Part shown: positions 1-64,000 of the stretch, in pieces
Layout of the letters: the number at the start of each line of letters is the position of its first letter
Numbering within the stretch: position 1 is the stretch's first letter
Assembly: GCA_030424975.1 (NCBI GenBank)
Contig: JAUHVY010000001.1
Coordinates: 1,299,093-1,363,092 of the forward strand
Direction of reading: 5' to 3'
DNA: 64,000 nucleotides
From: Alphaproteobacteria bacterium
GTDB taxonomy: Bacteria; Pseudomonadota; Alphaproteobacteria; Micavibrionales; Micavibrionaceae
The notes under the pieces: generated by a model
Seen by the model: the letters and a program-made list of their open reading frames with translations, nothing else
Database searches by the model: none
Told to the model about the DNA's origin: nothing
Translations under genes and position numbers: made by a program

Positions 1-415
1 TACGCGCCATAGGCGTGATCAATAAGGCAGTGACCTCCGGGTGGCGCCAATGCATATTTGCATTCCCTTTTGCATCGACCAAAGGCTCACCGGCGCCGGA
101 CTGATACATAAAAACATATTTTTGACGCCCGTCAGCGGGCCACCTGATGACACCTGAGCCGACCAAACGTAAAAATGACGTATCATTGAGATTGTCATAC
201 ATTGCCGTCGCAGACCATCGCGGCAATACCTCCACACCTGAAATGATTGCAATAAATTTTTTTGTTTTGTTGCGATCATCATACGCATCATACGCAAGCG
301 AATTACCGTTATCAAAACCTTGCATACGGCGCGAAGTGTCAATTTTGATAAACTGGCCAAAGGGAACAAGGTTTTGGCCTACACCTTTTGCGTCATTTTC
401 GTCCTGATCATCCAT
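1..415 (-). CDS. Partial hypothetical protein, 3' end outside the window
   Basis: The minus-strand frame opening at an ATG at 415 stays open for 138 codons to the window edge, so the C-terminus is missing. A GGTGAG-like ribosome site lies about 8 bases before the ATG. The visible part is soluble and has no signal peptide. Its pattern of short strands and phrases such as LRLVGSGVIRWP vaguely recalls the N-lobe of kinase-like proteins seen in some Rhodospirillales, but no glycine loop or catalytic motif is visible, so I assign no function. A 37-codon frame (521 down to 408) ends overlapping this start and could be a leader or noise. The gene reads away from purA and in the same direction, separated by the purA terminator and about 190 bases. 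Confidence 0.6.
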   Translation of the reverse strand, partial: MDDQDENDAKGVGQNLVPFGQFIKIDTSRRMQGFDNGNSLAYDAYDDRNKTKKFIAIISGVEVLPRWSATAMYDNLNDTSFLRLVGSGVIRWPADGRQKYVFMYQSGAGEPLVDAKGNANMHWRHPEVTALLITPMAR

Positions 416-608
416 TGCACACACTCACCAACTCTGGCGCGACAAGAAACGAAGCCCCCGTGAAAGAACGGTTGAGCTCTTCGAAATCCATAAAATTCAC
501 GCGCAACTTCCTGTTACTCATAGATTGATTCTAAATTGGATAGGAAGAAAAGTAAAACAGCTTATCCATTTACGGCCATAATCGCATTGCATAAGTCTAA
601 TATAAATG

Positions 609-634
609 GAAAAAGGCGCCGTTTCAGGCGCCTT
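609..634 (-). terminator. Rho-independent terminator of purA
   Basis: An 8-bp stem (613-620 pairing with 627-634) with a 6-base loop is followed, on the minus strand, by a run of T residues (609-614). It lies about 28 bases after the purA stop codon. Confidence 0.8.
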
Positions 635-661
635 CATCAGCATTTTTCAATATGTATAAAA

Positions 662-1954
662 TTAATCTACGAACGGATCACGCATCAAAATTGTATCATC
701 ACGCTCGGGACTGGTTGACAACATGCTTACTGGCGCACCGATCAACTCTTCGATATGACGTACATATTTCACCGCAGCCGCAGGCAATTCCGCCCATGAA
801 CGCGCGCCGTATGTGCTCTCACTCCATCCATCCATTGTTTCATAGATAGGCTCTACTGCGGCTTGATCAACCTGTGATGCAGGGTAATAATCAATCTCTT
901 CACCGTTCAAACGGTAGCCGACACAGATTTTAATTTCTTCAAGACCATCAAGAACGTCCAATTTGGTCAATGAAATACCGTGAATACCGTTCACACGCAC
1001 TGCCTGACGCACCATCACCGCATCAAACCAACCACAGCGACGCTTACGTCCTGTAACTGTACCGAACTCCTTACCCTTTTCACCAAGGAACTGGCCGATC
1101 TCATTGTCTTGTTCAGTCGGGAAAGGCCCCGTACCAACGCGGGTTGTATATGCTTTGGTGATACCCAACACATATTTCACCGCATCAACGCCCATACCCG
1201 AACCAATCGCCGCCTGCGCAGCCACCGTGTTCGATGATGTAACGTAAGGGTATGTACCGTGATCAACATCAAGCATCGTACCTTGTGCACCTTCGAACAA
1301 AATCTTTTTGCCTTCGGTACGGGCACGATCAAGGTCACGCCAAACAACACCTGCGTAATGCAGAATATCGCCGGCGATTTCCATCAATTTATCATAAGTT
1401 TCATTGGCATCCATTGTGTCCGCACCCATCCCGGCCAACAGGATATTATGGTGGAACATCATTTTACTGATTTTCTCTTTCAAAATTTCAGGATGACGCA
1501 GATCACAAACACGAATACCGCGTCGCGCAACCTTATCCTCATAGGCAGGACCAATACCGCGTTTGGTTGTTCCCAATTTACCTTCGCCGCGTGTCATTTC
1601 CAACGCCGCATCCAAGGCCTGGTGTACAGGCAAAATCAGATTTGCATTTTCTGCAATCACGAAATTCTCAGGTGTAATCTTCACACCCTTTTCTTTGATT
1701 GTCGCGATTTCCTTCAACAATGCCCAAGGACTAATGACAACACCGTTTCCGATCATGGAAATCTTACCCTGCCTGACGACGCCTGACGGCAACAGGTTCA
1801 ATTTATATTCATTGCCATCAATCACAAGTGTATGACCGGCATTGTGACCACCTTGGAAACGCACAACGACATCCGCGCGCGATGACAACCAGTCAACGAT
1901 TTTACCTTTACCTTCATCACCCCATTGTGAGCCGATTACTGCTACATTACTCAT
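662..1954 (-). CDS. purA: Adenylosuccinate synthetase
   Basis: This enzyme makes adenylosuccinate from IMP, aspartate and GTP, the first committed step of AMP synthesis in the cytosol. The 430-residue length is typical of the family. The N-terminal GTP/IMP-binding signature is intact ([14 protein letters not shown] at about residues 8-21, then QGGHNAGHT near 34). The conserved GPFPTE and TGRKRRCGW segments appear in the middle and the C-terminus is complete. The stop is followed by a clear terminator. It lies 37 bases downstream of hisZ on the same strand, an arrangement common in alphaproteobacteria, so hisZ and purA are probably cotranscribed. Confidence 0.97.
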
Positions 1955-1991
1955 TTTAAAACCTCATCGTTTGAATATTTGAGTATTTCTA

Positions 1992-3152
1992 CTAATCAAT
2001 TACCTTTACTTCGCCGCCTTCATAGACATGCGTACATCCCACGGGCATTTCATCACCTTCCAAGCCACGCACAATGCGCCAGCCCTGATCGTGCAGTTTT
2101 GAAATAACATCCCAAGATTCGGAAACATTTACAAACACCGTTTCAGGCAGCTTTACCTGCTCTACGGATTTTGAAATCGTATCCATATACAATGTAAACC
2201 CGGCAGCATAATCACCGTTTTCGCCTTCTTGAACACCAAAATGCACACGATAGCGACCGCCACGACCGAGCTCACCACCTACACCTTTTGAAAACAGCGT
2301 AAAGCCAAGTGTTTCGTGATATTCAAAGCCGCCCTGCTCCAGCAAATCAATCGTGATTTGCGCATCATGAATGCCCAGCTGTGATAAGCCGTTATCAATT
2401 TTACGGCATACCGTTTCAAGGCGATCAGCCATTTCGCGTGCGTCATGCGGTAGTTTTTCTGAGCGCAGCGCATCGAACGCTTTTTCGTAATCTCCACTTG
2501 CCTGCATTAAACGTGCAAGCAAAGAACATCGATCATCATCAAGCGCCAAAAGCGTATCCTGATCACGTTGTGTCACCGCTTTTTGAACAATTTCCAACGT
2601 ATCGTCATCAAGGCCGTCAACAACAAGTGCAACAAAGCCCGGGATATTCATATCAAGCGTCAGATTACTCAGCCCCAAAGCCTTGACACCCAAAACGGCA
2701 AGAATTGAGATCTCAACATCCGCTTCAATTGATATGTTATCACTTACCAACTCGCATCCGACTTGCGTAAATTGACGTTCCGTTCGCATTTGACTGCCCT
2801 TTGTACGCAGAACATCATTTGCATACATTAAACGCAGCGGACGAGCATCATTCGTCAAACGCGATTTTACGATGCGCGCAATCTGCGCGGTAATGTCGGA
2901 ACGCACTCCCAACATACGATGCGTCACAGGATCCATTAAACGGAAGGTTTCCCCCGCAAGCAAAGCCCCCGGACCCGGTGCCAATAAACTGTCTTCAAAT
3001 TCAAGGAGAGGCGGCTTAATCCGCATATAACCAAAAGCGGAAAACGTATCCATTAAAATACGTATAGAGCGGCTTTCCGCATCTGCCTGTGGTGGCAAAA
3101 GGTCGGCAAAACCATTTGGCAAAAGTGCCAGACTGTCATTCTTTTTGCTCAT
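1992..3152 (-). CDS. hisZ: ATP phosphoribosyltransferase regulatory subunit HisZ
   Basis: HisZ is a catalytically inactive paralogue of histidyl-tRNA synthetase that combines with short-form HisG to make active, histidine-inhibited ATP phosphoribosyltransferase. The 386-residue product has the class II synthetase-like core (LLPNGFADLLPPQA near the N-terminus, then FRLMDPVTHRMLGVRSDIT around residues 70-90). It lacks a C-terminal anticodon-binding domain, which separates HisZ from HisS. It sits between glmM and purA on the same strand. No hisG is visible in this window. Confidence 0.9.
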   Translation of the reverse strand: MSKKNDSLALLPNGFADLLPPQADAESRSIRILMDTFSAFGYMRIKPPLLEFEDSLLAPGPGALLAGETFRLMDPVTHRMLGVRSDITAQIARIVKSRLTNDARPLRLMYANDVLRTKGSQMRTERQFTQVGCELVSDNISIEADVEISILAVLGVKALGLSNLTLDMNIPGFVALVVDGLDDDTLEIVQKAVTQRDQDTLLALDDDRCSLLARLMQASGDYEKAFDALRSEKLPHDAREMADRLETVCRKIDNGLSQLGIHDAQITIDLLEQGGFEYHETLGFTLFSKGVGGELGRGGRYRVHFGVQEGENGDYAAGFTLYMDTISKSVEQVKLPETVFVNVSESWDVISKLHDQGWRIVRGLEGDEMPVGCTHVYEGGEVKVID

Positions 3153-3199
3153 AAAGCCTTACCCATTCGCTCTTGCAGGCTGTGTCAAACGCGCGCACA

Positions 3200-4579
3200 T
3201 TACCCAACTCTGACGACTTTTTCAATGGTTTCGCACAAATCATTTACAATTGTGTCAACAAGCGCAGGATCATCCCCCTCGGCCATAACGCGTATAAGGG
3301 GTTCCGTACCTGACGGGCGCACCAACAAGCGACCGTTTCCGTTAAAGCGCCCTTGCGCACCCTCAATTGCATTACGAACCGTGTCGTTAAACATCGGGTT
3401 ATCACCCGCATACCTTACATTCTTTAGGATTTGCGGCACAGGATCGAATAATTTAAGAGTTTCACTCGCAGGTTTCTCACGATATTTAATTATCGATAGC
3501 ACCTGTAACGCAGCCAACAGCCCGTCGCCTGTTGTGGCAAAATCACTCAAGACCAAATGCCCTGACTGCTCTCCACCAACATTAAATCCGTGCTTGCGCA
3601 TATGCTCAACAACATAACGATCGCCCACAGCGGTGCGCTCAAGCGTCAAGTCATTGGCCGTCATCAGGCGCTCCAAACCAAGATTAGACATCACCGTAGA
3701 CACAAGCCCTCCCCCTTTGAGGGTTTCTTGCTCTTTAAACCAAAGCGCCAAGGCGGCCATTATCTGATCGCCGTCAACTTTATCGCCCTTCTCATCAACC
3801 ATGATCAGGCGATCTGCATCACCGTCAAGAGCAATACCGACATCAGCATTATTATCAACCACAGCCTCTTGTAATCTTGCAGTGGCCGTCGCGCCGTATC
3901 CTGCATTGATATTTCGGCCGTTCGGCGTATTACCGATTGCAATCACATCAACCTCAAGCTCCCACAAAACTTGCGGTGCAACCTTATATGCCGCGCCATT
4001 TGCACAATCCACGACAACCTTCAGCCCCTCTAGAGAGCCACGGCGCGGGATAGAACGTTTAAGGGATTCGATATAACGGCCAAGTGCATCTTCCAAACGG
4101 CTAGCCTTACCCAAGGCTTCGGGCTCTACCAGATGCGTATCAAGATCGGCGTCAATCATGCGCTCTATCTCTTGTTCAATATCATCAGCAAGCTTAAACC
4201 CATCTGATCCGAACAATTTTATACCGTTATCCTGATACGGATTATGTGACGCCGAAATCATCACGCCCGCATCAGCGCGTAATGAGCGTGTTAATTTTGC
4301 AATACCGGGCGTTGGGATCGGACCAATTAAAATAACATCCATCCCCATAGAAATAAAACCTGCGCTCATCGCCTGTTCCAGCATATAACCGGAAAGGCGC
4401 GTATCCTTGCCGATCACCACACGATCCATGTGATTACCCCCACGTCGCTTACGCAACACGGCGGCTGATGCCATGGCCACTTTTAACGCCATTTCCGCCG
4501 TCATCGGATGGGAATTTGCACGTCCGCGAATACCGTCCGTACCGAAATATTTCTTTGATTTTTCTTGTTTTTCTGCCAT
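3200..4579 (-). CDS. glmM: Phosphoglucosamine mutase
   Basis: GlmM converts glucosamine-6-phosphate to glucosamine-1-phosphate, feeding UDP-GlcNAc for peptidoglycan and LPS. The protein begins [19 protein letters not shown]. The active phosphoserine loop is present ([16 protein letters not shown], about residues 98-113), as are the metal loop DGDADR and the C-terminal phosphate-binding [13 protein letters not shown] chose the ATG at 4579 (459 residues) because the frame extends upstream only to a TTG (4615), which adds 12 residues absent from the family. The gene lies near ftsH, a widespread pairing, but here an oppositely oriented gene separates the two. Confidence 0.96.
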
Positions 4580-4708
4580 AAGAACCACTTTAATTTTGGG
4601 CAGCCCCTTTGACAATAGGGAAATTTTAAATTGAAGAAATTTGTAAAAAATTATAGCCTATGGCATATAAGTAATAACAAATAAACAGGGTGAATACATT
4701 TTTGAATA

Positions 4709-5599
4709 ATGATAAAAGACGAATTTTCTATGCACGCCGACGCAGCTAAACTACTTGCGGAAGAAGACCCAACGCCATACACCACCGTTAGAGGTGACAG
4801 CATTTTCCTGCTGGCAGGGCCGCATAATGGGAGAAAAGTTCCCCAAGCACTTCACCAATCATTAGGGACAGAACCCGAGTGGTTTAATGGCGCACATGAA
4901 GCGTATGACCTTCATGTCAGTGAATTGTTTGAACGTATGCAGCAGCGTTTTGATAACCTAAACTATATTTACGGCAACTACTCTCGCCTTGTCGTGGATT
5001 TAAACCGCATGCCCGATTATTCCATTACGGAGACATCTTCGGAACATGAGGATTTTAAAATCCCGCATAATCAGCTTGATAAATGTGACCTGAAAAGTCG
5101 TAACAGACGGATATCTGAAATATACGCCCCATATCATGAAGCCAAACACAATCTTATCAACGACATAAGATCGCAAAAAGGCGGCGTTATCGTTATTGAT
5201 ATGCATAGCTTTACCCCGACATGGCAACAAAGAAAACGCGATGTTGAGATTGGCACAATCAGATGTGAGAAGACGCCGCTATCGCAAGCTGCGGAAGATT
5301 TCCTTCGCCAGCAAGAAGATTATAATTTTGTATCCGGCGAGCCTTATCGTGTAGCAAACCGCCCGGCAAGTGCCGCGCCACTTATCTCTCGGTCAAATGA
5401 TTTGCAGTATTTCGGCATTGAAATCCGTAATGATTTAATCGGCACGCCTGAGGGTATGGAAAAAATGACGGCATTTCTTGGCCGTTGCATAGAGCATATC
5501 AAGGGCCATGAAAACTTTGAAAAAATAATCCAACCACGCCATAGCGTCATGGATTACGAATTACCTGAGCCACAAATAAATCCGGCCTATATGATATAG
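4709..5599 (+). CDS. N-formylglutamate amidohydrolase family protein
   Basis: The 296-residue product matches the N-formylglutamate amidohydrolase (HutG-type) fold. It has GPHNGRKVP near residue 37 in place of the usual SPHSG-like entrance, YSRLVVDLNRMP at about 92-103, the probable zinc ligand region VIVIDMHSFTP at about 161-171, and a C-terminal FGIEIRNDLIGTPEG segment. Family members hydrolyse N-formylglutamate in histidine breakdown or related N-acyl amino acids. No hut genes are adjacent, so the substrate is uncertain. The gene is monocistronic, inserted between glmM and ftsH on the opposite strand, and ends in its own hairpin. An alternative start is the Met at residue 8. Confidence 0.82.
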   Translation: MIKDEFSMHADAAKLLAEEDPTPYTTVRGDSIFLLAGPHNGRKVPQALHQSLGTEPEWFNGAHEAYDLHVSELFERMQQRFDNLNYIYGNYSRLVVDLNRMPDYSITETSSEHEDFKIPHNQLDKCDLKSRNRRISEIYAPYHEAKHNLINDIRSQKGGVIVIDMHSFTPTWQQRKRDVEIGTIRCEKTPLSQAAEDFLRQQEDYNFVSGEPYRVANRPASAAPLISRSNDLQYFGIEIRNDLIGTPEGMEKMTAFLGRCIEHIKGHENFEKIIQPRHSVMDYELPEPQINPAYMI

Positions 5600-5615
5600 A
5601 CCGGATTGTATTTTT
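5579..5615 (+). terminator. Terminator overlapping the amidohydrolase stop codon
   Basis: A long imperfect palindrome (5579-5592 pairing with 5594-5607) encloses the TAG stop and is followed by GTATTTTT. It also lies just downstream of convergent ftsH and may work weakly in that direction. Confidence 0.7.
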
Positions 5616-5637
5616 CATTTCAATTTCACCGATATTT

Positions 5638-7512
5638 TTACGCCTCGGTTACACTGCCTCCGCGCGGAACGGACGGACGCGGAGACGGTTTATCCTCATC
5701 GTCATTACCGCGTAAGATCGGCTCCCCTCTCAATAATGCCTGAATATCATCACCTGATAGGGTTTCATATTCCAGCAAGGCCTTGGCCAAAGTTTCGTAA
5801 TCCTTTGCCTTGTCCTTCAGAATTTTCTTCGCACGTGCATATGCATCATCAATCAAACGACGCACCTCATCCTCAATCAGATTCGATGTAGAGCCTGAAA
5901 TACGCTTTTGGTGATATGCACTCGGATCATCCGAATAATCAACCATACCAACCTTCTCACTCAGGCCCCATTCGGTAACCATTGCACGCGCAAGACGGGA
6001 TGCATAGTTGATATCACTGGATGCACCGCTCGTGACCTTATCGGCTCCAAAGGTAATCTCTTCGGCCGCACGACCTCCCATTGTCATCGCAAGCTGCGCC
6101 TGCATTTTGGCGATAGATTGACTATAGCGATCACCTTCCGGCAAACTCATAACCATACCAAGGGCGCGACCACGCGGCACGATTGTTGCCTTGTGAATCG
6201 GATCGCATTCCGGCTCGTTCAAAGATACAATTGCGTGCCCTGCTTCGTGATAGGCCGTTAATTTCTTTTCCTCATCACTCATCGCCATTGATTTACGCTC
6301 GGCGCCCATCAAAACCTTATCCTTGGCTTCTTCCAAATCGTCCATACCAACAACACGCTTATTCTTACGTGCCGCTAGCAAAGCTGCCTCATTGATCAAA
6401 TTCGCAAGCTCAGCACCTGAAAAACCGGGTGTTCCGCGCGCAAGAACAGATGCATCGACATTATTCGCCAACGGAACCTTGCCCATATGCACCTTCAAAA
6501 TCTCTTCACGGCCCTTTACATCGGGCAACGGCACATTGATCTGACGGTCAAAACGCCCCGGACGTAATAACGCAGGGTCAAGAACATCAGGTCTGTTTGT
6601 CGCCGCCAAAATGATAACGCCTTCATTCGCTTCGAAACCATCCATCTCAACCAACATCTGGTTCAATGTTTGCTCACGTTCATCATTACCGCCGCCATAT
6701 CCGGCACCACGGTGACGACCAACAGCATCAATCTCGTCGATGAAAATAATACATGGGGCATTTTTCTTACCCTGTTCAAACATATCGCGGACACGACTAG
6801 CACCGACACCAACGAACATTTCAACAAAGTCAGAACCAGAAATAGTAAAAAACGGCACGCCAGCTTCACCGGCCACGGCACGCGCAACCAATGTCTTACC
6901 GGTACCGGGAGGGCCGACCAACAATGCGCCCTTCGGAATTTTACCGCCTAAACGTTGGAATTTTTGCGGATCCTTCAGGAACTCAACAACCTCTTCCAAA
7001 TCCGTTTTTGCTTCTTCGATACCGGCCACATCGGCAAAGGTCACCTTGCCCAAGCGCTCGTTCAGCATCTTCGCACGCGACTTACCAAAGCTCATCGCAC
7101 CGCCGCCGCCTTTACCGCTCATTTGGCGCATCAAGAAAATCCAAAAACCGATAATCACAAAAATCGGCAATAAATTCCAAAGGATAAACGCCAGCGTTAC
7201 TTGTGGCGGATCAGGCTCCTTCACAACAACCTTTACATTTGTGTCTAAAAGGCGATCCATGATGTTTTCGATCGGCGGCACCTTCGTCACAAATTTCTTG
7301 CTCTCGTCTTTAAACGAGCCTGAAAGGTCATCGCCCTTGACGAGCACTTCCTGAATTTCACCCTTGCCGACAGCCTGAAGAAATTCGGTATAGCTGATTT
7401 CATCTTTTGCAGCCATGCCTTGCTGTTGCATGCTTTGTGCGGCATTCAGCAAAAGCAAAATACCCAAACCGATAGCAAGCCATACAACAAGATTTTTATT
7501 CACATTATTCAC
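5638..7512 (-). CDS. ftsH: ATP-dependent zinc metalloprotease FtsH
   Basis: FtsH is the membrane-anchored AAA+ protease that degrades misfolded membrane proteins and regulatory substrates such as LpxC and sigma-32. The 624-residue chain has two N-terminal membrane segments (about residues 8-25 and 105-127) flanking a periplasmic domain. Then come Walker A GPPGTGKT (about 200), Walker [12 protein letters not shown], the second region of homology [20 protein letters not shown], and the zinc site HEAGH (about 420). The C-terminus is a short proline-rich tail. It follows tilS with a gap of about 140 bases, the usual alphaproteobacterial tilS-ftsH order. Confidence 0.97.
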
Positions 7513-7655
7513 GTTTATTCACCTTAGATTTTATCTGTTTTTTGAACGCTTTATTTTCGTACTAAACCAAAGAAACTTAGCCTATTCAGCAAGGATTAAA
7601 AAGCCTTTTCAGCAAAATATAATATAGATTTTAAAACGCGATGTCCCTCACTCCC

Positions 7656-8699
7656 TCACTCGCGTTCCAAAATAATTGTTTCGCTTTTTTCATCATAAGA
7701 AAAAATAACGCCGCCCAATGTACGTTTTCGGAAACCATTATCATGCGCAGTATATAAATCCTCGCACAGAACCTCTAATTTCTCCATACGCACCCCATAG
7801 CCACAACCGTCTGACTGCATACAGTTTAATGCCAAATCCACCACCCTGAAAAACACCTCAAAAGGTTGATTTAAAAGATATAAAAGCTTCAAATCGATAC
7901 GATCAGATTTAATTAATGCATTATGCCTGAAATATTCATCCGCATAATAATCAAGGGCATCATTAGCCCGCTGCGCGCGGCGCGCCAGTACACCAAGGCG
8001 TTTTGCACTCAGCCCCTCTTCTGCCAAAATATTCATCGAATTCCTGAGCCTGATGCGGGCATATTTCTCATCATCATTTGACGGATCATGGATATATTCA
8101 ATACCATTTTCCGCACAATAAGAAAGAACATCCGCCTTCGGTATATCAAGACAAGGACGGCAAAGCGTTACCCCGTCACGTTCCCGCATATCACGCATAG
8201 CAGAAAGGCCACTCAAACCACTGCCCTTCGACAGGCGAAATAAAACCGTTTCCGCCTGATCATCTAAATGGTGGGCAACGAATAAATGCCTAACACCTTT
8301 ATCATTCATATCATTAAACATTAAATCATATCGGGCCTGACGGGCGCGCTCTTGGATACGAGCACCCGGCGGAAGATCGTCATGATCCCATCGTAAGATA
8401 TGATGCGTAACATTGTCATATGATGATAACCAAGTCCGCACCTGCTCGGCCTCTAGTTTTGCCTCGGGGCGTAAGCCGTGGTCGACCGTATAGGCAATGA
8501 GCAATATTCCGCGCGCATGGGTATAACGTGATAATGCATGCACCAAGGCCATACTATCTGCACCGCCCGATACAGCCACGGCAAGTCGTTCAACCGAGGA
8601 CATAACGGTGAAAAATCGCGCATCCATAGATGCGGAAAATCCGTCCCAAAATGCAGACGGATTTTCTGAATGATTATTATGATTTGTCATCTTTTCCAT
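7656..8699 (-). CDS. tilS: tRNA(Ile)-lysidine synthase
   Basis: TilS attaches lysine to C34 of tRNA-Ile(CAU) using ATP, so that the tRNA reads AUA and is charged with isoleucine. The PP-loop SGGADSMALVHAL and the following TVDHGLRPEA motif are intact in the N-terminal half, with HHLDDQAETVLFRL further on. At about 347 residues it is shorter than E. coli TilS (432) and seems to lack most of the C-terminal domain, as in many alphaproteobacterial forms. The start is ambiguous: ATG at 8699 is used here, ATG at 8690 has a nearby GGAAAAG, and a GTG lies directly after the cpoB stop (8732). It is probably translationally coupled to cpoB. Confidence 0.92.
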   Translation of the reverse strand: MEKMTNHNNHSENPSAFWDGFSASMDARFFTVMSSVERLAVAVSGGADSMALVHALSRYTHARGILLIAYTVDHGLRPEAKLEAEQVRTWLSSYDNVTHHILRWDHDDLPPGARIQERARQARYDLMFNDMNDKGVRHLFVAHHLDDQAETVLFRLSKGSGLSGLSAMRDMRERDGVTLCRPCLDIPKADVLSYCAENGIEYIHDPSNDDEKYARIRLRNSMNILAEEGLSAKRLGVLARRAQRANDALDYYADEYFRHNALIKSDRIDLKLLYLLNQPFEVFFRVVDLALNCMQSDGCGYGVRMEKLEVLCEDLYTAHDNGFRKRTLGGVIFSYDEKSETIILERE

Positions 8700-8732
8700 C
8701 CGGAAAAAAACGGCCGCCTTATCGTGCAACAC

Positions 8733-9554
8733 TTAGCGGCAGTTAATTTTTTCCATTTCCGAATCCGCACGTTTCAAAACAGGAACAGAGGATTTCGAAT
8801 ATTCTTTTTTCAATTGCTTAAACGCAATACACGCATCATCAGATTTATTCATACCAACCAAAGACATACCTAGCTTTAGCAAATTACTCGCTGCCTTTGA
8901 GCTTTTGGGATAGTTCTGATAGCCTTCCGCAAAGATACGCGCAGATTTATTATAATCTCCACGCACATAGAAGGTTTCACCATACCAATATTTGGCATTC
9001 GCAACCAAATCATGGTTTGGATAGGTTTTGATAAATTTATCAAACTCTACCTCTGCACGATCAAAGTCACGGGACTTGATGAATGAATACGCAAAATCAT
9101 ATGCCTTTGGCGCTGAATCAGAACCGGAAGACGTTACCTCCCCCGTATCAGCAGAGCGATTGATTGTGCCCAGCGTTTGTACCTGATTATCACCTTCCGT
9201 ATTAGATGAAGCCATTACACTTGTACCGACAACATCACTTTGTGACGACGAAGAAGCCGTGTAATCGATCTCATCCGTGTTGCGTTCCATATCTCTCAGG
9301 CGGCCATCCATTTCCCCTTTGATCTTCGCAAGCTCATCTTTAAGCTGACGAATTTCAAAGTTCTGCTCCTCAACCTGCCCTGTCAAACGACGGATTTCCT
9401 TCTCAAGCTGTTGAAACCTGATTTCCGCAGCCGCAGCTGCAGCCGTATCAGAGGCTTGTGCATAGGCAGGAACGGAAGGAGCAAAAACGCCCGCAGTGAA
9501 ACAAAGCACAGCGGACGCAGTTATAAATGTTTTCGAATTACAATAGCGGATCAT
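8733..9554 (-). CDS. cpoB: Cell division coordinator CpoB (YbgF), Tol-Pal associated
   Basis: This periplasmic protein links the Tol-Pal system to peptidoglycan synthesis during division. The 273-residue precursor has a signal peptide (residues 1 to about 32, ending near VPAYA). A coiled-coil segment rich in Glu, Gln, Leu and Arg follows (about 42-95), then a low-complexity Ser/Thr linker. The C-terminal TPR domain starts around 150 (YDFAYSFIKSRDFDRAEVEF, then AKYWYGETFYVRGDYNKSA). It lies 49 bases downstream of pal on the same strand, the expected pal-cpoB order. Confidence 0.92.
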   Translation of the reverse strand: MIRYCNSKTFITASAVLCFTAGVFAPSVPAYAQASDTAAAAAAEIRFQQLEKEIRRLTGQVEEQNFEIRQLKDELAKIKGEMDGRLRDMERNTDEIDYTASSSSQSDVVGTSVMASSNTEGDNQVQTLGTINRSADTGEVTSSGSDSAPKAYDFAYSFIKSRDFDRAEVEFDKFIKTYPNHDLVANAKYWYGETFYVRGDYNKSARIFAEGYQNYPKSSKAASNLLKLGMSLVGMNKSDDACIAFKQLKKEYSKSSVPVLKRADSEMEKINCR

Positions 9555-9603
9555 AATAATATGTGATTCCTTCTAGTGTTGATGTTCGTATTGCGTGAGG
9601 TTA

Positions 9604-10116
9604 TTACTCAACCTTTGTTACACCACGACGGTTTTGTGACCATGCAGTGTCATTTGAACCGGGAACAGCAGGACGCTCTTTACCGTAAGATACGGTTGTG
9701 ACGCGTGACGGGCTAACACCAAGTGCAACCAAGTAGTTTTTAACAGAATTCGCACGGCGCTCACCCAAAGCAAGGTTGTATTCACGTGTACCGCGTTCAT
9801 CCGCGTGACCTTCGATTGTCACTGACAGGTTCGGAAAACGTGCTAACCATGACGCTTGATTTTCAAGTGTCGAGCGAGCAGAGCTTGTCAAATCTGTGCT
9901 ATCTGTTTCAAAGAAAACGCGATCACCGACATTTACAACAAGATCAGCCTGTGTACCGGGTGTCGGGCCATCCATACCATCTGAATATAGGCCGCCGTCA
10001 TTTTCATCTACGATGACGCTACCGTCCATACCTGTATCAATGTCCCCTTTATTGGACGTGCCACATGCCGTTAAAACAAATAGCATGGAAAAAATCATAA
10101 AATAACGAGCGAACAT
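9604..10116 (-). CDS. pal: Peptidoglycan-associated lipoprotein Pal
   Basis: Pal tethers the outer membrane to peptidoglycan and works with TolB and the TolQRA motor. The 170-residue product begins with a lipoprotein signal whose lipobox ends LTACG (Cys at 18). An acidic, glycine-rich linker follows, and then an OmpA-like domain with the peptidoglycan-binding phrase IEGHADERGTREYNLALGE and the RR pair of ERRANSVKNYL. tolB normally precedes pal; here the upstream neighbour is unrelated, so tolQRAB must lie elsewhere. A run of TATATA precedes the start, and an AGGATATATATATG arrangement places a Shine-Dalgarno-like AAAGG close by. Confidence 0.95.
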   Translation of the reverse strand: MFARYFMIFSMLFVLTACGTSNKGDIDTGMDGSVIVDENDGGLYSDGMDGPTPGTQADLVVNVGDRVFFETDSTDLTSSARSTLENQASWLARFPNLSVTIEGHADERGTREYNLALGERRANSVKNYLVALGVSPSRVTTVSYGKERPAVPGSNDTAWSQNRRGVTKVE

Positions 10117-10285
10117 ATATATATCCTTTCAACTCAATAAGCAGCGAATCTATTCACACAGATTCGCAAAATTAACGCTATCATTACTAGAACCTTCTGC
10201 AATTCCTTGCAAGCGATTCCATGATGACCCCACTAAACAACGGTGAACAAATGAAAAATATCCGAAAAAAAATAAAAAACTGATG

Positions 10286-11125
10286 TCAGTCAGAAAGCTC
10301 GAGCTCATGAAGCATATTTAGCGCCTCCTGCTTTTCCTCGGCCAAGGGTGCACTATCAATATACAATCGCAGCGTAGAGATCGCCTTTTCCTTTTGATTT
10401 GTTCGGGCATATAAGACACCCGTATCAAGCAGTAAACGGTAATCATCCGGACGAAGAGCATGTACCTTCTCAATCACCTGCAAGGCATTTTCGTAATCCC
10501 CCATTTCAATACACCTTAGTGAAATATGATTACATAAATGCATCACCGTATCGCGCACATCAACCGCATCAAGATACGCATTAGACAGCTCCGCGGCATC
10601 CCCCAACGCACCCTTCACCATGGCACGTAAATCCACGGCTTGTAACATCTTGCTTGGATCCGCGGGATCAAAAAGCAAACGCTCAGCCCCCTTTTGCAGA
10701 CGACACAGATAACGCCCCGGAAAATTCACACCGCGCACATCCCACCCGCATTTACGCGCCGCATCAATATACAACACCGCCAGAGCGACAGCGCCCCCCG
10801 CACGACGATCAATCACGCGCACCATATCAGCCATTTCCAATGCCTCCATTGTGTCACGATCACATATGTATTCATTTTCTTCGGTAATGACGTATTTTAA
10901 TGCAGCAAGTTGCGTACCCGCATCGTCTTCCGCACCGTTCTCAATCAAATGTTTGTGCCTTCGCAAAACTGATTTTGAATTTTTATCGAAATGCACTCGA
11001 TACCGATCGAGCGAAAGCCCCGGATGCTCCTGCTCCATTATAATCAAGGACAAGTTTCCGAGGTCTATATCTTCTTCACGCGCAGATGCGCATTCTTTCA
11101 AATGCCCATCAACATCTATGGTCAT
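10286..11125 (-). CDS. SirB1-like transglutaminase-fold protein with TPR tail
   Basis: The 279-residue protein resembles the SirB1/Transglut_core2 family. The first 180 residues carry the typical segment VRVIDRRAGGAVALAVLY followed by GWDVRGVNFPGRYLCRL and LLFDPADPSKML. The last 80 residues form TPR-like helices (YENALQVIEKVHALRPDDYR, then tNQKEKAISTLRLYID). The usual family phrase PGHF reads PGRY here, so the conserved His is replaced by Arg. Function in the family is poorly defined; a scaffold role is more likely than catalysis. Its ATG overlaps the stop of the upstream BON-domain gene in an ATGA, implying translational coupling. Confidence 0.75.
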   Translation of the reverse strand: MTIDVDGHLKECASAREEDIDLGNLSLIIMEQEHPGLSLDRYRVHFDKNSKSVLRRHKHLIENGAEDDAGTQLAALKYVITEENEYICDRDTMEALEMADMVRVIDRRAGGAVALAVLYIDAARKCGWDVRGVNFPGRYLCRLQKGAERLLFDPADPSKMLQAVDLRAMVKGALGDAAELSNAYLDAVDVRDTVMHLCNHISLRCIEMGDYENALQVIEKVHALRPDDYRLLLDTGVLYARTNQKEKAISTLRLYIDSAPLAEEKQEALNMLHELELSD

Positions 11126-11841
11126 TCATAAACACTCTGCTCTTCCCACTGGATCGGGCCGCTTGTTGCTTGGCCGGATGTGGCATTTTCCGTTGACCAC
11201 TCCTCACCAAATCTCTGCTGATACTCACTTGCATGCTCACGCGTTTCCGGCGTGCCCGCAATCTTCACATAACTCACCACACGGCGTACACCGCCAATAG
11301 TGCGCGCAATACCCATCACATGATTCAATTCACCCTGACTTTGTGCGAAGCCCATCAAGTAAACAACGCCTTGTACTGTATCAATGGAGTAGTTAAGCGA
11401 TTCAACGTCTTTATCCATAATCAATGAGGTGCGCAAACGCCCTGAAATCCATGCATCCTTGGCATATCCGACAACCCCCTCACTATCAGCAACGGTAATT
11501 TCATTGATTACCTGCACCACACCGACAGGCTGCCATGCTAAACGCACCGCTTCAACTCTGTGTTGAGGGTCTTGCACCACACCGGTAATCAAAACACGAC
11601 CTTGATTTATCGTCAGATCTAATTTTGTGAACATATTAACATCATAAGAAAACCACAGATGATTAATTTCTGTTTGAATACGCGCATCACTAACGGCACG
11701 GGATATTCCACCTTCCTGTACGGCGGCTGTCCCTGCGGCGACACCAACGCCTGCGGCAACACCGACCATAGAACACCCAGAAAGTGCCAGTCCGGAGGTT
11801 GCCAGTAATGCTAAATATAAATTCTTCATCGGAAAATGCAT
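11122..11841 (-). CDS. BON-domain lipoprotein
   Basis: The precursor (239 residues from the ATG at 11841) has a lipoprotein signal, LALLATSGLALSGCSM, with Cys at about 22. A glycine/alanine-rich stretch and two BON domains follow (about residues 50-115 and 125-195). Phrases typical of BON are visible, such as GRVLITGVVQDPQHRVEAVR and GVVYLMGFAQSQGELNHVM. BON proteins bind phospholipid and stabilise the envelope (OsmY, DolP). I prefer 11841 because an AGGA lies 8 bases upstream; the open frame reaches further, to 11946, but that part overlaps yraN. The low-complexity tail has no recognised domain. Confidence 0.88.
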   Translation of the reverse strand: MHFPMKNLYLALLATSGLALSGCSMVGVAAGVGVAAGTAAVQEGGISRAVSDARIQTEINHLWFSYDVNMFTKLDLTINQGRVLITGVVQDPQHRVEAVRLAWQPVGVVQVINEITVADSEGVVGYAKDAWISGRLRTSLIMDKDVESLNYSIDTVQGVVYLMGFAQSQGELNHVMGIARTIGGVRRVVSYVKIAGTPETREHASEYQQRFGEEWSTENATSGQATSGPIQWEEQSVYE

Positions 11842-11927
11842 GATGATCATCCTGTTCTTAATATGTCTTTGTTTGCTTGCCCTATTTTCGAAAGGCATAA
11901 TACGAATCATTGCGATCCGCTGCCTTA

Positions 11928-12293
11928 TTATGAACGCGCTTCCCACGCATTGTCCAGATGGGATATCCCCCCATCCGCCGAAACAGCCACAACATCAAAC
12001 CGCATATCACATTCCTGAAATTGCGGATACGCGGAAATAAAATGCAATGCCGCGTTTTGTATTCTAATTTTCGCACGAGGTTGAACTGCGTATAAAGCAT
12101 CTTCAATCGACGCTCTTCGCTTCACCTCCACAAAAGCAATCAGGTTCTTATGCTGGACAATAAGATCAATCTCACCAAACTTTGTTTTATAACGATTTTT
12201 TAGAATACTATACCCTTGCACCTGCAAATAATCGGCAGCCAATCTTTCGGCATCAACACCCTTTTTAAAATTTGTCTTTTCCTTTTTAAACAA
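11928..12293 (-). CDS. YraN family (UPF0102) nuclease-fold protein
   Basis: This small 121-residue protein has the restriction-endonuclease-like core of the YraN family: GVDAERLAADYLQVQGYSIL at the N-terminus, then GEIDLIVQHKNLIAFVEVKRR with the Asp and E-x-K pattern of that fold. Family function is not firmly established; a role in DNA processing is suspected. It lies 5 bases after rsmI on the same strand, the classical rsmI-yraN pairing, which supports the assignment. Confidence 0.9.
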   Translation of the reverse strand: MFKKEKTNFKKGVDAERLAADYLQVQGYSILKNRYKTKFGEIDLIVQHKNLIAFVEVKRRASIEDALYAVQPRAKIRIQNAALHFISAYPQFQECDMRFDVVAVSADGGISHLDNAWEARS

Positions 12294-12298
12294 GGTGC

Positions 12299-13153
12299 TT
12301 AATCACTTTCCTTTGATAGCCTCAGAGCCAAATCATACAAATCACTCTTTTTCAATCCTGTTTGCTTTGCAACATGCGCTGCGGCATCTTTAACACGCAT
12401 TTCTTTCAGTGCGGATCGTATCAATTCTTCAGCATCCTCTATGTTGAGCTGTTTTTCCATCGGCGGTGCGATCACAATCACGATTTCCCCCTTCGGCGCA
12501 CCTTCTGCTTCGTAATGCGTAATCAAATCCAGCACAGGCGCGCGCCGTGATTCTTCGAATAATTTCGTAATCTCGCGTACCACCGCAACCTCACGATTCC
12601 CCAGAATATCCGCAATATCCTGTAACGCGGCCTGTAAACGCGGCGCTGTTTCAAAAGCAATCAGAGCGCCTTTCACATCTTCCCACCCTTGCAAGAAATT
12701 ACGGCGAGCATTCTTTTTGTTCGGCAAGAACCCCAGAAAGCAAAATTGATCACTCGGCAGGCCAGATAATTGCAACGCTGATAATGGTGCATTCGCCCCC
12801 GGCAATGTCGTGACATACAGCCCCTGCGCCGCGCAATCGCGTGCCAGTTTATACCCCGGGTCAGAAATCATCGGCATACCCGCATCACTGGCAAGAAGAA
12901 CAACTTTCCCTTCTACCACATCTTCAATAACACGCGCACGTTGCGCATCATCACTATGGTCATTATAGGATTTGAGGTGCCCCTTGATTTGAAACGCAGA
13001 TAATAATTTCCGCGTCACCCGCGTATCCTCACAATAAATCACATCCGCAGCCCCCAAAACGTCAAGGGCACGCAATGTAATATCACGCAAATTCCCAATC
13101 GGCGTCGCCACAATATACAATCCGGCCTTTAAATTTTCCCGTTCATTCTTCAT
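12299..13153 (-). CDS. rsmI: 16S rRNA (cytidine(1402)-2'-O)-methyltransferase
   Basis: RsmI 2'-O-methylates C1402 in the decoding centre of 16S rRNA using S-adenosylmethionine. The 284-residue product begins with the signature LYIVATPIGNLRDITLRAL (about residues 12-30). It continues with YCEDTRVTRKLL, ASDAGMPMISDPGYKLA and LPGANAPLSALQLSGLPSDQF, all diagnostic of the tetrapyrrole-methylase fold in this family. It is divergently transcribed from the LpoA-like gene, the common rsmI/lpoA arrangement. Confidence 0.95.
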   Translation of the reverse strand: MKNERENLKAGLYIVATPIGNLRDITLRALDVLGAADVIYCEDTRVTRKLLSAFQIKGHLKSYNDHSDDAQRARVIEDVVEGKVVLLASDAGMPMISDPGYKLARDCAAQGLYVTTLPGANAPLSALQLSGLPSDQFCFLGFLPNKKNARRNFLQGWEDVKGALIAFETAPRLQAALQDIADILGNREVAVVREITKLFEESRRAPVLDLITHYEAEGAPKGEIVIVIAPPMEKQLNIEDAEELIRSALKEMRVKDAAAHVAKQTGLKKSDLYDLALRLSKESD

Positions 13154-13296
13154 CTTATTTTTTTCTCTTTTTTCTTGGATACGGCCGTGTTGCGCTCTGG
13201 ATTTTTTGAGTCTTTTTCTCTATTGTTTTTTTCATAGTGAATAATCATCAGAATTTATTAAAACCTTTTACACCGAAAAGAGAGTTTAGCAAAGTT

Positions 13297-14604
13297 ATGC
13301 GCAAATTACACAGCCGTTTCCCCTTAAAATTATTTCCCGTTTTATTATTTATGACCACCGCGGCGTTATTTTTGCAAGGCTGCGTGAGCAATGGCGGATA
13401 CAATACACGTCCATGGGAAGGCAACAACCAACCCAACCAACAAGCGCAGCAAACACCGAATGACCTCTCTGATGCGCCGGCTGAATTCGGTATGGAAGCC
13501 GCAGAGAGCACAACCATCAACAAAGATGATCTCCCCACTGTTAAGGTCGGCATTCTCCTCCCCTTAAGCGGCCCACACCAAAAACTCGGTCAAGCCATGT
13601 TAAATGCCGCGCAACTTGCCATTTACGATGTCGGATATTCAAATTTTGAACTTATCCCGCAGGACACAAAAGGAAATGCCGAAGGCGCAAAAGAAGCCGC
13701 GCGCGCAGCCCTTCAAGGTGGTGCACAGCTTGTCCTCGGCCCTGTATTTTCTCACTCGGTTAAGGCCGCGCGTCAGGTAACACAGCCTGCAGGCGTCAAT
13801 ATGATCGCCTTTTCCACAGACTGGACACTCGCAAATAATCGCACATTCCTGATCGGATTCCTGCCGTTTGACCAAGTCGAGCGTGTCGTAAGCTATGCCG
13901 CGCGCCAAGGTTACGGCAACGTCGCCGTCCTAAGCCCGCAAGACACATATGGCAACGGCATTGTTTCCGCCTATAACAGCATCGCTGCACAATCAGGTGC
14001 GAGCACCGTACGCGTAGAGAGGTTCTCACCGCGCGGAACAGACCTTGGCGATGTCGTTCGTAAATTCTCTGATTACGATGCACGCAAGGCTGCGAACAAT
14101 GCCCATGGCGCACCGTTTAACGCCGTCCTCATGCCCGTTGGCGGCCCTCTTGCCCGTCAAGTCGGAAGCTTCTTAAACCATTACGACCTGCCGCCTAACC
14201 AGGTCAAACGCTTGGGCACAGGATTAATGGATGATACAGTCTTGGCAACAGACCGCACACTGAGCGGTGCATGGTTTGCCGCACCATCACCAAAGGTACG
14301 TCAAAAATTTGAACAACGTTATAAAAATTTCTACCTTTCCAGCCCGCCGCGTATCGCATCACTAGCCTATGATGCAACGGCCCTTTCCGCGATTTTGGCA
14401 CAGATCGGATTGCGCAAAAATAATGCACCCGCATATGATCATCGCTCGATAACAAACCCGAATGGCTTCGCTGGCGTTGACGGTATTTTCCGTTTCCGCA
14501 ATGATGGTATAGTAGAGCGCGGCCTGGCGATCTTGGAATACAAAAACGGCCGTATTATCATGGTTGATGATGCGCCGCGATCATTCCAAAACCACGCATA
14601 TTAA
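13297..14604 (+). CDS. LpoA-like penicillin-binding protein activator lipoprotein
   Basis: The precursor (435 residues from ATG 13297) has a lipoprotein-type signal ending ALFLQGC (Cys near 29). After a Gln/Asn/Pro-rich linker comes a periplasmic-binding-protein (type 1) fold: VKVGILLPLSGPHQKLGQAM at about 84-103, then LVLGPVFSHSVKAARQ. Such outer-membrane lipoproteins next to rsmI are annotated as penicillin-binding protein activators or as ABC transporter substrate-binding-like proteins. In E. coli LpoA stimulates PBP1A, but here the N-terminal TPR domain of enterobacterial LpoA is missing. A GTG at 13237 would add 20 residues and is a possible alternative start. Confidence 0.82.
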   Translation: MRKLHSRFPLKLFPVLLFMTTAALFLQGCVSNGGYNTRPWEGNNQPNQQAQQTPNDLSDAPAEFGMEAAESTTINKDDLPTVKVGILLPLSGPHQKLGQAMLNAAQLAIYDVGYSNFELIPQDTKGNAEGAKEAARAALQGGAQLVLGPVFSHSVKAARQVTQPAGVNMIAFSTDWTLANNRTFLIGFLPFDQVERVVSYAARQGYGNVAVLSPQDTYGNGIVSAYNSIAAQSGASTVRVERFSPRGTDLGDVVRKFSDYDARKAANNAHGAPFNAVLMPVGGPLARQVGSFLNHYDLPPNQVKRLGTGLMDDTVLATDRTLSGAWFAAPSPKVRQKFEQRYKNFYLSSPPRIASLAYDATALSAILAQIGLRKNNAPAYDHRSITNPNGFAGVDGIFRFRNDGIVERGLAILEYKNGRIIMVDDAPRSFQNHAY

Positions 14605-14670
14605 AAACAAACCACCCGCCGGACTAAATCCCTATGGACTGGCGGGGTTATCTGAGATATGTAAACGCCC

Positions 14671-15063
14671 ATGGGACACCGTTTAATACATAAACGCACA
14701 ATGCAAAAAACATTCTTCGCTCTGGCGCTAATGGCCATGACGCTTAGCATTTTTGCGCATCTCTCCCCCATATGGGCAGCCAATCAAAACGGCACACAGA
14801 TAACAATTTGTTCGGCGTTTGGCACGCAGACCATCCTGATCGACGAAAACGGCAACGAAATACCGCAAAGCCCGAAACTCAGAACATGTAGCTTATGTTT
14901 TATGACCGGGCTGTCTGTTCATATCCCGGATTCACCACTTAGCCTCGCCCCGCGAGACGTTACACTCTCACGCTTCAATATTCATGATCTGTATAGCGCA
15001 CAAGTCGCACAACCGCCTTTACCACAACAAACCCAGCCCCGCGCACCACCCGTTTCTTCTTAA
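14671..15063 (+). CDS. DUF2946-like secreted protein
   Basis: The 130-residue protein has a signal peptide (hydrophobic core FFALALMAMTLSIFAHL, cleavage near IWAAN). It then carries the pattern ICSAFGTQTILIDENG followed by RTCSLCFMTGL, which fits the DUF2946 family (a first Cys, then a C-x-x-C). The tail is Pro/Gln-rich. Members commonly neighbour copper-handling or TonB-linked genes. It precedes by 48 bases a His/Met-rich outer-membrane protein on the same strand, so a shared role in periplasmic metal handling is plausible. The alternative start is the Met at 14701. Confidence 0.65.
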   Translation: MGHRLIHKRTMQKTFFALALMAMTLSIFAHLSPIWAANQNGTQITICSAFGTQTILIDENGNEIPQSPKLRTCSLCFMTGLSVHIPDSPLSLAPRDVTLSRFNIHDLYSAQVAQPPLPQQTQPRAPPVSS

Positions 15064-15111
15064 AAAATAAAAACAAATACAAAACACATATATTTTTTAA
15101 GGAGTCTCACG

Positions 15112-16224
15112 ATGAGAACACTATATAAAGCCTGCCTTCTCGGCAGCACAATGATGATTGGTTTTTCTGCCCCTGCACTTGCCGGACACGAAGGCCACGC
15201 GGAGCATACAGGACATTCACAAGGCTACCACGACCATAACGCAGCAAGTAGCCCCGTCCCTCTTGCGGTTATGGGTGATCACGTTCACGGCAAGGGCGAC
15301 TGGATGGTGTCCTATAGCTATAGCCACATGGAAATGAAGGGCAACAGACAAGGCACGGATTCAATATCACCGCAAGAAATCGTCACCACGATTACAAACC
15401 CGAACGCCCCGCCCCCGACATTACGCGTTGTTCCGACCAAAATGGAAATGGATATGCATATGTTCGGCGCAATGTATGGCGTAACAGATAAGCTCACCCT
15501 GATGGGTATGGCTATGTACATGAAAAACGACATGGAACATCTAACATTTCAGGGAATGGCGGGAACAACAGAGCTTGGGCGCTTTACAACGCGTTCAAGC
15601 GGTTGGGGCGATACGAAACTATCCGGTATCTATAATGTCTATACGCAAGATAATATTGCCCTGAACCTTAGTGCAGGCATCAGCGCACCAACAGGATCCA
15701 CCAAAGAAGAAGACGATGTATTAACGCCCATGAATACGCGCCCGACATTACGCTTGCCATACGCCATGCAATTGGGGTCAGGCACATGGGACGCCCTATT
15801 GGGAGCAACCTATAGCGGCCATAAAAACCAATGGAATTGGGGCGCACAATATAAAGCCACAATCCGCATGGAGAGTGAAAACGACCAAGGGTACCGTCTC
15901 GGGAACAAGCACGGTATTACCGCATGGGGCGGATACAAGTTTACACCATCCATTGGCATAAGCGGTAAAATTGATGCCGCCTATCAGGGTAAAATTAAAG
16001 GCAGCGATGCCAATATCACCGCCCCTGTACAAACTGCAAATCCTGATAACTATGGTGGCAAGACCGTGGATGTCGGCATCGGCCTGCACTATACGCCGCA
16101 ATACCATGCCTTCGAAGGCGTAGAAATCGCGGCGGAAATCGGCGCCCCCGTCTACCAAAATCTGAACGGTGTACAAATGGAACGCGATTGGAATTTCGGC
16201 CTGCGCCTGCGTAAGAGTTTCTAG
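15112..16224 (+). CDS. Outer-membrane beta-barrel protein, His/Met-rich
   Basis: The 370-residue product starts with a signal peptide cleaved near PALAG. A His-rich segment follows (about residues 26-46, with HEGHAEHTGHSQGYHDH), then a Met-rich region (MEMDMHMFGAMYG, MGMAMYMKNDM). The rest is alternating strands ending in LRLRKSF, with the terminal Phe typical of BAM-inserted barrels. It resembles the MetA-pathway/transporter beta-barrel family (PF13557-like). The metal-friendly residues and the DUF2946-like neighbour suggest copper or other metal handling; that is inference. AAGGAG lies 8 bases before the ATG. Confidence 0.75.
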   Translation: MRTLYKACLLGSTMMIGFSAPALAGHEGHAEHTGHSQGYHDHNAASSPVPLAVMGDHVHGKGDWMVSYSYSHMEMKGNRQGTDSISPQEIVTTITNPNAPPPTLRVVPTKMEMDMHMFGAMYGVTDKLTLMGMAMYMKNDMEHLTFQGMAGTTELGRFTTRSSGWGDTKLSGIYNVYTQDNIALNLSAGISAPTGSTKEEDDVLTPMNTRPTLRLPYAMQLGSGTWDALLGATYSGHKNQWNWGAQYKATIRMESENDQGYRLGNKHGITAWGGYKFTPSIGISGKIDAAYQGKIKGSDANITAPVQTANPDNYGGKTVDVGIGLHYTPQYHAFEGVEIAAEIGAPVYQNLNGVQMERDWNFGLRLRKSF

Positions 16225-16254
16225 CTAAACCGATTCGCAACAGAACACATCGAA

Positions 16255-16283
16255 GCGCACCCGCCTTTACGGTTGGGTGCGTT
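16255..16283 (+). terminator. Hairpin after the outer-membrane protein gene
   Basis: A 7-bp stem (16256-16262 with 16275-16281) with a possible inner extension lies 30 bases after the stop. There is no strong T run, so this could be a weak terminator or an mRNA 3' stabiliser. The remainder of 16284-16518 is AT-rich upstream sequence of the TetR gene. A TTGTCA-like and a CATATA-like hexamer there, 17 bases apart near 16397-16425, may be its promoter. Confidence 0.4.
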
Positions 16284-16518
16284 ACCTATATTAAAAATCC
16301 GCTAGTATCAAAATAAAAAATGACAGCAAAACATTGATATAAAATAATTTTAATTTAATGATACGCATCACCTCAAAAAATACATTCAATCCACTTGTCA
16401 AAATCAAAAAAATGGGGCATATATCTAACCATAATACGACACGATAAGTTTTCTAAAATCTATCCAGCATTCAACACATCCCGTGTTATATGGCGGATAC
16501 TTCAGGAGGAATTTACAC

Positions 16519-17115
16519 ATGGCAGAAGCGGCAGCAAAAAAAGGCAGACCACGCAGCGAGAAATCAAGAAAAGCGATTTTGAATGCGACAAATAAATTAT
16601 TGCTTCAGACATCTGTTCAGGAATTGAGCATTGAGTCGATCGCAAAAAAGGCAAAGGTCGGAAAAACCACAATCTATAGATGGTGGCCAAATAAAACTGC
16701 GGTTGTTATGGATGCGCTTGCGAGCCAACCCGGCATGCAAACCCCTCTGCCGACGGCAAGCAGCCACAAAGAAGCGATCATGATGCAGATCGATAAGCTT
16801 GCGCGCTTGCTGGACAGCAATAACGGTCAAACAATTGCACAGCTTTTCAGTGAAGCCCAAGCAAGTGAAGTATCCTTGGAAATCTTTAAAGACAATCTAT
16901 TAGAGCCATTAATGGATGCCATTCGCTACAGCATCGAAGAAGGTCAGCGTACCGGCGAATTCCGCCCTGACATTGACGCCGATCTTGCGATTGATATTTT
17001 ATGCGGCCCGGTGTTCTTCCGCCTGATGGCGCACCCGAAAGATCTGGATGAAGAGTTCCGTGAACATTACTCATCCGAAGCAATCAAAATCTTGCTTCCG
17101 TCAAACGCAAACTAA
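16519..17115 (+). CDS. TetR/AcrR family transcriptional regulator
   Basis: The product (198 residues) has a TetR helix-turn-helix at about residues 10-56 (AILNATNKLLLQTSVQELSI, then IAKKAKVGKTTIYRWWPNK). The C-terminal ligand domain resembles TetR_C_11. ATG 16519 is chosen because a perfect AGGAGG lies 9 bases upstream; the frame extends 12 codons further but without a ribosome site. TetR proteins repress neighbouring genes. The nearest candidates are the outer-membrane protein and DUF2946-like genes upstream, but they are on the same strand, so the target is not obvious. Confidence 0.9.
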   Translation: MAEAAAKKGRPRSEKSRKAILNATNKLLLQTSVQELSIESIAKKAKVGKTTIYRWWPNKTAVVMDALASQPGMQTPLPTASSHKEAIMMQIDKLARLLDSNNGQTIAQLFSEAQASEVSLEIFKDNLLEPLMDAIRYSIEEGQRTGEFRPDIDADLAIDILCGPVFFRLMAHPKDLDEEFREHYSSEAIKILLPSNAN

Positions 17116-17144
17116 GCATTTGATGAAATAATATCCGAATAATC

Positions 17145-17170
17145 AGGGGCGTAAATGCGCCCCTTTTATT
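17145..17170 (+). terminator. Terminator of the TetR gene
   Basis: A GGGGCG/CGCCCC stem (17146-17151 with 17158-17163) is followed by TTTTATTTT. Confidence 0.8.
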
Positions 17171-17231
17171 TTGCCAATTCTTTTGCCGCATGATAACATT
17201 ATCGCAATAAAAAAGAATAGCGGCGGTAAAT

Positions 17232-18608
17232 ATGGGTGATACCCCCGATACAAAAGAAGATGCATTTGAGTTTAATTACAATCGGTTCAAGGACCGAGAG
17301 GTTCCGCTTGCCCAAAGTGAAGCCGAAAAATCGGATCGCATCATCACCCAATATCTTCAAGAAAAATTCAACGAAAACTCTGGCATTTTATTAGATCGCA
17401 AGACGTTTTCGGGCGGCGTTCCCAAATTTACCGATGTTGAAAAAGAAATGAGAGAAGCCGCACAAGCAAACTGGAATCCCGATCACAGCCACGGCCTTGT
17501 TTCTGATGCAGTCGGATATGTGACCAGCTTCATCTCCGATCCCGATGCGGAAAAAACACCCGAACAACTGGCATCAGACGCCAATGCACGCGCCCTTATT
17601 GCAAGAGAACGTGATCAAACAGATGTTTTGAATGACCTTATAAAACACACCCCGTCTTTGAAAGGGTTTACACTGGATGATGCAGTTTCCATCGCCAAGA
17701 GTGATGCAAATGGTGAGATCGGCACAACCATTCCAGATAAATTCCCTGAAGCGGATGCGAACACCGCCAAAGCGCTGGCCTACACCATGTTGCATGCGCA
17801 TCGAACTGAGATAGATGAGCCGACATTAAAAGGAACAGATTTTGCGGAAATCGCGCGCGGTTATATGCATTACAGCACCCCGCAAAGCGACGCATATAAC
17901 GCATGGAGCGCAGAGCGCACGGCGCAAGCCGTAAAAGAACTCAGGTCAAACCCGGAATTCCTGGCTGCCGTTTCACAAATAAAATGCCCGGACAACATAT
18001 CCACGGCAGAAGATGTGCGCGACCAAGCCGTTCTACGTGAACAAATTGCCGATATCATTACCGATAGCTTTGCAGCATCTTATGGTGTTGCAGATATCTT
18101 AGACAAAGATGACACGACTGTCGTCTATAAGTCGGCTAAACAAATTGATGAAGATGGCGGAACGATGGGTTACATGACCTTCAAAGAAGCAGGAATCCTG
18201 AATGATGAAGTTATCGCACTACGCTACAGCCCGAATTACCACCTGATGGATCGCAATACGTACAAAGCAGAAACCGATTCAGAAGAAGCGCATTTCTTCA
18301 TTCGCGCGGCAACAGAAGAAGTTTATCACGGCATCCACCAAATTCAGGCCGATAAACTCGTCATCGGCAGCCTGAAAGAAGATGACCCCATTCACCACAA
18401 TGCGACGATGGGCGCGCTAAATTGGATTGCCTACGCCGGCGGCACCAGAAGCAGTTTTGAGGAATATAGCAAACAATACATTGAGAGCGAGGCAAAAGCC
18501 GTGGCATCAACGACGGCCGACCAAATCATTACACTAGGCGCCATCGTGCCTGATCAAAGCGCACCGACCGCAGACAGCCTGCCAACGGCCGGAACAACGC
18601 GCCCTTAA
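17232..18608 (+). CDS. Hypothetical acidic protein, 458 residues
   Basis: I do not recognise this protein. It has no signal peptide or membrane segment and is strongly acidic and alanine-rich. A phrase near residues 356-375 (RAATEEVYHGIHQIQADKL) places Glu and His residues in a helix that might bind metal, but no complete HExxH motif is present. The tail is Pro/Thr/Ala-rich and probably disordered. GGCGG lies shortly before the ATG. It is a single-gene unit between the TetR terminator and convergent gloA. It belongs to the set of unrecognised acidic soluble proteins scattered through this window. Confidence 0.8.
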   Translation: MGDTPDTKEDAFEFNYNRFKDREVPLAQSEAEKSDRIITQYLQEKFNENSGILLDRKTFSGGVPKFTDVEKEMREAAQANWNPDHSHGLVSDAVGYVTSFISDPDAEKTPEQLASDANARALIARERDQTDVLNDLIKHTPSLKGFTLDDAVSIAKSDANGEIGTTIPDKFPEADANTAKALAYTMLHAHRTEIDEPTLKGTDFAEIARGYMHYSTPQSDAYNAWSAERTAQAVKELRSNPEFLAAVSQIKCPDNISTAEDVRDQAVLREQIADIITDSFAASYGVADILDKDDTTVVYKSAKQIDEDGGTMGYMTFKEAGILNDEVIALRYSPNYHLMDRNTYKAETDSEEAHFFIRAATEEVYHGIHQIQADKLVIGSLKEDDPIHHNATMGALNWIAYAGGTRSSFEEYSKQYIESEAKAVASTTADQIITLGAIVPDQSAPTADSLPTAGTTRP

Positions 18609-18624
18609 AGAAATGGGTAATCGA

Positions 18625-19086
18625 TTACCACTTCCCTGTGTTTTCCATGCTCGCCCAAGGCTCCTGCTTCGGCAATGCATCACCACGTTGCAACAATTCA
18701 ATAGAAATATTATCGGGTGAGCGGATAAACGCCATATTACCATCACGCGGCGGACGATTAATAACAACGCCTGCATCCATTAATTCCTGACATGTTTTAT
18801 AGATATCATCTACGCGGTATGCCAAATGCCCGAAATTGCGCCCTTCGTCATATTCCTCAACATTGCCGTTTTCATCCGGCCAGTTATAAGTCAGCTCAAC
18901 CATTGGCGCCTTGTTTGCTTTGGCCGATTCTACATCGCCGGGAGCTGCTAAAAAGATAAGCGTAAAGCGCCCTGCTTCTACCTCTTTACGGGCAACCTCA
19001 ACCAGCCCGAGTTTATTGCAGTAAAAATCCATTGATTCGTCCAAATCATGAACGCGCACCATCGTGTGTAAGTATTCCATAGCCAT
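18625..19086 (-). CDS. gloA: Lactoylglutathione lyase (glyoxalase I)
   Basis: Glyoxalase I isomerises the methylglyoxal-glutathione hemithioacetal to S-lactoylglutathione. The 153-residue product is a vicinal-oxygen-chelate protein with [20 protein letters not shown] at the N-terminus (first metal His), VELTYNW with the conserved Glu, [14 protein letters not shown] (second His) and [16 protein letters not shown] (second Glu). All four metal ligands therefore appear present. It is last in a run of stress genes on this strand, but a terminator separates it from ahpD. A 14-bp perfect palindrome (18616-18629) spans its stop codon. Confidence 0.9.
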
Positions 19087-19135
19087 CGTAATAATCTCCC
19101 GTATTGTGGTTAGTGATAATGTTATAACGCATTAA

Positions 19136-19176
19136 AAGAAAAAACGCGGCAGGGAAATGGAAAAAACCCGCCGCGC
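19136..19176 (-). terminator. Terminator after ahpD
   Basis: A stem of 9-10 bp with one bulge (19045+100 to +109, that is 19145-19154, with 19167-19175) is followed on the minus strand by a T run. It separates the ahpC-nitroreductase-ahpD unit from gloA. Confidence 0.75.
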
Positions 19177-19196
19177 CTAAAATGTAATCAGTATAA

Positions 19197-19748
19197 TTAA
19201 GCAGCTTGCGCCACAGATGGTGCCATTGCATTTTCACCTGCGATGACCGCCGCTACGGCATTTACAGTTGCCGCAATACGTACTGCCGCCTGAATATCAG
19301 AAGATGTCATTCCCGCCTTACGCAGCTCGGCCTCGTGCGCATCAATGCACATACCACAGCCGTTAATCGCGGATACCGCCAATGACCATAGCTCGAAATC
19401 AACCTTATCAACACCCGGCTTACCGATGATGTTCATACGTAATTTCGCAGGCAATGTTTGATATTCTTTGTTCTTCGCAATATGCACAAAGCGATAATAG
19501 ATATTGTTCATCGCCATAATAGCCGCTGCCGCCTTTGATGCTTCTAATGCTTCGGCAGATAGGTGCTGTGATGCTTCGGCCTCGATTGCCGCAATCACAT
19601 CCGCATTCCCGGTCGCCAAAGCCGATGCCAAAAACGTACCCCAGTGCTGCTGCGGTGTTAATGTTTCATCAGAGGCCAAGCTTGAAAGATTTAACTTAAT
19701 ATCCTTTGCATAAGCCGGTATTTGACCTTTCAGTGTTTCTACAGACAT
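19197..19748 (-). CDS. ahpD: AhpD-type alkylhydroperoxidase
   Basis: The 183-residue carboxymuconolactone-decarboxylase-fold protein carries the redox motif [18 protein letters not shown] (about residues 130-147). This holds the CxxC pair and the downstream His of the AhpD proton relay. AhpD is known as an adaptor that reduces AhpC and also has weak peroxidase activity. It sits 29 bases after a nitroreductase gene and downstream of ahpC, consistent with a peroxide-defence operon. GGAGAA lies 5-10 bases before the ATG. Confidence 0.92.
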
Positions 19749-19777
19749 AATTTTCTCCTTTTATTACGCACTAAAAT

Positions 19778-20380
19778 TTAAAATTTATTTCCGATTACAG
19801 TTGTATCGTAATCATTTAAAACGCCGCGCGGGAACGCCGCTTTTTCGGCTTTTCCGATTGCCATCATCATGCCGATCACATGATCATTCGGCAGATTTAT
19901 AATTTCCGCGACCTGTGCTTGATCAAAGCCCATCATCGGGCATGTATCATAGCCCATCGCCTTCGCCGTTAGCATCAAGGTTTGCGCCGATAACCCAACC
20001 GAGCGAAGCGCCTCATCTCTTTGCAATTGCTCCTTCTCCTCATAAAATGATGTAATCATCGACACCATTAAATCAGTGGTTTCGGGCGGCGCATTACGCC
20101 AATATTGTGCAGGATCCTTTTCCCACGCCTTTACATCCGCGCATATCACCAACAATTCAGAAGCATCAGTTACCTGTGGCTGATCCCATGCAACTTGCCT
20201 TATGTTTTGTCGCACCGCTTTATCGGTTATGCGCACAAAACGCGTATGTTGTATATTGAACGAAGACGGCGCAAGCATCGTTAATTCAATCAACTTTTTA
20301 AAATCCTCTTCCGGCATGGTATGCGCCGCGTCATAGGATTTTACAGAGCGCCTTTGCTCTACCGCATCAAATACATTCAT
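19778..20380 (-). CDS. Nitroreductase family protein
   Basis: The 200-residue FMN-dependent nitroreductase fold is shown by RRSVKSYD near the N-terminus (FMN phosphate contacts), APSSFNIQHTRFVRI at about 37-51, and the C-terminal GMMMAIGKAEKAAFPRG region. Such enzymes reduce quinones, nitroaromatics or enals using NAD(P)H. Placement between ahpC and ahpD suggests a detoxification or AhpC/AhpD-reduction role; the donor system is otherwise not visible, as no ahpF occurs here. Confidence 0.85.
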   Translation of the reverse strand: MNVFDAVEQRRSVKSYDAAHTMPEEDFKKLIELTMLAPSSFNIQHTRFVRITDKAVRQNIRQVAWDQPQVTDASELLVICADVKAWEKDPAQYWRNAPPETTDLMVSMITSFYEEKEQLQRDEALRSVGLSAQTLMLTAKAMGYDTCPMMGFDQAQVAEIINLPNDHVIGMMMAIGKAEKAAFPRGVLNDYDTTVIGNKF

Positions 20381-20409
20381 CTTATTCTCAAAATTTCTTT
20401 ATTTCAGAA

Positions 20410-20458
20410 AACCCACGCAGCCCGATGTTTTTAAGAGTATCAGGGGGTTCGGGCTGCG
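20410..20458 (-). terminator. Terminator or attenuator between ahpC and the nitroreductase gene
   Basis: A 10-bp stem (20416-20425 with 20449-20458) has a 23-base loop. On the minus strand it is followed by GTGGGTTTTC. It may partly terminate ahpC transcripts, letting ahpC be expressed above the downstream genes. Confidence 0.55.
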
Positions 20459-20483
20459 CAGTAAACTTTACAAGCAATGCAAA

Positions 20484-21077
20484 TTATGCAGCAACTTTAA
20501 TCGCTTCTGCAGATGCATCAATTGTGTCGCCGCCAACCGGACGGTTACACGGGCATAGCTCGTCTGATTGTAGCGCATCAAGGATACGCAATGTTTCTTT
20601 TGGGTTACGGCCAACATTCAAGCCGTTCACAGAAACATGTTGAATAACATTGTGTGGGTCCACGATGAATGTTGCGCGCAAGGCAACACCTGCATTCGGC
20701 TCACGCACACCAAGTGCATCAATCAAAGAACCGTTTGTGTCTGCGAATGACCACTGACCCAAGCTTTTTAGCTCAGGGTGTTCACGACGCCATGCAAGCT
20801 TACAGAATTCGTTATCTGTAGAACCACCAAGAACAACAGCATCACGGTCATCAAATTCTTCGTTCAATTTCGCGAACTCAACGATTTCTGTCGGACATAC
20901 GAAAGTGAAGTCTTTCGGATAGAAGAAGAACACCTTCCACTTACCTTCAAAGCTTTTTTCTGTGATTGTTTCAAACGCGCTCTCGCCATTTTCTTCATGA
21001 ACATTAAAGCCCGGCTTTACGCCTGTGATTTCAAACTCAGGAAGCTGATCGCCAATACCTAGCATATTTCTCTCCAT
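20484..21077 (-). CDS. ahpC: Peroxiredoxin AhpC
   Basis: This typical 2-Cys peroxiredoxin of 197 residues reduces hydrogen peroxide, organic peroxides and peroxynitrite in the cytosol. The peroxidatic Cys lies in FYPKDFTFVCPTEIVEFAKL (about residues 52-71), the conserved Arg in DALGVREPNAGVALRATFI, and the resolving Cys in SDELCPCNRPVGG. A GGAGAG Shine-Dalgarno is well placed. It is divergently transcribed from oxyR, and the reducing partner AhpD is encoded downstream. Confidence 0.95.
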   Translation of the reverse strand: MERNMLGIGDQLPEFEITGVKPGFNVHEENGESAFETITEKSFEGKWKVFFFYPKDFTFVCPTEIVEFAKLNEEFDDRDAVVLGGSTDNEFCKLAWRREHPELKSLGQWSFADTNGSLIDALGVREPNAGVALRATFIVDPHNVIQHVSVNGLNVGRNPKETLRILDALQSDELCPCNRPVGGDTIDASAEAIKVAA

Positions 21078-21210
21078 TTAAATTAGTCATTAGTTATATT
21101 TAACGGAGGCAGAATGCACAGATTCTCTTATAAAATCCAACAAGTAATTCCTGTATTTAAAATCGAAAAAAACGATAGTAAAAATAAATTAAATTCGCTA
21201 TATTCCATAG
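21078..21210. promoter_or_regulatory. Divergent ahpC/oxyR control region
   Basis: This AT-rich 133-base intergenic region separates ahpC and oxyR. Tetramers that resemble OxyR half-sites occur near the oxyR start (ATAG at 21175, CTAT at 21198, ATAG at 21207), but their spacing does not match the ATAG-N7-CTAT tandem consensus. I therefore infer the regulatory role mainly from the divergent gene arrangement. Confidence 0.5.
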
Positions 21211-22098
21211 ATGAGCAGGCCAACAATCAGACAAATCGAATATTTAATCGCGCTGGAACATGAAAAATCGTTCAGCAAAGCGGCGGTTTATTGCAATGTG
21301 ACACAATCCACCCTTAGCGCAGGCATAAAGGATTTAGAAATCGTCATCGGGCAAAACCTTGTGAACAGATCAGGTCGCAAAATAAGCCTCACCCCCCTCG
21401 GGAGCGAAACCGTCGAACAAGGGCGAAAAATTTTACGTGATGTCGACCATATCATGGCGCGTGCCAAAGCCGCCCAAGCACCGCTAAGCGGCACAATTCG
21501 CCTTGGTGTTATCCCCACCATCGCACCATACTTGCTACCTTATATTTTACCGGAGCTTCAACAAAGCTTCCCTGCCCTAGAATTACAGCTATACGAAGAT
21601 ATGAGCGCGCGCTTGGTTGAAATGCTGCATACACGCAAGATTGACGCAGCCATCATCGCCTTCCCCTATGAAACAGAAGGCATGGAACAGCACAATCTGT
21701 TCGAAGAGGAATTTTATCTTGCCTCCCCTAAGAACAAATCCCTGCCTGATAATTTATCCGTTAAAGATATTAAGCCCGAAGAGCTACTGCTTCTGGAAGA
21801 TGGCCACTGCCTGCGCGATCACGCACTGAGCGCATGCAAATTGCAACTGCCACACCGCAGAAAAACATTCAGCGCCACCAGCCTGGCAACCCTCATACAA
21901 ATGGTAGGACACGGATATGGCGTCACCCTGTTACCTGAAATGGTTGTAAAACATGCGCCAATGCCAAATGGCATTACACTTGCGCCTTTTAAAACCCCTG
22001 CACCGAAACGACAAATCGGCATGATCTGGAATGTCAGCACACCACAAAAACGTGACTTACAAGAATTATGTGAAAAACTAAGGGATTTTCTTGCCTAA
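21211..22098 (+). CDS. oxyR: Hydrogen peroxide-inducible regulator OxyR
   Basis: This is a LysR-type regulator of 295 residues. The N-terminal helix-turn-helix is QIEYLIALEHEKSFSKAA followed by NVTQSTLSAGIKDLE, and the substrate-like domain starts about residue 92. The segment GHCLRDHALSAC contains two Cys nine residues apart, exactly the spacing of the peroxide-sensing C199/C208 disulfide in E. coli OxyR. This makes the assignment much stronger than generic LysR. Divergent ahpC, a nitroreductase and ahpD are the natural targets. It is the only gene of its unit. Confidence 0.93.
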   Translation: MSRPTIRQIEYLIALEHEKSFSKAAVYCNVTQSTLSAGIKDLEIVIGQNLVNRSGRKISLTPLGSETVEQGRKILRDVDHIMARAKAAQAPLSGTIRLGVIPTIAPYLLPYILPELQQSFPALELQLYEDMSARLVEMLHTRKIDAAIIAFPYETEGMEQHNLFEEEFYLASPKNKSLPDNLSVKDIKPEELLLLEDGHCLRDHALSACKLQLPHRRKTFSATSLATLIQMVGHGYGVTLLPEMVVKHAPMPNGITLAPFKTPAPKRQIGMIWNVSTPQKRDLQELCEKLRDFLA

Positions 22099-22172
22099 AT
22101 GATGATTTTTTTGTAAAAGATGATCAAATAATGATAATATTAGAAAACGTTTTTAATTAACGGGTGATTGAA

Positions 22173-22586
22173 ATGACCAGCGGCAAAACACTTAACGGTA
22201 TTGATCTAAAAACTTTCGGCAGCCTTCAGGATCGCTTCTTTGAAGATGCGCAGCCTGCAACAAACGATCTTGAACAAGACGTCCAAGAATATACAGATAC
22301 GTTGAAAGAGGCACTTATCCAACGCTTTCACGGTGATGACAATGCGCTTGATACTTTCAAGCTAGCGATGCGCCAGCGCTCTGCCCTTGTAAATGATCCG
22401 CAAGTTAAGCAAGACCCCGACACGCACACATATGTTAAAGGTACAATGGCGATTGCGGAAAACGGCAGCCCCGCTGACTCTTTAGAGCTCACTGCGAAAT
22501 TGCATGCCGATGGCTTGGACCCGACATATAAAGGCGAAGCCATTGTCGCGGAAAGCGCACCTGCACAAGCTGAGCCTATTTTATAA
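22173..22586 (+). CDS. Hypothetical acidic protein, 137 residues
   Basis: This is an unrecognised soluble protein with no signal peptide, rich in Asp, Glu, Ala and Leu. An N-terminal helical part (LQDRFFEDAQPATNDLEQDV) and an Ala/Pro-rich tail are visible. ATG 22173 is preceded by GGGTGA at 5-6 bases; an in-frame GTG nine bases earlier is the alternative. It is a single-gene unit between oxyR and trhO. The composition and layout resemble other orphan acidic proteins in this window. Confidence 0.7.
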   Translation: MTSGKTLNGIDLKTFGSLQDRFFEDAQPATNDLEQDVQEYTDTLKEALIQRFHGDDNALDTFKLAMRQRSALVNDPQVKQDPDTHTYVKGTMAIAENGSPADSLELTAKLHADGLDPTYKGEAIVAESAPAQAEPIL

Positions 22587-22634
22587 GCGAATCTTTGATT
22601 GATTTTTTCATCCTGTTTGGATATATATCGCGAC

Positions 22635-23576
22635 ATGGAAAAGAACACAGAATATAAAGTTGCGGCTTTATACCGCTTCACCGATGTTAAAGACATTCAG
22701 TCTTTGCGAGAGAAAATCTATGCCTTCGCAGAAGAAAACGCGCCGAGCATGTGCGGAACACTGCTGATTGCACCTGAGGGTATTAACGGAACGATTGCCG
22801 CCCACCCGTCTGAAATGGACAAAATGGTCGCCTTCTTGGATGACACGCTAAACATCAGCAAAGATTCTGTTGCATGTGAATTAAAATATTCATCCGCATC
22901 ACAAAAACCGTTTAACCGATTTAAGGTGCGCAAGAAGAAAGAACTTATTACGTTGCGAAAGCCGGAGGCCAATCCTTTGGAGCGTGTCGGAACATATGTC
23001 ACCCCAGAGGAATGGAACGACCTTATCAATGATCCGGATGTTATTTTGGTTGATACGCGTAATGATTACGAAACCAAAGTCGGTATTTTTGACGGTGCTA
23101 TCGATCCTGATATGAAAATTTTCACCGAGTTTCCAGAATGGGTAGAAAAAAACCTTGATCCGGCAAAGGATAAAAAGGTCGCCATGTTCTGCACAGGCGG
23201 CATCCGCTGTGAAAAAGCCAGCGCATATATGCTCGCCCATGGCTTCGAAAATGTTTACCACCTGAAAGGCGGCATTCTTAAATATCTTGAAACCATCCCT
23301 GCTGATGAAAGCAAATGGAAAGGTGAGTGCTTTGTTTTTGATCAACGCGTATCCGTCGGACACGAATTGAAAGAAGGTGACTGGGTTGTTTGCCACGCAT
23401 GCCGCGAACCACTATCCGCCGCAGAAATCCAGCGCAAAGAATACGAAAAAGGTGTGTCATGCCACCACTGCATTGATACCTTAACACCTGAAAAAGAAAA
23501 AGGCCTGCGTGATCGTCAGAGATATTACAGCTCGCTATACCCCGATGCACAATCGGAAGATTCACAACAAGCGTAG
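22635..23576 (+). CDS. trhO: tRNA uridine(34) hydroxylase TrhO (rhodanese family)
   Basis: TrhO performs oxygen-dependent 5-hydroxylation of U34 in several tRNAs, the first step toward cmo5U/mcmo5U. The 313-residue product has the N-terminal TrhO domain (ALYRFTDVKD, then GTLLIAPEGINGTIA). A rhodanese domain follows (VILVDTRNDYETKVGIF) with the active Cys in MFCTGGIRCEKASAYML. A Cys-rich C-terminal part (CHACREPLSAAE, CHHCIDTL) resembles a zinc-binding module. The ATG at 22635 fits family N-termini; the open frame extends 12 codons upstream without support. Confidence 0.93.
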   Translation: MEKNTEYKVAALYRFTDVKDIQSLREKIYAFAEENAPSMCGTLLIAPEGINGTIAAHPSEMDKMVAFLDDTLNISKDSVACELKYSSASQKPFNRFKVRKKKELITLRKPEANPLERVGTYVTPEEWNDLINDPDVILVDTRNDYETKVGIFDGAIDPDMKIFTEFPEWVEKNLDPAKDKKVAMFCTGGIRCEKASAYMLAHGFENVYHLKGGILKYLETIPADESKWKGECFVFDQRVSVGHELKEGDWVVCHACREPLSAAEIQRKEYEKGVSCHHCIDTLTPEKEKGLRDRQRYYSSLYPDAQSEDSQQA

Positions 23577-23578
23577 AT

Positions 23579-23603
23579 AAAGGGCTTCTTCGGCCCTTTT
23601 TTT
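23579..23603 (+). terminator. Terminator of trhO
   Basis: An AAAGGGC/GCCCTTT-type stem (23579-23585 with 23593-23599) and a T run follow the trhO stop immediately. Confidence 0.8.
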
Positions 23604-23670
23604 AAATTTCTATTGATACGACGCGCATTTTTTGCTGTTATGTAAAAAAATAATAAAACAGGGAGCTGAT

Positions 23671-24273
23671 ATGCCAAAAACAGACTTAACACCTGCAGGG
23701 GTAAGCTTTAACAGACTAATTAAAGACATCCAGAGCAACGGTCACATTACACAACATTTCACGGATTGCTATGCCCGCATTACAAACGAGTATATGCATA
23801 TGGAAGATTACGTTAACCAAGCTGAGCAATTCACAGAGGATCGCGAACAAGCTCACGAAATGGTCGCAGAAATGTTTGCACGCGCATTCGAAGAAGCCGA
23901 CCTCCTCCTGCCTGATATAAAAATCAACGACTGGCTTGGCTGCTACATGAACGACATCATCACCGAAAGACAAAACGGTATCGCGTCTAACACCGAGGAA
24001 AGCATCAACGACATCGACCCCACCGATCTGTTTCAAAAATTGACAACAGGCGAAACGGAGCACGTCAAAGCCCTACAAAAAGAAATTGCACGCACCATGA
24101 TGGATTTAAACAACGATGGGCGACGCGCATTACTTGAACACCTATCAGACCCAAGCACAGATTTACCACAAGATGTGAAAGACGCCCTAATGGCAAACCA
24201 ACGTCTGAAAATATTATATTTAGGGAACAACAAGCCACCCGAAAACGATATTGATGCATCCCCGAATTTATAG
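23671..24273 (+). CDS. Hypothetical acidic helical protein, 200 residues
   Basis: This is an unrecognised, acidic, mostly helical soluble protein without signal peptide or membrane segment. Segments such as VNQAEQFTEDREQAHEMV and IARTMMDLNNDGRRALLEHL are strongly amphipathic. DLNNDGRRALLE faintly resembles an EF-hand loop but lacks the full ligand set. The ATG at 23671 has GGGAG 6 bases upstream; 13 codons further upstream are open but unsupported. It is a single-gene unit after the trhO terminator. Confidence 0.75.
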   Translation: MPKTDLTPAGVSFNRLIKDIQSNGHITQHFTDCYARITNEYMHMEDYVNQAEQFTEDREQAHEMVAEMFARAFEEADLLLPDIKINDWLGCYMNDIITERQNGIASNTEESINDIDPTDLFQKLTTGETEHVKALQKEIARTMMDLNNDGRRALLEHLSDPSTDLPQDVKDALMANQRLKILYLGNNKPPENDIDASPNL

Positions 24274-24351
24274 CGCACACTATCGATACGGGCTGTATTG
24301 GCCAAACACAGATTCGCAATATAAATAATTATAATAAAACAATTATAACCA

Positions 24352-25044
24352 ATGAACGTACACCCGATTCTATACAGCTTCAGACGGTGCCCCTATGCGA
24401 TGCGGGCACGCCTCGCGCTCAATTCAGCGCAAATTACATACGAACACCGTGAAATCGTGTTACGTGATAAGCCTGCACATATGCTGGAAATCTCACCGAA
24501 AGGCACCGTACCGGTACTCATTACCCCAGAAAAGAAGGTAATCGAAGAAAGCATCGACATAATGCACTGGGCCCTATCGCAAAATGATCCTGCGCACCTC
24601 ATACCCGATCAACACCGAACCGATATATACACCCTGATAGAACGCAACGACGGTGCATTTAAACACAACCTTGATCGTTACAAATACCCAAACAGATACC
24701 CTGACGAAAAGCTAGAAAACCTTGGCGAACATGCACGCGACAAGAACACAGGAACACTAAGAGATTACGACGCCCGCATCGCGCAAAATGGCGGCCTTTC
24801 GGGTGAGAAAACCACCCTGGCGGACTTGGCTATCTTTCCATTCGTCAGGCAGTTTGCGCATGTTGATCGGGACTGGTTTTACGCCCTGCCGCTACCCAAC
24901 CTGCAAGCATGGCTCAAAAAACACATTGAAAGCGATACCTTCAACACCATCATGATCAAATTCGAAACATGGGCACCCGAATCAGAAAAGACATACGCCA
25001 ACATCAACAACAAAAACAACAGCTTATTGAAAATCGATGCATAA
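24352..25044 (+). CDS. Glutathione S-transferase family protein
   Basis: The 230-residue protein has a thioredoxin-fold N-terminal domain opening PILYSFRRCPYAMRARLAL, with a Cys-Pro active-site motif like omega/beta-type enzymes. ISPKGTVPVLI (cis-Pro) follows, then EESIDIMHWAL. The C-terminal helical domain includes TTLADLAIFPFVRQFAHVD. Members conjugate glutathione or act as thiol transferases; the substrate is unknown. It is monocistronic and converges on the sensor gene of the sigma-factor cassette. Confidence 0.85.
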   Translation: MNVHPILYSFRRCPYAMRARLALNSAQITYEHREIVLRDKPAHMLEISPKGTVPVLITPEKKVIEESIDIMHWALSQNDPAHLIPDQHRTDIYTLIERNDGAFKHNLDRYKYPNRYPDEKLENLGEHARDKNTGTLRDYDARIAQNGGLSGEKTTLADLAIFPFVRQFAHVDRDWFYALPLPNLQAWLKKHIESDTFNTIMIKFETWAPESEKTYANINNKNNSLLKIDA

Positions 25045-25091
25045 CGAAAACACCGATTCAAAAACCAATTACAGCCAATTACAACATTAAA

Positions 25092-25643
25092 TCAAAGATC
25101 AGCCGGCTCGCCCGAATGCTCCTTTGGAGTCGGAGGCGGGTTATCACCATGATGCCCCGGAGGCGGTGGCGGCATATGCTTCATTCTGGCATCCCCCTTA
25201 TCACCACGGCGATCCTTACGATAAAAATGACCGCCAATAACTTTACGTGAAATCATTTTTGTAAACTTCTCACGCTCCTCCAAAGTGAGTTTAGGCGCAA
25301 CCTCGGCATAAAGCTCCAACCGTCTTTCAGCAACACCTTTTTGGAAATCTGCAAACCGTAACACAAAAGCATTATACGCAGCCTCATCAAACGGATCAGC
25401 CTGTCCAATTTCCTCAAACTGACGCATATAATCCAAGACCTCCTGCTTTACCTTCACAATACGATCTTTACGCTGTGCAAAAGCATCCTTTAAAATTTGC
25501 CTGGATTCCGGTGACAGCTCCTCAACGTCCCTATGCCAATCTGATTTCTTGTAATGATGTACCCCTTGCCCAACAAGCGCGCCCATCAACAAAACGTTTA
25601 ATAACAATGATACCGTAAAGACGGCTTTCAGGCGTTTACTCAT
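25092..25643 (-). CDS. Periplasmic heavy-metal sensor (CnrX/CpxP-like)
   Basis: The 183-residue protein has an N-terminal membrane anchor (VFTVSLLLNVLLMGALVGQG). A helical periplasmic domain of the Spy/CpxP/CnrX type follows (LSPESRQILKDAFAQRKDRI, then LTLEEREKFTKMI). A Pro/His-rich tail (MKHMPPPPPGHHGDNPPP) could bind metal ions. In CnrYXH systems CnrX senses nickel or cobalt and releases a sigma factor through CnrY. Its start overlaps the stop of the small membrane gene upstream by four bases (ATGA), in one operon with the ECF sigma factor. Confidence 0.82.
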   Translation of the reverse strand: MSKRLKAVFTVSLLLNVLLMGALVGQGVHHYKKSDWHRDVEELSPESRQILKDAFAQRKDRIVKVKQEVLDYMRQFEEIGQADPFDEAAYNAFVLRFADFQKGVAERRLELYAEVAPKLTLEEREKFTKMISRKVIGGHFYRKDRRGDKGDARMKHMPPPPPGHHGDNPPPTPKEHSGEPADL

Positions 25644-25972
25644 AAGAAGCTATCCCCTATCTCTAAATTTGAATAAAAGAACACATTACCGACATCCGAT
25701 GTGCTCGCGACCACGTCTTGCGTGATAATCAGATCACTCCCCCCCAAATAAAAGCCCAGCACCAAAACAACCGCCATAACAGCAACAGGCTGTGGTATCA
25801 GTATGTTTTCAAACACAGCGCCCCATAACGACCTTTTCTTTTGTGATGGCTTTTCAACGGCATTCGTTTGCGCCACATTCAATGCAGAGCGGGTAATACG
25901 ATCCGTTAAATTACTTCGCATTTCCGGTACAGCTCTGTTTTTCAATAAAATATCTAATTCATCATGAACCAT
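25640..25972 (-). CDS. Small membrane protein, probable anti-sigma factor (CnrY-like)
   Basis: The 110-residue protein has a cytosolic N-terminal part of about 65 residues, one membrane segment (VAVMAVVLVLGFYLGGSDLI) and a short periplasmic tail. No database family is obvious from sequence. Its position between an ECF sigma gene (11-base overlap) and a heavy-metal sensor gene (ATGA overlap) makes it a strong candidate anti-sigma factor equivalent to CnrY. This is inference from context and topology. Confidence 0.72.
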   Translation of the reverse strand: MVHDELDILLKNRAVPEMRSNLTDRITRSALNVAQTNAVEKPSQKKRSLWGAVFENILIPQPVAVMAVVLVLGFYLGGSDLIITQDVVASTSDVGNVFFYSNLEIGDSFL

Positions 25973-26555
25973 ATTTTTTATCCTCTTCCGATATAACGCC
26001 GCGGCGAATTAGGGAATCTCGTAACCCCGCCTTAGCGCGCATGATCAGCGATTCCACGGCCTTAACGCCGACATCCATAATTTCTGCGGTTTCTTTATTG
26101 GTTACCCCCTCATAAAAGGAAAGGTTAAGGGCAATACGCTGCCGCTCCGGCAATTCTTGTATTGCCTCCTCCAGATACGCATTTTTCTGCGCCTCCTCCA
26201 ATACGTCTACCGCCGTATCTCTATCATCTTTAATACGATCCAACGCATCAGAAACCGTCGTTTTTTTATGTTTTCTGTGATGATCAATCGCCTGGTTGGT
26301 GACAACACGGTAAAACCATGTCGTAAATTTTGCACCACGCGCATTATCCCAAACCTCCGGACGTTGCCAAAGCTTCAAAAAAGCATCTTGAACAATATCT
26401 TCCGCGTCATCCTGATTTGAACATATGCGATACGCCGCAACGTAAAACATTTTGGTATGACGTTCTACCAAAACAGAGAAGGCCCCATGATCACCTTTTT
26501 GCACGCGATCCATGAGGTCTTCATCTTTCATATCATCATTCACTGATGCTGCCAT
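25962..26555 (-). CDS. ECF-type RNA polymerase sigma factor
   Basis: This is a 197-residue sigma-70 family member with region 2 (FSVLVERHTKMFYVAAYRI, then DAEDIVQDAFLKLWQRPEVW) and region 4 (LPERQRIALNLSFYEGVTNK, then VESLIMRAKAGLRDSL). The linker is short, as in ECF factors. ATG 26555 has AGAGG close by; the frame extends 15 codons further. It is the second gene of a four-gene unit: EF-hand protein, sigma, anti-sigma, sensor. By analogy with CnrH it is expected to drive metal- or envelope-stress genes and its own operon. Confidence 0.9.
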   Translation of the reverse strand: MAASVNDDMKDEDLMDRVQKGDHGAFSVLVERHTKMFYVAAYRICSNQDDAEDIVQDAFLKLWQRPEVWDNARGAKFTTWFYRVVTNQAIDHHRKHKKTTVSDALDRIKDDRDTAVDVLEEAQKNAYLEEAIQELPERQRIALNLSFYEGVTNKETAEIMDVGVKAVESLIMRAKAGLRDSLIRRGVISEEDKKYGS

Positions 26556-26609
26556 ATATCCTCTGCTTTCAAATGCGGGGCCTATAATTCGCATCGTCAA
26601 AATTAGCCT

Positions 26610-26951
26610 TTATTCAGCAGGAGCAGAATTCTTTTCTTTCATTTCCTGCTTTTTTTGCTGCCACTTCTCGCGCATTTTTTCGCCATACGCTTTCGCTTCT
26701 TCTTTTGTTACTTCATTGTCATTGTTTTCATCCATCTCAATGAAGCGCTCTTCAGCGTGTTTCATAAACTCTTCTTTTGTAATAACGCCATCTTGGTTTG
26801 TATCTTGCTTATCAAACATTTTTTCAAGCATTTTACCTTTATGATGCGGCTTTCCGTCTTTTTTACCCTCATGATGATCTGCATAGGCCGCTACAGAAAA
26901 TGCCATTGGAACAGCTGCTAGCGTTGCTACTAATAAAAATTTCTTATTCAT
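26610..26951 (-). CDS. Periplasmic EF-hand protein
   Basis: The 113-residue precursor has a signal peptide (FLLVATLAAVPMAFSVAAYA, cleavage near YADHH). A His/Lys-rich stretch follows, then two EF-hand loops: DTNQDGVITKEEF (canonical) and DENNDNEVTKEEA (Gly replaced by Asn). The C-terminus is a Lys/Glu/Gln-rich helix. It probably binds calcium or another cation in the periplasm. It lies 54 bases before the ECF sigma gene on the same strand and may be its target or a cation buffer in the same circuit. ATG 26951 is preferred because the signal peptide starts there. Confidence 0.85.
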   Translation of the reverse strand: MNKKFLLVATLAAVPMAFSVAAYADHHEGKKDGKPHHKGKMLEKMFDKQDTNQDGVITKEEFMKHAEERFIEMDENNDNEVTKEEAKAYGEKMREKWQQKKQEMKEKNSAPAE

Positions 26952-27058
26952 AATAATACCCTTCGTCTTTGCGTTTGGTTTGTATGTATTAAACACAATA
27001 CGTAAGAGGTATGTTCCACCCTTCGCAAATAATGATTTTTTTTAGTCTATAAAAAAAA

Positions 27059-28489
27059 CTAAACGTCTAAATCAATGATAATTCTGTGTCCGCTACCGTT
27101 GAGCGGATCAAGAACAGAAGATCCGGTAATTTTAGTTGGCTTCTTAAGACGAACCTCCAGCAAGGTTCCGCCCTGAGATGATGGTTTGGCAATATACGTA
27201 CCCAACAACTTATTATTTGAAAAAGATGCCTGCGGCGCAATATCCCATCGCGTATTTTCCAATTTTACAAGCAAAACATTTCTAATATCATCGACTGTCG
27301 CCTTATATTTCGTAAGGCCGGAAACCTCAATAACCAGTCGTATTTTTTTCGGATGCATGCCTGCGCGCAATTTTTGAACAGAAACAACACCCTCTGATTT
27401 TTGCCCCTTTTCTATCACAACTTTTGGCGGAGATTGATATGAGGACTTTACAAGCGCCCTACTAGGAACATTAGGTTTTGTGCCGGGTACAGGCAAAACA
27501 CCTTCGCCAAACTTTATAGTTTTGGTTTTAATATGGGCGCCACTTGATTTCGATGCGATGCGTTCCGTTTCAGCAATTCTGTTATCCGGTTTGATTAAGT
27601 CCGCTAGTTTTTCAACGAGATTGTCCGAACTTTCCTCCGGCATTCTTTGTTGTACAGAGGATTGGGATATAGTCGCAATATCGCTCTCTTGCTTTTTAAG
27701 CTTCGGCGTGCGCGGCGGCAAAACAACTTCACCATTTTCAACTCTATACCGTACTTGTGAACCTTGCGTATCCGAAGAAAGCTGTATTGTCGTTTTTTGA
27801 TAGCCGGGTTTTCTGGGCGGAATAATAATACCCGAACCGTCATACGCAGACGCCATTGTATCACCAACAGGTTCGTCCGCGGCAATCACGTTACTATCAG
27901 CACTCACAGGCTGAGGCTTTTCGGAAAACAATGCACCAAGCTTTTGCATAAACCCACCGCTGGTGGAGGCTTGAGCGGCATGCCCCTTAACCTCTGCAAC
28001 GGTCTGCGACGGCTTGGTAACGCTGTTATGCACTTGCGCGTATTCCGCATTCTCTTCGTCTAAAAAAGATGTATCACCGGTAACCTTAAGAACACGCATA
28101 ACGCCATCCATACCGCTTTGTGCATCCGGCTTGAAATGAGGTGACAACTCATTATGTTTTTTAAAATCATTCTTGTTAACTTTTTGTCGCGCTTGTAAAT
28201 GTGCTTGTGCAGGATCATACGCCCTGCTCTGCTCTTTCACATTTAGCGGACCCGTCGCCACCAAAAGCTTCTCAGAGGCTATCGGCTTAGCTTGGTAAAC
28301 TTGCCCGCTTTCGCCCTTCCCCTGATAATCTGAACTACCGACTTGATGACCGTTCGCTGCTGTGTTCATAAATGACAAGTCTGAAAATGCCGAGTTTTCA
28401 ACACAAGCACCCAACAGAAACACGCAAGGGAGTGTTAGACAAGCCCCGGTCAAACGCCACGATAGATTTGAAAATAAGTGCGAAGTCAT
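27059..28489 (-). CDS. Lipoprotein with C-terminal AMIN-like domain
   Basis: The 476-residue precursor has a lipoprotein signal (LPCVFLLGACVENS, Cys at about 29). A long low-complexity central region is rich in Ser, Lys and Pro. The C-terminal domain has strand-loop phrases (KKIRLVIEVSGLTKYKATVD, then LLEVRLKKPTKITG and HRIIIDLDV) that resemble AMIN domains, which target proteins to peptidoglycan or outer-membrane complexes. No enzyme domain such as amidase is attached. Three similar PPRKP/PPRTP-type short motifs occur in the linker (near IIPPRKPGYQ and VLPPRTPKLK). Function unknown. Confidence 0.7.
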   Translation of the reverse strand: MTSHLFSNLSWRLTGACLTLPCVFLLGACVENSAFSDLSFMNTAANGHQVGSSDYQGKGESGQVYQAKPIASEKLLVATGPLNVKEQSRAYDPAQAHLQARQKVNKNDFKKHNELSPHFKPDAQSGMDGVMRVLKVTGDTSFLDEENAEYAQVHNSVTKPSQTVAEVKGHAAQASTSGGFMQKLGALFSEKPQPVSADSNVIAADEPVGDTMASAYDGSGIIIPPRKPGYQKTTIQLSSDTQGSQVRYRVENGEVVLPPRTPKLKKQESDIATISQSSVQQRMPEESSDNLVEKLADLIKPDNRIAETERIASKSSGAHIKTKTIKFGEGVLPVPGTKPNVPSRALVKSSYQSPPKVVIEKGQKSEGVVSVQKLRAGMHPKKIRLVIEVSGLTKYKATVDDIRNVLLVKLENTRWDIAPQASFSNNKLLGTYIAKPSSQGGTLLEVRLKKPTKITGSSVLDPLNGSGHRIIIDLDV

Positions 28490-28608
28490 CCGCTTGCGGC
28501 CTGCCTTTTTATATACTCTACAAATTTATTATTGAGGAATTGTATTTTTTGCCGTCACTACGGTCAAACAAATCAGCAAAAAGCCTTCACCTTATCCACA
28601 CGCGTTAC

Positions 28609-29703
28609 CTAGCGCGAAGACCTCGCCCTATCGGAGAAATGCTTAATAATACGGATATATCTATCTGGTTTACGTATCATAAAAATATGAAATAACAATG
28701 CCACAACCCATAAAACGGTTAAAACCACATTAGGAACGCCAAGCGCATGCGCACCGACAGCAAAACCGCCCATAAGCGCCACAATACAGACAATAACCGG
28801 CGAGGCATAATGAACAGGCACGCCCGCATCAATAAACAAATGGTGAAAATGCCCACGATCCGGCGAGAACGGATCACGCCCCTCACATGCACGACGGTAA
28901 AATTGTGCGCATGTATCAAAAATCGGAAAACCGATTATCCAGGCTAAGACTATCGGCTCAATCGGGCTGGTCGGGCCACGTGCAAAATGAACACCAAACC
29001 ATGCAATTGCAAGCCCCAAGGACATGCTCCCGGCATCCCCTAAAAACAAACTCGCGCGGCGACGCCAAGGGTTGCGCATATTAAAAACCAAAAAACCCGC
29101 GATGCAAGCATTTAATAATACCAGGACCGCAGCATCTGCGCCTAGCTTCGTTCCGGTTGCCGCAAAAATGAACCATGAAAATATAACGAAGCTCACGCCC
29201 CCTGCAAGACCGTCCATGCCATCCATTAAATTCATCGCGTTAATTAACAAGACGATGGCGATAATCGTAAACGGATAAGACAAAAAGCCTGTCCAAATGA
29301 CACCGAAGCCAAATAAATCACCCAGATACGCGGCTTGCACATTGCCATAAAAGGCAATAACACCCGCCGCACATACATGAATGAGGAATTTTAATTTCGC
29401 ATTAATATGAAATTGATCATCAAACGCACCGGATACAAGCAAAATAATTAAACCAATATAAAGCGGCCAATATTTTTGCAAATCGACATAACCAGTGACA
29501 TACGCAAAGATCAAAAAAACAGTAAAGATAACAAGCCCACCAACCGGCGGCACCGCAACGTCATGCGCCTTACGCCCCCCCGGCTTATCAACCAGACCGG
29601 AAAGACGTGCAAACTTCCTAATGGGCATAATGAATATAACCACCAAGGCGAATGCTACTATCGCATGAAAAAAGAACGTAAAATATACGTTTATGGCGTC
29701 CAT
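28609..29703 (-). CDS. WecA/MraY-family polyprenyl-phosphate sugar-1-phosphate transferase
   Basis: The 364-residue protein has about 10-11 membrane segments and the motifs of undecaprenyl-phosphate GlcNAc-1-phosphate transferases: NAMNLMDGMDGLAGGVSF (catalytic Asp pair), LFLGDAGSMSLG, and DPFSPDRGHFHHLF near the C-terminus. The last one is typical of WecA/TagO/WbpL rather than MraY. It starts a surface-polysaccharide chain by loading a sugar phosphate onto the lipid carrier. No polysaccharide cluster is adjacent, so the polymer is unknown. Confidence 0.88.
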   Translation of the reverse strand: MDAINVYFTFFFHAIVAFALVVIFIMPIRKFARLSGLVDKPGGRKAHDVAVPPVGGLVIFTVFLIFAYVTGYVDLQKYWPLYIGLIILLVSGAFDDQFHINAKLKFLIHVCAAGVIAFYGNVQAAYLGDLFGFGVIWTGFLSYPFTIIAIVLLINAMNLMDGMDGLAGGVSFVIFSWFIFAATGTKLGADAAVLVLLNACIAGFLVFNMRNPWRRRASLFLGDAGSMSLGLAIAWFGVHFARGPTSPIEPIVLAWIIGFPIFDTCAQFYRRACEGRDPFSPDRGHFHHLFIDAGVPVHYASPVIVCIVALMGGFAVGAHALGVPNVVLTVLWVVALLFHIFMIRKPDRYIRIIKHFSDRARSSR

Positions 29704-29822
29704 CCCTGCGCTACTTTTGCTTATGTATATCTATGAAACTCACACAAGCACAGTAACACAGCAGCATAAAAATAACAGTCGCTGCAAGGCGTAATCCGCA
29801 AGAAAATTAAGATATTTCGGTA

Positions 29823-29990
29823 TTATGCTGTCAAGGCGACAAGAACATCATTATATAATGCCAATAACGTATCCCCCAAAAGGAAAACAACTGTAACGAT
29901 CGCAAGGGCAATTCCGCTTGCAATCAAGGCGTATTCAATAGCCGTGGCGCCGTCTTTTTCTGAAATTAATCTTTTAAAAAATTTAGTCAT
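29823..29990 (-). CDS. Flp family type IVb pilin
   Basis: The 55-residue prepilin has a short basic leader (MTKFFKRLISEKDG), then the Flp core ATAIEYALIASGIALAIVTV with the processing Gly-Ala junction and Glu5, and a short tail. Such pilins form tad (tight adherence) pili after cleavage by TadV/CpaA. It is isolated: no cpa/tad genes flank it. The ATG at 29990 is used because the leader fits; the longer frame overlaps the neighbouring gene. Confidence 0.88.
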   Translation of the reverse strand: MTKFFKRLISEKDGATAIEYALIASGIALAIVTVVFLLGDTLLALYNDVLVALTA

Positions 29991-30042
29991 GACTCTACCC
30001 ATAAGTATCCAACTTATAGTATGCACGATGAGATTATAATTT

Positions 30043-31080
30043 TTAGTTAACCACAAAGCGTTTTGGCGACAGCGCCATCATTGTCCCCTCATTGACAATT
30101 TGATTACCAGCCCCCAAAATAATATCGGTCAAAATAATAGCCGAAAGCAGACTGCTTAAAATACCGTGCGATCCATGCGCCGTGGATATAAATACACGCT
30201 CACCCAATTGACCAACAATCGGAAAGTGATCTTGTGATACTGTGCGAACACCCGCCTTTGAATTTACAATATTATAATTATAAGCCAACACCTTAACTTC
30301 ATCACAAAGCTTTTCAATATTGGCCATATCATCTTCCGCGATTAAATTATCGTGATCGAGCCAACGCTGAAATGTCGACCCCAAACAATGTACCCCGTTT
30401 TGCGCAGGAGCAATATACCCGCCGAAGCATAACGCCGTTTTTAAACGCGAGGAAACCTCACTCTCGGCGATATAGCTCACCTGCCCGCGCACTGGCTTTA
30501 TCGGTAAATGTTTGGCTATATCAAACTGCTTGGCGGCGCTGCCACATGCTAAAACAGTAATATCTCCATCAAGATCTTCGAGAGAGGATATTGGCGCATT
30601 CAAATGACACTCAACACCGCTGGCATAAACACTGCACAGCTTTTTGGGTGATATTTTGCCCGATTTTTGCAAATACAAACAACCGCTTAAGATATCAACA
30701 CCTGCGACCTCACTCGCCTCTTCTGGTGTCAATATTTGCATTCCGTTATCTGGCCACGCATAAGCCTCGACTGTTTTCGGATACCGCTTTTCTTTTTGCG
30801 GGTTATTCATCAAATGCAACGCCCCACAAGGATCCCAATCTGCGGCGGCGCCGATATCATCGAACACGCGTAACGCCTCAAAGAATGCCTTGGTATAAAA
30901 CTCCCCCACGGCATCATATTGCGCCGTAAAACGCGGATTATACAGCCCGACATCATTACCTGATGCACCGCTCGCTAATGCACTTCCCGCCTCATAAATG
31001 ACAGGTTCACAGCCGTTATTTTTCAAGACATAAGCAAGCGCACACCCCGCCAAGCCGCCGCCGATAATATTAACGCGCAT
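30043..31080 (-). CDS. FAD-dependent oxidoreductase domain of MnmC (cmnm5(s2)U34 demodification)
   Basis: The 345-residue product begins MRVNIIGGGLAGCALAYVL, a Rossmann FAD-binding motif, and has the DAO fold (SGASGNDVGLYNPRFT, then ISTAHGSHGILSSLLSA). It corresponds to the C-terminal half of bifunctional E. coli MnmC, which removes the carboxymethyl group from cmnm5U34. ATG 31080 has GGAGG at 5 bases and gives an 11-base overlap with the methyltransferase gene; an ATG at 31083 and a longer start at 31095 are alternatives. It is separate from the methyltransferase half encoded just upstream. Confidence 0.87.
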   Translation of the reverse strand: MRVNIIGGGLAGCALAYVLKNNGCEPVIYEAGSALASGASGNDVGLYNPRFTAQYDAVGEFYTKAFFEALRVFDDIGAAADWDPCGALHLMNNPQKEKRYPKTVEAYAWPDNGMQILTPEEASEVAGVDILSGCLYLQKSGKISPKKLCSVYASGVECHLNAPISSLEDLDGDITVLACGSAAKQFDIAKHLPIKPVRGQVSYIAESEVSSRLKTALCFGGYIAPAQNGVHCLGSTFQRWLDHDNLIAEDDMANIEKLCDEVKVLAYNYNIVNSKAGVRTVSQDHFPIVGQLGERVFISTAHGSHGILSSLLSAIILTDIILGAGNQIVNEGTMMALSPKRFVVN

Positions 31081-31774
31081 CATCGCCTCCGACATACCGG
31101 CCGATTACCATTTCGCGTTTTCGGCCAAAACCACGCACCTTTTGAATCTCAAATCCTGCAGCAACAAGGCCACGACGCACAAAACCTGCGGCCGTGAACG
31201 TTGCTATGCGTGCATCAATTTGGCTAAGACGTGCCATGTTTTGAAACACATTATCACTCCACATATCCGGATTAGACGATGGCTTAAATCCATCAAGGAA
31301 CCAGAAATCAACACTTTCATGAATTGTTGGCATCAGCACATTCACATCACCAAAACACAAGGTCAATACAACCCCATCACATATATCCAAATCAACTTTA
31401 CTTACATTTAAATCAATGGGATATTTGGACAAAAAAACGCCCAAAATATCAGAAAGATCATTCCAAACGGCCAAATGCTTTGCGATATATTCACGCGTCA
31501 GAGGATATTTTTCGAAAGAAATAAAATGCAATTTCTTCGGCCTTTCCGCCACAGGACTATCAAGCCAAAGCTTCAGTGTAGCCAAAAAATTCAGCCCCGT
31601 ACCAAAGCCCGTCTCGCAGATGGTGACCCCTCCCCTTCCCTGCCATGCCTCGGGCAAACCATTTCCGTTTAAGAAAACATGTCGTGTTTCCGATAGCCCA
31701 TCAACGACGGAGAAATATACATCATCAAATTTTTCAGATCGGGGCACATCAATATGCGCCATATCACCATTCAT
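31070..31774 (-). CDS. mnmD: tRNA (5-methylaminomethyl-2-thiouridine) methyltransferase MnmD
   Basis: The 234-residue product matches the N-terminal methyltransferase half of MnmC: YFSVVDGLSETRHVFLNGN, then ICETGFGTGLNFLATLKLW (S-adenosylmethionine motif), and VDFWFLDGFKPSSNPDMW near residue 160. It makes mnm5U34 from nm5U34. A stop codon separates it from the FAD half, which continues in another frame with overlap. Stand-alone MnmD genes are known in other bacteria, so this is likely natural rather than broken. Confidence 0.9.
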   Translation of the reverse strand: MNGDMAHIDVPRSEKFDDVYFSVVDGLSETRHVFLNGNGLPEAWQGRGGVTICETGFGTGLNFLATLKLWLDSPVAERPKKLHFISFEKYPLTREYIAKHLAVWNDLSDILGVFLSKYPIDLNVSKVDLDICDGVVLTLCFGDVNVLMPTIHESVDFWFLDGFKPSSNPDMWSDNVFQNMARLSQIDARIATFTAAGFVRRGLVAAGFEIQKVRGFGRKREMVIGRYVGGDDAR

Positions 31775-31785
31775 GATTTCAGCTC

Positions 31786-32778
31786 TTAATTATCATGTGA
31801 AAGCAATGGGGCACCTTCATGATCACTCGCAATACCTTTTGCAATATTTTCATCAAGGATATCACGCCACTTATTTACAACATCTGGGTCGATACCACAT
31901 TCGCGATCACAATATTGCATCGCAAATGAAAGGTTCATCATGGCTTCTCTTTTTTGGTTTGGCTGCACATGAGATATCATCGAGATACTTTTTGTTTCCA
32001 CATCACGAGCTAAGTCAGCCAGCCCGAGGCAACGCATGTCCAAATAGGCATCCTCTGTCATGAATTGCGTTTCATCAACATCACTACTCTCTAGCAACGC
32101 CTTATACTCCGGCTCATCTCTTTTAAACTGCCACAAATTCGTACCGGCCATAAATGCCATACGTTGTGCGGCTGTTGTTACCTGATCAGAGATACGATCC
32201 TTAACATCTTGCGCCATAACCTCTTTAAACTGATTATACGGCTCTATAACCGCCGGAATATTCAGAACAGAAAAATCGAAATATTCCTGTGTTGCATTTT
32301 GATAAGAACGGAAGAAAGTGTTTAAGGCTTCATTCACTTGCGGGTTTTGCATTTCATCCTCTGAAAGATAACTATCAAAGTTATCTAAAAAGAATGCCGC
32401 CTTGTCATACCCTGCATCTTCCGCCAGAGAGAGCATTACCCCCTCATAGGTTGCCACATCCTTGGACATTTCAATGACAAGCTGAGGCGCGGCATCATGC
32501 CCCGCAACCGTGTTAAATAATGTATCAAAAAAATCACTATCTAGGGGGTTATCAACATCACTACTAATATAGTTACGTGCCAAAATGGCCCCGACTTGTG
32601 CGGCATGACTTTCATTAAACTCAGGCGTAATAATACTTTGCCCGGTTAAACGCGGCACATCAACCTCGTCCGGGATAGCCTCTTCCAACGCCTGCAATAC
32701 ATTATTAACACTGTCTTCATCATGAGCATTGCGTGCCGCATCCAGCAATTGATCCCATTGATCCGTATCTGTTTTCAT
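31786..32778 (-). CDS. Hypothetical acidic protein, 330 residues
   Basis: This is an unrecognised, strongly acidic soluble protein (many Asp and Glu, few basic residues) without signal peptide or membrane segment. It looks all-helical. GGGAAG lies about 8 bases before the ATG. It ends 11 bases before the start of mnmD on the same strand, so it could be the first gene of that transcript or only its neighbour. It belongs to the set of acidic orphan proteins. Confidence 0.78.
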   Translation of the reverse strand: MKTDTDQWDQLLDAARNAHDEDSVNNVLQALEEAIPDEVDVPRLTGQSIITPEFNESHAAQVGAILARNYISSDVDNPLDSDFFDTLFNTVAGHDAAPQLVIEMSKDVATYEGVMLSLAEDAGYDKAAFFLDNFDSYLSEDEMQNPQVNEALNTFFRSYQNATQEYFDFSVLNIPAVIEPYNQFKEVMAQDVKDRISDQVTTAAQRMAFMAGTNLWQFKRDEPEYKALLESSDVDETQFMTEDAYLDMRCLGLADLARDVETKSISMISHVQPNQKREAMMNLSFAMQYCDRECGIDPDVVNKWRDILDENIAKGIASDHEGAPLLSHDN

Positions 32779-32937
32779 CTTTCGTCACTTCCCGCAATTT
32801 TATTTTTCAAAAAACACATGCATTATATAGGGAAATCCCTACACTTTGCTAATACTGTCTTTGCACAGCAGTATAAATCCTTTTATATATGATAAGGATT
32901 AATTTTTCGCTCGAATAAAACATAAAAAGGATAATTC

Positions 32938-34983
32938 ATGTCAAATCCGCTTTTGCAAAAATCCCCCGTTAAAAACCAAGCACCGCAATTTGATAAGGTA
33001 AAGACCGAGCATTACCTGCCCGCGGTCACCGAAGGGATTGAGCGCGCACGCGCCAATATTGAAAAAATCAAGAATAACGCCGAAGCTCCGAGCTTTGAGA
33101 ACACATTAGTTGCGCTTGAAAATGCATCAGAGGATTTAGGCCAAGCGACATCTGTTTTCTACAACCAACTATCCGCTATGGGCGGCGATGATTTACACGC
33201 CCTGGCCACAGAGATCGGCCCGATCAGTGCCAACTTCTCAAATGATGTTATGTTGGATGATGCATTATTCGAACGCGTTAAAACCGTATACGATCAACGC
33301 GACACGCTGGATTTAAACGTGGAAGAATACACAATTCTTGATGATACTTATCGCGGTTTTGTTCGTAGCGGCGCGCTGCTTGACGAGAAGAAGAAAGAGC
33401 GTTTGCGCGAAATTTCACAAGAATTGTCAAAGCTGAACCCTGCCTTCATGCAAAATACAATCAAATCTGCCGAAGCGTTCGAACTTGTGATCGACAATAA
33501 AGACGACCTGTCCGGCCTGCCCGATAGTGCCATGGAATCCGCCGCACATGCCGCGGAAGAAAAAGGATATGAAGGTAAATGGCTGTTTACTCTGGAATAT
33601 CCAAGCTTCGGCCCGTTCCTGCAATATGCCGATAACCGCGAACTTCGTGAAAAAATATGGCGTGCTTTTTCTTCGCGAGCATGGAAAGACGAATTTGATA
33701 ATTCAGAAAATATTAAAAGTATCGTTTCCCTGCGCAAGGAACGTGCGAACCTGTTGGGGTATGACACACACGCCGAATTTGTATTATCAGAACGTATGGC
33801 AAAATCATCTGAAAATGTTTTTGAATTTTTGGACAAACTAAAAGCCGCGTATAAACCCGCCGCCGAAAAAGATTTAAAAATGCTGCTCGATTTTGCGAAA
33901 GATGAGCACGGGCAAGAGGATATCAAGCAATGGGATATCGGATACTACGCCGAAAAATTAAAACAAAAATTATTCGAATTCACATCCGAAGATTTCCGCC
34001 CCTATTACCAGCTTGATAAAGTGTTAGACGGTTGCTTTGATCACTTCAGCAAATTGTTCGGCCTGAAATTCGTCAGCAGCACCGAATACCCCGTTTGGCA
34101 TAAAGACGTCAAAGTCTTTGATGTTTATAACGAAAGCGATGATAGTTTCGTTGGAACACTTTATGGTGACTTCCACCCACGCAGCGGTAAAAACCAAGGC
34201 GCATGGAAAACAAGCTATCGTGATCAAGGGTTATTCCGAGGTCAAATCGAGCGTCCCGTTGTTGCGATTGTTTGCAATTTCACAAAACCGACAAAAGATC
34301 GCCCTTCCCTTCTGACACATGGTGAAGTTACAACGCTTTATCATGAGATGGGGCATGCCGTACATGCATTGCTTTCTGATGTGACGTATCGCTCTCATGC
34401 AGGAACATCTGTGCTGTGGGACTTTGTGGAACTTCCGTCGCAGCTTCAGGAAAACTGGTGCTATGAGAAGGAAATGCTCGACAGCTTTGCATCACATTAT
34501 GAAACGGGCGAAAAAATCCCGGCTGAACTAATTGAAAAACTACGTAAATCAATGCATTTCATGGTTGGTTGGGCAGGACTGCGTCAAGTTGGCCTTGGCA
34601 CATTAGATATGGCATGGCACACATGTGATCCGTCCAAAATTGATGATGTCGCCGCATTCGAAGACGACGCAACCAAAGACACGTCCCTCTTCCCGCGCCT
34701 TGCAGGGCCGACATCAACGGCATTCGGGCATATTTTTGCAGGCGGTTATAGCGCAGGGTATTACAGTTACAAATGGGCAGAAGTTCTGGACGCAGATACT
34801 TTTGAACTCTTCCTTGAAAAAGGATTGTATAATCAAGAAGTAGCACAAAGCTATAAGAATAATATTCTTTCACGTGGCGGCAGCGAAAAGCCTGATATCC
34901 TGTATAAACGATTCCGTGGTCGTGATGCCGACCCCGATGCATTATTACGCCGCGAAGGCTTGATTGCAAAAAAGGCCGCATAA
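32938..34983 (+). CDS. M3 family metallopeptidase (oligopeptidase A-like)
   Basis: This 681-residue cytosolic zinc peptidase of the thimet oligopeptidase family has the N-terminal helical domain (LPAVTEGIERARANIEKIK) and the catalytic TTLYHEMGHAVHALLSDVTY with HExxH about residue 470. Also present are HPRSGKNQGAW and FGHIFAGGYSAGYYSYKWAE near the C-terminus, the last typical of OpdA/Dcp. Members degrade short peptides, including cleaved signal peptides. AAGGA lies upstream of the ATG. It is followed at 6 bases by an unknown membrane gene. Confidence 0.95.
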   Translation: MSNPLLQKSPVKNQAPQFDKVKTEHYLPAVTEGIERARANIEKIKNNAEAPSFENTLVALENASEDLGQATSVFYNQLSAMGGDDLHALATEIGPISANFSNDVMLDDALFERVKTVYDQRDTLDLNVEEYTILDDTYRGFVRSGALLDEKKKERLREISQELSKLNPAFMQNTIKSAEAFELVIDNKDDLSGLPDSAMESAAHAAEEKGYEGKWLFTLEYPSFGPFLQYADNRELREKIWRAFSSRAWKDEFDNSENIKSIVSLRKERANLLGYDTHAEFVLSERMAKSSENVFEFLDKLKAAYKPAAEKDLKMLLDFAKDEHGQEDIKQWDIGYYAEKLKQKLFEFTSEDFRPYYQLDKVLDGCFDHFSKLFGLKFVSSTEYPVWHKDVKVFDVYNESDDSFVGTLYGDFHPRSGKNQGAWKTSYRDQGLFRGQIERPVVAIVCNFTKPTKDRPSLLTHGEVTTLYHEMGHAVHALLSDVTYRSHAGTSVLWDFVELPSQLQENWCYEKEMLDSFASHYETGEKIPAELIEKLRKSMHFMVGWAGLRQVGLGTLDMAWHTCDPSKIDDVAAFEDDATKDTSLFPRLAGPTSTAFGHIFAGGYSAGYYSYKWAEVLDADTFELFLEKGLYNQEVAQSYKNNILSRGGSEKPDILYKRFRGRDADPDALLRREGLIAKKAA

Positions 34984-34989
34984 CCCATC

Positions 34990-35661
34990 ATGGATGAACA
35001 GGATCAAACACAACAAAATAAGCAGCCCCCTCTGCCGGAGGGGGTTCGTGTTGTGCCGAGCTTTGATAATAAAGTTTTAAAGAAAGAAAAAAGCGAAAAG
35101 AAACGCGGCAAAGGCTGCTTGATTTTTCTTCTCATCATCTTAACGCTTTTGATATTACTGTTTACCAATATTATCGGTATGATCGTCTCTATCTTGCCCG
35201 AAGGTATGGTGAACCCTTTATTTTCAGGATTCTATAAAAAGCAAATACTTGTTTCAAAGCCCTATACCTATGACAAGCCGGTCACGTTTACCGGAACCTA
35301 TGCCGTCTATGGTTTTGATAGCCTTCTATGTTTCAAATTTGAGACATTACCTACCGATCCGGATATAAAAATCAGTTCAACAGGTGCGCTCTTAAACAAA
35401 AAGAATAACGCCGCAATGGTTTCGGCTAAGGACAAGAACGGCAAAATTTATAAATTAGATACAATGGATATTATTCAGGGCACCGATAAAGATAAGCAAA
35501 ACATTTTCTTATGTTATGGCCTGACCAAAAACCTCAGCATTTTGCCGAATGATATAAAAAATATTTCGGTTGTCCCGTCATTTCCGTTCACAGCCCTTTC
35601 TACGGAATGGGTAACGAAAAAAGACATCAGAATGGTGCGCATGTATATACCCTCACAATAA
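34990..35661 (+). CDS. Hypothetical single-pass membrane protein
   Basis: This 223-residue protein has a Gln/Lys-rich cytosolic head of about 45 residues, one membrane segment (LIFLLIILTLLILLFTNIIG) and a C-terminal extracytoplasmic domain with strand-rich sequence. I do not recognise a domain. It begins 6 bases after the M3 peptidase stop and is probably coupled to it, since it has no strong ribosome site. It converges on the CtlX-like gene. Function unknown. Confidence 0.78.
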   Translation: MDEQDQTQQNKQPPLPEGVRVVPSFDNKVLKKEKSEKKRGKGCLIFLLIILTLLILLFTNIIGMIVSILPEGMVNPLFSGFYKKQILVSKPYTYDKPVTFTGTYAVYGFDSLLCFKFETLPTDPDIKISSTGALLNKKNNAAMVSAKDKNGKIYKLDTMDIIQGTDKDKQNIFLCYGLTKNLSILPNDIKNISVVPSFPFTALSTEWVTKKDIRMVRMYIPSQ

Positions 35662-35675
35662 ACGCGCCATCACTT

Positions 35676-36575
35676 TTAAAACATTTCCATCAGCATACAA
35701 CGCGCGGAGCCACCGCCATATCTCTCCAATGTTGAAAGATCAGGGCAGATCAGAGTCTTATAGTGCTTTTCAATTGTCGCCCGTTGAGATGATAACAAAG
35801 CATCATAAGCGGCTTGCGACATTGTCAGCATGCGTTCACCGCCTTTACCGACCACTTCCAAGGCATTACAACAATTGGCCTGTAATTGCTCCATTGTGAA
35901 ATCAACAACCTCATGCGTTAATGATAAACGATCAAGCACCTGCTTGCGCAAATCATCATCAACAATGCATGCACTACATATTCCGGCCATTGTCGAACCG
36001 ATATACATCAAGAAGTCTGTGTGATAAACGGGGATCCCGATATGGCTTTTTGTTTCAAACACAATCACATCATAGCCCATATACTCAGCCCATTTCTCAA
36101 CAAGCTCGGGTGATGTACGTTTTGATAAGCCTGAATACCCCTTTTTATTTACGTGATCAGATACAATGCTCGCTGTACTTTCCAAGGCGAGCCCCTTTTC
36201 TTCGTAATGGCTCCAATCCTCGACATTTGAATAATATCGCTTCAGCCGGTCAATAATACGCGGGCGGCGTTCTTTACTACGGTTTTCCGCAAGCATTGGG
36301 TAAATAATCAAACGATCATCGCTATAGGTTGATGCCCAATTCGGAAAAACCATATCCGGACAATCCTCATGCCCCAAAACGGTCGTAACCGTCACCCCCT
36401 TTTCAACCAATAAGTCACGAAAGTTGCAGAATTCTTGCCTGGCTGCACGAAAAATTTCGCCATTTTCATCCTGAACGCGGCCTGTCACCTGATAAGCATT
36501 AGTTTCCATGGTTTGTGGATTGGCGTAGAACGTCGCCGGTTCGACCATTAACAAATGATTTGTTGATTGTTGCAT
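35676..36575 (-). CDS. CtlX-like amidinotransferase-fold hydrolase
   Basis: The 299-residue protein resembles the citrulline utilization hydrolase CtlX / arginine deiminase-related family: LMVEPATFYANPQTMETNAY near the start, PDMVFPNWASTY at about 91, HTDFLMYIGSTMAGIC (catalytic His) and a C-terminal YGGGSARCMLMEMF with the nucleophilic Cys. These enzymes act on guanidino or ureido groups. The precise substrate is not evident: no citrulline genes lie nearby. ATG 36575 is chosen; a TTG 24 bases upstream is the other option. Confidence 0.82.
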   Translation of the reverse strand: MQQSTNHLLMVEPATFYANPQTMETNAYQVTGRVQDENGEIFRAARQEFCNFRDLLVEKGVTVTTVLGHEDCPDMVFPNWASTYSDDRLIIYPMLAENRSKERRPRIIDRLKRYYSNVEDWSHYEEKGLALESTASIVSDHVNKKGYSGLSKRTSPELVEKWAEYMGYDVIVFETKSHIGIPVYHTDFLMYIGSTMAGICSACIVDDDLRKQVLDRLSLTHEVVDFTMEQLQANCCNALEVVGKGGERMLTMSQAAYDALLSSQRATIEKHYKTLICPDLSTLERYGGGSARCMLMEMF

Positions 36576-36699
36576 AAAAGATAACCTGTGTTGTGACAAT
36601 AACCTTCAATGCCAATGGCAGAAGCTTATAAAAAGATATCACAACACGGTTAACAAAAAATATTTTCGCGGAAAAAAGCCCAAAAAAGCGGTTTATACT

Positions 36700-37011
36700 T
36701 TATGATAAAGGCACGCGCTTCAAGCGCTCCTTATCAATTATATTCAGCGCCTTTTTTGTCATAGGCGCATCGAAACCTGCTCTGGAGAGTTTTTCCATTC
36801 TGTTTTTTAAGAAAGACGCACCAATGGAGTAGCTCCGCTCGTCCTCATTAAAAACGGTTTTGTCAGATTTATAAAAAGTTACGCGATATCCTGACGGATC
36901 TTCGCTTTTCTCACACGCCTCAACCATGACATCTTCGATATCAGACTCCCAGTTTGCCAGAGAGCTAAAAGCTTGAGGACGTGAAGCAGACGTTAATTCT
37001 CGACCAATCAT
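36700..37011 (-). CDS. Hypothetical protein, 103 residues
   Basis: This is a small soluble protein that I do not recognise. It has mixed charge, with a Ser/Asp/Glu-rich N-terminal half and a basic C-terminal half (LNIIDKERLKRVPLS). GGGAGG lies 6 bases before the ATG, a strong ribosome site that supports a real gene. It is monocistronic between the CtlX-like and sterol-desaturase genes. The region 37012-37243 upstream holds only AT-rich promoter-like sequence. Confidence 0.65.
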   Translation of the reverse strand: MIGRELTSASRPQAFSSLANWESDIEDVMVEACEKSEDPSGYRVTFYKSDKTVFNEDERSYSIGASFLKNRMEKLSRAGFDAPMTKKALNIIDKERLKRVPLS

Positions 37012-37243
37012 TGTCGACCTCCCAATTTATACACACACTTCGAATATATCCTATGGTATAATATAAAACGAAAAAATTCAAGAAAATTACAAGTAAAACA
37101 ATGAATTAGCGCAAACTAATTTAGAGAAAAAGCACCGAAACCACACAATAAAAACACAATAATACTTAAGAAAACGTGTATTTTATTAAACTATTCCAAC
37201 AAATACTCTTTCAAGACATATTGCTAAGCATTTGAAAATACGT

Positions 37244-38257
37244 TTATTCAGCAGACTCTATAGCTTCGACTTGATGATTTTTCTTATTTGCTGAAAAAGT
37301 ACTCGGATATGCACTCGCAATTTCATTTTGACGACGCTTGCTTAGGAATGGCCAAACGATTTGCTCTTTAAATGTATCGGGCATATGTGTGGTAATACCA
37401 ATATTTTTCGGTGGGCGGCGATCTTCATTAAAATATGTGCCAAAAACAAAATCCCAACACATAACATTTTCACCATAATTCATATTGCCTTCTCGCAATC
37501 GTTTACTATGGTGCCATCGATGCAATTCGGGCGTATTAAAGATCCACGATATAGGGCCAAAGCGCATTTCAACATTACAATGCGTGAGCATGCCGATAAA
37601 CGCAGTAACAGCGCCAAGCCACATCACAACCTCCATGGATGCGCCCAGCGCAATTAAGGGCAATATACCCAAAACAATACTGTAGACACTGTCGATAAAG
37701 TGAAAACGGCCTGTATTGACAATCCATAGCTTGCCGACACTGTGGTGAACCGCATGAAAACGCCAAATCGGCATAATTTCATGCGCTGTGCGATGCGCCC
37801 AATACAGCATGAACTCAGAGGCAACGACGGCAAAAACAACCTGCCCCCACATCGGCCAATGGGATGGCCATAGATGCATGCCAAGTAATCCGCCCTCGCC
37901 GCCCGATAACATATTGGCACCTATATAGGTGTTCACGGCCAATAAAACCTGCGTTGTCCCCTTACTGGTGAGGGTATGGGCAATATTCGCCCATGTCTGG
38001 CCGTCCGGCTCTGTCCATTTTGCTTCATGCGGAAATTTGCGCTCAAGGAATAACAGGCTGATGATTAAAAATGCATACGCGCCGTTGAAACATAAATACG
38101 GCATATAGGCAGGATCTTTGATTGAAAAGCCAAAGGCAGTCACCCCCATACAAATTGTAAACAGCAAAGGCCACCATACCCATGACAGGATATAACGAAC
38201 AGGTGTCGTTTGCCCAACGCCCGTATTATCAGGATTACGTTTGAGTGATGATAGCAT
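37244..38257 (-). CDS. Sterol desaturase/fatty acid hydroxylase family membrane protein
   Basis: The 337-residue integral membrane protein carries the histidine clusters of the di-iron fatty-acid hydroxylase superfamily: HRTAHE (about 157), FHAVHHS (about 169) and LHRWHHSKR (about 247). It has five to six membrane segments. The superfamily hydroxylates or desaturates lipids and sterols; the substrate is unknown, and hopanoids or carotenoids are possible in alphaproteobacteria. It is monocistronic or paired with the secreted gene 27 bases upstream. Confidence 0.88.
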   Translation of the reverse strand: MLSSLKRNPDNTGVGQTTPVRYILSWVWWPLLFTICMGVTAFGFSIKDPAYMPYLCFNGAYAFLIISLLFLERKFPHEAKWTEPDGQTWANIAHTLTSKGTTQVLLAVNTYIGANMLSGGEGGLLGMHLWPSHWPMWGQVVFAVVASEFMLYWAHRTAHEIMPIWRFHAVHHSVGKLWIVNTGRFHFIDSVYSIVLGILPLIALGASMEVVMWLGAVTAFIGMLTHCNVEMRFGPISWIFNTPELHRWHHSKRLREGNMNYGENVMCWDFVFGTYFNEDRRPPKNIGITTHMPDTFKEQIVWPFLSKRRQNEIASAYPSTFSANKKNHQVEAIESAE

Positions 38258-38284
38258 TTCTATTCTTCCCTCTCATCATAGAAA

Positions 38285-38743
38285 TTACAGTTCTTCAGGT
38301 AGTGGCAACCTATCTTGTGCAGATTTCGGTAGCAGGTCCTCTATATTTGGTATGTCGGGGTCTTCTGCCGTTTTCGGATCAATCCCGTTGAGCAAATAAG
38401 AGACATCCTTTAATTCGCGCATAACCTGAAACCGTTTCATCATAAAATCAAGGTTTTTGCAGGTTGGCTTTTCCTCTTGCAACTCATCCTTAATTGCCTT
38501 CAATTCGGAATCGTTAATCGCATGAAGTTCGGCTTGATGCTCCTCCGATATGTTTCGCTTCTCAACGAATTTATCAATGAATCTAAGGGCAAGATTACTG
38601 TCCTTATCGCAATAAACATTATAAGCATCAGCCTTGGCGGAGTATGCCACGGCCTTTTTCATTAAATCATAATCATTCGGTTGATCGGCCGCAAAAGCCA
38701 AAGTAGGAACCAGCAAAGATAATAAAAGAATGCGTTTCATCAT
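38285..38743 (-). CDS. Hypothetical secreted protein, 152 residues
   Basis: The precursor starts MMKRILLLSLLVPTLAFA, a signal peptide cleaved before ADQPN. The mature domain is helical, with two Cys (VYCDKDSNL and KPTCKNLDF) that may form a disulfide. No family is recognised. It lies upstream of the sterol-desaturase-family gene on the same strand. The open frame extends 15 codons upstream from a GTG, but the signal peptide fixes the start here. Confidence 0.75.
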   Translation of the reverse strand: MMKRILLLSLLVPTLAFAADQPNDYDLMKKAVAYSAKADAYNVYCDKDSNLALRFIDKFVEKRNISEEHQAELHAINDSELKAIKDELQEEKPTCKNLDFMMKRFQVMRELKDVSYLLNGIDPKTAEDPDIPNIEDLLPKSAQDRLPLPEEL

Positions 38744-38800
38744 GGTTGCATCATAATGCGTTTTCTTGCCTTTGCAAAGTTTTAGCACATAGAAAAAAGA

Positions 38801-39790
38801 TTATCCACGCGCGGCGCGGCGCAACCTGTCATTGATCGCAACGCCTATACCCGTTTCGGGAATATTCATCACCGCGATGGCCTTGTTTTTCGGGCTATCC
38901 AGCGCACGTAACATCGAAAATAAATTCGCGGCGGCCTCGTATAAATCCCCCTCTTTGCTCAAATGACGTAATGAATCATCAGGCAAATCTGATGCCGCGC
39001 CTGCGCCTTTTATGCCCATAAACTTGATTGAGCCAAAAGACAGCAAGGCCTCCCCCTCTTCCAGATCAACGGCATTTAAACGCACAGGGATATTCGGCGC
39101 GTAATGTTTTAATAATTGCCCGGGAGATTTCACATCATTCCCATGATCGCCAAAATCGTACCCGATTGTCATGCCCAAGGCTTCGCTAACATCCTCTGCA
39201 GTAATACCACCGGGACGAAGAATGACGGGCACATTGCCGCTGCAATCTATGACCGTTGATTCAAGGCCGACACTGCAAACACCATCCGCCAAAATAAAGT
39301 CAACGGCATCACCAAGGCTTTGTGCGACATGGGCGGGTGCGGTTGGGCTTAGGCTACCTGATTTATTTGCACTCGGCGCAGCAATGGGAACGCCCGAAGC
39401 CGCAATAAGCTGGCGCGCCGTTTTATGCGACGGTATGCGCACAGCCACGGTTGGCAAACCCGCACTAACTAACTCCGATAACGGGCAATCATTGCGCCGC
39501 TTTAAAATCATCGTCAAAGGGCCGGGCCAGAACTTTTGGGCTAAGGCGTGCTCAAACGCATTCATTTCCGCCAAGGCCAGAACATCATCAACATCATTTA
39601 CATGTACGATGAGCGGATTAAAACTCGGCCGCCCTTTTGCTTCGAATATTTTTGCCACGGCCTTACCGTCACAGGCATTCGCCGCCAAACCGTATACGGT
39701 TTCGGTTGGCATACCGACAAGACCACCCAGTTTTAAAACCTCGGCGGCCTGCGCAATTGATTTTGAATTAGAAGCCATAATACGTGTCAT
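38801..39790 (-). CDS. L-threonylcarbamoyladenylate synthase (Sua5-type)
   Basis: This enzyme makes threonylcarbamoyl-AMP from threonine, bicarbonate and ATP for the t6A37 modification of ANN-decoding tRNAs. The 329-residue protein is the long Sua5 form: the YrdC domain begins LKLGGLVGMPTETVYGLAAN and has KGRPSFNPLIVHV, ALAQKFWPGPLTMILKRR and APSANKSGSLSPT. A linker and a C-terminal Sua5 domain (PGQLLKHYAPNIPVRL) follow. The ATG at 39778 and a GTG at 39799 are other candidate starts. Confidence 0.93.
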   Translation of the reverse strand: MTRIMASNSKSIAQAAEVLKLGGLVGMPTETVYGLAANACDGKAVAKIFEAKGRPSFNPLIVHVNDVDDVLALAEMNAFEHALAQKFWPGPLTMILKRRNDCPLSELVSAGLPTVAVRIPSHKTARQLIAASGVPIAAPSANKSGSLSPTAPAHVAQSLGDAVDFILADGVCSVGLESTVIDCSGNVPVILRPGGITAEDVSEALGMTIGYDFGDHGNDVKSPGQLLKHYAPNIPVRLNAVDLEEGEALLSFGSIKFMGIKGAGAASDLPDDSLRHLSKEGDLYEAAANLFSMLRALDSPKNKAIAVMNIPETGIGVAINDRLRRAARG

Positions 39791-39849
39791 AACCAACACA
39801 GATATGCATTAAACACGTTTAAAATCAAGATATAAGAATACTGTAAGCC

Positions 39850-40242
39850 TTAGGCAATATCAGCAGAGCTTTGTAATGGTTGCTCTTCATTCATAAGCTT
39901 ATCCGCGAAAATGCGCTCATAACCTGTCGGAACCAGCCCATCCTTCATACGTCCCATCGTATTGGAAATCAGTGCTTTTGCATTATCCTGTTGCGAAACA
40001 CCTTGTACATTCTCGCCATAACCATTTTGTTCCAGCACAGCAACGACATCATCAAAATGAAAATTGAGGCCCTCGGTTTTTGAAACACGTGACGTCATCA
40101 GCGCAAAGTCAGCAACCCAATCTAATGTTGCCACTGCGTCATTTTGTTCAAGAACCCCATTCAGGGCTTCCAGATGTGTATCGATTTCTTGCTGTGCAGC
40201 TTGCGGGTTCATTGCTGCTTGTAAAAAATTTGGTCTTGCCAT
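39850..40242 (-). CDS. Hypothetical acidic protein, 130 residues
   Basis: This is an unrecognised soluble helical protein rich in Ala, Asn, Gln and Asp, with no signal peptide. The ATG at 40242 (MARPNFLQAAMNPQAAQQEI) is preferred because GGAGAG sits 7-8 bases upstream; a further 7 codons are open. It is monocistronic between tsaC and the exonuclease-like gene. Its composition and layout resemble other orphan proteins in this window. Confidence 0.72.
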   Translation of the reverse strand: MARPNFLQAAMNPQAAQQEIDTHLEALNGVLEQNDAVATLDWVADFALMTSRVSKTEGLNFHFDDVVAVLEQNGYGENVQGVSQQDNAKALISNTMGRMKDGLVPTGYERIFADKLMNEEQPLQSSADIA

Positions 40243-40332
40243 GCTCTGCTCTCCGTTAACCATATTCCGTTAGGGCTTGGCGTAACATAATATTTCACAA
40301 TATGACAAGTTATTTGTTGTTTTATTACCGTA

Positions 40333-40923
40333 TTACATATCAAAGGCGTCATGCGCCCGATGATGGTCAGGCCCGTTTTTGAGGGCGTAATACGCCTGAT
40401 AAAACGCCATGAGGTCTTTGGCATCCTGCTCTGCTCGGTGGTCAGGCGCGGATGGCAGACGCGCATTTTCATGCGCCTGATGAATTACATCCTTATCATC
40501 CAAATCCAGATAATCATAAATATAATGTAACTCGAATGACTGCTCTATGTCCGTCGCATTAAATAACCGTTTAAGCCAAAAACTATCGGCGGCGGTTTGC
40601 GGGCTGTCACACATAATGATCTTGCCTGCCAATTCCTCATTAAGCCAATTTGCTACATCGGCTACATCGGCACCCTCATCAAATAATGACTGACGTGAGA
40701 TATTATGAATGAGGCCGATATCCGGATCGTCCGGATCGCATTGCCAATCCGTCCACCCCTTTTGCGGGCGAATTAATGTGGCATCGGAATAGCCGTTGGC
40801 ATGAGCAAAACCAACCTCGATCGGGTAACTTGCCGTTGGCAAATCATCGCCAAGCGCCACCCCCTTCATAGATGATGCCTCAATATCCAAGAAAACAACG
40901 GTATCAGGATGCGGTAATTCCAT
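40333..40923 (-). CDS. DEDDh exonuclease-like protein
   Basis: The 196-residue protein resembles RNase T/DNA polymerase III epsilon-type 3'-5' exonucleases: VVFLDIEASSMKG near the N-terminus (first Asp-x-Glu of the DEDD set), NISRQSLFDEGADVADVANW in the middle, and APDHRAEQDAKDLMAFYQAY near the C-terminus with His and Asp in the final motif. It could act on DNA or RNA ends; no partner is apparent. It lies 74 bases downstream of anmK on the same strand. Confidence 0.75.
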   Translation of the reverse strand: MELPHPDTVVFLDIEASSMKGVALGDDLPTASYPIEVGFAHANGYSDATLIRPQKGWTDWQCDPDDPDIGLIHNISRQSLFDEGADVADVANWLNEELAGKIIMCDSPQTAADSFWLKRLFNATDIEQSFELHYIYDYLDLDDKDVIHQAHENARLPSAPDHRAEQDAKDLMAFYQAYYALKNGPDHHRAHDAFDM

Positions 40924-40997
40924 GTTGGAACGCTATGCGGTGCGCCCATGAAAGTCAAAGGGATAAGGTGCTGCGCGGCAGCAAATACACAGCGCGT

Positions 40998-42074
40998 TTA
41001 TAGCGGCAAAGGCGCATGAAGAATGCCGCCAGTGACGGGTTTATTGACACCAGTCGTTGAAGGCAGACTCAATGCCTCCCCCAGTAATGAACGCACGGCC
41101 AAATACGCAAATCCTTCGGCCTCGGTTGCATCCCCGTTCCACCCTGATCGATCAATCGATGTAACGGGCTTATCAATAGCGGCTTGCAAACTATCAATAA
41201 AGAAGCTGTTTTTGCGCCCGCCGCCCGCAACAAACACATGCTGCGGCTTTTTCGGAACATGCGACAGCGCCGCAACAACGGAACGCACACTCATATCCAA
41301 TAACGTTGCCATGCCATCCTCGTCTGATGCGTATAGAACACAATCAATCGACCATTCATTACGATCCAAAGATTTGGGAGGCTTCTTTTTAAAAAACGGG
41401 CTGTGCAAGAAGTTCTTCACGACGCTTTCTAAAACGACCCCACGCGATGCGATCATCCCCTCCATATCAAAATCCATACCTGTTCTGGATTTTATAAAAT
41501 CATCCATCATGGCATTCGCAGGGCCGCAATCAAATGCAATCAGCTCACCATCCGCCCCGATATAAGTAATATTGGCAACACCACCTAAATTCAAAACCAT
41601 CACAGGCTTCGTTTGATCCGCCATCATGGCGCGGTGATATAGGGGTAATAACGGCGCGCCTTGCCCGCCTGCTTTCATATCGGCTTGGCGCATATCGGAC
41701 ACAACAGGCATTCCTGTTTCTTTTGCCAATCTTTCACCATCACCAAGCTGCCATGTAAAACCGTTATCGGGATCATGCGTTACAGTTTGCCCGTGAAACC
41801 CGATGACATCGGCATGTTCACCGAATGCCTTGACCGCCTGTATATGAATATCCGTCACAAGGCGCTCTGCCTCGATCACGGCGTCATCACGTTCTTTCTT
41901 TCCGAAACAGGCGCGCACCTTGTCACGTACTGAAATATCATAAGGGTGCGCATAAAACCTGATCGGCTTTACAATATCAAAACCATCGGTCTCGATCAGG
42001 GCAACATCGATCTCTCCGTCAAGAGATGTTCCTGACATCAGACCAATTGCCCTATAGACTTTGTGTGCGCACAT
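40998..42074 (-). CDS. anmK: Anhydro-N-acetylmuramic acid kinase
   Basis: AnmK hydrolyses and phosphorylates 1,6-anhydro-MurNAc to MurNAc-6-phosphate during peptidoglycan recycling. The 358-residue protein begins AIGLMSGTSLDGEIDVALIE, the family signature, with IGFHGQTVTHDPDNGFTWQL, VLNLGGVANITYIG and FVAGGGRKNSFFIDSL. It is divergent from tyrS, a very common anmK-tyrS arrangement in proteobacteria. Confidence 0.95.
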   Translation of the reverse strand: MCAHKVYRAIGLMSGTSLDGEIDVALIETDGFDIVKPIRFYAHPYDISVRDKVRACFGKKERDDAVIEAERLVTDIHIQAVKAFGEHADVIGFHGQTVTHDPDNGFTWQLGDGERLAKETGMPVVSDMRQADMKAGGQGAPLLPLYHRAMMADQTKPVMVLNLGGVANITYIGADGELIAFDCGPANAMMDDFIKSRTGMDFDMEGMIASRGVVLESVVKNFLHSPFFKKKPPKSLDRNEWSIDCVLYASDEDGMATLLDMSVRSVVAALSHVPKKPQHVFVAGGGRKNSFFIDSLQAAIDKPVTSIDRSGWNGDATEAEGFAYLAVRSLLGEALSLPSTTGVNKPVTGGILHAPLPL

Positions 42075-42159
42075 GCTTATAAACCTTAATGAAGGGTTGC
42101 TTTAATGCCCCCCTAATCATCCGAACACTGTGCAAGAAATAAAGATAAAAGTAAACGAT

Positions 42160-43413
42160 ATGAGCATGTATAAATCAGACTTTCTGAACATTTTGAACGA
42201 ACGCGGATTCATCCATCAGTGTTCCGATCTGGAAGCCTTAGACGAAAAACTTTGCGAAGGTCCGCAAAGCGCTTATATCGGTTTTGATGCGACGGCAAAA
42301 TCACTGCATGTCGGTAATTTGACAGGCATTATGATGTTGTACTGGTTCCAACAATGCGGCCACAAGCCCATTACATTGATGGGTGGCGGTACATCCAAAA
42401 TCGGTGACCCGTCATTTAAAGATGAGCAACGGGTTCTTCTGGATGATGATACAATCAATGATAACATCAAAAATATTCAATCAACCTGTTTCAAACAATT
42501 CCTGAATTACGGTGATGCGGCAAATGATGCCATGATGGTCAATAATAATGACTGGCTTGATGCATTATCATATCTTTCGTTTTTACGTGATTATGGCCGT
42601 TATTTCACAATCAACCGCATGATTTCATTCGAATCTGTTAAACAACGCCTTGACCGCGAAAGCCCGCTTACACTGCTTGAGTTTAACTACATGGTTATGC
42701 AAGGTTACGACTTCCTTGAGCTAAACCGCCGTTACGGTACAATCCTGCAAATGGGCGGGTCTGACCAATGGGGTAATATTATCAATGGTGTTGATCTTGG
42801 ACACAAATCAGATCGCGTTCAACTATATGCGCTGACCGCTCCGCTATTGACGACACCTGACGGCAAGAAAATGGGTAAAACCGTGAATGGCGCCGTTTGG
42901 CTGAATGGTGATATGCTCTCTGCGTATGATTATTACCAATATTGGCGCAATGTTGATGATGTGATGGTGGGTACATTGCTCCGTCGTTTCACAACTTTAG
43001 ACATGATGGAAATCCGCAAGCTTGAAAACCTTCAGGGCGCGGAAATTAACGAAGCGAAAAAAATCCTCGCCTTCGAAGCGACCAAAATCTGTCACGGCGA
43101 ACAGGCCGCGCATGATGCCGCAAAAACTGCCCAAGCTGTTTTCGAACAAGGCGGTGTCGGTGGTGACTTGCCTAGCATCGAGATCAACGCAGATTATTTA
43201 AAAGACGGTATTTCCGTTGTTGAACTGTTCATCGAAACCGGCCTTTGCAATTCAAAGGGTGAGGTCAAGCGTCTGATACAGGGCGGTGGAGCGCGCGTGA
43301 ATGATACGCCGATCTCTGATCTTGAACAAATGGTGAGCAGCAATGATTTAACCGATGAGGGACATATCAAGCTCTCATCCGGAAAAAAACGTCACGCCCT
43401 TGTGAAGGTCTAA
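42160..43413 (+). CDS. tyrS: Tyrosyl-tRNA synthetase
   Basis: This class I synthetase charges tRNA-Tyr. The 417-residue product shows [20 protein letters not shown] (HIGH-type motif HVGN), [16 protein letters not shown] and [15 protein letters not shown] (KMSKS-type), with a C-terminal S4 RNA-binding domain ([19 protein letters not shown]). ATG 42160 is preferred; the open frame extends ten codons from a GTG. No T-box or other leader structure was noticed. It is followed by an EamA transporter 7 bases later. Confidence 0.96.
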
Positions 43414-43420
43414 GCCATAA

Positions 43421-44329
43421 ATGAACAATTTTAGTTTATACGCCCTGACCGTTCTGATCTGGGGTACAACATGGTACGCCATCACGTTCCAGCTCGGCAG
43501 CGTTCACCCCATTTTATCCGTGAGCTATCGTTTCATGGTAGCGGCGGCGGCACTGTTTTTTTATGTTGTTGTTATGCGTAAAAAAAGCCTGCCCCGCTTT
43601 AGCGCAAAACAACATGGCATGCTGGCTATTTTGGGCTTTTACCTCTTTGGCTTGAACTACGTCTTATTTTATTTCGGTACGCAATATTTGACATCAGGGT
43701 TGGTGGCGATTGTTTTTTCAATGATGACCTTAATGAACATTGTTAACCAAAAACTGTTCTTTGATCAAAAAGTCCGCCCCGCCGTTGCAGCAGGCAGCCT
43801 AATTGGGTTATGCGGCATCACAATGGTTTTTTGGCCGGAATTTTCACACACACATCTTGGTGATTATGCTACACTTGGTTTTGCATTATGTTTGCTTGCG
43901 ACTTACTGCGCATCAATCGGGAATATGGTTTCCCTCAAAAACAGCCGCAGTGACATTCCGGTTTTAGAGGGCAACACGTATGGCATGGCCTATGGTGCAG
44001 TGTTCTCGTTTCTTCTTGCGATATTGGTTGGCGCACCAATTACATTTGAATTCACCACCCCTTATATTGCCTCAATGCTATATCTTTCGATTTTCGGTTC
44101 AGCCATAGCATTTGGATGCTACCTCACATTGATGAAAAATATCGGAGCCGATAAGGCCGCCTATGCCACCGTTTTATTTCCTATTGTTGCCCTGATTATA
44201 TCAACATTATTCGAAGGATACGTTTGGACACCATTATCGATTTGCGGCGTGATCATTAGTGTCATTGGAAATGTGATTGCCATGCAATTTAAACGCCCGA
44301 GCATAAAGCGTTCTGCCTCACTCCCATAA
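43421..44329 (+). CDS. DMT superfamily transporter (EamA family)
   Basis: This 302-residue protein has about ten membrane segments in two EamA repeats, beginning LTVLIWGTTWYAITFQLGSV. Family members export amino acids or metabolites, or take up nucleotide sugars; the substrate is unknown. It starts 7 bases after the tyrS stop, so cotranscription is likely. Its end overlaps the end of the convergent DUF3971 gene by 12 bases. Confidence 0.88.
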   Translation: MNNFSLYALTVLIWGTTWYAITFQLGSVHPILSVSYRFMVAAAALFFYVVVMRKKSLPRFSAKQHGMLAILGFYLFGLNYVLFYFGTQYLTSGLVAIVFSMMTLMNIVNQKLFFDQKVRPAVAAGSLIGLCGITMVFWPEFSHTHLGDYATLGFALCLLATYCASIGNMVSLKNSRSDIPVLEGNTYGMAYGAVFSFLLAILVGAPITFEFTTPYIASMLYLSIFGSAIAFGCYLTLMKNIGADKAAYATVLFPIVALIISTLFEGYVWTPLSICGVIISVIGNVIAMQFKRPSIKRSASLP

Positions 44330-47300
44330 TATGCGGCGTAAAATTCCGGGCGTTAACACGGATAAAGGATTAGCGGAGATGACAGGATCCTCCGATGATC
44401 CCTTCACGCTATAGGTTGCAGCAAAGATACCGCCGGAGCCACCGGTAAGGATATCGCCCACTAGCGGAATTTTACCGATTAAATTATTCACCTCAGACAT
44501 TGGAACGACTGTCCCCTCAAGATCTATAGTGCGACTTTGGTTATCAAATGTACCTTCGAATAACAAGCCCAGCGCATTACCGGATGTACGCCCGTCTTCG
44601 ATCTTGAGCAAGCTGCCCTTTTTGCGATAGAGCCATTCAAAATTCGCCTCAAGTTTCGAAAACTCAAGGCCGTCATCTGACAACGCATCCCCTATCCCCG
44701 TAAGGGATACAAGACTTAGGATACGGGTCAAAAACGGTGCCTTCATGACACGAAAATCGGTGATAAGCGCGCGCCCTTTTAGGTTGCGGTCATTCACACC
44801 GCCAAGTGCCTGACCAAAGATCGTCAAGGTTCCGCCAACCAAGTTGTTATAAACACCGAACGATTTCAAAAATGCGCCCGCATTGTCGCTTTCCATGCGG
44901 AAGGTGCGCTTACCCTCTTGATCAGGCTTATACCGTAAACCAAATTGCCCGCCTTTGAGCTGCCCGTCCATTTCCATGCGATTGAAACGCCCCTGCCCGT
45001 CAATATCCATATATGATTTAACATTACTGACGCTTTCATTCTTGGCGGTGAACATGATATCACTCTTCATGTAAATTTTCATTGGCGGCTCGTCATACTC
45101 TGCGCTCGCGTTTGCTCCCGCCTTTCCGCTCGATTGCCCGCTACTGACCTGTGCATCCCCCGCATCCATGAATGGCTGCGCATCAAATGTGCTCGCTTGC
45201 ACGTTAATCGTGACAACGCCATCATTATCAAATGAAAAATCGAGATTGCCCTTCGTTTTGTCCAAGGTGAAGTTTTTCAAATTCCCTGCTTTTAATTCTG
45301 TTTTGCCATCTATTTGTGCAAATTGAATATCAGCCTGCGGCAAATCGAATTTTTCGCCACTTGCCTTCAAAGCCGTAATTTTCTGCAACACACCTTTGCT
45401 CAAATGCGCTACAAACGATGCTTGCGCCTTTTGTCCTGTTGGCTTTGCAAAATCAAACGGCTCGACAAAGAATAACGCGGGGGATGCATCAACCTTTACG
45501 GTTGCCGTTGCACTACGATCACGTTGTAATGTGTAATCAATTTCAACGGGCAACGACCCTTCGATAAAATCACTCAAATCAATACCAAGTAAGTTTCGCA
45601 AATTCGGGTCTGCCGTAATTTTGGCCAGCACCTTTTCCTTATATGGCTTACCCTCGCTTTCCAAAAACGTTTTCCATGTGAAATCCATAGAACGCTTCTC
45701 CAGCATGGCCTTTCCGGAAAGGCTCACTTGCCCGTCCTTTATATTGAACTGCATCGGCCCGCCGCTCAGATCCAATGTTTCAACAACATCAGGCAAAAGA
45801 ACATCATTCACCGTGCCGCTTACGGATATTTTAAAGTCCTGAAGCTTTACATCTTTTTGCGTCGGGAAATTCAATTTCACAACAACATCACCATCACCAC
45901 GCACCTTGGCTATATCCATTCCCAGACGATCACCAAGGTTAATCGGATCTTTTGAAATATAGCGCATCACATCGGCGATTTTCGCCTTGAGCGGGATCGT
46001 AAGGTCCGCGCCTCCCTTACCAACGGCCACGACTTGATCAAAAACCAAATCTGCGCCCTCCACATTCATCACGCCGATCTTACCGTGATCAATGTGAATG
46101 CTAAGCTCATCCCTACTTAAATCAAAACGCCCCGACCCGTATGCATTTTTAGCAGGGTCAAGAGGCGCACGATAATCAACGTTCATACCTTCAAACTCAA
46201 ACCCCGCCACAAGGTCTTTTGCATCAACATTCCATAACGGCATATCTTCTGTTGCGACGTCTTCTGCCTGCTCAACCGCGATCACATTATTGTTTTTGAT
46301 TGCTTCTAAATTGAACTCAACCCAAACATTTTTAAAAATGCCCTCTGACATTTTTTGCACGATCCACTCTTCACTACTGTCGCCGCGCAGAGCCTTCGGC
46401 CATAGCGGATCTATGTTCTTCTGCGCGCCTTCCGCAATGGATGCCCTTACGGGGCCGGAAATTTGCGTATCTGTATGGGTTAATTGCGCAGTTAGGGTTA
46501 ACGGGATATCACCAATCGTCAACATCGTATCATCGATATTTAAACTCTTCCCCGCGTAACTATACGTCGCATTCACCGCCAAATTTTTATAGGGAATATT
46601 ATCATCTGAGATGTCAGGGTGTGAAATACTCCCCTTTTCCGAAGAAATGCGAACACGCATATCAGCAGGCAGGAAAAACTCATCCAATATTGTTTCGATA
46701 TGGGCATCGGCAACAATGTCTTGGTTCGCAAGAACATCCAGCTCGGGCACATGCTCGGCCAAGGCACCGAAATCGAATGATTTCAAATCAGCTGATAGCT
46801 CTACGTTTTTCTGATCCCATATATACTCTAAATCAATATTAAGCGAAGATTCATCGAGCCCAACGTCAGGAAGTTTTAAATTTACATTCCCATCCATACC
46901 GCGTGATGTGCTTTGTAATTTCAAATTAAAATCAGGTAATGACCATGTTTGTTGGGCAATTTGGTCATCCACCATCAAACGCGCCTTTTCAATGGCAAAA
47001 GATTGCAAGCGTGAAATCAATGAATTGTGCGCGCTTTCATAGCCCGGGCGTGCAATATATCCGAAAATGCGGGTCGTCAGCTCGAACTGATCCTCCCTGT
47101 TTTCTTGGGTAGCATGAGCAGCAGTATTACCAATACCAAGGCTAATACCACCTTGCCCATCCCTAACCAAGCGCAAGGTAGGTTCGCGCAGAATGACGGC
47201 CTTTGGCATTACACGCCCTGTTAAAAGGCCGGCGCGTGAAAAACTAATTGCGGCCGTGTTGATCGAAAGCACAGGAATGCCTTGCGCGTTCATCAGCTGC

Positions 47301-47563
47301 CCGCCCTCGACCTCGAGATATAACGGCCCTTTCAGGTCCGGCCAATACAACACCGCCCGATCAAGCAAGACATAGCTTCCCGTTTCGGCATCGCGCATGG
47401 CGTATTCCAAATGCTTCTTCGCAAAACTGACATCAAGGGGTTCGCGCGACACACGCCAAACAAAGGCCACTGTCGCGACAAACAGCATGAACAATAAAAA
47501 CATTGTGATGCGCACGCTAAAGGCACTCACGTGCCATGCAATATGCTTTGCTTTTTTTGTCAT
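44318..47563 (-). CDS. Large AsmA-like/DUF3971 envelope protein
   Basis: The 1081-residue protein has one N-terminal membrane anchor (ITMFLLFMLFVATVAFVW). A very long repetitive beta-rich periplasmic part follows, typical of the AsmA/YhdP superfamily (DUF3971 region plus AsmA-like C-terminal domain, GLLFEGTFDNQSRTIDLEGT near the end). Large AsmA-type proteins form bridges that move phospholipids to the outer membrane. It is shorter than E. coli YhdP (about 1266). It is monocistronic, convergent with the transporter gene, and divergent from bcp. Confidence 0.88.
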   Translation of the reverse strand: MTKKAKHIAWHVSAFSVRITMFLLFMLFVATVAFVWRVSREPLDVSFAKKHLEYAMRDAETGSYVLLDRAVLYWPDLKGPLYLEVEGGQLMNAQGIPVLSINTAAISFSRAGLLTGRVMPKAVILREPTLRLVRDGQGGISLGIGNTAAHATQENREDQFELTTRIFGYIARPGYESAHNSLISRLQSFAIEKARLMVDDQIAQQTWSLPDFNLKLQSTSRGMDGNVNLKLPDVGLDESSLNIDLEYIWDQKNVELSADLKSFDFGALAEHVPELDVLANQDIVADAHIETILDEFFLPADMRVRISSEKGSISHPDISDDNIPYKNLAVNATYSYAGKSLNIDDTMLTIGDIPLTLTAQLTHTDTQISGPVRASIAEGAQKNIDPLWPKALRGDSSEEWIVQKMSEGIFKNVWVEFNLEAIKNNNVIAVEQAEDVATEDMPLWNVDAKDLVAGFEFEGMNVDYRAPLDPAKNAYGSGRFDLSRDELSIHIDHGKIGVMNVEGADLVFDQVVAVGKGGADLTIPLKAKIADVMRYISKDPINLGDRLGMDIAKVRGDGDVVVKLNFPTQKDVKLQDFKISVSGTVNDVLLPDVVETLDLSGGPMQFNIKDGQVSLSGKAMLEKRSMDFTWKTFLESEGKPYKEKVLAKITADPNLRNLLGIDLSDFIEGSLPVEIDYTLQRDRSATATVKVDASPALFFVEPFDFAKPTGQKAQASFVAHLSKGVLQKITALKASGEKFDLPQADIQFAQIDGKTELKAGNLKNFTLDKTKGNLDFSFDNDGVVTINVQASTFDAQPFMDAGDAQVSSGQSSGKAGANASAEYDEPPMKIYMKSDIMFTAKNESVSNVKSYMDIDGQGRFNRMEMDGQLKGGQFGLRYKPDQEGKRTFRMESDNAGAFLKSFGVYNNLVGGTLTIFGQALGGVNDRNLKGRALITDFRVMKAPFLTRILSLVSLTGIGDALSDDGLEFSKLEANFEWLYRKKGSLLKIEDGRTSGNALGLLFEGTFDNQSRTIDLEGTVVPMSEVNNLIGKIPLVGDILTGGSGGIFAATYSVKGSSEDPVISANPLSVLTPGILRRILWE

Positions 47564-47683
47564 GCCGGATGCAATCCTGTCTGATTTATTGTAAGAGTAA
47601 AATGTAAGATTTTATGCATGTACTGGCAACGCTATCTTACGAAAAAGGCTTTATATTCACGGGATAACCCAAGGAGTTAAACC

Positions 47684-48151
47684 ATGCCCGAATTAAAAGA
47701 AGGTGACATCGCACCTGATTTCACCGCCCCCACTGATAATAACGGAGAAATAGCACTATCCTCCTTGCGCGGACAACATGTTGTTTTATATTTCTACCCC
47801 AAGGATGACACCCCCGGATGCACGACGGAATCCTGCGCCTTTCGTGACGCACTGCCTCACTTTGAGGGACTAGATGCGCAAATTATCGGCGTATCAAAAT
47901 GCAGCGTCAAAAAACACGATAAATTTAAGGAAAAGCACGGCTTGAACTTCCCGCTGGTATCCGATGAAAACAGTGATATATGCGAAACCTATGGCACTTG
48001 GGTGGAGAAAAACATGTATGGCCGCAAATATATGGGCATAGAGCGCTCAACCTTTCTGATCGATAAAGACGGGAAAATTGCCCGCATTTGGCGTAAAGTC
48101 AAGGTAAAAGACCATGTAGACGAGGTTAAAAACGCATTAGAAGAGCTATAA
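47684..48151 (+). CDS. bcp: Thiol peroxidase Bcp (peroxiredoxin)
   Basis: This 155-residue atypical 2-Cys peroxiredoxin has the PKDDTPGCTTESCAFRDAL motif with peroxidatic and resolving Cys five residues apart, as in E. coli-type Bcp. VSKCSVKKHDKFKEKHGLNF and STFLIDKDGKIARIWRKV follow. It reduces hydrogen peroxide and organic peroxides with thioredoxin. AAGGAG lies 8 bases before the ATG. Divergent from the AsmA-like gene, the bcp/yhdP-type pairing seen in other proteobacteria. Confidence 0.95.
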   Translation: MPELKEGDIAPDFTAPTDNNGEIALSSLRGQHVVLYFYPKDDTPGCTTESCAFRDALPHFEGLDAQIIGVSKCSVKKHDKFKEKHGLNFPLVSDENSDICETYGTWVEKNMYGRKYMGIERSTFLIDKDGKIARIWRKVKVKDHVDEVKNALEEL

Positions 48152-48183
48152 AAAAACGGGGCAAACTGCCCCGTTCCTTTTAT
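48150..48183. terminator. Bidirectional terminator between bcp and the hydrolase gene
   Basis: An 8-bp perfect stem (48156-48163 with 48167-48174) is flanked by an A run on the left and TTCCTTTT on the right, so it can terminate both convergent genes. Confidence 0.85.
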
Positions 48184-48199
48184 CTTATGTCGCACAATA

Positions 48200-48868
48200 T
48201 TACGCGGCAATCTTAACGGGCACTTCGACGCCACCTTTTGCCTTGTTCATGTGATCATGCACGTGATTAATCATCAACTCGATATTGTTATGGAAGAAGT
48301 GATTTGCATCAGGCAACAGACGGTAATCAATATCGATACCCTTTTGCATGTGCAATCTTTCAACCAAATCAGCCACAGATTCCTGCGGCACGATATCATC
48401 ACGACCGCCATGCAGGAACAAGCCTGATGTCGGGCATGGCGCCAAGAACGAGAAATCATCCGTATGTGCAGGCGGAGCTACAGAAACGAAACCTTCGATT
48501 TCCGGACGACGCATCAAAAGCTGCATACCGATCCATGCACCGAAAGAAAAACCGGCAACCCATACATATGGGGCATTCGGGTTAATTTCCTGCATCCAGT
48601 CAAGGGCTGACGCCGCATCACTCAGCTCCCCCTCACCTTCGTCATAAGCGCCTTGGGAACGACCGACACCGCGGAAATTAAAGCGCAGCACCGAAAAACC
48701 ACGTGCTACATATGCCTGATATAACGCATATGTGATTTTATTATTCATCGTTCCGCCATGTTGGGGGTTCGGATGTAAAACCAAAGCCAATGGTGCATTC
48801 TTGATTTTAGAGTGATGGTAACGACCTTCGATTCTACCTGCGGGGCCGTTTAGGATTACTTCGGGCAT
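48200..48868 (-). CDS. Alpha/beta hydrolase
   Basis: This 222-residue cytosolic alpha/beta hydrolase has an oxyanion-type opening (LVLHPNPQHGGTMNNKI), RFNFRGVGRSQGAYDEGEGE, the nucleophile elbow GFSFGAW (Ser), HGGRDDIVP (Asp) and LPDANHFFH (His). It matches the widespread proteobacterial family annotated as hydrolase of COG2945 type, with no firm substrate. It converges on bcp. Confidence 0.9.
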   Translation of the reverse strand: MPEVILNGPAGRIEGRYHHSKIKNAPLALVLHPNPQHGGTMNNKITYALYQAYVARGFSVLRFNFRGVGRSQGAYDEGEGELSDAASALDWMQEINPNAPYVWVAGFSFGAWIGMQLLMRRPEIEGFVSVAPPAHTDDFSFLAPCPTSGLFLHGGRDDIVPQESVADLVERLHMQKGIDIDYRLLPDANHFFHNNIELMINHVHDHMNKAKGGVEVPVKIAA

Positions 48869-49073
48869 TCAAAACCTCTTTTATTATTCGTCATAAACAT
48901 AGTGTTGCATATATAGACATTCCGATGCAAAATTACAAAATTGAGTAAAAATTTTATAACTTTAGGGGTATCTGCCTACACCGCACCTGATGTATATTAG
49001 AGAATGAGTGAGAAGTCCACAAAATTCTGCTAAACCATTGAAATACAATGTGGATAATGCGATAGCAACCAAT

Positions 49074-50207
49074 ATGAAAAAACGAATCTACCTAGACTAT
49101 AACGCCTCTGCCCCCTTACGCCCCAGCGCCAGAGAAGCGATAAACGATATTTATTCAAATGAAACAGGTGCTTATAATGCATCAGCCGTCCATTCCTATG
49201 GCCGTGACGGGCGGAAACACGTTGAAGATGCACGCCTGAATGTTGCAAAACTGATAAACGCCGACCCGAATATGGTTATTTTTAACAGCGGCGCAACGGA
49301 AGGGAATAATACGGTTCTCCATCATTTTATTCGCAACTTTCCGCATGATGTTGTTTTTGTTTCAACAATCGACCATCCATCTGTGCGCGATGCCGCCGAT
49401 ATTTTCAAAAATGTGCGCACTTTTCCCGTCGATAAAAACGGCATGGTTGATTTAGACACCTTAGAAAAAGAATTAAAAATATACCCTGTATCATTGGTAT
49501 CGTGCATGTATGCCAGCAACGAAACAGGTGCGATACAGGACGTATCAAAAATAGCCCGGATCGCACATGGAAAAGGCGCGTTATTTCATTGTGATGCAAC
49601 ACAAACAGCGGGACGCATCCATGTCGACATGAAGGAAAGCGGTATTGACTTCCTGACGCTCTCATCACATAAAATCGGCGGCCCTCAAGGGGTCGGTGCG
49701 CTTGCCCTTGGTCTTTGCGGACAATCCCCCGCTCTGCTTTTTGGCGGCGGGCAGGAAAAGCAGCTACGATCAGGCACGGAAAATGTAGCAGGCATTGCAG
49801 GCTTTGGCGCAGCGGCAAAAGAAGCATACGAACACCTCAATCATTACCAAGCCTTGCAAAAGTGGCGTGATAAGATGGAAGAGGCGATATTATCCATATC
49901 ACCTGAGGCAATCATTCATGCAAAAGATGTAAACCGTTTACCGAACACGACTTTCTTTAGCCTGCCAAATGCAAACTCACAAAGCCTGCTGATGGCTTTT
50001 GATCTGGAAGGGATCGCCATCAGTAACGGCTCCGCCTGCTCCAGCGGAAGTGTAAAACCCAGCCAAACACTCATGGCGATGGGCTATGACGAAAAAAATG
50101 CATCCGGTGGCTTGCGCATATCTCTGGGCTGGGCTACGAAAGAAGAAGATATCGACGCGTTTATTGCCGCGTGGACAAAAATATATCAACGCATTAGCAA
50201 AAAATAA
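49074..50207 (+). CDS. Cysteine desulfurase (NifS/IscS family)
   Basis: This PLP enzyme moves sulfur from cysteine to a persulfide for Fe-S clusters and tRNA thiolation. The 377-residue product begins MKKRIYLDYNASAPLRPSAR; the PLP lysine is in LSSHKIGGPQGVGALAL and the catalytic Cys in ISNGSACSSGSVKPSQTLMA. ATG 49074 fits the family start, although no strong ribosome site precedes it and 22 further codons upstream are open. A ferredoxin gene follows after 12 bases. No scaffold, HscA/B or IscR gene is adjacent, so whether it is IscS-like or specialised is unclear. It could supply MnmA, also in this window. Confidence 0.92.
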   Translation: MKKRIYLDYNASAPLRPSAREAINDIYSNETGAYNASAVHSYGRDGRKHVEDARLNVAKLINADPNMVIFNSGATEGNNTVLHHFIRNFPHDVVFVSTIDHPSVRDAADIFKNVRTFPVDKNGMVDLDTLEKELKIYPVSLVSCMYASNETGAIQDVSKIARIAHGKGALFHCDATQTAGRIHVDMKESGIDFLTLSSHKIGGPQGVGALALGLCGQSPALLFGGGQEKQLRSGTENVAGIAGFGAAAKEAYEHLNHYQALQKWRDKMEEAILSISPEAIIHAKDVNRLPNTTFFSLPNANSQSLLMAFDLEGIAISNGSACSSGSVKPSQTLMAMGYDEKNASGGLRISLGWATKEEDIDAFIAAWTKIYQRISKK

Positions 50208-50219
50208 TAAGGACAGAAA

Positions 50220-50558
50220 ATGCCGCAAATTACAGTCATCGACAAAGACGGAAATCAAAAACAAATAGAGGCCGATAACGGGTGGTCTTTGATGGAAATT
50301 TTGCGCGATGAAGGGTATGACGCTATTGAAGGCGCATGCGGCGGCTCCATGGCCTGTGCAACATGTCACATGTATATCCACCCAGAATGGGCGGACAAAG
50401 TTGCCAGCGCAGGGAACGAGCAAACAGAAGAGGAAGAAGACATGCTTGATCTGGCGTTTGATATCACCGAATATTCACGCCTTGGCTGTCAAATCCGCAT
50501 GAGCGATGATTTAAACGGCCTTGTCGTTGCGATCCCCGGAAGCAAGATAGATTGGTAA
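50220..50558 (+). CDS. 2Fe-2S ferredoxin (adrenodoxin type)
   Basis: This 112-residue [2Fe-2S] ferredoxin has the cluster motif CGGSMACATCHMYI (C-x5-C-x2-C) plus a fourth Cys in RLGCQIRMSDDLNGL, typical of ISC/adrenodoxin-type ferredoxins. It delivers electrons for Fe-S assembly or monooxygenases. AAGGA precedes the start. It lies 12 bases after the cysteine desulfurase and 5 bases before a Dabb protein, in one operon. Confidence 0.95.
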   Translation: MPQITVIDKDGNQKQIEADNGWSLMEILRDEGYDAIEGACGGSMACATCHMYIHPEWADKVASAGNEQTEEEEDMLDLAFDITEYSRLGCQIRMSDDLNGLVVAIPGSKIDW

Positions 50559-50563
50559 CCCCT

Positions 50564-50896
50564 ATGATACGTCACATTGTAATGTTCAGCGCCAAAAAGC
50601 CGGAATTGATCGATTCCGTTTATACGGGACTCAAAATGTTAGAACACATTGAGGGCGATTGGCACCTCAGCGTAACCAAAAACAAAAAAGTCGACCAAAT
50701 CGAAAATGATATTGATGTTGTAGTTTACGGAGAATTTAAAGATGATGCCGCACTACAGACCTATAAATCACATCCGATCTATCAGGAATGCATCGATGTT
50801 GTACGCCCCTTACGTGATCGGCGTATTGCGGTTGATATTCCCGGCTGCAAAAATAAATGCGATTCAGACAAAAAATGCGGATGCAGTAATTCATAA
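50564..50896 (+). CDS. Dabb-domain protein with Cys-rich tail
   Basis: The 110-residue protein begins MIRHIVMFSAKKPELIDSVY and has the dimeric alpha/beta barrel (Dabb, stress-responsive A/B barrel) fold, with YKSHPIYQECIDVVRPLRDR in the second half. Its last 17 residues are CKNKCDSDKKCGCSNS, a Cys cluster not usual for this family and able to bind a metal or Fe-S cluster. It starts five bases after the ferredoxin stop. A link to Fe-S cluster handling is suggested by the operon and the tail. I chose ATG 50564; a TTG overlapping the ferredoxin end is the alternative. Confidence 0.82.
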   Translation: MIRHIVMFSAKKPELIDSVYTGLKMLEHIEGDWHLSVTKNKKVDQIENDIDVVVYGEFKDDAALQTYKSHPIYQECIDVVRPLRDRRIAVDIPGCKNKCDSDKKCGCSNS

Positions 50897-50935
50897 CGGC
50901 AACGAAATACGCCTGAATTCTGACGCATAAACACT

Positions 50936-51886
50936 CTACCCTGCGTGGTCCAATTCATCGAAAGAATGTGTCACCGAATGATCACCATGCAGAACCGCAT
51001 TCATCTCATCTTTGTTCTGCACGATTTCGAATTGCGGTAATTGCGGCAACTTCTCTGTGCCCATTTCTACAAATGTATCAACTTGCTCCAAAAGGCCATC
51101 ATAATAACCGGTGCTGTTATCGATCGTCATCGGAACGCCTCGTTCCTCCATGATTGCGGTCGTCGCACGGTCAAGCGCATCTATTCCTGCATCCGTCGCA
51201 AGGATGAAACTACTGCCGCGATGTGTAAATCCGGGGATCTCCCCCTCCCTGCTTGGCTTTGCCAAACGGTTATTCACACGCGCATTGCGCAAATCCTGCG
51301 CATAATCATTTTCGGGCGTCCCCACGGCATTATAAACCTCTGCGATCGGCACGACCTCAGACACGTCATCAACAAAATGAATATGTTTAAAATCATTTCC
51401 TGCGAAATTATGGGCATAGGCATTTTCTTTGAGGGCGCCAACCTGCTCTTTTAATCCGTTGTAAAATCCGTTTTCATTCACGACAACTAAGGGCGTTCCC
51501 TTTCGCGCCAAATGCACAGCTTGATCCAGCTCCTCGAATCCGCCCGGCAATAACACCGCCATATCCGAACGATTTGTCAGACTGCTTTTGACACCTTTTC
51601 GCCCTTCCACCATAAAGCTTTGCTTGAGCAAGCTGTCATTCGATGATGCCACATGATTTTCATACGGTGCAGTGCCGGGATCGGCATAAACATTGCGGAC
51701 ATTCCCACCGACGGATAACGCACCATAGGCCGCAGCCCCCTTTGTGCCGTCAACATTCCCGGCAATCAACAGCTCATAACCACGTTCCGAAAGCATACCA
51801 CCAAGCGCCTGCGCACTATCGGCATGCTTATCACTCGCATCCGTTGCACTTGCCAGAATCGCAATTTGTTTGACATACCCACTCAT
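50936..51886 (-). CDS. Divergent LOG-like (lysine decarboxylase-like) protein
   Basis: The 316-residue protein resembles LOG/TIGR00730 nucleotide-fold proteins: IAILASATDASDKHADSAQA at the start, GKGAAAYGALSV-like segments, and MAVLLPGGFEELDQAVHLAR at about 109-128. The family motif is PGGxGTxxE; here GT is missing. NGFYNGLKEQ follows, as in LOG. A second copy of this region occurs at about 229-280 (FILATDAGIDALDRATTAIM, then STGYYDGLLEQVDTF) without PGG. The protein therefore contains an internal duplication. LOG enzymes release cytokinin-type bases from nucleotides; with the motif altered, activity is doubtful. A strong promoter-like TTGAAA and TATAAT precede the gene. Confidence 0.72.
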   Translation of the reverse strand: MSGYVKQIAILASATDASDKHADSAQALGGMLSERGYELLIAGNVDGTKGAAAYGALSVGGNVRNVYADPGTAPYENHVASSNDSLLKQSFMVEGRKGVKSSLTNRSDMAVLLPGGFEELDQAVHLARKGTPLVVVNENGFYNGLKEQVGALKENAYAHNFAGNDFKHIHFVDDVSEVVPIAEVYNAVGTPENDYAQDLRNARVNNRLAKPSREGEIPGFTHRGSSFILATDAGIDALDRATTAIMEERGVPMTIDNSTGYYDGLLEQVDTFVEMGTEKLPQLPQFEIVQNKDEMNAVLHGDHSVTHSFDELDHAG

Positions 51887-52012
51887 AAGAAAACACCCCT
51901 GCTTATTATTATGTATTATAAATACTTCTTTTTGAGAAATATTTCAAATACTAAGCAAGGGTATTTGTATAACTATATTTTAAATGCGCAGTATTTGCAC
52001 AATGAATGCTGT

Positions 52013-53227
52013 CTAGGCCATTGCCGCCTCAAGGTTTTCTACAAGCTTATCAAGGAACTCTTGTGTCGTTAAGAATTTCTGATCCTCACCGACCAATAAC
52101 GCAAGGTCTTTGGTCATGTGGCCCTGCTCTACCGTTTCCACACATACTTTTTCCAGTGTGTCACAGAAATCAACCAAAGCTTGGTTTTCATCGAACTTAC
52201 CACGATATTTCAAACCGCTCGTCCATGCGAAAATAGATGCAATCGGGTTCGTTGAAGTTGGCTTGCCCTGTTGATGCTGGCGATAATGGCGCGTCACCGT
52301 ACCGTGTGCGGCCTCGGCCTCCACCGTTTTACCGTCAGGCGTCAATAGCACCGATGTCATCAACCCGAGTGAGCCGAACCCTTGCGCGACGATGTCCGAT
52401 TGCACATCACCATCATAGTTTTTACATGCCCAAACAAAGCCGCCCTTTGATTTAATAGCCTGCGCCACCATGTCATCAATCAAGCGATGCTCATACCACA
52501 ATTCACGATTTTCGAATTCAGACTTAAATTCCTCATCATAGATGCGTTGGAAAATCTCAATAAAACGGCCGTCATATTGTTTCAGGATCGTATTTTTTGT
52601 CGACATATAAACAGGGTAATTTTGCAAAAGCCCGTAATTAAAACTGGAACGTGCAAAGCCTTCGATACTCTCATCCAGGTTATACATCCCCATCGCAACC
52701 CCGGGCGACGGAAAGTCGAACACTTCCCACTCTTGCGGTTCGCCGCCGTCTTTGGGCGTAAACACCATCTTCAGTGTTCCCTGCTCCTTGATCTTCATAT
52801 CCGTGGCTTTGTATTGGTCACCAAACGCATGACGACCGACGATAATCGGGTTTTCCCAGCCCGGAACATAACGCGGAACATTCGAACATGTGATCGGTGC
52901 GCGGAAAATTGTACCACCCAAAATATTACGGATTGTACCGTTTGGCGATTTCCACATTTTCTTCAGGCCGAATTCCTCGACACGGGCCTCATCCGGTGTG
53001 ATCGTCGCGCATTTAATACCGACGCCGTATTTCTTGATCGCTTCGGCCGCATCAACGGTAACCTGATCATCGGTCGCATCACGATTTTGAATGGATAAAT
53101 CATAATATTTCAAATCAACATCCAGATACGGCAAGATCAGGCTCTTCTTAATAAAGTCCCAAATAATCCGGGTCATTTCATCGCCGTCAATTTCTACTAC
53201 GGGGGTATCGACTTTGATCTTACTCAT
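52013..53227 (-). CDS. icd: NADP-dependent isocitrate dehydrogenase
   Basis: This TCA-cycle enzyme oxidatively decarboxylates isocitrate to 2-oxoglutarate, making NADPH. The 404-residue protein is of the eukaryote-like type common in alphaproteobacteria: [19 protein letters not shown] at the N-terminus, [40 protein letters not shown] and [20 protein letters not shown]. All catalytic segments look intact. GGATACCCCCATG gives a GGA upstream. It is monocistronic. Confidence 0.97.
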
Positions 53228-53367
53228 GGGGGTATCCTCTTTGTTGAATCATCTTCATTAACTGCTCAACAGAGTAACGATTGCGCGAAACTTGTACAAC
53301 ATCAAAAAGAACTGGAAAATAACCGTGCATGTACCATAGAATTAATTTTCGCATGAGAGATAACATT

Positions 53368-54000
53368 ATGGTTCAAGCACGAAATATACAACGCAAAAAG
53401 GCACCACGATGGCAGCCCATCATATTCATGTGGATCTTCGCGGGACTGCTCTGTTTTTTCACAGTTCTGGGAGCAACAAAAGCATCCGTTGATCACCACA
53501 TATATTTAACAATTGGTCAGAGCGGCGTCATTGCGCTTGCCTTTATTGCGGGCGGCATATTCAATGTCGGAAACAATCTTCTGTCGTTAAAAAACAAATT
53601 ATTGCTTAATACCGTTATCGCTTCCGTATTCATTTCTGCGGGAATTTTATACTTAATTGATATGTTTTATGATGCCTCTCTCGTATCAAACAGATCATAC
53701 GCCCATACGATTGGAACGCTTATTACATGCTTCTATGCAACAACAATACTGAGCATGTTGAAATATTTCGCGTTATTCATTCACGCTTTGATAAAAGACA
53801 AAGACCACATAAAGAAATATTGCTTTTACGTACTGCTTTCCATCATCGCACTCGGCATAGAAATTATATTTTTTCAACTTATCCTAATTCAAATTATAGC
53901 CTCGTTCTTAGATGCGTATAGCGTCATTCACCTTGCTTTACTCGCTATTTTATCAATACTCATCGGCTTAAATTTGTATTTACAGACAAAGAAATGTTAG
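53368..54000 (+). CDS. Hypothetical multi-pass membrane protein
   Basis: This 210-residue protein has a basic N-terminus (MVQARNIQRKKAPRWQPIIF) and six predicted membrane segments spread along its length. There are no obvious catalytic residues. The ATG at 53368 has GAGAG 8 bases upstream; ATGs or alternative starts upstream are less supported. I do not recognise a family. It is divergent from icd. A 51-residue acidic open frame follows 33 bases later. Confidence 0.75.
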   Translation: MVQARNIQRKKAPRWQPIIFMWIFAGLLCFFTVLGATKASVDHHIYLTIGQSGVIALAFIAGGIFNVGNNLLSLKNKLLLNTVIASVFISAGILYLIDMFYDASLVSNRSYAHTIGTLITCFYATTILSMLKYFALFIHALIKDKDHIKKYCFYVLLSIIALGIEIIFFQLILIQIIASFLDAYSVIHLALLAILSILIGLNLYLQTKKC

Positions 54001-54033
54001 ATTAGCAAAAATAAATATGGAATAACGCGTAAA

Positions 54034-54189
54034 ATGATTACTGACGGCTTTAATGCAAACGATGATAACGACATCCCCGAAGACCCGACGGGCTCTTTCG
54101 ATGATTATTGGAAGTATCAAATCGACAAAGCGAATGAAGAAGAACAAAATCGCGATCCTGACCGCGATTTTGATATCTTGACCCCCTAA
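54034..54189 (+). CDS. Small acidic protein, 51 residues
   Basis: An ATG-to-TAA frame of 52 codons encodes a very acidic peptide (MITDGFNANDDNDIPEDPTG at the start; NEEEQNRDPDRDFDILTP at the end). GGAATAA lies about 10 bases upstream. Its composition matches the other acidic orphans. It lies 33 bases after the membrane-protein gene and may be cotranscribed. It contains no recognised domain. Confidence 0.5.
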   Translation: MITDGFNANDDNDIPEDPTGSFDDYWKYQIDKANEEEQNRDPDRDFDILTP

Positions 54190-54240
54190 GGGAATTACGC
54201 GAGAAATACAAAAGGAGAAGACTACCCTCCTCAGATAATG

Positions 54241-54948
54241 TTAATCCAAATCAGAAAGAGCCTCTATCAAATCTGCTTTATCAGATTCTTTATTTCCCAA
54301 TATATACCTAACCACAATCCCTACGGTTGAGGTCAAACGTGACATAATTTCGGAATCATTTGCGATATGCGTATGGCCGCTATAATGCTCGCGCGGCAAC
54401 GCCATAGAAAAATAGAATGATATTCCATCGAGATAACCAGCTGCCTTACCATTATATTTTACCTTGAGAAGATGCGTACGCCAGACATCAATCATTTTTT
54501 GTGCAAGTTCAGAATCAATAGATATCTCATCACGCATAATGGTTACATCCATATAATCCTTTGGGTATCTCCGCTCAATGGCTTCGATAGCCTCGTAATC
54601 AATTGATTCGTTTCCATCTAAATCATAAACTTTAACGCGGCCGCTTTTTAAATCTCTCAAGTTTTCATATCTGAAAAGTATGAGCTCAGATCTTAATAAG
54701 ACCAAGGAGTACCGGCCACCGACCCGCTTCATATAAACAACATATTCAGGTTGAAACGAGGGAATTACAATGACCTTAATCAATACATCACGCTCATAGG
54801 CTTCGTGAAAAACATCATGTAGCATTTGATGATATGAGTTAAAAGTATCAGATAAACTCGAATTATCGGGCAACAAATGATCCTGCGCATAGAGTTTCGG
54901 CGCATAAAAAACAATAATCAGGCAGAGCCACAGGCATAAATTTTTCAT
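54241..54948 (-). CDS. Hypothetical secreted protein with EF-hand-like loop
   Basis: This 235-residue precursor has a signal peptide ([18 protein letters not shown], cleaved before QDHLL). In the middle, [20 protein letters not shown] resembles an EF-hand or dockerin calcium loop, but the sixth position is Glu rather than Gly and the twelfth is Ala rather than Glu, so it may bind calcium weakly or not at all. The rest is unrecognised. It is divergent from mnmA and has no operon partner. Confidence 0.72.
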
Positions 54949-55021
54949 ACATTATAATGCGTTATACACCTATGATTCACAATACTTGTTTTCTTTTTGC
55001 AAAATCCTTATATTCCGCGGC

Positions 55022-56194
55022 ATGAATAAGGATCATGCCATAAACAGTATGGGCTTTGCGAAGCCCCCGTCGGAAACACGCGTTGTCGTCGCCATGTCAG
55101 GCGGTGTAGACAGCTCGGTTTGCGCTGCGCTTTTACATGAGCAAGGATACGATGTTGTCGGCGTCACGCTACAGCTCTATGACTATGGTGATGCGACAAG
55201 CGCGGGGGCGCAGGCCGTCAAATCGAAAACATGCTGCGCGGGGCAAGATATATACGATGCACGCCGCGTTGCCGAAGGGCTTGGCTTCCCCCACTATGTA
55301 CTGAATTACGAGAGCAATTTTCGCGAAAGCGTGATTGATGATTTCGCGGATAGCTACCTCAAGGGGGAAACGCCGATCCCGTGTGTACGATGCAACCAAA
55401 CGGTAAAATTTCGTGACCTTTTGGCGGTGGCGCATGATCTTGGCGCGGATTGCATGGCCACAGGGCATTACATTCAACGCATTGTTGATGATGCGGGACG
55501 TGCGCATTTGGAACGCGCCCATGATGACGGCAAAGATCAGAGCTATTTCCTGTTTGCAACCACCCAAGAGCAGTTAAACTTTCTGCGTTTTCCTCTTGGC
55601 GGCTGGAGCAAGGACATCACCCGCCAACATGCGGAGCGCCTTGGCCTGATGAATGCGGATAAACCAGATAGCCAAGATATCTGTTTCGTGCCGCATGGTG
55701 ATTACGCTAAGGTCGTCAAAAAAATGCGCCCCGAAGCCGAAAAGCCCGGCAATATCGTGCATGTAGACGGCCGCATCGTCGGCGACCATAAAGGCATTAT
55801 TCATTACACAATCGGTCAACGTCGCGGTATCGGCATTGGCGGCGGCGTAAGCGAGAATAACGAACCGCTTTACGTGGTGGAGCTTCGCCCCGATGCGAAC
55901 GAAGTTGTCGTCGGCCCGAAGGAAGCTCTGGCACGCAATGTATTGCATATACAAGATTGTAATTGGCTGTTTGACGGGTCGAACCTGAAGACGGAAAAGG
56001 GCTGCCCGTTCTTACCGGTGATGGTGAAATTCAGATCGGTTATGAAACCGACGCCTGCGCTGTTGAATACGGAAACCAACGATATCAAATTGGACTCCCC
56101 CCATTACGGCATCGCCGCGGGCCAAGCCGCCGTATGTTACGTGAATGACCGCGTTATTGGCGGGGGCTGGATTACAGCAACATCAAGTACATAA
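55022..56194 (+). CDS. mnmA: tRNA-specific 2-thiouridylase
   Basis: MnmA 2-thiolates U34 of tRNA-Lys, Glu and Gln using a persulfide sulfur and ATP. The 390-residue product has the PP-loop [20 protein letters not shown], the catalytic Cys segment [20 protein letters not shown], and [13 protein letters not shown] with the second active Cys, followed by [11 protein letters not shown]-like text ([18 protein letters not shown]). The Met at 55022 matches the family; twelve further codons upstream are open. Its sulfur donor may be the cysteine desulfurase at 49-50 kb. Confidence 0.95.
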
Positions 56195-56265
56195 TTCTTG
56201 ACGATTTCATTGGCTGTATAATAAAATTATCCCAATAAGAAACGTCTTCTAAGGGGAGCATGCAA

Positions 56266-56784
56266 ATGCCGGATAATGACATCGTATCAGAACTGGACCC
56301 GAAACAACGTTACATCGACATGATGCGCGGACCGGGCGAAGTGGCCATCGACATCAAGGACAGCACAGTTGACTCCATCAACGAACACACAAATGGCGGC
56401 GCCGATAAAGTTGCGGACATAGTGGAAGACGGTGCAAATTGGTTCTCTGAAAAATGGGCAGGTATCAAAGAAGCGTTTGGCGGCGTTAATTACGACGAAG
56501 AAGCGCAAGAAGCATACGGCAACCGAGCGGAGATTATTTCACAATTTGCACAGGAATACCGCGCCAAGGAATTAACACCTGAAACCATGCGCAACATGGA
56601 ATACCTCAAGGATTCAGGCGCGCTTGATGCATCAGGTGATGACAACACCAGCGCCAGAATTTCGGGAAGCTTCCTTGAAATGGTGAAAGAAGACCCGGGC
56701 TATTACGGCCTGCAACAAACAGGCATGGAAACATATGATAACGGCGCACAAGATATTCCCGTCTATGAGAGCGTGAAATTGTAA
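56266..56784 (+). CDS. Hypothetical acidic protein, 172 residues
   Basis: This is an unrecognised acidic soluble protein with no signal peptide. One helix in the middle (GANWFSEKWAGIKEAFGGVN) is amphipathic with aromatics, but no membrane segment exists. GGGGAG lies 7 bases before the ATG at 56266, strongly supporting this start; an ATG two codons earlier is too close to it. It is monocistronic with its own terminator. It is one of the acidic orphan set. Confidence 0.8.
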   Translation: MPDNDIVSELDPKQRYIDMMRGPGEVAIDIKDSTVDSINEHTNGGADKVADIVEDGANWFSEKWAGIKEAFGGVNYDEEAQEAYGNRAEIISQFAQEYRAKELTPETMRNMEYLKDSGALDASGDDNTSARISGSFLEMVKEDPGYYGLQQTGMETYDNGAQDIPVYESVKL

Positions 56785-56806
56785 ACCAAGCCATATGAAT
56801 GAACAA

Positions 56807-56836
56807 AAAGCCCCGCATAATCGGGGCTTTTATTTT
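56807..56836 (+). terminator. Terminator of the 56.3 kb acidic gene
   Basis: A 9-bp stem (56807-56815 with 56822-56830) is followed by TATTTTTT. Confidence 0.85.
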
Positions 56837-56920
56837 TTGCGCTTAAATCGTGACAATCATCTTGACAAGCGCGGCGCAAAAAGGCATAAAACGGCTCTAC
56901 AGATCAAACCCTGTATTCGT

Positions 56921-56996
56921 GGCGGAGTAGCTCAGGGGTTAGAGCAGAGGAATCATAATCCTTGTGTCGGGAGTTCAAATCTCTCCTCCGCTACCA
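56921..56996 (+). tRNA. tRNA-Met (CAT), elongator type
   Basis: A complete 76-base cloverleaf was folded by eye. The acceptor stem 56921-56927 pairs with the 3' strand, with a G-U end pair. The D arm is GCTC/GAGC, and the anticodon stem GAGGA/TCCTT encloses loop ATCATAA, giving anticodon CAT. The T arm is GGGAG/CTCTC with loop TTCAAAT, and CCA is encoded at the end. The acceptor and D-arm sequence match alphaproteobacterial elongator tRNA-Met rather than initiator tRNA or tRNA-Ile2. Its last 17 bases are part of a repeat found again at 57913. Confidence 0.92.
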
Positions 56997-57005
56997 AACT
57001 TCCCC
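56980..57005 (+). repeat. 26-bp direct repeat, copy 1, at the tRNA-Met 3' end
   Basis: This 26-base segment comprises the last 17 bases of tRNA-Met (including CCA) and 9 bases beyond it. An identical copy lies at 57913-57938, 933 bases downstream. The sequence between the copies holds one gene that has a paralogue further on. Confidence 0.85.
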
Positions 57006-57049
57006 TTAAAGTGTTATAGCTGATTTTCACTTTCCCTATTTTTTATCAT

Positions 57050-57880
57050 TTTTTAAATTATAATTAGTCATAATTACCTCATCATAGAAACCAAATGCCC
57101 CTTAATTATTGCATCAATCATATTTTCATCAGTATTCAAAGGGAAAGAAACAATATTCTGTTTGGCCGATAGAGAGCTGTCTTGGTCAGGTCTATAAATC
57201 AGAGTAAAAAGAGTAATTATTGGTACTTCTGATATCTTTTTACTTTTTGTCACCCCTAAAGTCACACTTACCACTAACGTACCGGGATCGCGCGTCAGCG
57301 GATCATAACTCTTAAACTGCTTACTAAATGCTTGATGATCATAAAACACTTTGACGGCAGGGTCAGTACATCCATATGGGTTTTTGCCTGAAGCAAGGAA
57401 ATCCCTGAAAAATGATGCGCACCCTTCCGAAGAAAAACGCCTTGTATATACTTCAACAATATTTTTTTCTACATTATCAGGCTTTAATGACTCGGGTATT
57501 TTAGCTTCATCAAGAAGCCTCATAAAGCGACTGTTAAATATGATGTAAATTCTGTCTACATCCACAAAAGCAGAATTTCTCATATTTTTATAATCAGAAG
57601 CCTTTGCTTGGATGGGTATCATCAAAGCAAACCCCATCATCACCAATAAAATAAAATGTTTAAAACGCATAAAAACCTCCCCCTAAGCAAAAACACAACC
57701 AAAAGATTGCATACACATCACAGATCGTAAATTCATAACACGATAATTAACAGCATTTTCCCGAAATTTGTAATTGTCGTGTTAAAAAGATTAACATGCA
57801 CGAAAAAGCACCTTGAAAATGTACAATGATTTGCACATTATAGGGACATTAATATAGTGAATGGCACAGCTAAAACCTGC
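57050..57880. repeat. Segmental duplication, copy A
   Basis: This segment (gene at 57074-57670, its upstream region and a remnant of a following start codon) is homologous by eye to 58275-59070. Matching stretches include sequence just past both stop codons, both coding regions, and the upstream region (AAAACACAACCAAAAGATTG in both). The limits are approximate. At 57861 an ATGGCACAG motif resembles the ATGGCACCT start of the gene at 59043 but runs into a stop after 12 codons. Confidence 0.7.
57074..57670 (-). CDS. Hypothetical secreted protein, duplicated paralogue A
   Basis: This 198-residue precursor has a signal peptide (FILLVMMGFALMIPIQAKA). The unrecognised mature domain has two conserved Cys (EGCASFF and NPYGCTDP), the shared phrase SYDPLTRDPGTLVVSVT and FTLIYRPDQDSS. 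It is roughly 70 percent identical by eye to the gene at 58302. GGGGGAGG lies 5 bases before the ATG. It is transcribed away from the following segment. The role is unknown. Confidence 0.82.
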   Translation of the reverse strand: MRFKHFILLVMMGFALMIPIQAKASDYKNMRNSAFVDVDRIYIIFNSRFMRLLDEAKIPESLKPDNVEKNIVEVYTRRFSSEGCASFFRDFLASGKNPYGCTDPAVKVFYDHQAFSKQFKSYDPLTRDPGTLVVSVTLGVTKSKKISEVPIITLFTLIYRPDQDSSLSAKQNIVSFPLNTDENMIDAIIKGHLVSMMR

Positions 57881-57912
57881 GGATTATATGACATTTTAAA
57901 ATGGGTAGCGTT

Positions 57913-57938
57913 TCTCTCCTCCGCTACCAAACTTCCCC
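57913..57938 (+). repeat. 26-bp direct repeat, copy 2 (tRNA 3'-end copy)
   Basis: This is identical to 56980-57005 but without the rest of the tRNA gene. It sits at the junction between duplication copy A and the region leading to copy B. It would be the far boundary of an integrated element or the seam of a tandem duplication. Confidence 0.85.
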
Positions 57939-57969
57939 AGAATTGGCCGTTACTCAGCCCCCTAGAACA

Positions 57970-58200
57970 TCATCCATTATCACGCCACTCAACAAGCGGG
58001 AACTGTTTATTACTTCCGATGCAATTGTTTTTATGGGACATCACAGTATTACAAACTACCCATTCCCGAAAATCATAAGAAACAATCCATAGAAGGCAAA
58101 ACGAAACTGGCAGAAGGCAAAATATAAATACCCACTTCCTTAAATTCCCCTTCGTCTTATCTTCTGCTTCCTCATTTTGAATTTCAGTCATATCACTCAT
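57970..58200 (-). CDS. Small single-pass membrane protein, 76 residues
   Basis: This protein has an acidic N-terminal segment (MSDMTEIQNEEAEDKTKG), one membrane segment (VFIFCLLPVSFCLLWIVSY) and a short polar tail. GGAGG lies 6 bases before the ATG, a strong ribosome site. It occurs only between the two duplicated genes and has no counterpart in copy A. I recognise no family. Confidence 0.6.
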   Translation of the reverse strand: MSDMTEIQNEEAEDKTKGNLRKWVFIFCLLPVSFCLLWIVSYDFREWVVCNTVMSHKNNCIGSNKQFPLVEWRDNG

Positions 58201-58301
58201 TGTCCACCTCCAGCACACGATATGTAATTTTGCTATCTACCCAAAAATCACCGATCGTATTTGCATTCTTAATGTCATTTTTAAAATATAACTAGTCATC
58301 G

Positions 58302-58901
58302 TTACCTCATCATCCGCATTAAGTGAGCTTTAATAGATAATTGCACCATTTCCTCACTAATATTAATTGGCATCATTCGAAGATCTTGTTTCGCAGAAAA
58401 CGAACTGTCCTGATCAGGCCTGTAAATCAGAGTAAAAAGCGAAACTAATGGTACAGACGTTATTTTCTTGTTATCTGTGGCTCTCATTGTCACACTTACC
58501 ACTAACGTACCGGGATCGCGCGTCAGCGGATCATACATATTAAAAAATTGTTTACTAAATGGCCGATGGTCATAAAACACTTTGACGACAGGGTCAGTAC
58601 ATCCATAAGGATTAGTACCCGTCTTTAAAAAATCCTTAAAGAAGGATACACACTCTTCCGAAGAAAAACGTCTTGTATATGCTTCAACAATATTCTTTTC
58701 TACATTCTCAGGCTTTAATGATTCGGGTATTTTAGTTTCATCAAGAAGCCTCATAAAGTGACCATCAAATATGATGTAAACTCTCTCAACACCATCAAAA
58801 ACAGGGTCTTTGATATTCGCTACATCAGAAGCCTTTACTTGGATGGGTATCATCAAAACAAAACCCATCATCACCGATAAAATAAAATGTTTAAAACGCA
58901 T
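58302..58901 (-). CDS. Hypothetical secreted protein, duplicated paralogue B
   Basis: The 199-residue precursor begins MRFKHFILSVMMGFVLMIPI and has a signal peptide ending VKASD. It aligns end to end with the product of 57074, sharing both Cys and the central YDPLTRDPGTLVVSVTM region. GGGGGG lies 6 bases before the ATG; upstream in-frame codons are open but unsupported. Function unknown; the duplication suggests dosage selection or functional divergence. Confidence 0.8.
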   Translation of the reverse strand: MRFKHFILSVMMGFVLMIPIQVKASDVANIKDPVFDGVERVYIIFDGHFMRLLDETKIPESLKPENVEKNIVEAYTRRFSSEECVSFFKDFLKTGTNPYGCTDPVVKVFYDHRPFSKQFFNMYDPLTRDPGTLVVSVTMRATDNKKITSVPLVSLFTLIYRPDQDSSFSAKQDLRMMPINISEEMVQLSIKAHLMRMMR

Positions 58902-58979
58902 AAAAATCCCCCCAAACAAAAACACAACCAAAAGATTGCATACACATCACAGACCGTCAATTCATACCACGATAAAAGT

Positions 58980-59009
58980 TTGACAGGTCACAATATGATC
59001 GGGCATTAT
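58980..59009 (+). promoter_or_regulatory. Putative promoter of the 59.0 kb gene
   Basis: TTGACA (58980-58985) and CATTAT (59004-59009) are 18 bases apart, resembling a housekeeping promoter. They lie about 34 bases before the ATG at 59043. Confidence 0.5.
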
Positions 59010-59042
59010 CTTAAAAAATTAATATTTTAGGGGATTTACAAT

Positions 59043-59327
59043 ATGGCACCTTTTAAAAACACAATCAGAGCCTTAGTCGATGAAGGTTACAAAAAAGACC
59101 GTGACATCGCGTCGCGCTTGGGCGGCATTGATTTATCACCTGACCAATATGATAAATTAAAAGAGGTCGGAACGTTATCTGCGACGTTTTCCGAGGGCGT
59201 TATCATGGCGGAATATACAAATACAGGCGTATTTGAACGCGCGGACACACCGGAAGTTGTGCAAGAGCGCTTAAAAAGTGATGTCGTTGACTATGTGCAA
59301 ACACATACAGGCATGCATAACGACTAA
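59043..59327 (+). CDS. Hypothetical protein, 94 residues
   Basis: This is a small soluble, mildly acidic protein with no recognised domain. A helical part (DLSPDQYDKLKEVGTLSATF) and a His/Asp C-terminus are visible. GGGG lies about 9 bases before the ATG, and a good promoter precedes it. It is the gene whose start seems duplicated at the end of copy A. Monocistronic. Confidence 0.7.
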   Translation: MAPFKNTIRALVDEGYKKDRDIASRLGGIDLSPDQYDKLKEVGTLSATFSEGVIMAEYTNTGVFERADTPEVVQERLKSDVVDYVQTHTGMHND

Positions 59328-59341
59328 ATCATCGATATTAT

Positions 59342-59372
59342 AAAAAAAATGACTACCTCCCGAGGTAGTCAT
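59342..59372 (-). terminator. Terminator of the 59.5 kb minus-strand gene
   Basis: A 10-bp stem (59349-59358 with 59363-59372) with loop CCCG is followed by a run of T residues on the minus strand. On the plus strand it lacks a T run but may also end transcripts of the gene at 59043. Confidence 0.75.
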
Positions 59373-59413
59373 GCTGTCTTTCCGCTTTTGTTTCGCCGAC
59401 GCGCGCTTGGGAT

Positions 59414-59500
59414 TTAAACCCGTATCGCCAAACCAACAAAGAACAAAGACATGATAAAATAGCTATAAAAAAAAATATAAATATAAAAATAAACACGCAT
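59414..59500 (-). CDS. Possible 28-residue hydrophobic peptide
   Basis: An ATG-to-TAA frame encodes MRVYFYIYIFFYSYFIMSLF and a few more residues, a putative single membrane helix. GGGGAG directly precedes the ATG, perhaps too close for efficient initiation. It begins six bases after the stop of the gene at 59507 and before a terminator. Supported only by position and composition. Confidence 0.25.
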   Translation of the reverse strand: MRVYFYIYIFFYSYFIMSLFFVGLAIRV

Positions 59501-59506
59501 ACTCCC

Positions 59507-59764
59507 CTAGTATTCTGAAGAGCTACCGATTTCGAAAATAAAACTTTCCTTAGCCTTTTCCAGAAAATATAACGTCATCTCACAATTTTGCTTTCGCGCA
59601 ATATCCGTCAGAAAGTCAATATGCGAAGAAAAAGCAGTCTTGTGATCAAGGTTAATCGCAATATCATTAGCCAGTTGCATTAAATGCAAACATACCCTGT
59701 CATCAAAATTTTCCTCTTTCGAGATCTTTTCACTTTCCAACACGTTAACCCTATACATACTCAC
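59507..59764 (-). CDS. Hypothetical protein, 85 residues
   Basis: This is an unrecognised soluble protein with mixed charge and an all-helical appearance (VCLHLMQLANDIAINLDHKT, then TLYFLEKAKESF). The start is read as GTG at 59764 with GGTGG 7 bases upstream; the ATG at 59758 is the alternative. It may form a unit with the tiny hydrophobic frame downstream. The 59765-60008 gap is AT-rich and holds no further feature that I can see. Confidence 0.55.
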   Translation of the reverse strand: MSMYRVNVLESEKISKEENFDDRVCLHLMQLANDIAINLDHKTAFSSHIDFLTDIARKQNCEMTLYFLEKAKESFIFEIGSSSEY

Positions 59765-60008
59765 TAAATTACACCACCATAACGAGAAAAATTATTAACA
59801 TAAACACAACCATAAGGAAACAACAAAATTCTAATAATTTAATATTATCAGCTATATACTTTGATGTGACGCGCCGCCATTTCAACCATAAGTACACATT
59901 ATGGAAAAGCGTATATGCAAAATATACATGTTAAAACGTTTTTGCAGCACCCCCCTTTCGTGGAATACCGCCCCGGATAACAAAATGATATTCTGTGAAT
60001 TTATTTTT

Positions 60009-60743
60009 CTATGGGATAATTAGGCCGTAAATAATGCTCTTCGCAACGGCATGCGCTTTATTTGAAGCCTGCAAGGCGCGGCAGATACTACGCATGTGCT
60101 TTTTGACCGTATCTTCACGAATATTCAAAATGCCACCAATTTCCCAATAGGTCTTCCCGCGCGAAACCCATTTAAGAATCTCTGTCTCGCGCGCAGTTAA
60201 TTGAATGTCTCTGTTCTCCCGAAAGCCCAGCTTCAATATTTTTTCATGCGTATAGGTCGCAAAAATATGCAAGTAATGCCTGTTGTAATTGAAAAGGTCA
60301 TCAAACGTTTTATGCCCCAAATCACTTGCGACTGAAAACGTTGCCTGAATACTTCCGGGGCCGTGAATAGGAATACTCGCCCCTGAACACATCCCGGCGG
60401 AAATGCTATCGTCGAATAACACCTTTTGCATCTTGGTAATAGAGTAATATTTTTCAATTTCCGACCATGAAAACGGCGTATTTTTCTCCGACGATATACG
60501 CCCGACCATATCATGGCTTTGAAAGTCATTTGCGATGTAATGTTCAACAAAATGCTCAGGATATGTTGTCAAAACAAGCGGTACATCATTTTCACTACTC
60601 GGCCAACGCAACCAATAAGTGAAGCATGTGAAGCCCAGCCTTTCAATTTCGCGCTGTGTTATTTTAACGATATCATCAAGATTTTTTGCATTTTGAATAA
60701 GACCAAGACATGTATCCATGTCCGTGAAATTAACGCTCAGCAT
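60009..60743 (-). CDS. LuxR-type regulator with autoinducer-binding-like domain
   Basis: This 244-residue protein has an N-terminal domain of the autoinducer-binding fold (about residues 20-165) and a C-terminal LuxR helix-turn-helix (LTARETEILKWVSRGKTYWE, then VKKHMRSICRALQASNKAHA). In the binding pocket the TraR Tyr61 and Asp70 equivalents are present (in HFVEHYIANDFQSHDMV), but Trp57 is Phe and Pro71 is Met, while a Trp equivalent to 85 is kept (FSWSE). No luxI-type synthase is visible, so it is an orphan regulator that may sense a different or no acyl-homoserine lactone. Confidence 0.88.
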   Translation of the reverse strand: MLSVNFTDMDTCLGLIQNAKNLDDIVKITQREIERLGFTCFTYWLRWPSSENDVPLVLTTYPEHFVEHYIANDFQSHDMVGRISSEKNTPFSWSEIEKYYSITKMQKVLFDDSISAGMCSGASIPIHGPGSIQATFSVASDLGHKTFDDLFNYNRHYLHIFATYTHEKILKLGFRENRDIQLTARETEILKWVSRGKTYWEIGGILNIREDTVKKHMRSICRALQASNKAHAVAKSIIYGLIIP

Positions 60744-60792
60744 TCTAATGTACCCCCAACCAGGCTATATTATGACATATTACATAGATGCC

Positions 60793-61653
60793 TTACAAAT
60801 CAAATGGCTGCGCAAAGCGCTTCGTGCGAATATCATCGTCACTTGCCTGCATTAATGCCTTAATAAATTCTGCACCATACTGCAAAATCATGCAGCCATA
60901 CGTCACCCATAGCATTAATAGAATTATAGATCCCGCCGCGCCAAATACGTTCTGAGGGGAGAGTATTTTCACCGCATTTGAAAAAAAGAATTCGCCAATA
61001 ATAAATAACCCTGCGCACATAACACCCGCCACAAGCGCATAAGAAATCTTAATGCGCACATCAGGAAGAATCTTGTAGATTATTGTAAACAAAAGAGAAA
61101 TAGTAAGAAACGATATACCAAACTCTGACGCGGTGATGAAATCAAGAGCAGGAAACCGTGTAACCAACCAATTCCCAAAGACCTCCGATGCTGCTGATAA
61201 CATCATAGACATAAACAATAAAAAGCCAATCATGATTGCAACACTTAATGAAACGAAACGGTTCACAACCAAACGCAAGACAAGCTTTTCTTGCCTTGGT
61301 TTGATACCCCACACAGAATTCATCGACACCTTTAATTGATTAAACAACCCCGTCGATCCGAATAATAAAATTCCACCACCAATAATCAAAGTTGTTAAGC
61401 CGGTGCTGCTGATGCGCGCATTATCAATTATGCTTTCTACATTCTCTGCAGTGCTTTTGCCGATAAAATTACCGATATAATTGTGAATATGCCCGCGCAC
61501 CACCTCTTCATCGACAAAAAACGTCGCGATTGAAATCATGATAATCATTAATCCGGGGAGCGAGAAAACAGCATAATAAGACGCAGCCGCAGCATGCGTC
61601 ATCGGATGGCTGGCCAGCCATGAAGTCGTTGCTTTTTTAAAAACCTTAAGCAT
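60793..61653 (-). CDS. YihY/BrkB family inner-membrane protein
   Basis: This 286-residue protein has six membrane segments and the family opening SHPMTHAAAASYYAVFSLPG, with the typical GLFNQLKVSMNSVWGIKP and FGAAGSIILLMLWVTYGCMI phrases. The family has no firmly established function (once confused with RNase BN). It is single, between the LuxR and channel genes. Confidence 0.9.
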   Translation of the reverse strand: MLKVFKKATTSWLASHPMTHAAAASYYAVFSLPGLMIIMISIATFFVDEEVVRGHIHNYIGNFIGKSTAENVESIIDNARISSTGLTTLIIGGGILLFGSTGLFNQLKVSMNSVWGIKPRQEKLVLRLVVNRFVSLSVAIMIGFLLFMSMMLSAASEVFGNWLVTRFPALDFITASEFGISFLTISLLFTIIYKILPDVRIKISYALVAGVMCAGLFIIGEFFFSNAVKILSPQNVFGAAGSIILLMLWVTYGCMILQYGAEFIKALMQASDDDIRTKRFAQPFDL

Positions 61654-61719
61654 TACAATACTGTTTTACATGATAGAAAATGAAAACCGAAAGTTTTCTT
61701 CGTATCACATCCAATCTAT

Positions 61720-62730
61720 TCAGAACAAAATAAGATTAGCGTACAAAATCGCGGAGAATGACAACAAATAAAACAACATAATCGCTAGCGCCCATAACGG
61801 CCCGTTTGTTGCAATAATATGCAAGGAGCCAGCCTTACCCTGAAGGCCGCCCTGCTCGTCATGGCGCGTGGCATACACCACCATAAACACGGTAACCAAG
61901 ACCATAAGATAAGAAAGCAGGTACACCTGGTCAATCATAAGCAAATACCCGACCTCGGGCAGGATTGATGACAGATTCAGCTGTAGTGCGACAAGCGCGA
62001 GTAGCGACGTAATCGTCAGGCCGACACGCGCCTCAACATGAGTAGGATCAAGAAAAAGTGCAAAAACGGCACTACAGACGACAAGTACCAGTGGCAGCAA
62101 GGTTTTTAGCGCTCCTGACAACACCGGCCTTGAAATTTCAACATCTATGCGAATTCTGGAATACGCACTGACATCAGGATTTGACAAATCGCCGAAAAAG
62201 GTTGGATAAGGCTTACCCTCTATCCCCAGCGAAACCTTCTGAATATTATACCCGGGCAGGCGAATATCCGGGTTCAAAGTAACCGGCACATCATCCGCAA
62301 CATACATCAGATCCTCAGCCCCCATTTCCTGATCTTCTACGATCACACTTAACCGTTGTTTATCAAACGGATAGTCAGACATATCAAACTTAGAGCTAAA
62401 TGCGCCTTGATGCCTGATCAGGTTATAGCGACTGCCATCGGGCTGATCTAATGATTGCTCATAAAATACTTTCTCCACATGCCCCTCTGGGTCAAACACA
62501 TTCATAAATTCAAAAGTGGCCGTTGGATCAACATCATCATCGGCCCAGCGAAACCAAACATAAATATCCATCACATAGGCATGGTTCTGAAGATCAATAG
62601 CCTGAATATCATTAATATAGGCACCGACAACAACCTTTCGGGGCTCCGCCGATGCCACATGGGTTGAGAAAACAGCAAAGACGAATACAAGACATGCGAT
62701 GGCGGCTCTGAGGCGATGTAAATCAATCAT
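61720..62730 (-). CDS. Pentameric ligand-gated ion channel homologue
   Basis: This 336-residue protein has the Cys-loop receptor architecture. A signal peptide (to about 28) precedes a beta-rich extracellular domain with a FPFD-type core (FDMSDYPFDKQRLSV at about 115-129, without flanking Cys). Four membrane helices follow: TM1 LLPLVLVVCSAVFALFLD, TM2 VGLTITSLLALVALQLNL, TM3 IDQVYLLSYLMVLVTVFMVV and TM4 LWALAIMLFYLLSFSAILY. Prokaryotic members include GLIC and ELIC, which are cation channels gated by protons or amines. Ligand and ion selectivity cannot be read here. Its ATG overlaps the stop of the secreted gene upstream (ATGA), forming an operon. Confidence 0.9.
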   Translation of the reverse strand: MIDLHRLRAAIACLVFVFAVFSTHVASAEPRKVVVGAYINDIQAIDLQNHAYVMDIYVWFRWADDDVDPTATFEFMNVFDPEGHVEKVFYEQSLDQPDGSRYNLIRHQGAFSSKFDMSDYPFDKQRLSVIVEDQEMGAEDLMYVADDVPVTLNPDIRLPGYNIQKVSLGIEGKPYPTFFGDLSNPDVSAYSRIRIDVEISRPVLSGALKTLLPLVLVVCSAVFALFLDPTHVEARVGLTITSLLALVALQLNLSSILPEVGYLLMIDQVYLLSYLMVLVTVFMVVYATRHDEQGGLQGKAGSLHIIATNGPLWALAIMLFYLLSFSAILYANLILF

Positions 62731-63617
62731 TCAAAAAGGCTTTTCTTGTGGTTTTCCTCTTCCTCTGCCACAGGATTCATATATTCCCTACGGTAAGCTT
62801 TGATGTCATCGGGAAGTTGTGATTTTTCAACAAAGGTAAAACCCAACCCCGACAGCATTTTTTTAAGGCGCGCAGGGTCAAGATACGCACAGCCACGCCC
62901 GCGAACATCCGGCACATCCGTATCAAGTTGACGATGCATATCTTCGCGCACCAGCCACCAGTGATCTTTATCATTGCCGCTGATGTAAATCTGCCCTGCC
63001 TCACCCTCTAATACACCACCGAACCTCAGGAAAAAATCAAGCATCGAAATTTCGGCATATATATGATTGCCGCCGTTATCAGCCTCATTTTTACAAATAG
63101 CACCCGTTCCAAGCTTCTTTGCCGCATGTTTTGATATACCCGCTGCCTTGGTCAACCCGTTAACCATAGGCGGAGTAAATCCACTTCGTCCGCTCATGGA
63201 AAACGCCAGCGCCGCAGACACTGGCTTGGCACGAAAATGCGATAGGATCAGATTATTTGTCCCCTGATCTTTTCGAATCGCTGCGTTGTAAAATGCATGA
63301 AACAAAACCTCAAAATCCGCGCGTATTTTACGTTCAGGCATACCGCCGGATACAGGCGTTTTTTCGCATGCATCATCGAATATAACCACATTATCCCCCC
63401 ATGCATTCCGCACAGAGGATGGTAATGCCAAATAGGTCGGCACAGACAAATTTAAAGGATCCACTGTTTTCAGATCATTGGTTTTCATATACCCCGTGAG
63501 TTGCGCAAGCCTGGCATCTTCGGGACATTGCGAAGCGCCTTGCGCCTGCCCTGCGAATATGCCACCGACAAAACAGAGCATCGTCACATTACGAAGTCTT
63601 TTTTGCATTTTGATCAT
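62727..63617 (-). CDS. Secreted protein of the channel operon, 296 residues
   Basis: This precursor has a signal peptide (VTMLCFVGGIFAGQAQG, cleaved near ASQCP). The mature domain has Cys near both ends (QCPED, ACEK, AICKNE, GRGCAYL), possibly forming disulfides. I recognise no family. ATG 63617 is chosen: it overlaps the stop of the upstream gene in an ATGA, and GGAG lies 8 bases before it. It overlaps the channel gene by four bases, so the two are translationally coupled. It may be a channel partner, a binding protein or an unrelated envelope protein. Confidence 0.8.
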   Translation of the reverse strand: MIKMQKRLRNVTMLCFVGGIFAGQAQGASQCPEDARLAQLTGYMKTNDLKTVDPLNLSVPTYLALPSSVRNAWGDNVVIFDDACEKTPVSGGMPERKIRADFEVLFHAFYNAAIRKDQGTNNLILSHFRAKPVSAALAFSMSGRSGFTPPMVNGLTKAAGISKHAAKKLGTGAICKNEADNGGNHIYAEISMLDFFLRFGGVLEGEAGQIYISGNDKDHWWLVREDMHRQLDTDVPDVRGRGCAYLDPARLKKMLSGLGFTFVEKSQLPDDIKAYRREYMNPVAEEEENHKKSLFE

Positions 63618-64000
63618 CTGCATCGCTCCGTCGCTTTATATTGGTAAAGTTTAAAATCCTGCGTTCCGCCGACAATCGGTACATTAAAAGCGATTTGATT
63701 TTCAACGGGGATATCATCCTTTGCATATCTATATGCCCCTGCAATCACATTATCAGTCAATTCATAACGTGTAGATGTTTCAAGGAAATTATATTCCGCC
63801 TTCGCCCGATCACGAATGGCACGTAATTTCTCACGCGATGGCGGCGTTTCACCTGAACTTTGCAGCAACCCCTCGGCCGGATCATCCAACGGCCAGATTG
63901 TAAGCGATGGTGGCAAAACATTATGCACAACTTCGCACGGATCATAAATCGGTAACTTAAGATAAGCCCCGGGCAATTGCAGATAAATACGGGCGAAATC
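63614..64000 (-). CDS. Partial protein of the channel operon, 5' end outside the window
   Basis: The minus-strand frame is open from the window edge for 128 codons to a TGA at 63614. No convincing start is inside the window, so the N-terminus is missing. The visible part is soluble-looking, with PLDDPAEGLLQSSGETPPSR and a C-terminal KLYQYKATERCR. It forms an ATGA overlap with the secreted gene that precedes the channel, so all three probably share a transcript. No domain is recognised. Confidence 0.7.
   Translation of the reverse strand, partial: DFARIYLQLPGAYLKLPIYDPCEVVHNVLPPSLTIWPLDDPAEGLLQSSGETPPSREKLRAIRDRAKAEYNFLETSTRYELTDNVIAGAYRYAKDDIPVENQIAFNVPIVGGTQDFKLYQYKATERCR

Follow-up and report, generated by a model that had tools for sequence, protein, structure and literature searches.

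In the 64,000-nucleotide window, by which we mean the whole stretch of Micavibrionaceae DNA that was analysed, the minus-strand gene at 61720..62730 encodes a pentameric ligand-gated ion channel (pLGIC, or Pro-loop receptor) of 336 aa. We propose, with a probability of roughly 0.78, that this channel was acquired horizontally from a Caulobacterales-type lineage and that a separate, mobile envelope operon, whose own four genes we designate S, A, B and C, captured it at its end. The sequence directly shows the fold of the channel, the overlaps among the five genes, the A-B-C genes that occur elsewhere with no channel adjacent, and the separate affinities of the channel and the operon. What bacterial pLGICs do in nature is, to our knowledge, not yet settled, and a channel embedded in an operon therefore offers a useful handle on their role; co-operonic genes should, however, be checked for an independent existence before they are named channel partners. 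As a by-product, the analysis brought out a conserved S-A-B-C envelope operon on chromosomes, with relatives of A and B/C found together on a plasmid too. This operon is undescribed, and its proteins are described in none of the family libraries consulted.

A prokaryotic pentameric ligand-gated channel

The channel comprises a signal peptide (about residues 1-28), a beta extracellular domain (about 30-200) and four membrane helices (M1, 203-226; M2, 232-254; M3, 265-293; M4, 296-334). It scored 28.2 bits against the Pfam model Neur_chan_memb (PF02932), just above the cut-off of 28.1, and its match to Neur_chan_LBD lay under the cut-off; NCBIfam TIGR00860 was matched at 1e-19, yet this value is under the model's own cut-off. 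Sequence searches of the PDB retrieved ELIC (4e-14) and GLIC (about 1e-10), and an AlphaFold model based on an alignment of 28 sequences reached a pLDDT of 91.5. When this model was used for a Foldseek search, GLIC and GABA-A receptors were the top folds (E about 1e-21). The YPFD motif, the four helices, Pfam, NCBIfam, the PDB, AlphaFold and Foldseek all agree with the channel layout proposed in the initial annotation, and the structure prediction that it had suggested as a check of the 336-residue protein yielded the channel fold. The product is a typical prokaryotic pLGIC, a protein of a known kind. It is like GLIC and ELIC in its fold, its Y/FPxD loop and its four helices, and differs from them in sequence (about 20% identity) and in being encoded last in the S-A-B-C operon.

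The Pro loop reads Y120-P121-F122-D123, with P121 and D123 invariant among the 28 sequences, and the Y/FPxD loop has been described as the best marker (Jaiteh et al., PMC4795631). The extracellular domain contains no cysteines, and hence not the cysteine pair flanking the Pro loop that is the criterion for eukaryotic Cys-loop receptors. Absence of the Pro-loop cysteines is expected in prokaryotic members. In an alignment to ELIC, E233 occupies the -2' position of M2, where close relatives mostly have E or D and GLIC likewise has an acidic residue. A glutamate at this position predicts cation selectivity, and the pore is accordingly predicted to be cation selective. The pocket of ELIC is lined by F19, E131, F133, Y174 and F187 (PMC3119659); by sequence alignment, F19, E131, Y174 and F187 correspond to Y38, E132, Y175 and Y190 of the channel, and the loop B aromatic F133 is replaced by Q134. 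Because most of the ELIC pocket residues are kept, a putative ligand pocket in the channel is plausible.

A five-gene unit with overlaps at every junction

The channel lies last in a unit with the order S, A, B, C, channel, in which neighbouring genes overlap at every junction. Gene C (62727..63623, minus strand) encodes a secreted protein of 298 aa, which possibly starts at the second ATG and contains two cysteines conserved across the B/C family. Gene B (63614..64000, minus strand) exits the window; when it was read on into the flanking DNA of the window's own genome (contig L002, whose coordinates equal window coordinates minus 55907), it extended over the window-equivalent positions 63614-64702 and encoded a secreted paralogue of C of about 362 aa. 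Beyond the window edge, A (window-equivalent 64695-66587) encodes a membrane protein of 630 aa, and S (66584-67024) a secreted protein of 146 aa. The overlaps are TTGA for S/A, eight bases for A/B, ATGA for B/C provided that C starts at the second ATG, and ATGA for C/channel. Both couplings seen earlier, that of the channel to a secreted Cys-containing protein and that of this protein to a third gene leaving the window, were thus confirmed, whereas the three-gene operon then described proved to be part of a unit of five genes once the sequence was extended.

A nine-pair hairpin followed by a T-run separates S from the preceding gene, and because this terminator-like structure precedes S, the operon plausibly begins there; the scan relied on consensus matching alone and found 12 terminator-like sites in the region against 7.0 (s.d. 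3.0) expected. The gene upstream of the hairpin (L002:11238-14609) encodes a protein of 1123 aa that belongs to no recognized family and has a 49% relative in genome G010. By all appearances the five genes share one transcript, and a functional link between the channel and S-A-B-C in this organism is therefore possible.

Probable separate ancestries of the channel and the operon

Among the other genomes of the window's family, 5 of 104 encode a channel, with about 44% identity to the window channel over the best segment. The closest relatives, with 50-55% identity over the best segment, come from Alphaproteobacteria, Robiginitomaculaceae included (L020-L025). In the tree the window channel grouped with the Caulobacterales-type channels of Robiginitomaculaceae (98 and 99 SH-aLRT), apart from those of its own family. 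A, in turn, is closest to its relatives in G564 and G652, two genomes that both belong to one other family of the phylum. Given these separate affinities in the trees, the channel and S-A-B-C are probably of different origin, and the trees together with the patchy distribution make horizontal transfer the likely cause of the differing histories. A comparison within the genus for an empty site gave no clean one, the BrkB gene downstream having differing surroundings in G001, G009 and G010.

Unlike the window channel in its operon, these closest relatives (L020-L025) are encoded alone or in other surroundings; in L020 and L021, for example, the lone channel gene is flanked on one side by a ribosomal-protein gene and on the other by a gene for an HtrA-like protease. 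In three members of genus g8 of the window's family (L015, L016 and L017), the genes clustered with that of the channel encode a permease, an Rrf2-like regulator and a carbonic-anhydrase-like protein, assignments that were made by eye from reading the sequences. Carbonic anhydrase was considered as a common channel neighbour on account of these three loci and was rejected, as the other close channel loci whose neighbours were read did not show it.

The differing affinities of the channel and A, and the lone closest channels in unrelated surroundings, are also what would be expected if the capture had been entirely neutral. In this stronger form of the capture view, chance alone would have placed the channel behind C, the two would share no role, and the overlap would simply reflect how densely the genes are packed. 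We entertain such hitch-hiking, including its account of the overlap, as a tentative reading that falls short of even odds. Against it, the exact ATGA overlap and the intact state of both pore and pocket point to selection for continued translation of the channel from this transcript. The same overlap is a counterpoint to the capture view as a whole, since the four bases tie the channel to C as tightly as the other junctions are tied, and this speaks for a co-expression that serves some purpose. The combination of a channel with A-B-C was found in one genome only, and a recent functional marriage of the two is possible.

The A-B-C genes and their occurrence without an adjacent channel

Weak mutual similarity links B and C. 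Searched singly, B had no relative among the 104 genomes of the family and C none among the 142 genomes of the order, and neither protein found a relative in viral contigs or plasmids by this approach. Sequence searches of the PDB gave no match for B or C, Pfam searches matched neither protein to a periplasmic-binding-protein (PBP) or Cache model, and nothing convincing was obtained for S, A, B or C in PHROGs and NCBIfam. A structure of C predicted from the single sequence was discarded (pLDDT 36.5). Leave-one-out profiles, however, united B, C and a pair of proteins from the Agarilytica plasmid pSU3 with E values of 8e-6 (C against the rest of the family), 6.5e-9, 4e-12 and 1.5e-3, the next unrelated match being at 0.3 or worse. 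A joint B/C profile detected B and C relatives arranged in tandem in both G564 and G652, with a best E of about 3e-29, and of these the genes in the B position matched window B best and those in the C position matched window C best. As judged from these comparisons, B and C are distant paralogues within one family. Distant single B/C-like proteins with no A were also seen, beside NADH dehydrogenase genes in small alphaproteobacterial genomes and also in genome G620 (L145:7183-8334, L146:6793-7944 and L144:6665-8098).

The A family is widespread, occurring in 19 of the 142 genomes of the order (the window's included) and on 16 plasmids. G564 and G652 have the same order as the window's genome, a small secreted gene followed by A, B and C, but no channel follows and their flanks contain none; their A proteins match A of the window operon with E about 1e-90, and the gene preceding A shows a weak similarity to S (E 0.005). 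On pSU3, the A relative lies beside the two adjacent secreted genes of the B/C family, again with no channel adjacent. A tree was built from 17 A proteins; several of its branches are long, and the grouping calls for caution. The four proteins with B/C neighbours formed one group in it (81/83), and the window, G564 and G652 proteins grouped together to the exclusion of Agarilytica (94/89). It appears from these data that A-B-C is a conserved envelope operon with a life independent of the channel, and that the conserved partner of B and C is A.

Several other neighbours of A were recorded. Plasmid A-family genes in L118, L120, L122 and L123 have genes for coupling proteins, relaxases or integrases in their vicinity, and in many cases a secreted-looking protein is encoded next to them. 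In G652, the gene in the S position before A (L143:10691-12145) carries a glycerophosphodiester phosphodiesterase domain, and in Pseudoalteromonas a separate gene for such an enzyme (L119:5506-6918) directly precedes the A relative. A DUF4852 match of the gene after A in G068 was weak and under the cut-off, and was set aside.

The initial annotation had suggested that the coupled secreted proteins act with the channel. If B and C were dedicated periplasmic accessory proteins of the channel, serving in ligand supply, assembly or modulation, then the ATGA coupling and the common periplasmic location would be readily explained. There is also a precedent, as Tasneem et al. reported in 2004 (PMC549065) that some bacterial channel genes lie in predicted operons together with genes for secreted proteins of the PBP-II and Cache types, contrary to the earlier statement that secreted partners are rarely described. 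Those operons likewise place a channel beside a secreted-protein gene, but B and C match neither family, and the neighbour conserved beside them is A rather than the channel. From 84,980 species genomes, a scan that finds relatives sharing the motifs used gave the best 80 of 98 channel loci from other genomes, the five of the window's family among them and some with short flanks; A, B and C were absent from the flanks of all 80 (tblastn and profile searches). Among the loci searched, B and C were found beside a channel in the window's genome alone, whereas their relatives in G564, G652 and Agarilytica adjoin A-family genes with no channel adjacent. The refuting case named in the initial annotation, that the two genes never adjoin channel homologues in other genomes, is thus what was seen throughout the searches. 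A role of B and C as dedicated channel partners is not supported by these sequence distributions, and we consider it unlikely.

Capture by a separate operon remains the preferred reading, and a mechanism compatible with it can be proposed. A would be anchored in the inner membrane by about three helices at its N-terminal end and two or more at its C-terminal end, with a domain of roughly 400 residues between them, a topology read from hydropathy and cysteines only. The domain carries a conserved cysteine pair (C277 and C282, present in 15 of 17 alignment rows) and for this reason is probably periplasmic. Hydropathy, signal peptides and gene order suggest that B, C and S dock on it. As in other pLGICs, five copies of the channel protein would assemble in that membrane as a homopentamer whose ligand domains lie in the periplasm, and binding of a small ligand in the pocket would open the cation-selective pore. 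In this scheme B and C would be partners of A, and the channel would share their expression and possibly also respond to the same condition as S-A-B-C.

An alternative is that S-A-B-C serves plasmid transfer or a mobile element and that the channel arrived as cargo. The 16 plasmids bearing A relatives would fit such a function, as would the TraM-recognition, relaxase or integrase genes that adjoin A in Neptuniibacter, Agarilytica, Salmonella and Acetobacter, but the A relatives of the order members examined and of G564 and G652 lie among ordinary genes with no recognizable transfer genes, which leaves this alternative improbable. Glycerophosphodiester phosphodiesterases, as a class, release head-group amines. 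That A relatives are twice linked to such an enzyme is a hint as to what the A module may handle. Since, moreover, primary amines are agonists of ELIC (PMC3119659), S-A-B-C might conceivably act as a complex in the periplasm, processing or presenting a small ligand of envelope origin that the channel senses in this organism, a conjecture to which we assign very little likelihood, and no glycerophosphodiester phosphodiesterase is present among the genes of the window operon.

Further observations concern the region downstream of the channel. Two genes downstream of it, on the minus strand at 60009-60743, lies a gene for a LuxR-type regulator with an autoinducer-binding domain. Two secreted proteins that match no Pfam family, encoded on the minus strand at 57074-57670 and 58302-58904, share 70% mutual identity and are the products of a local duplication.
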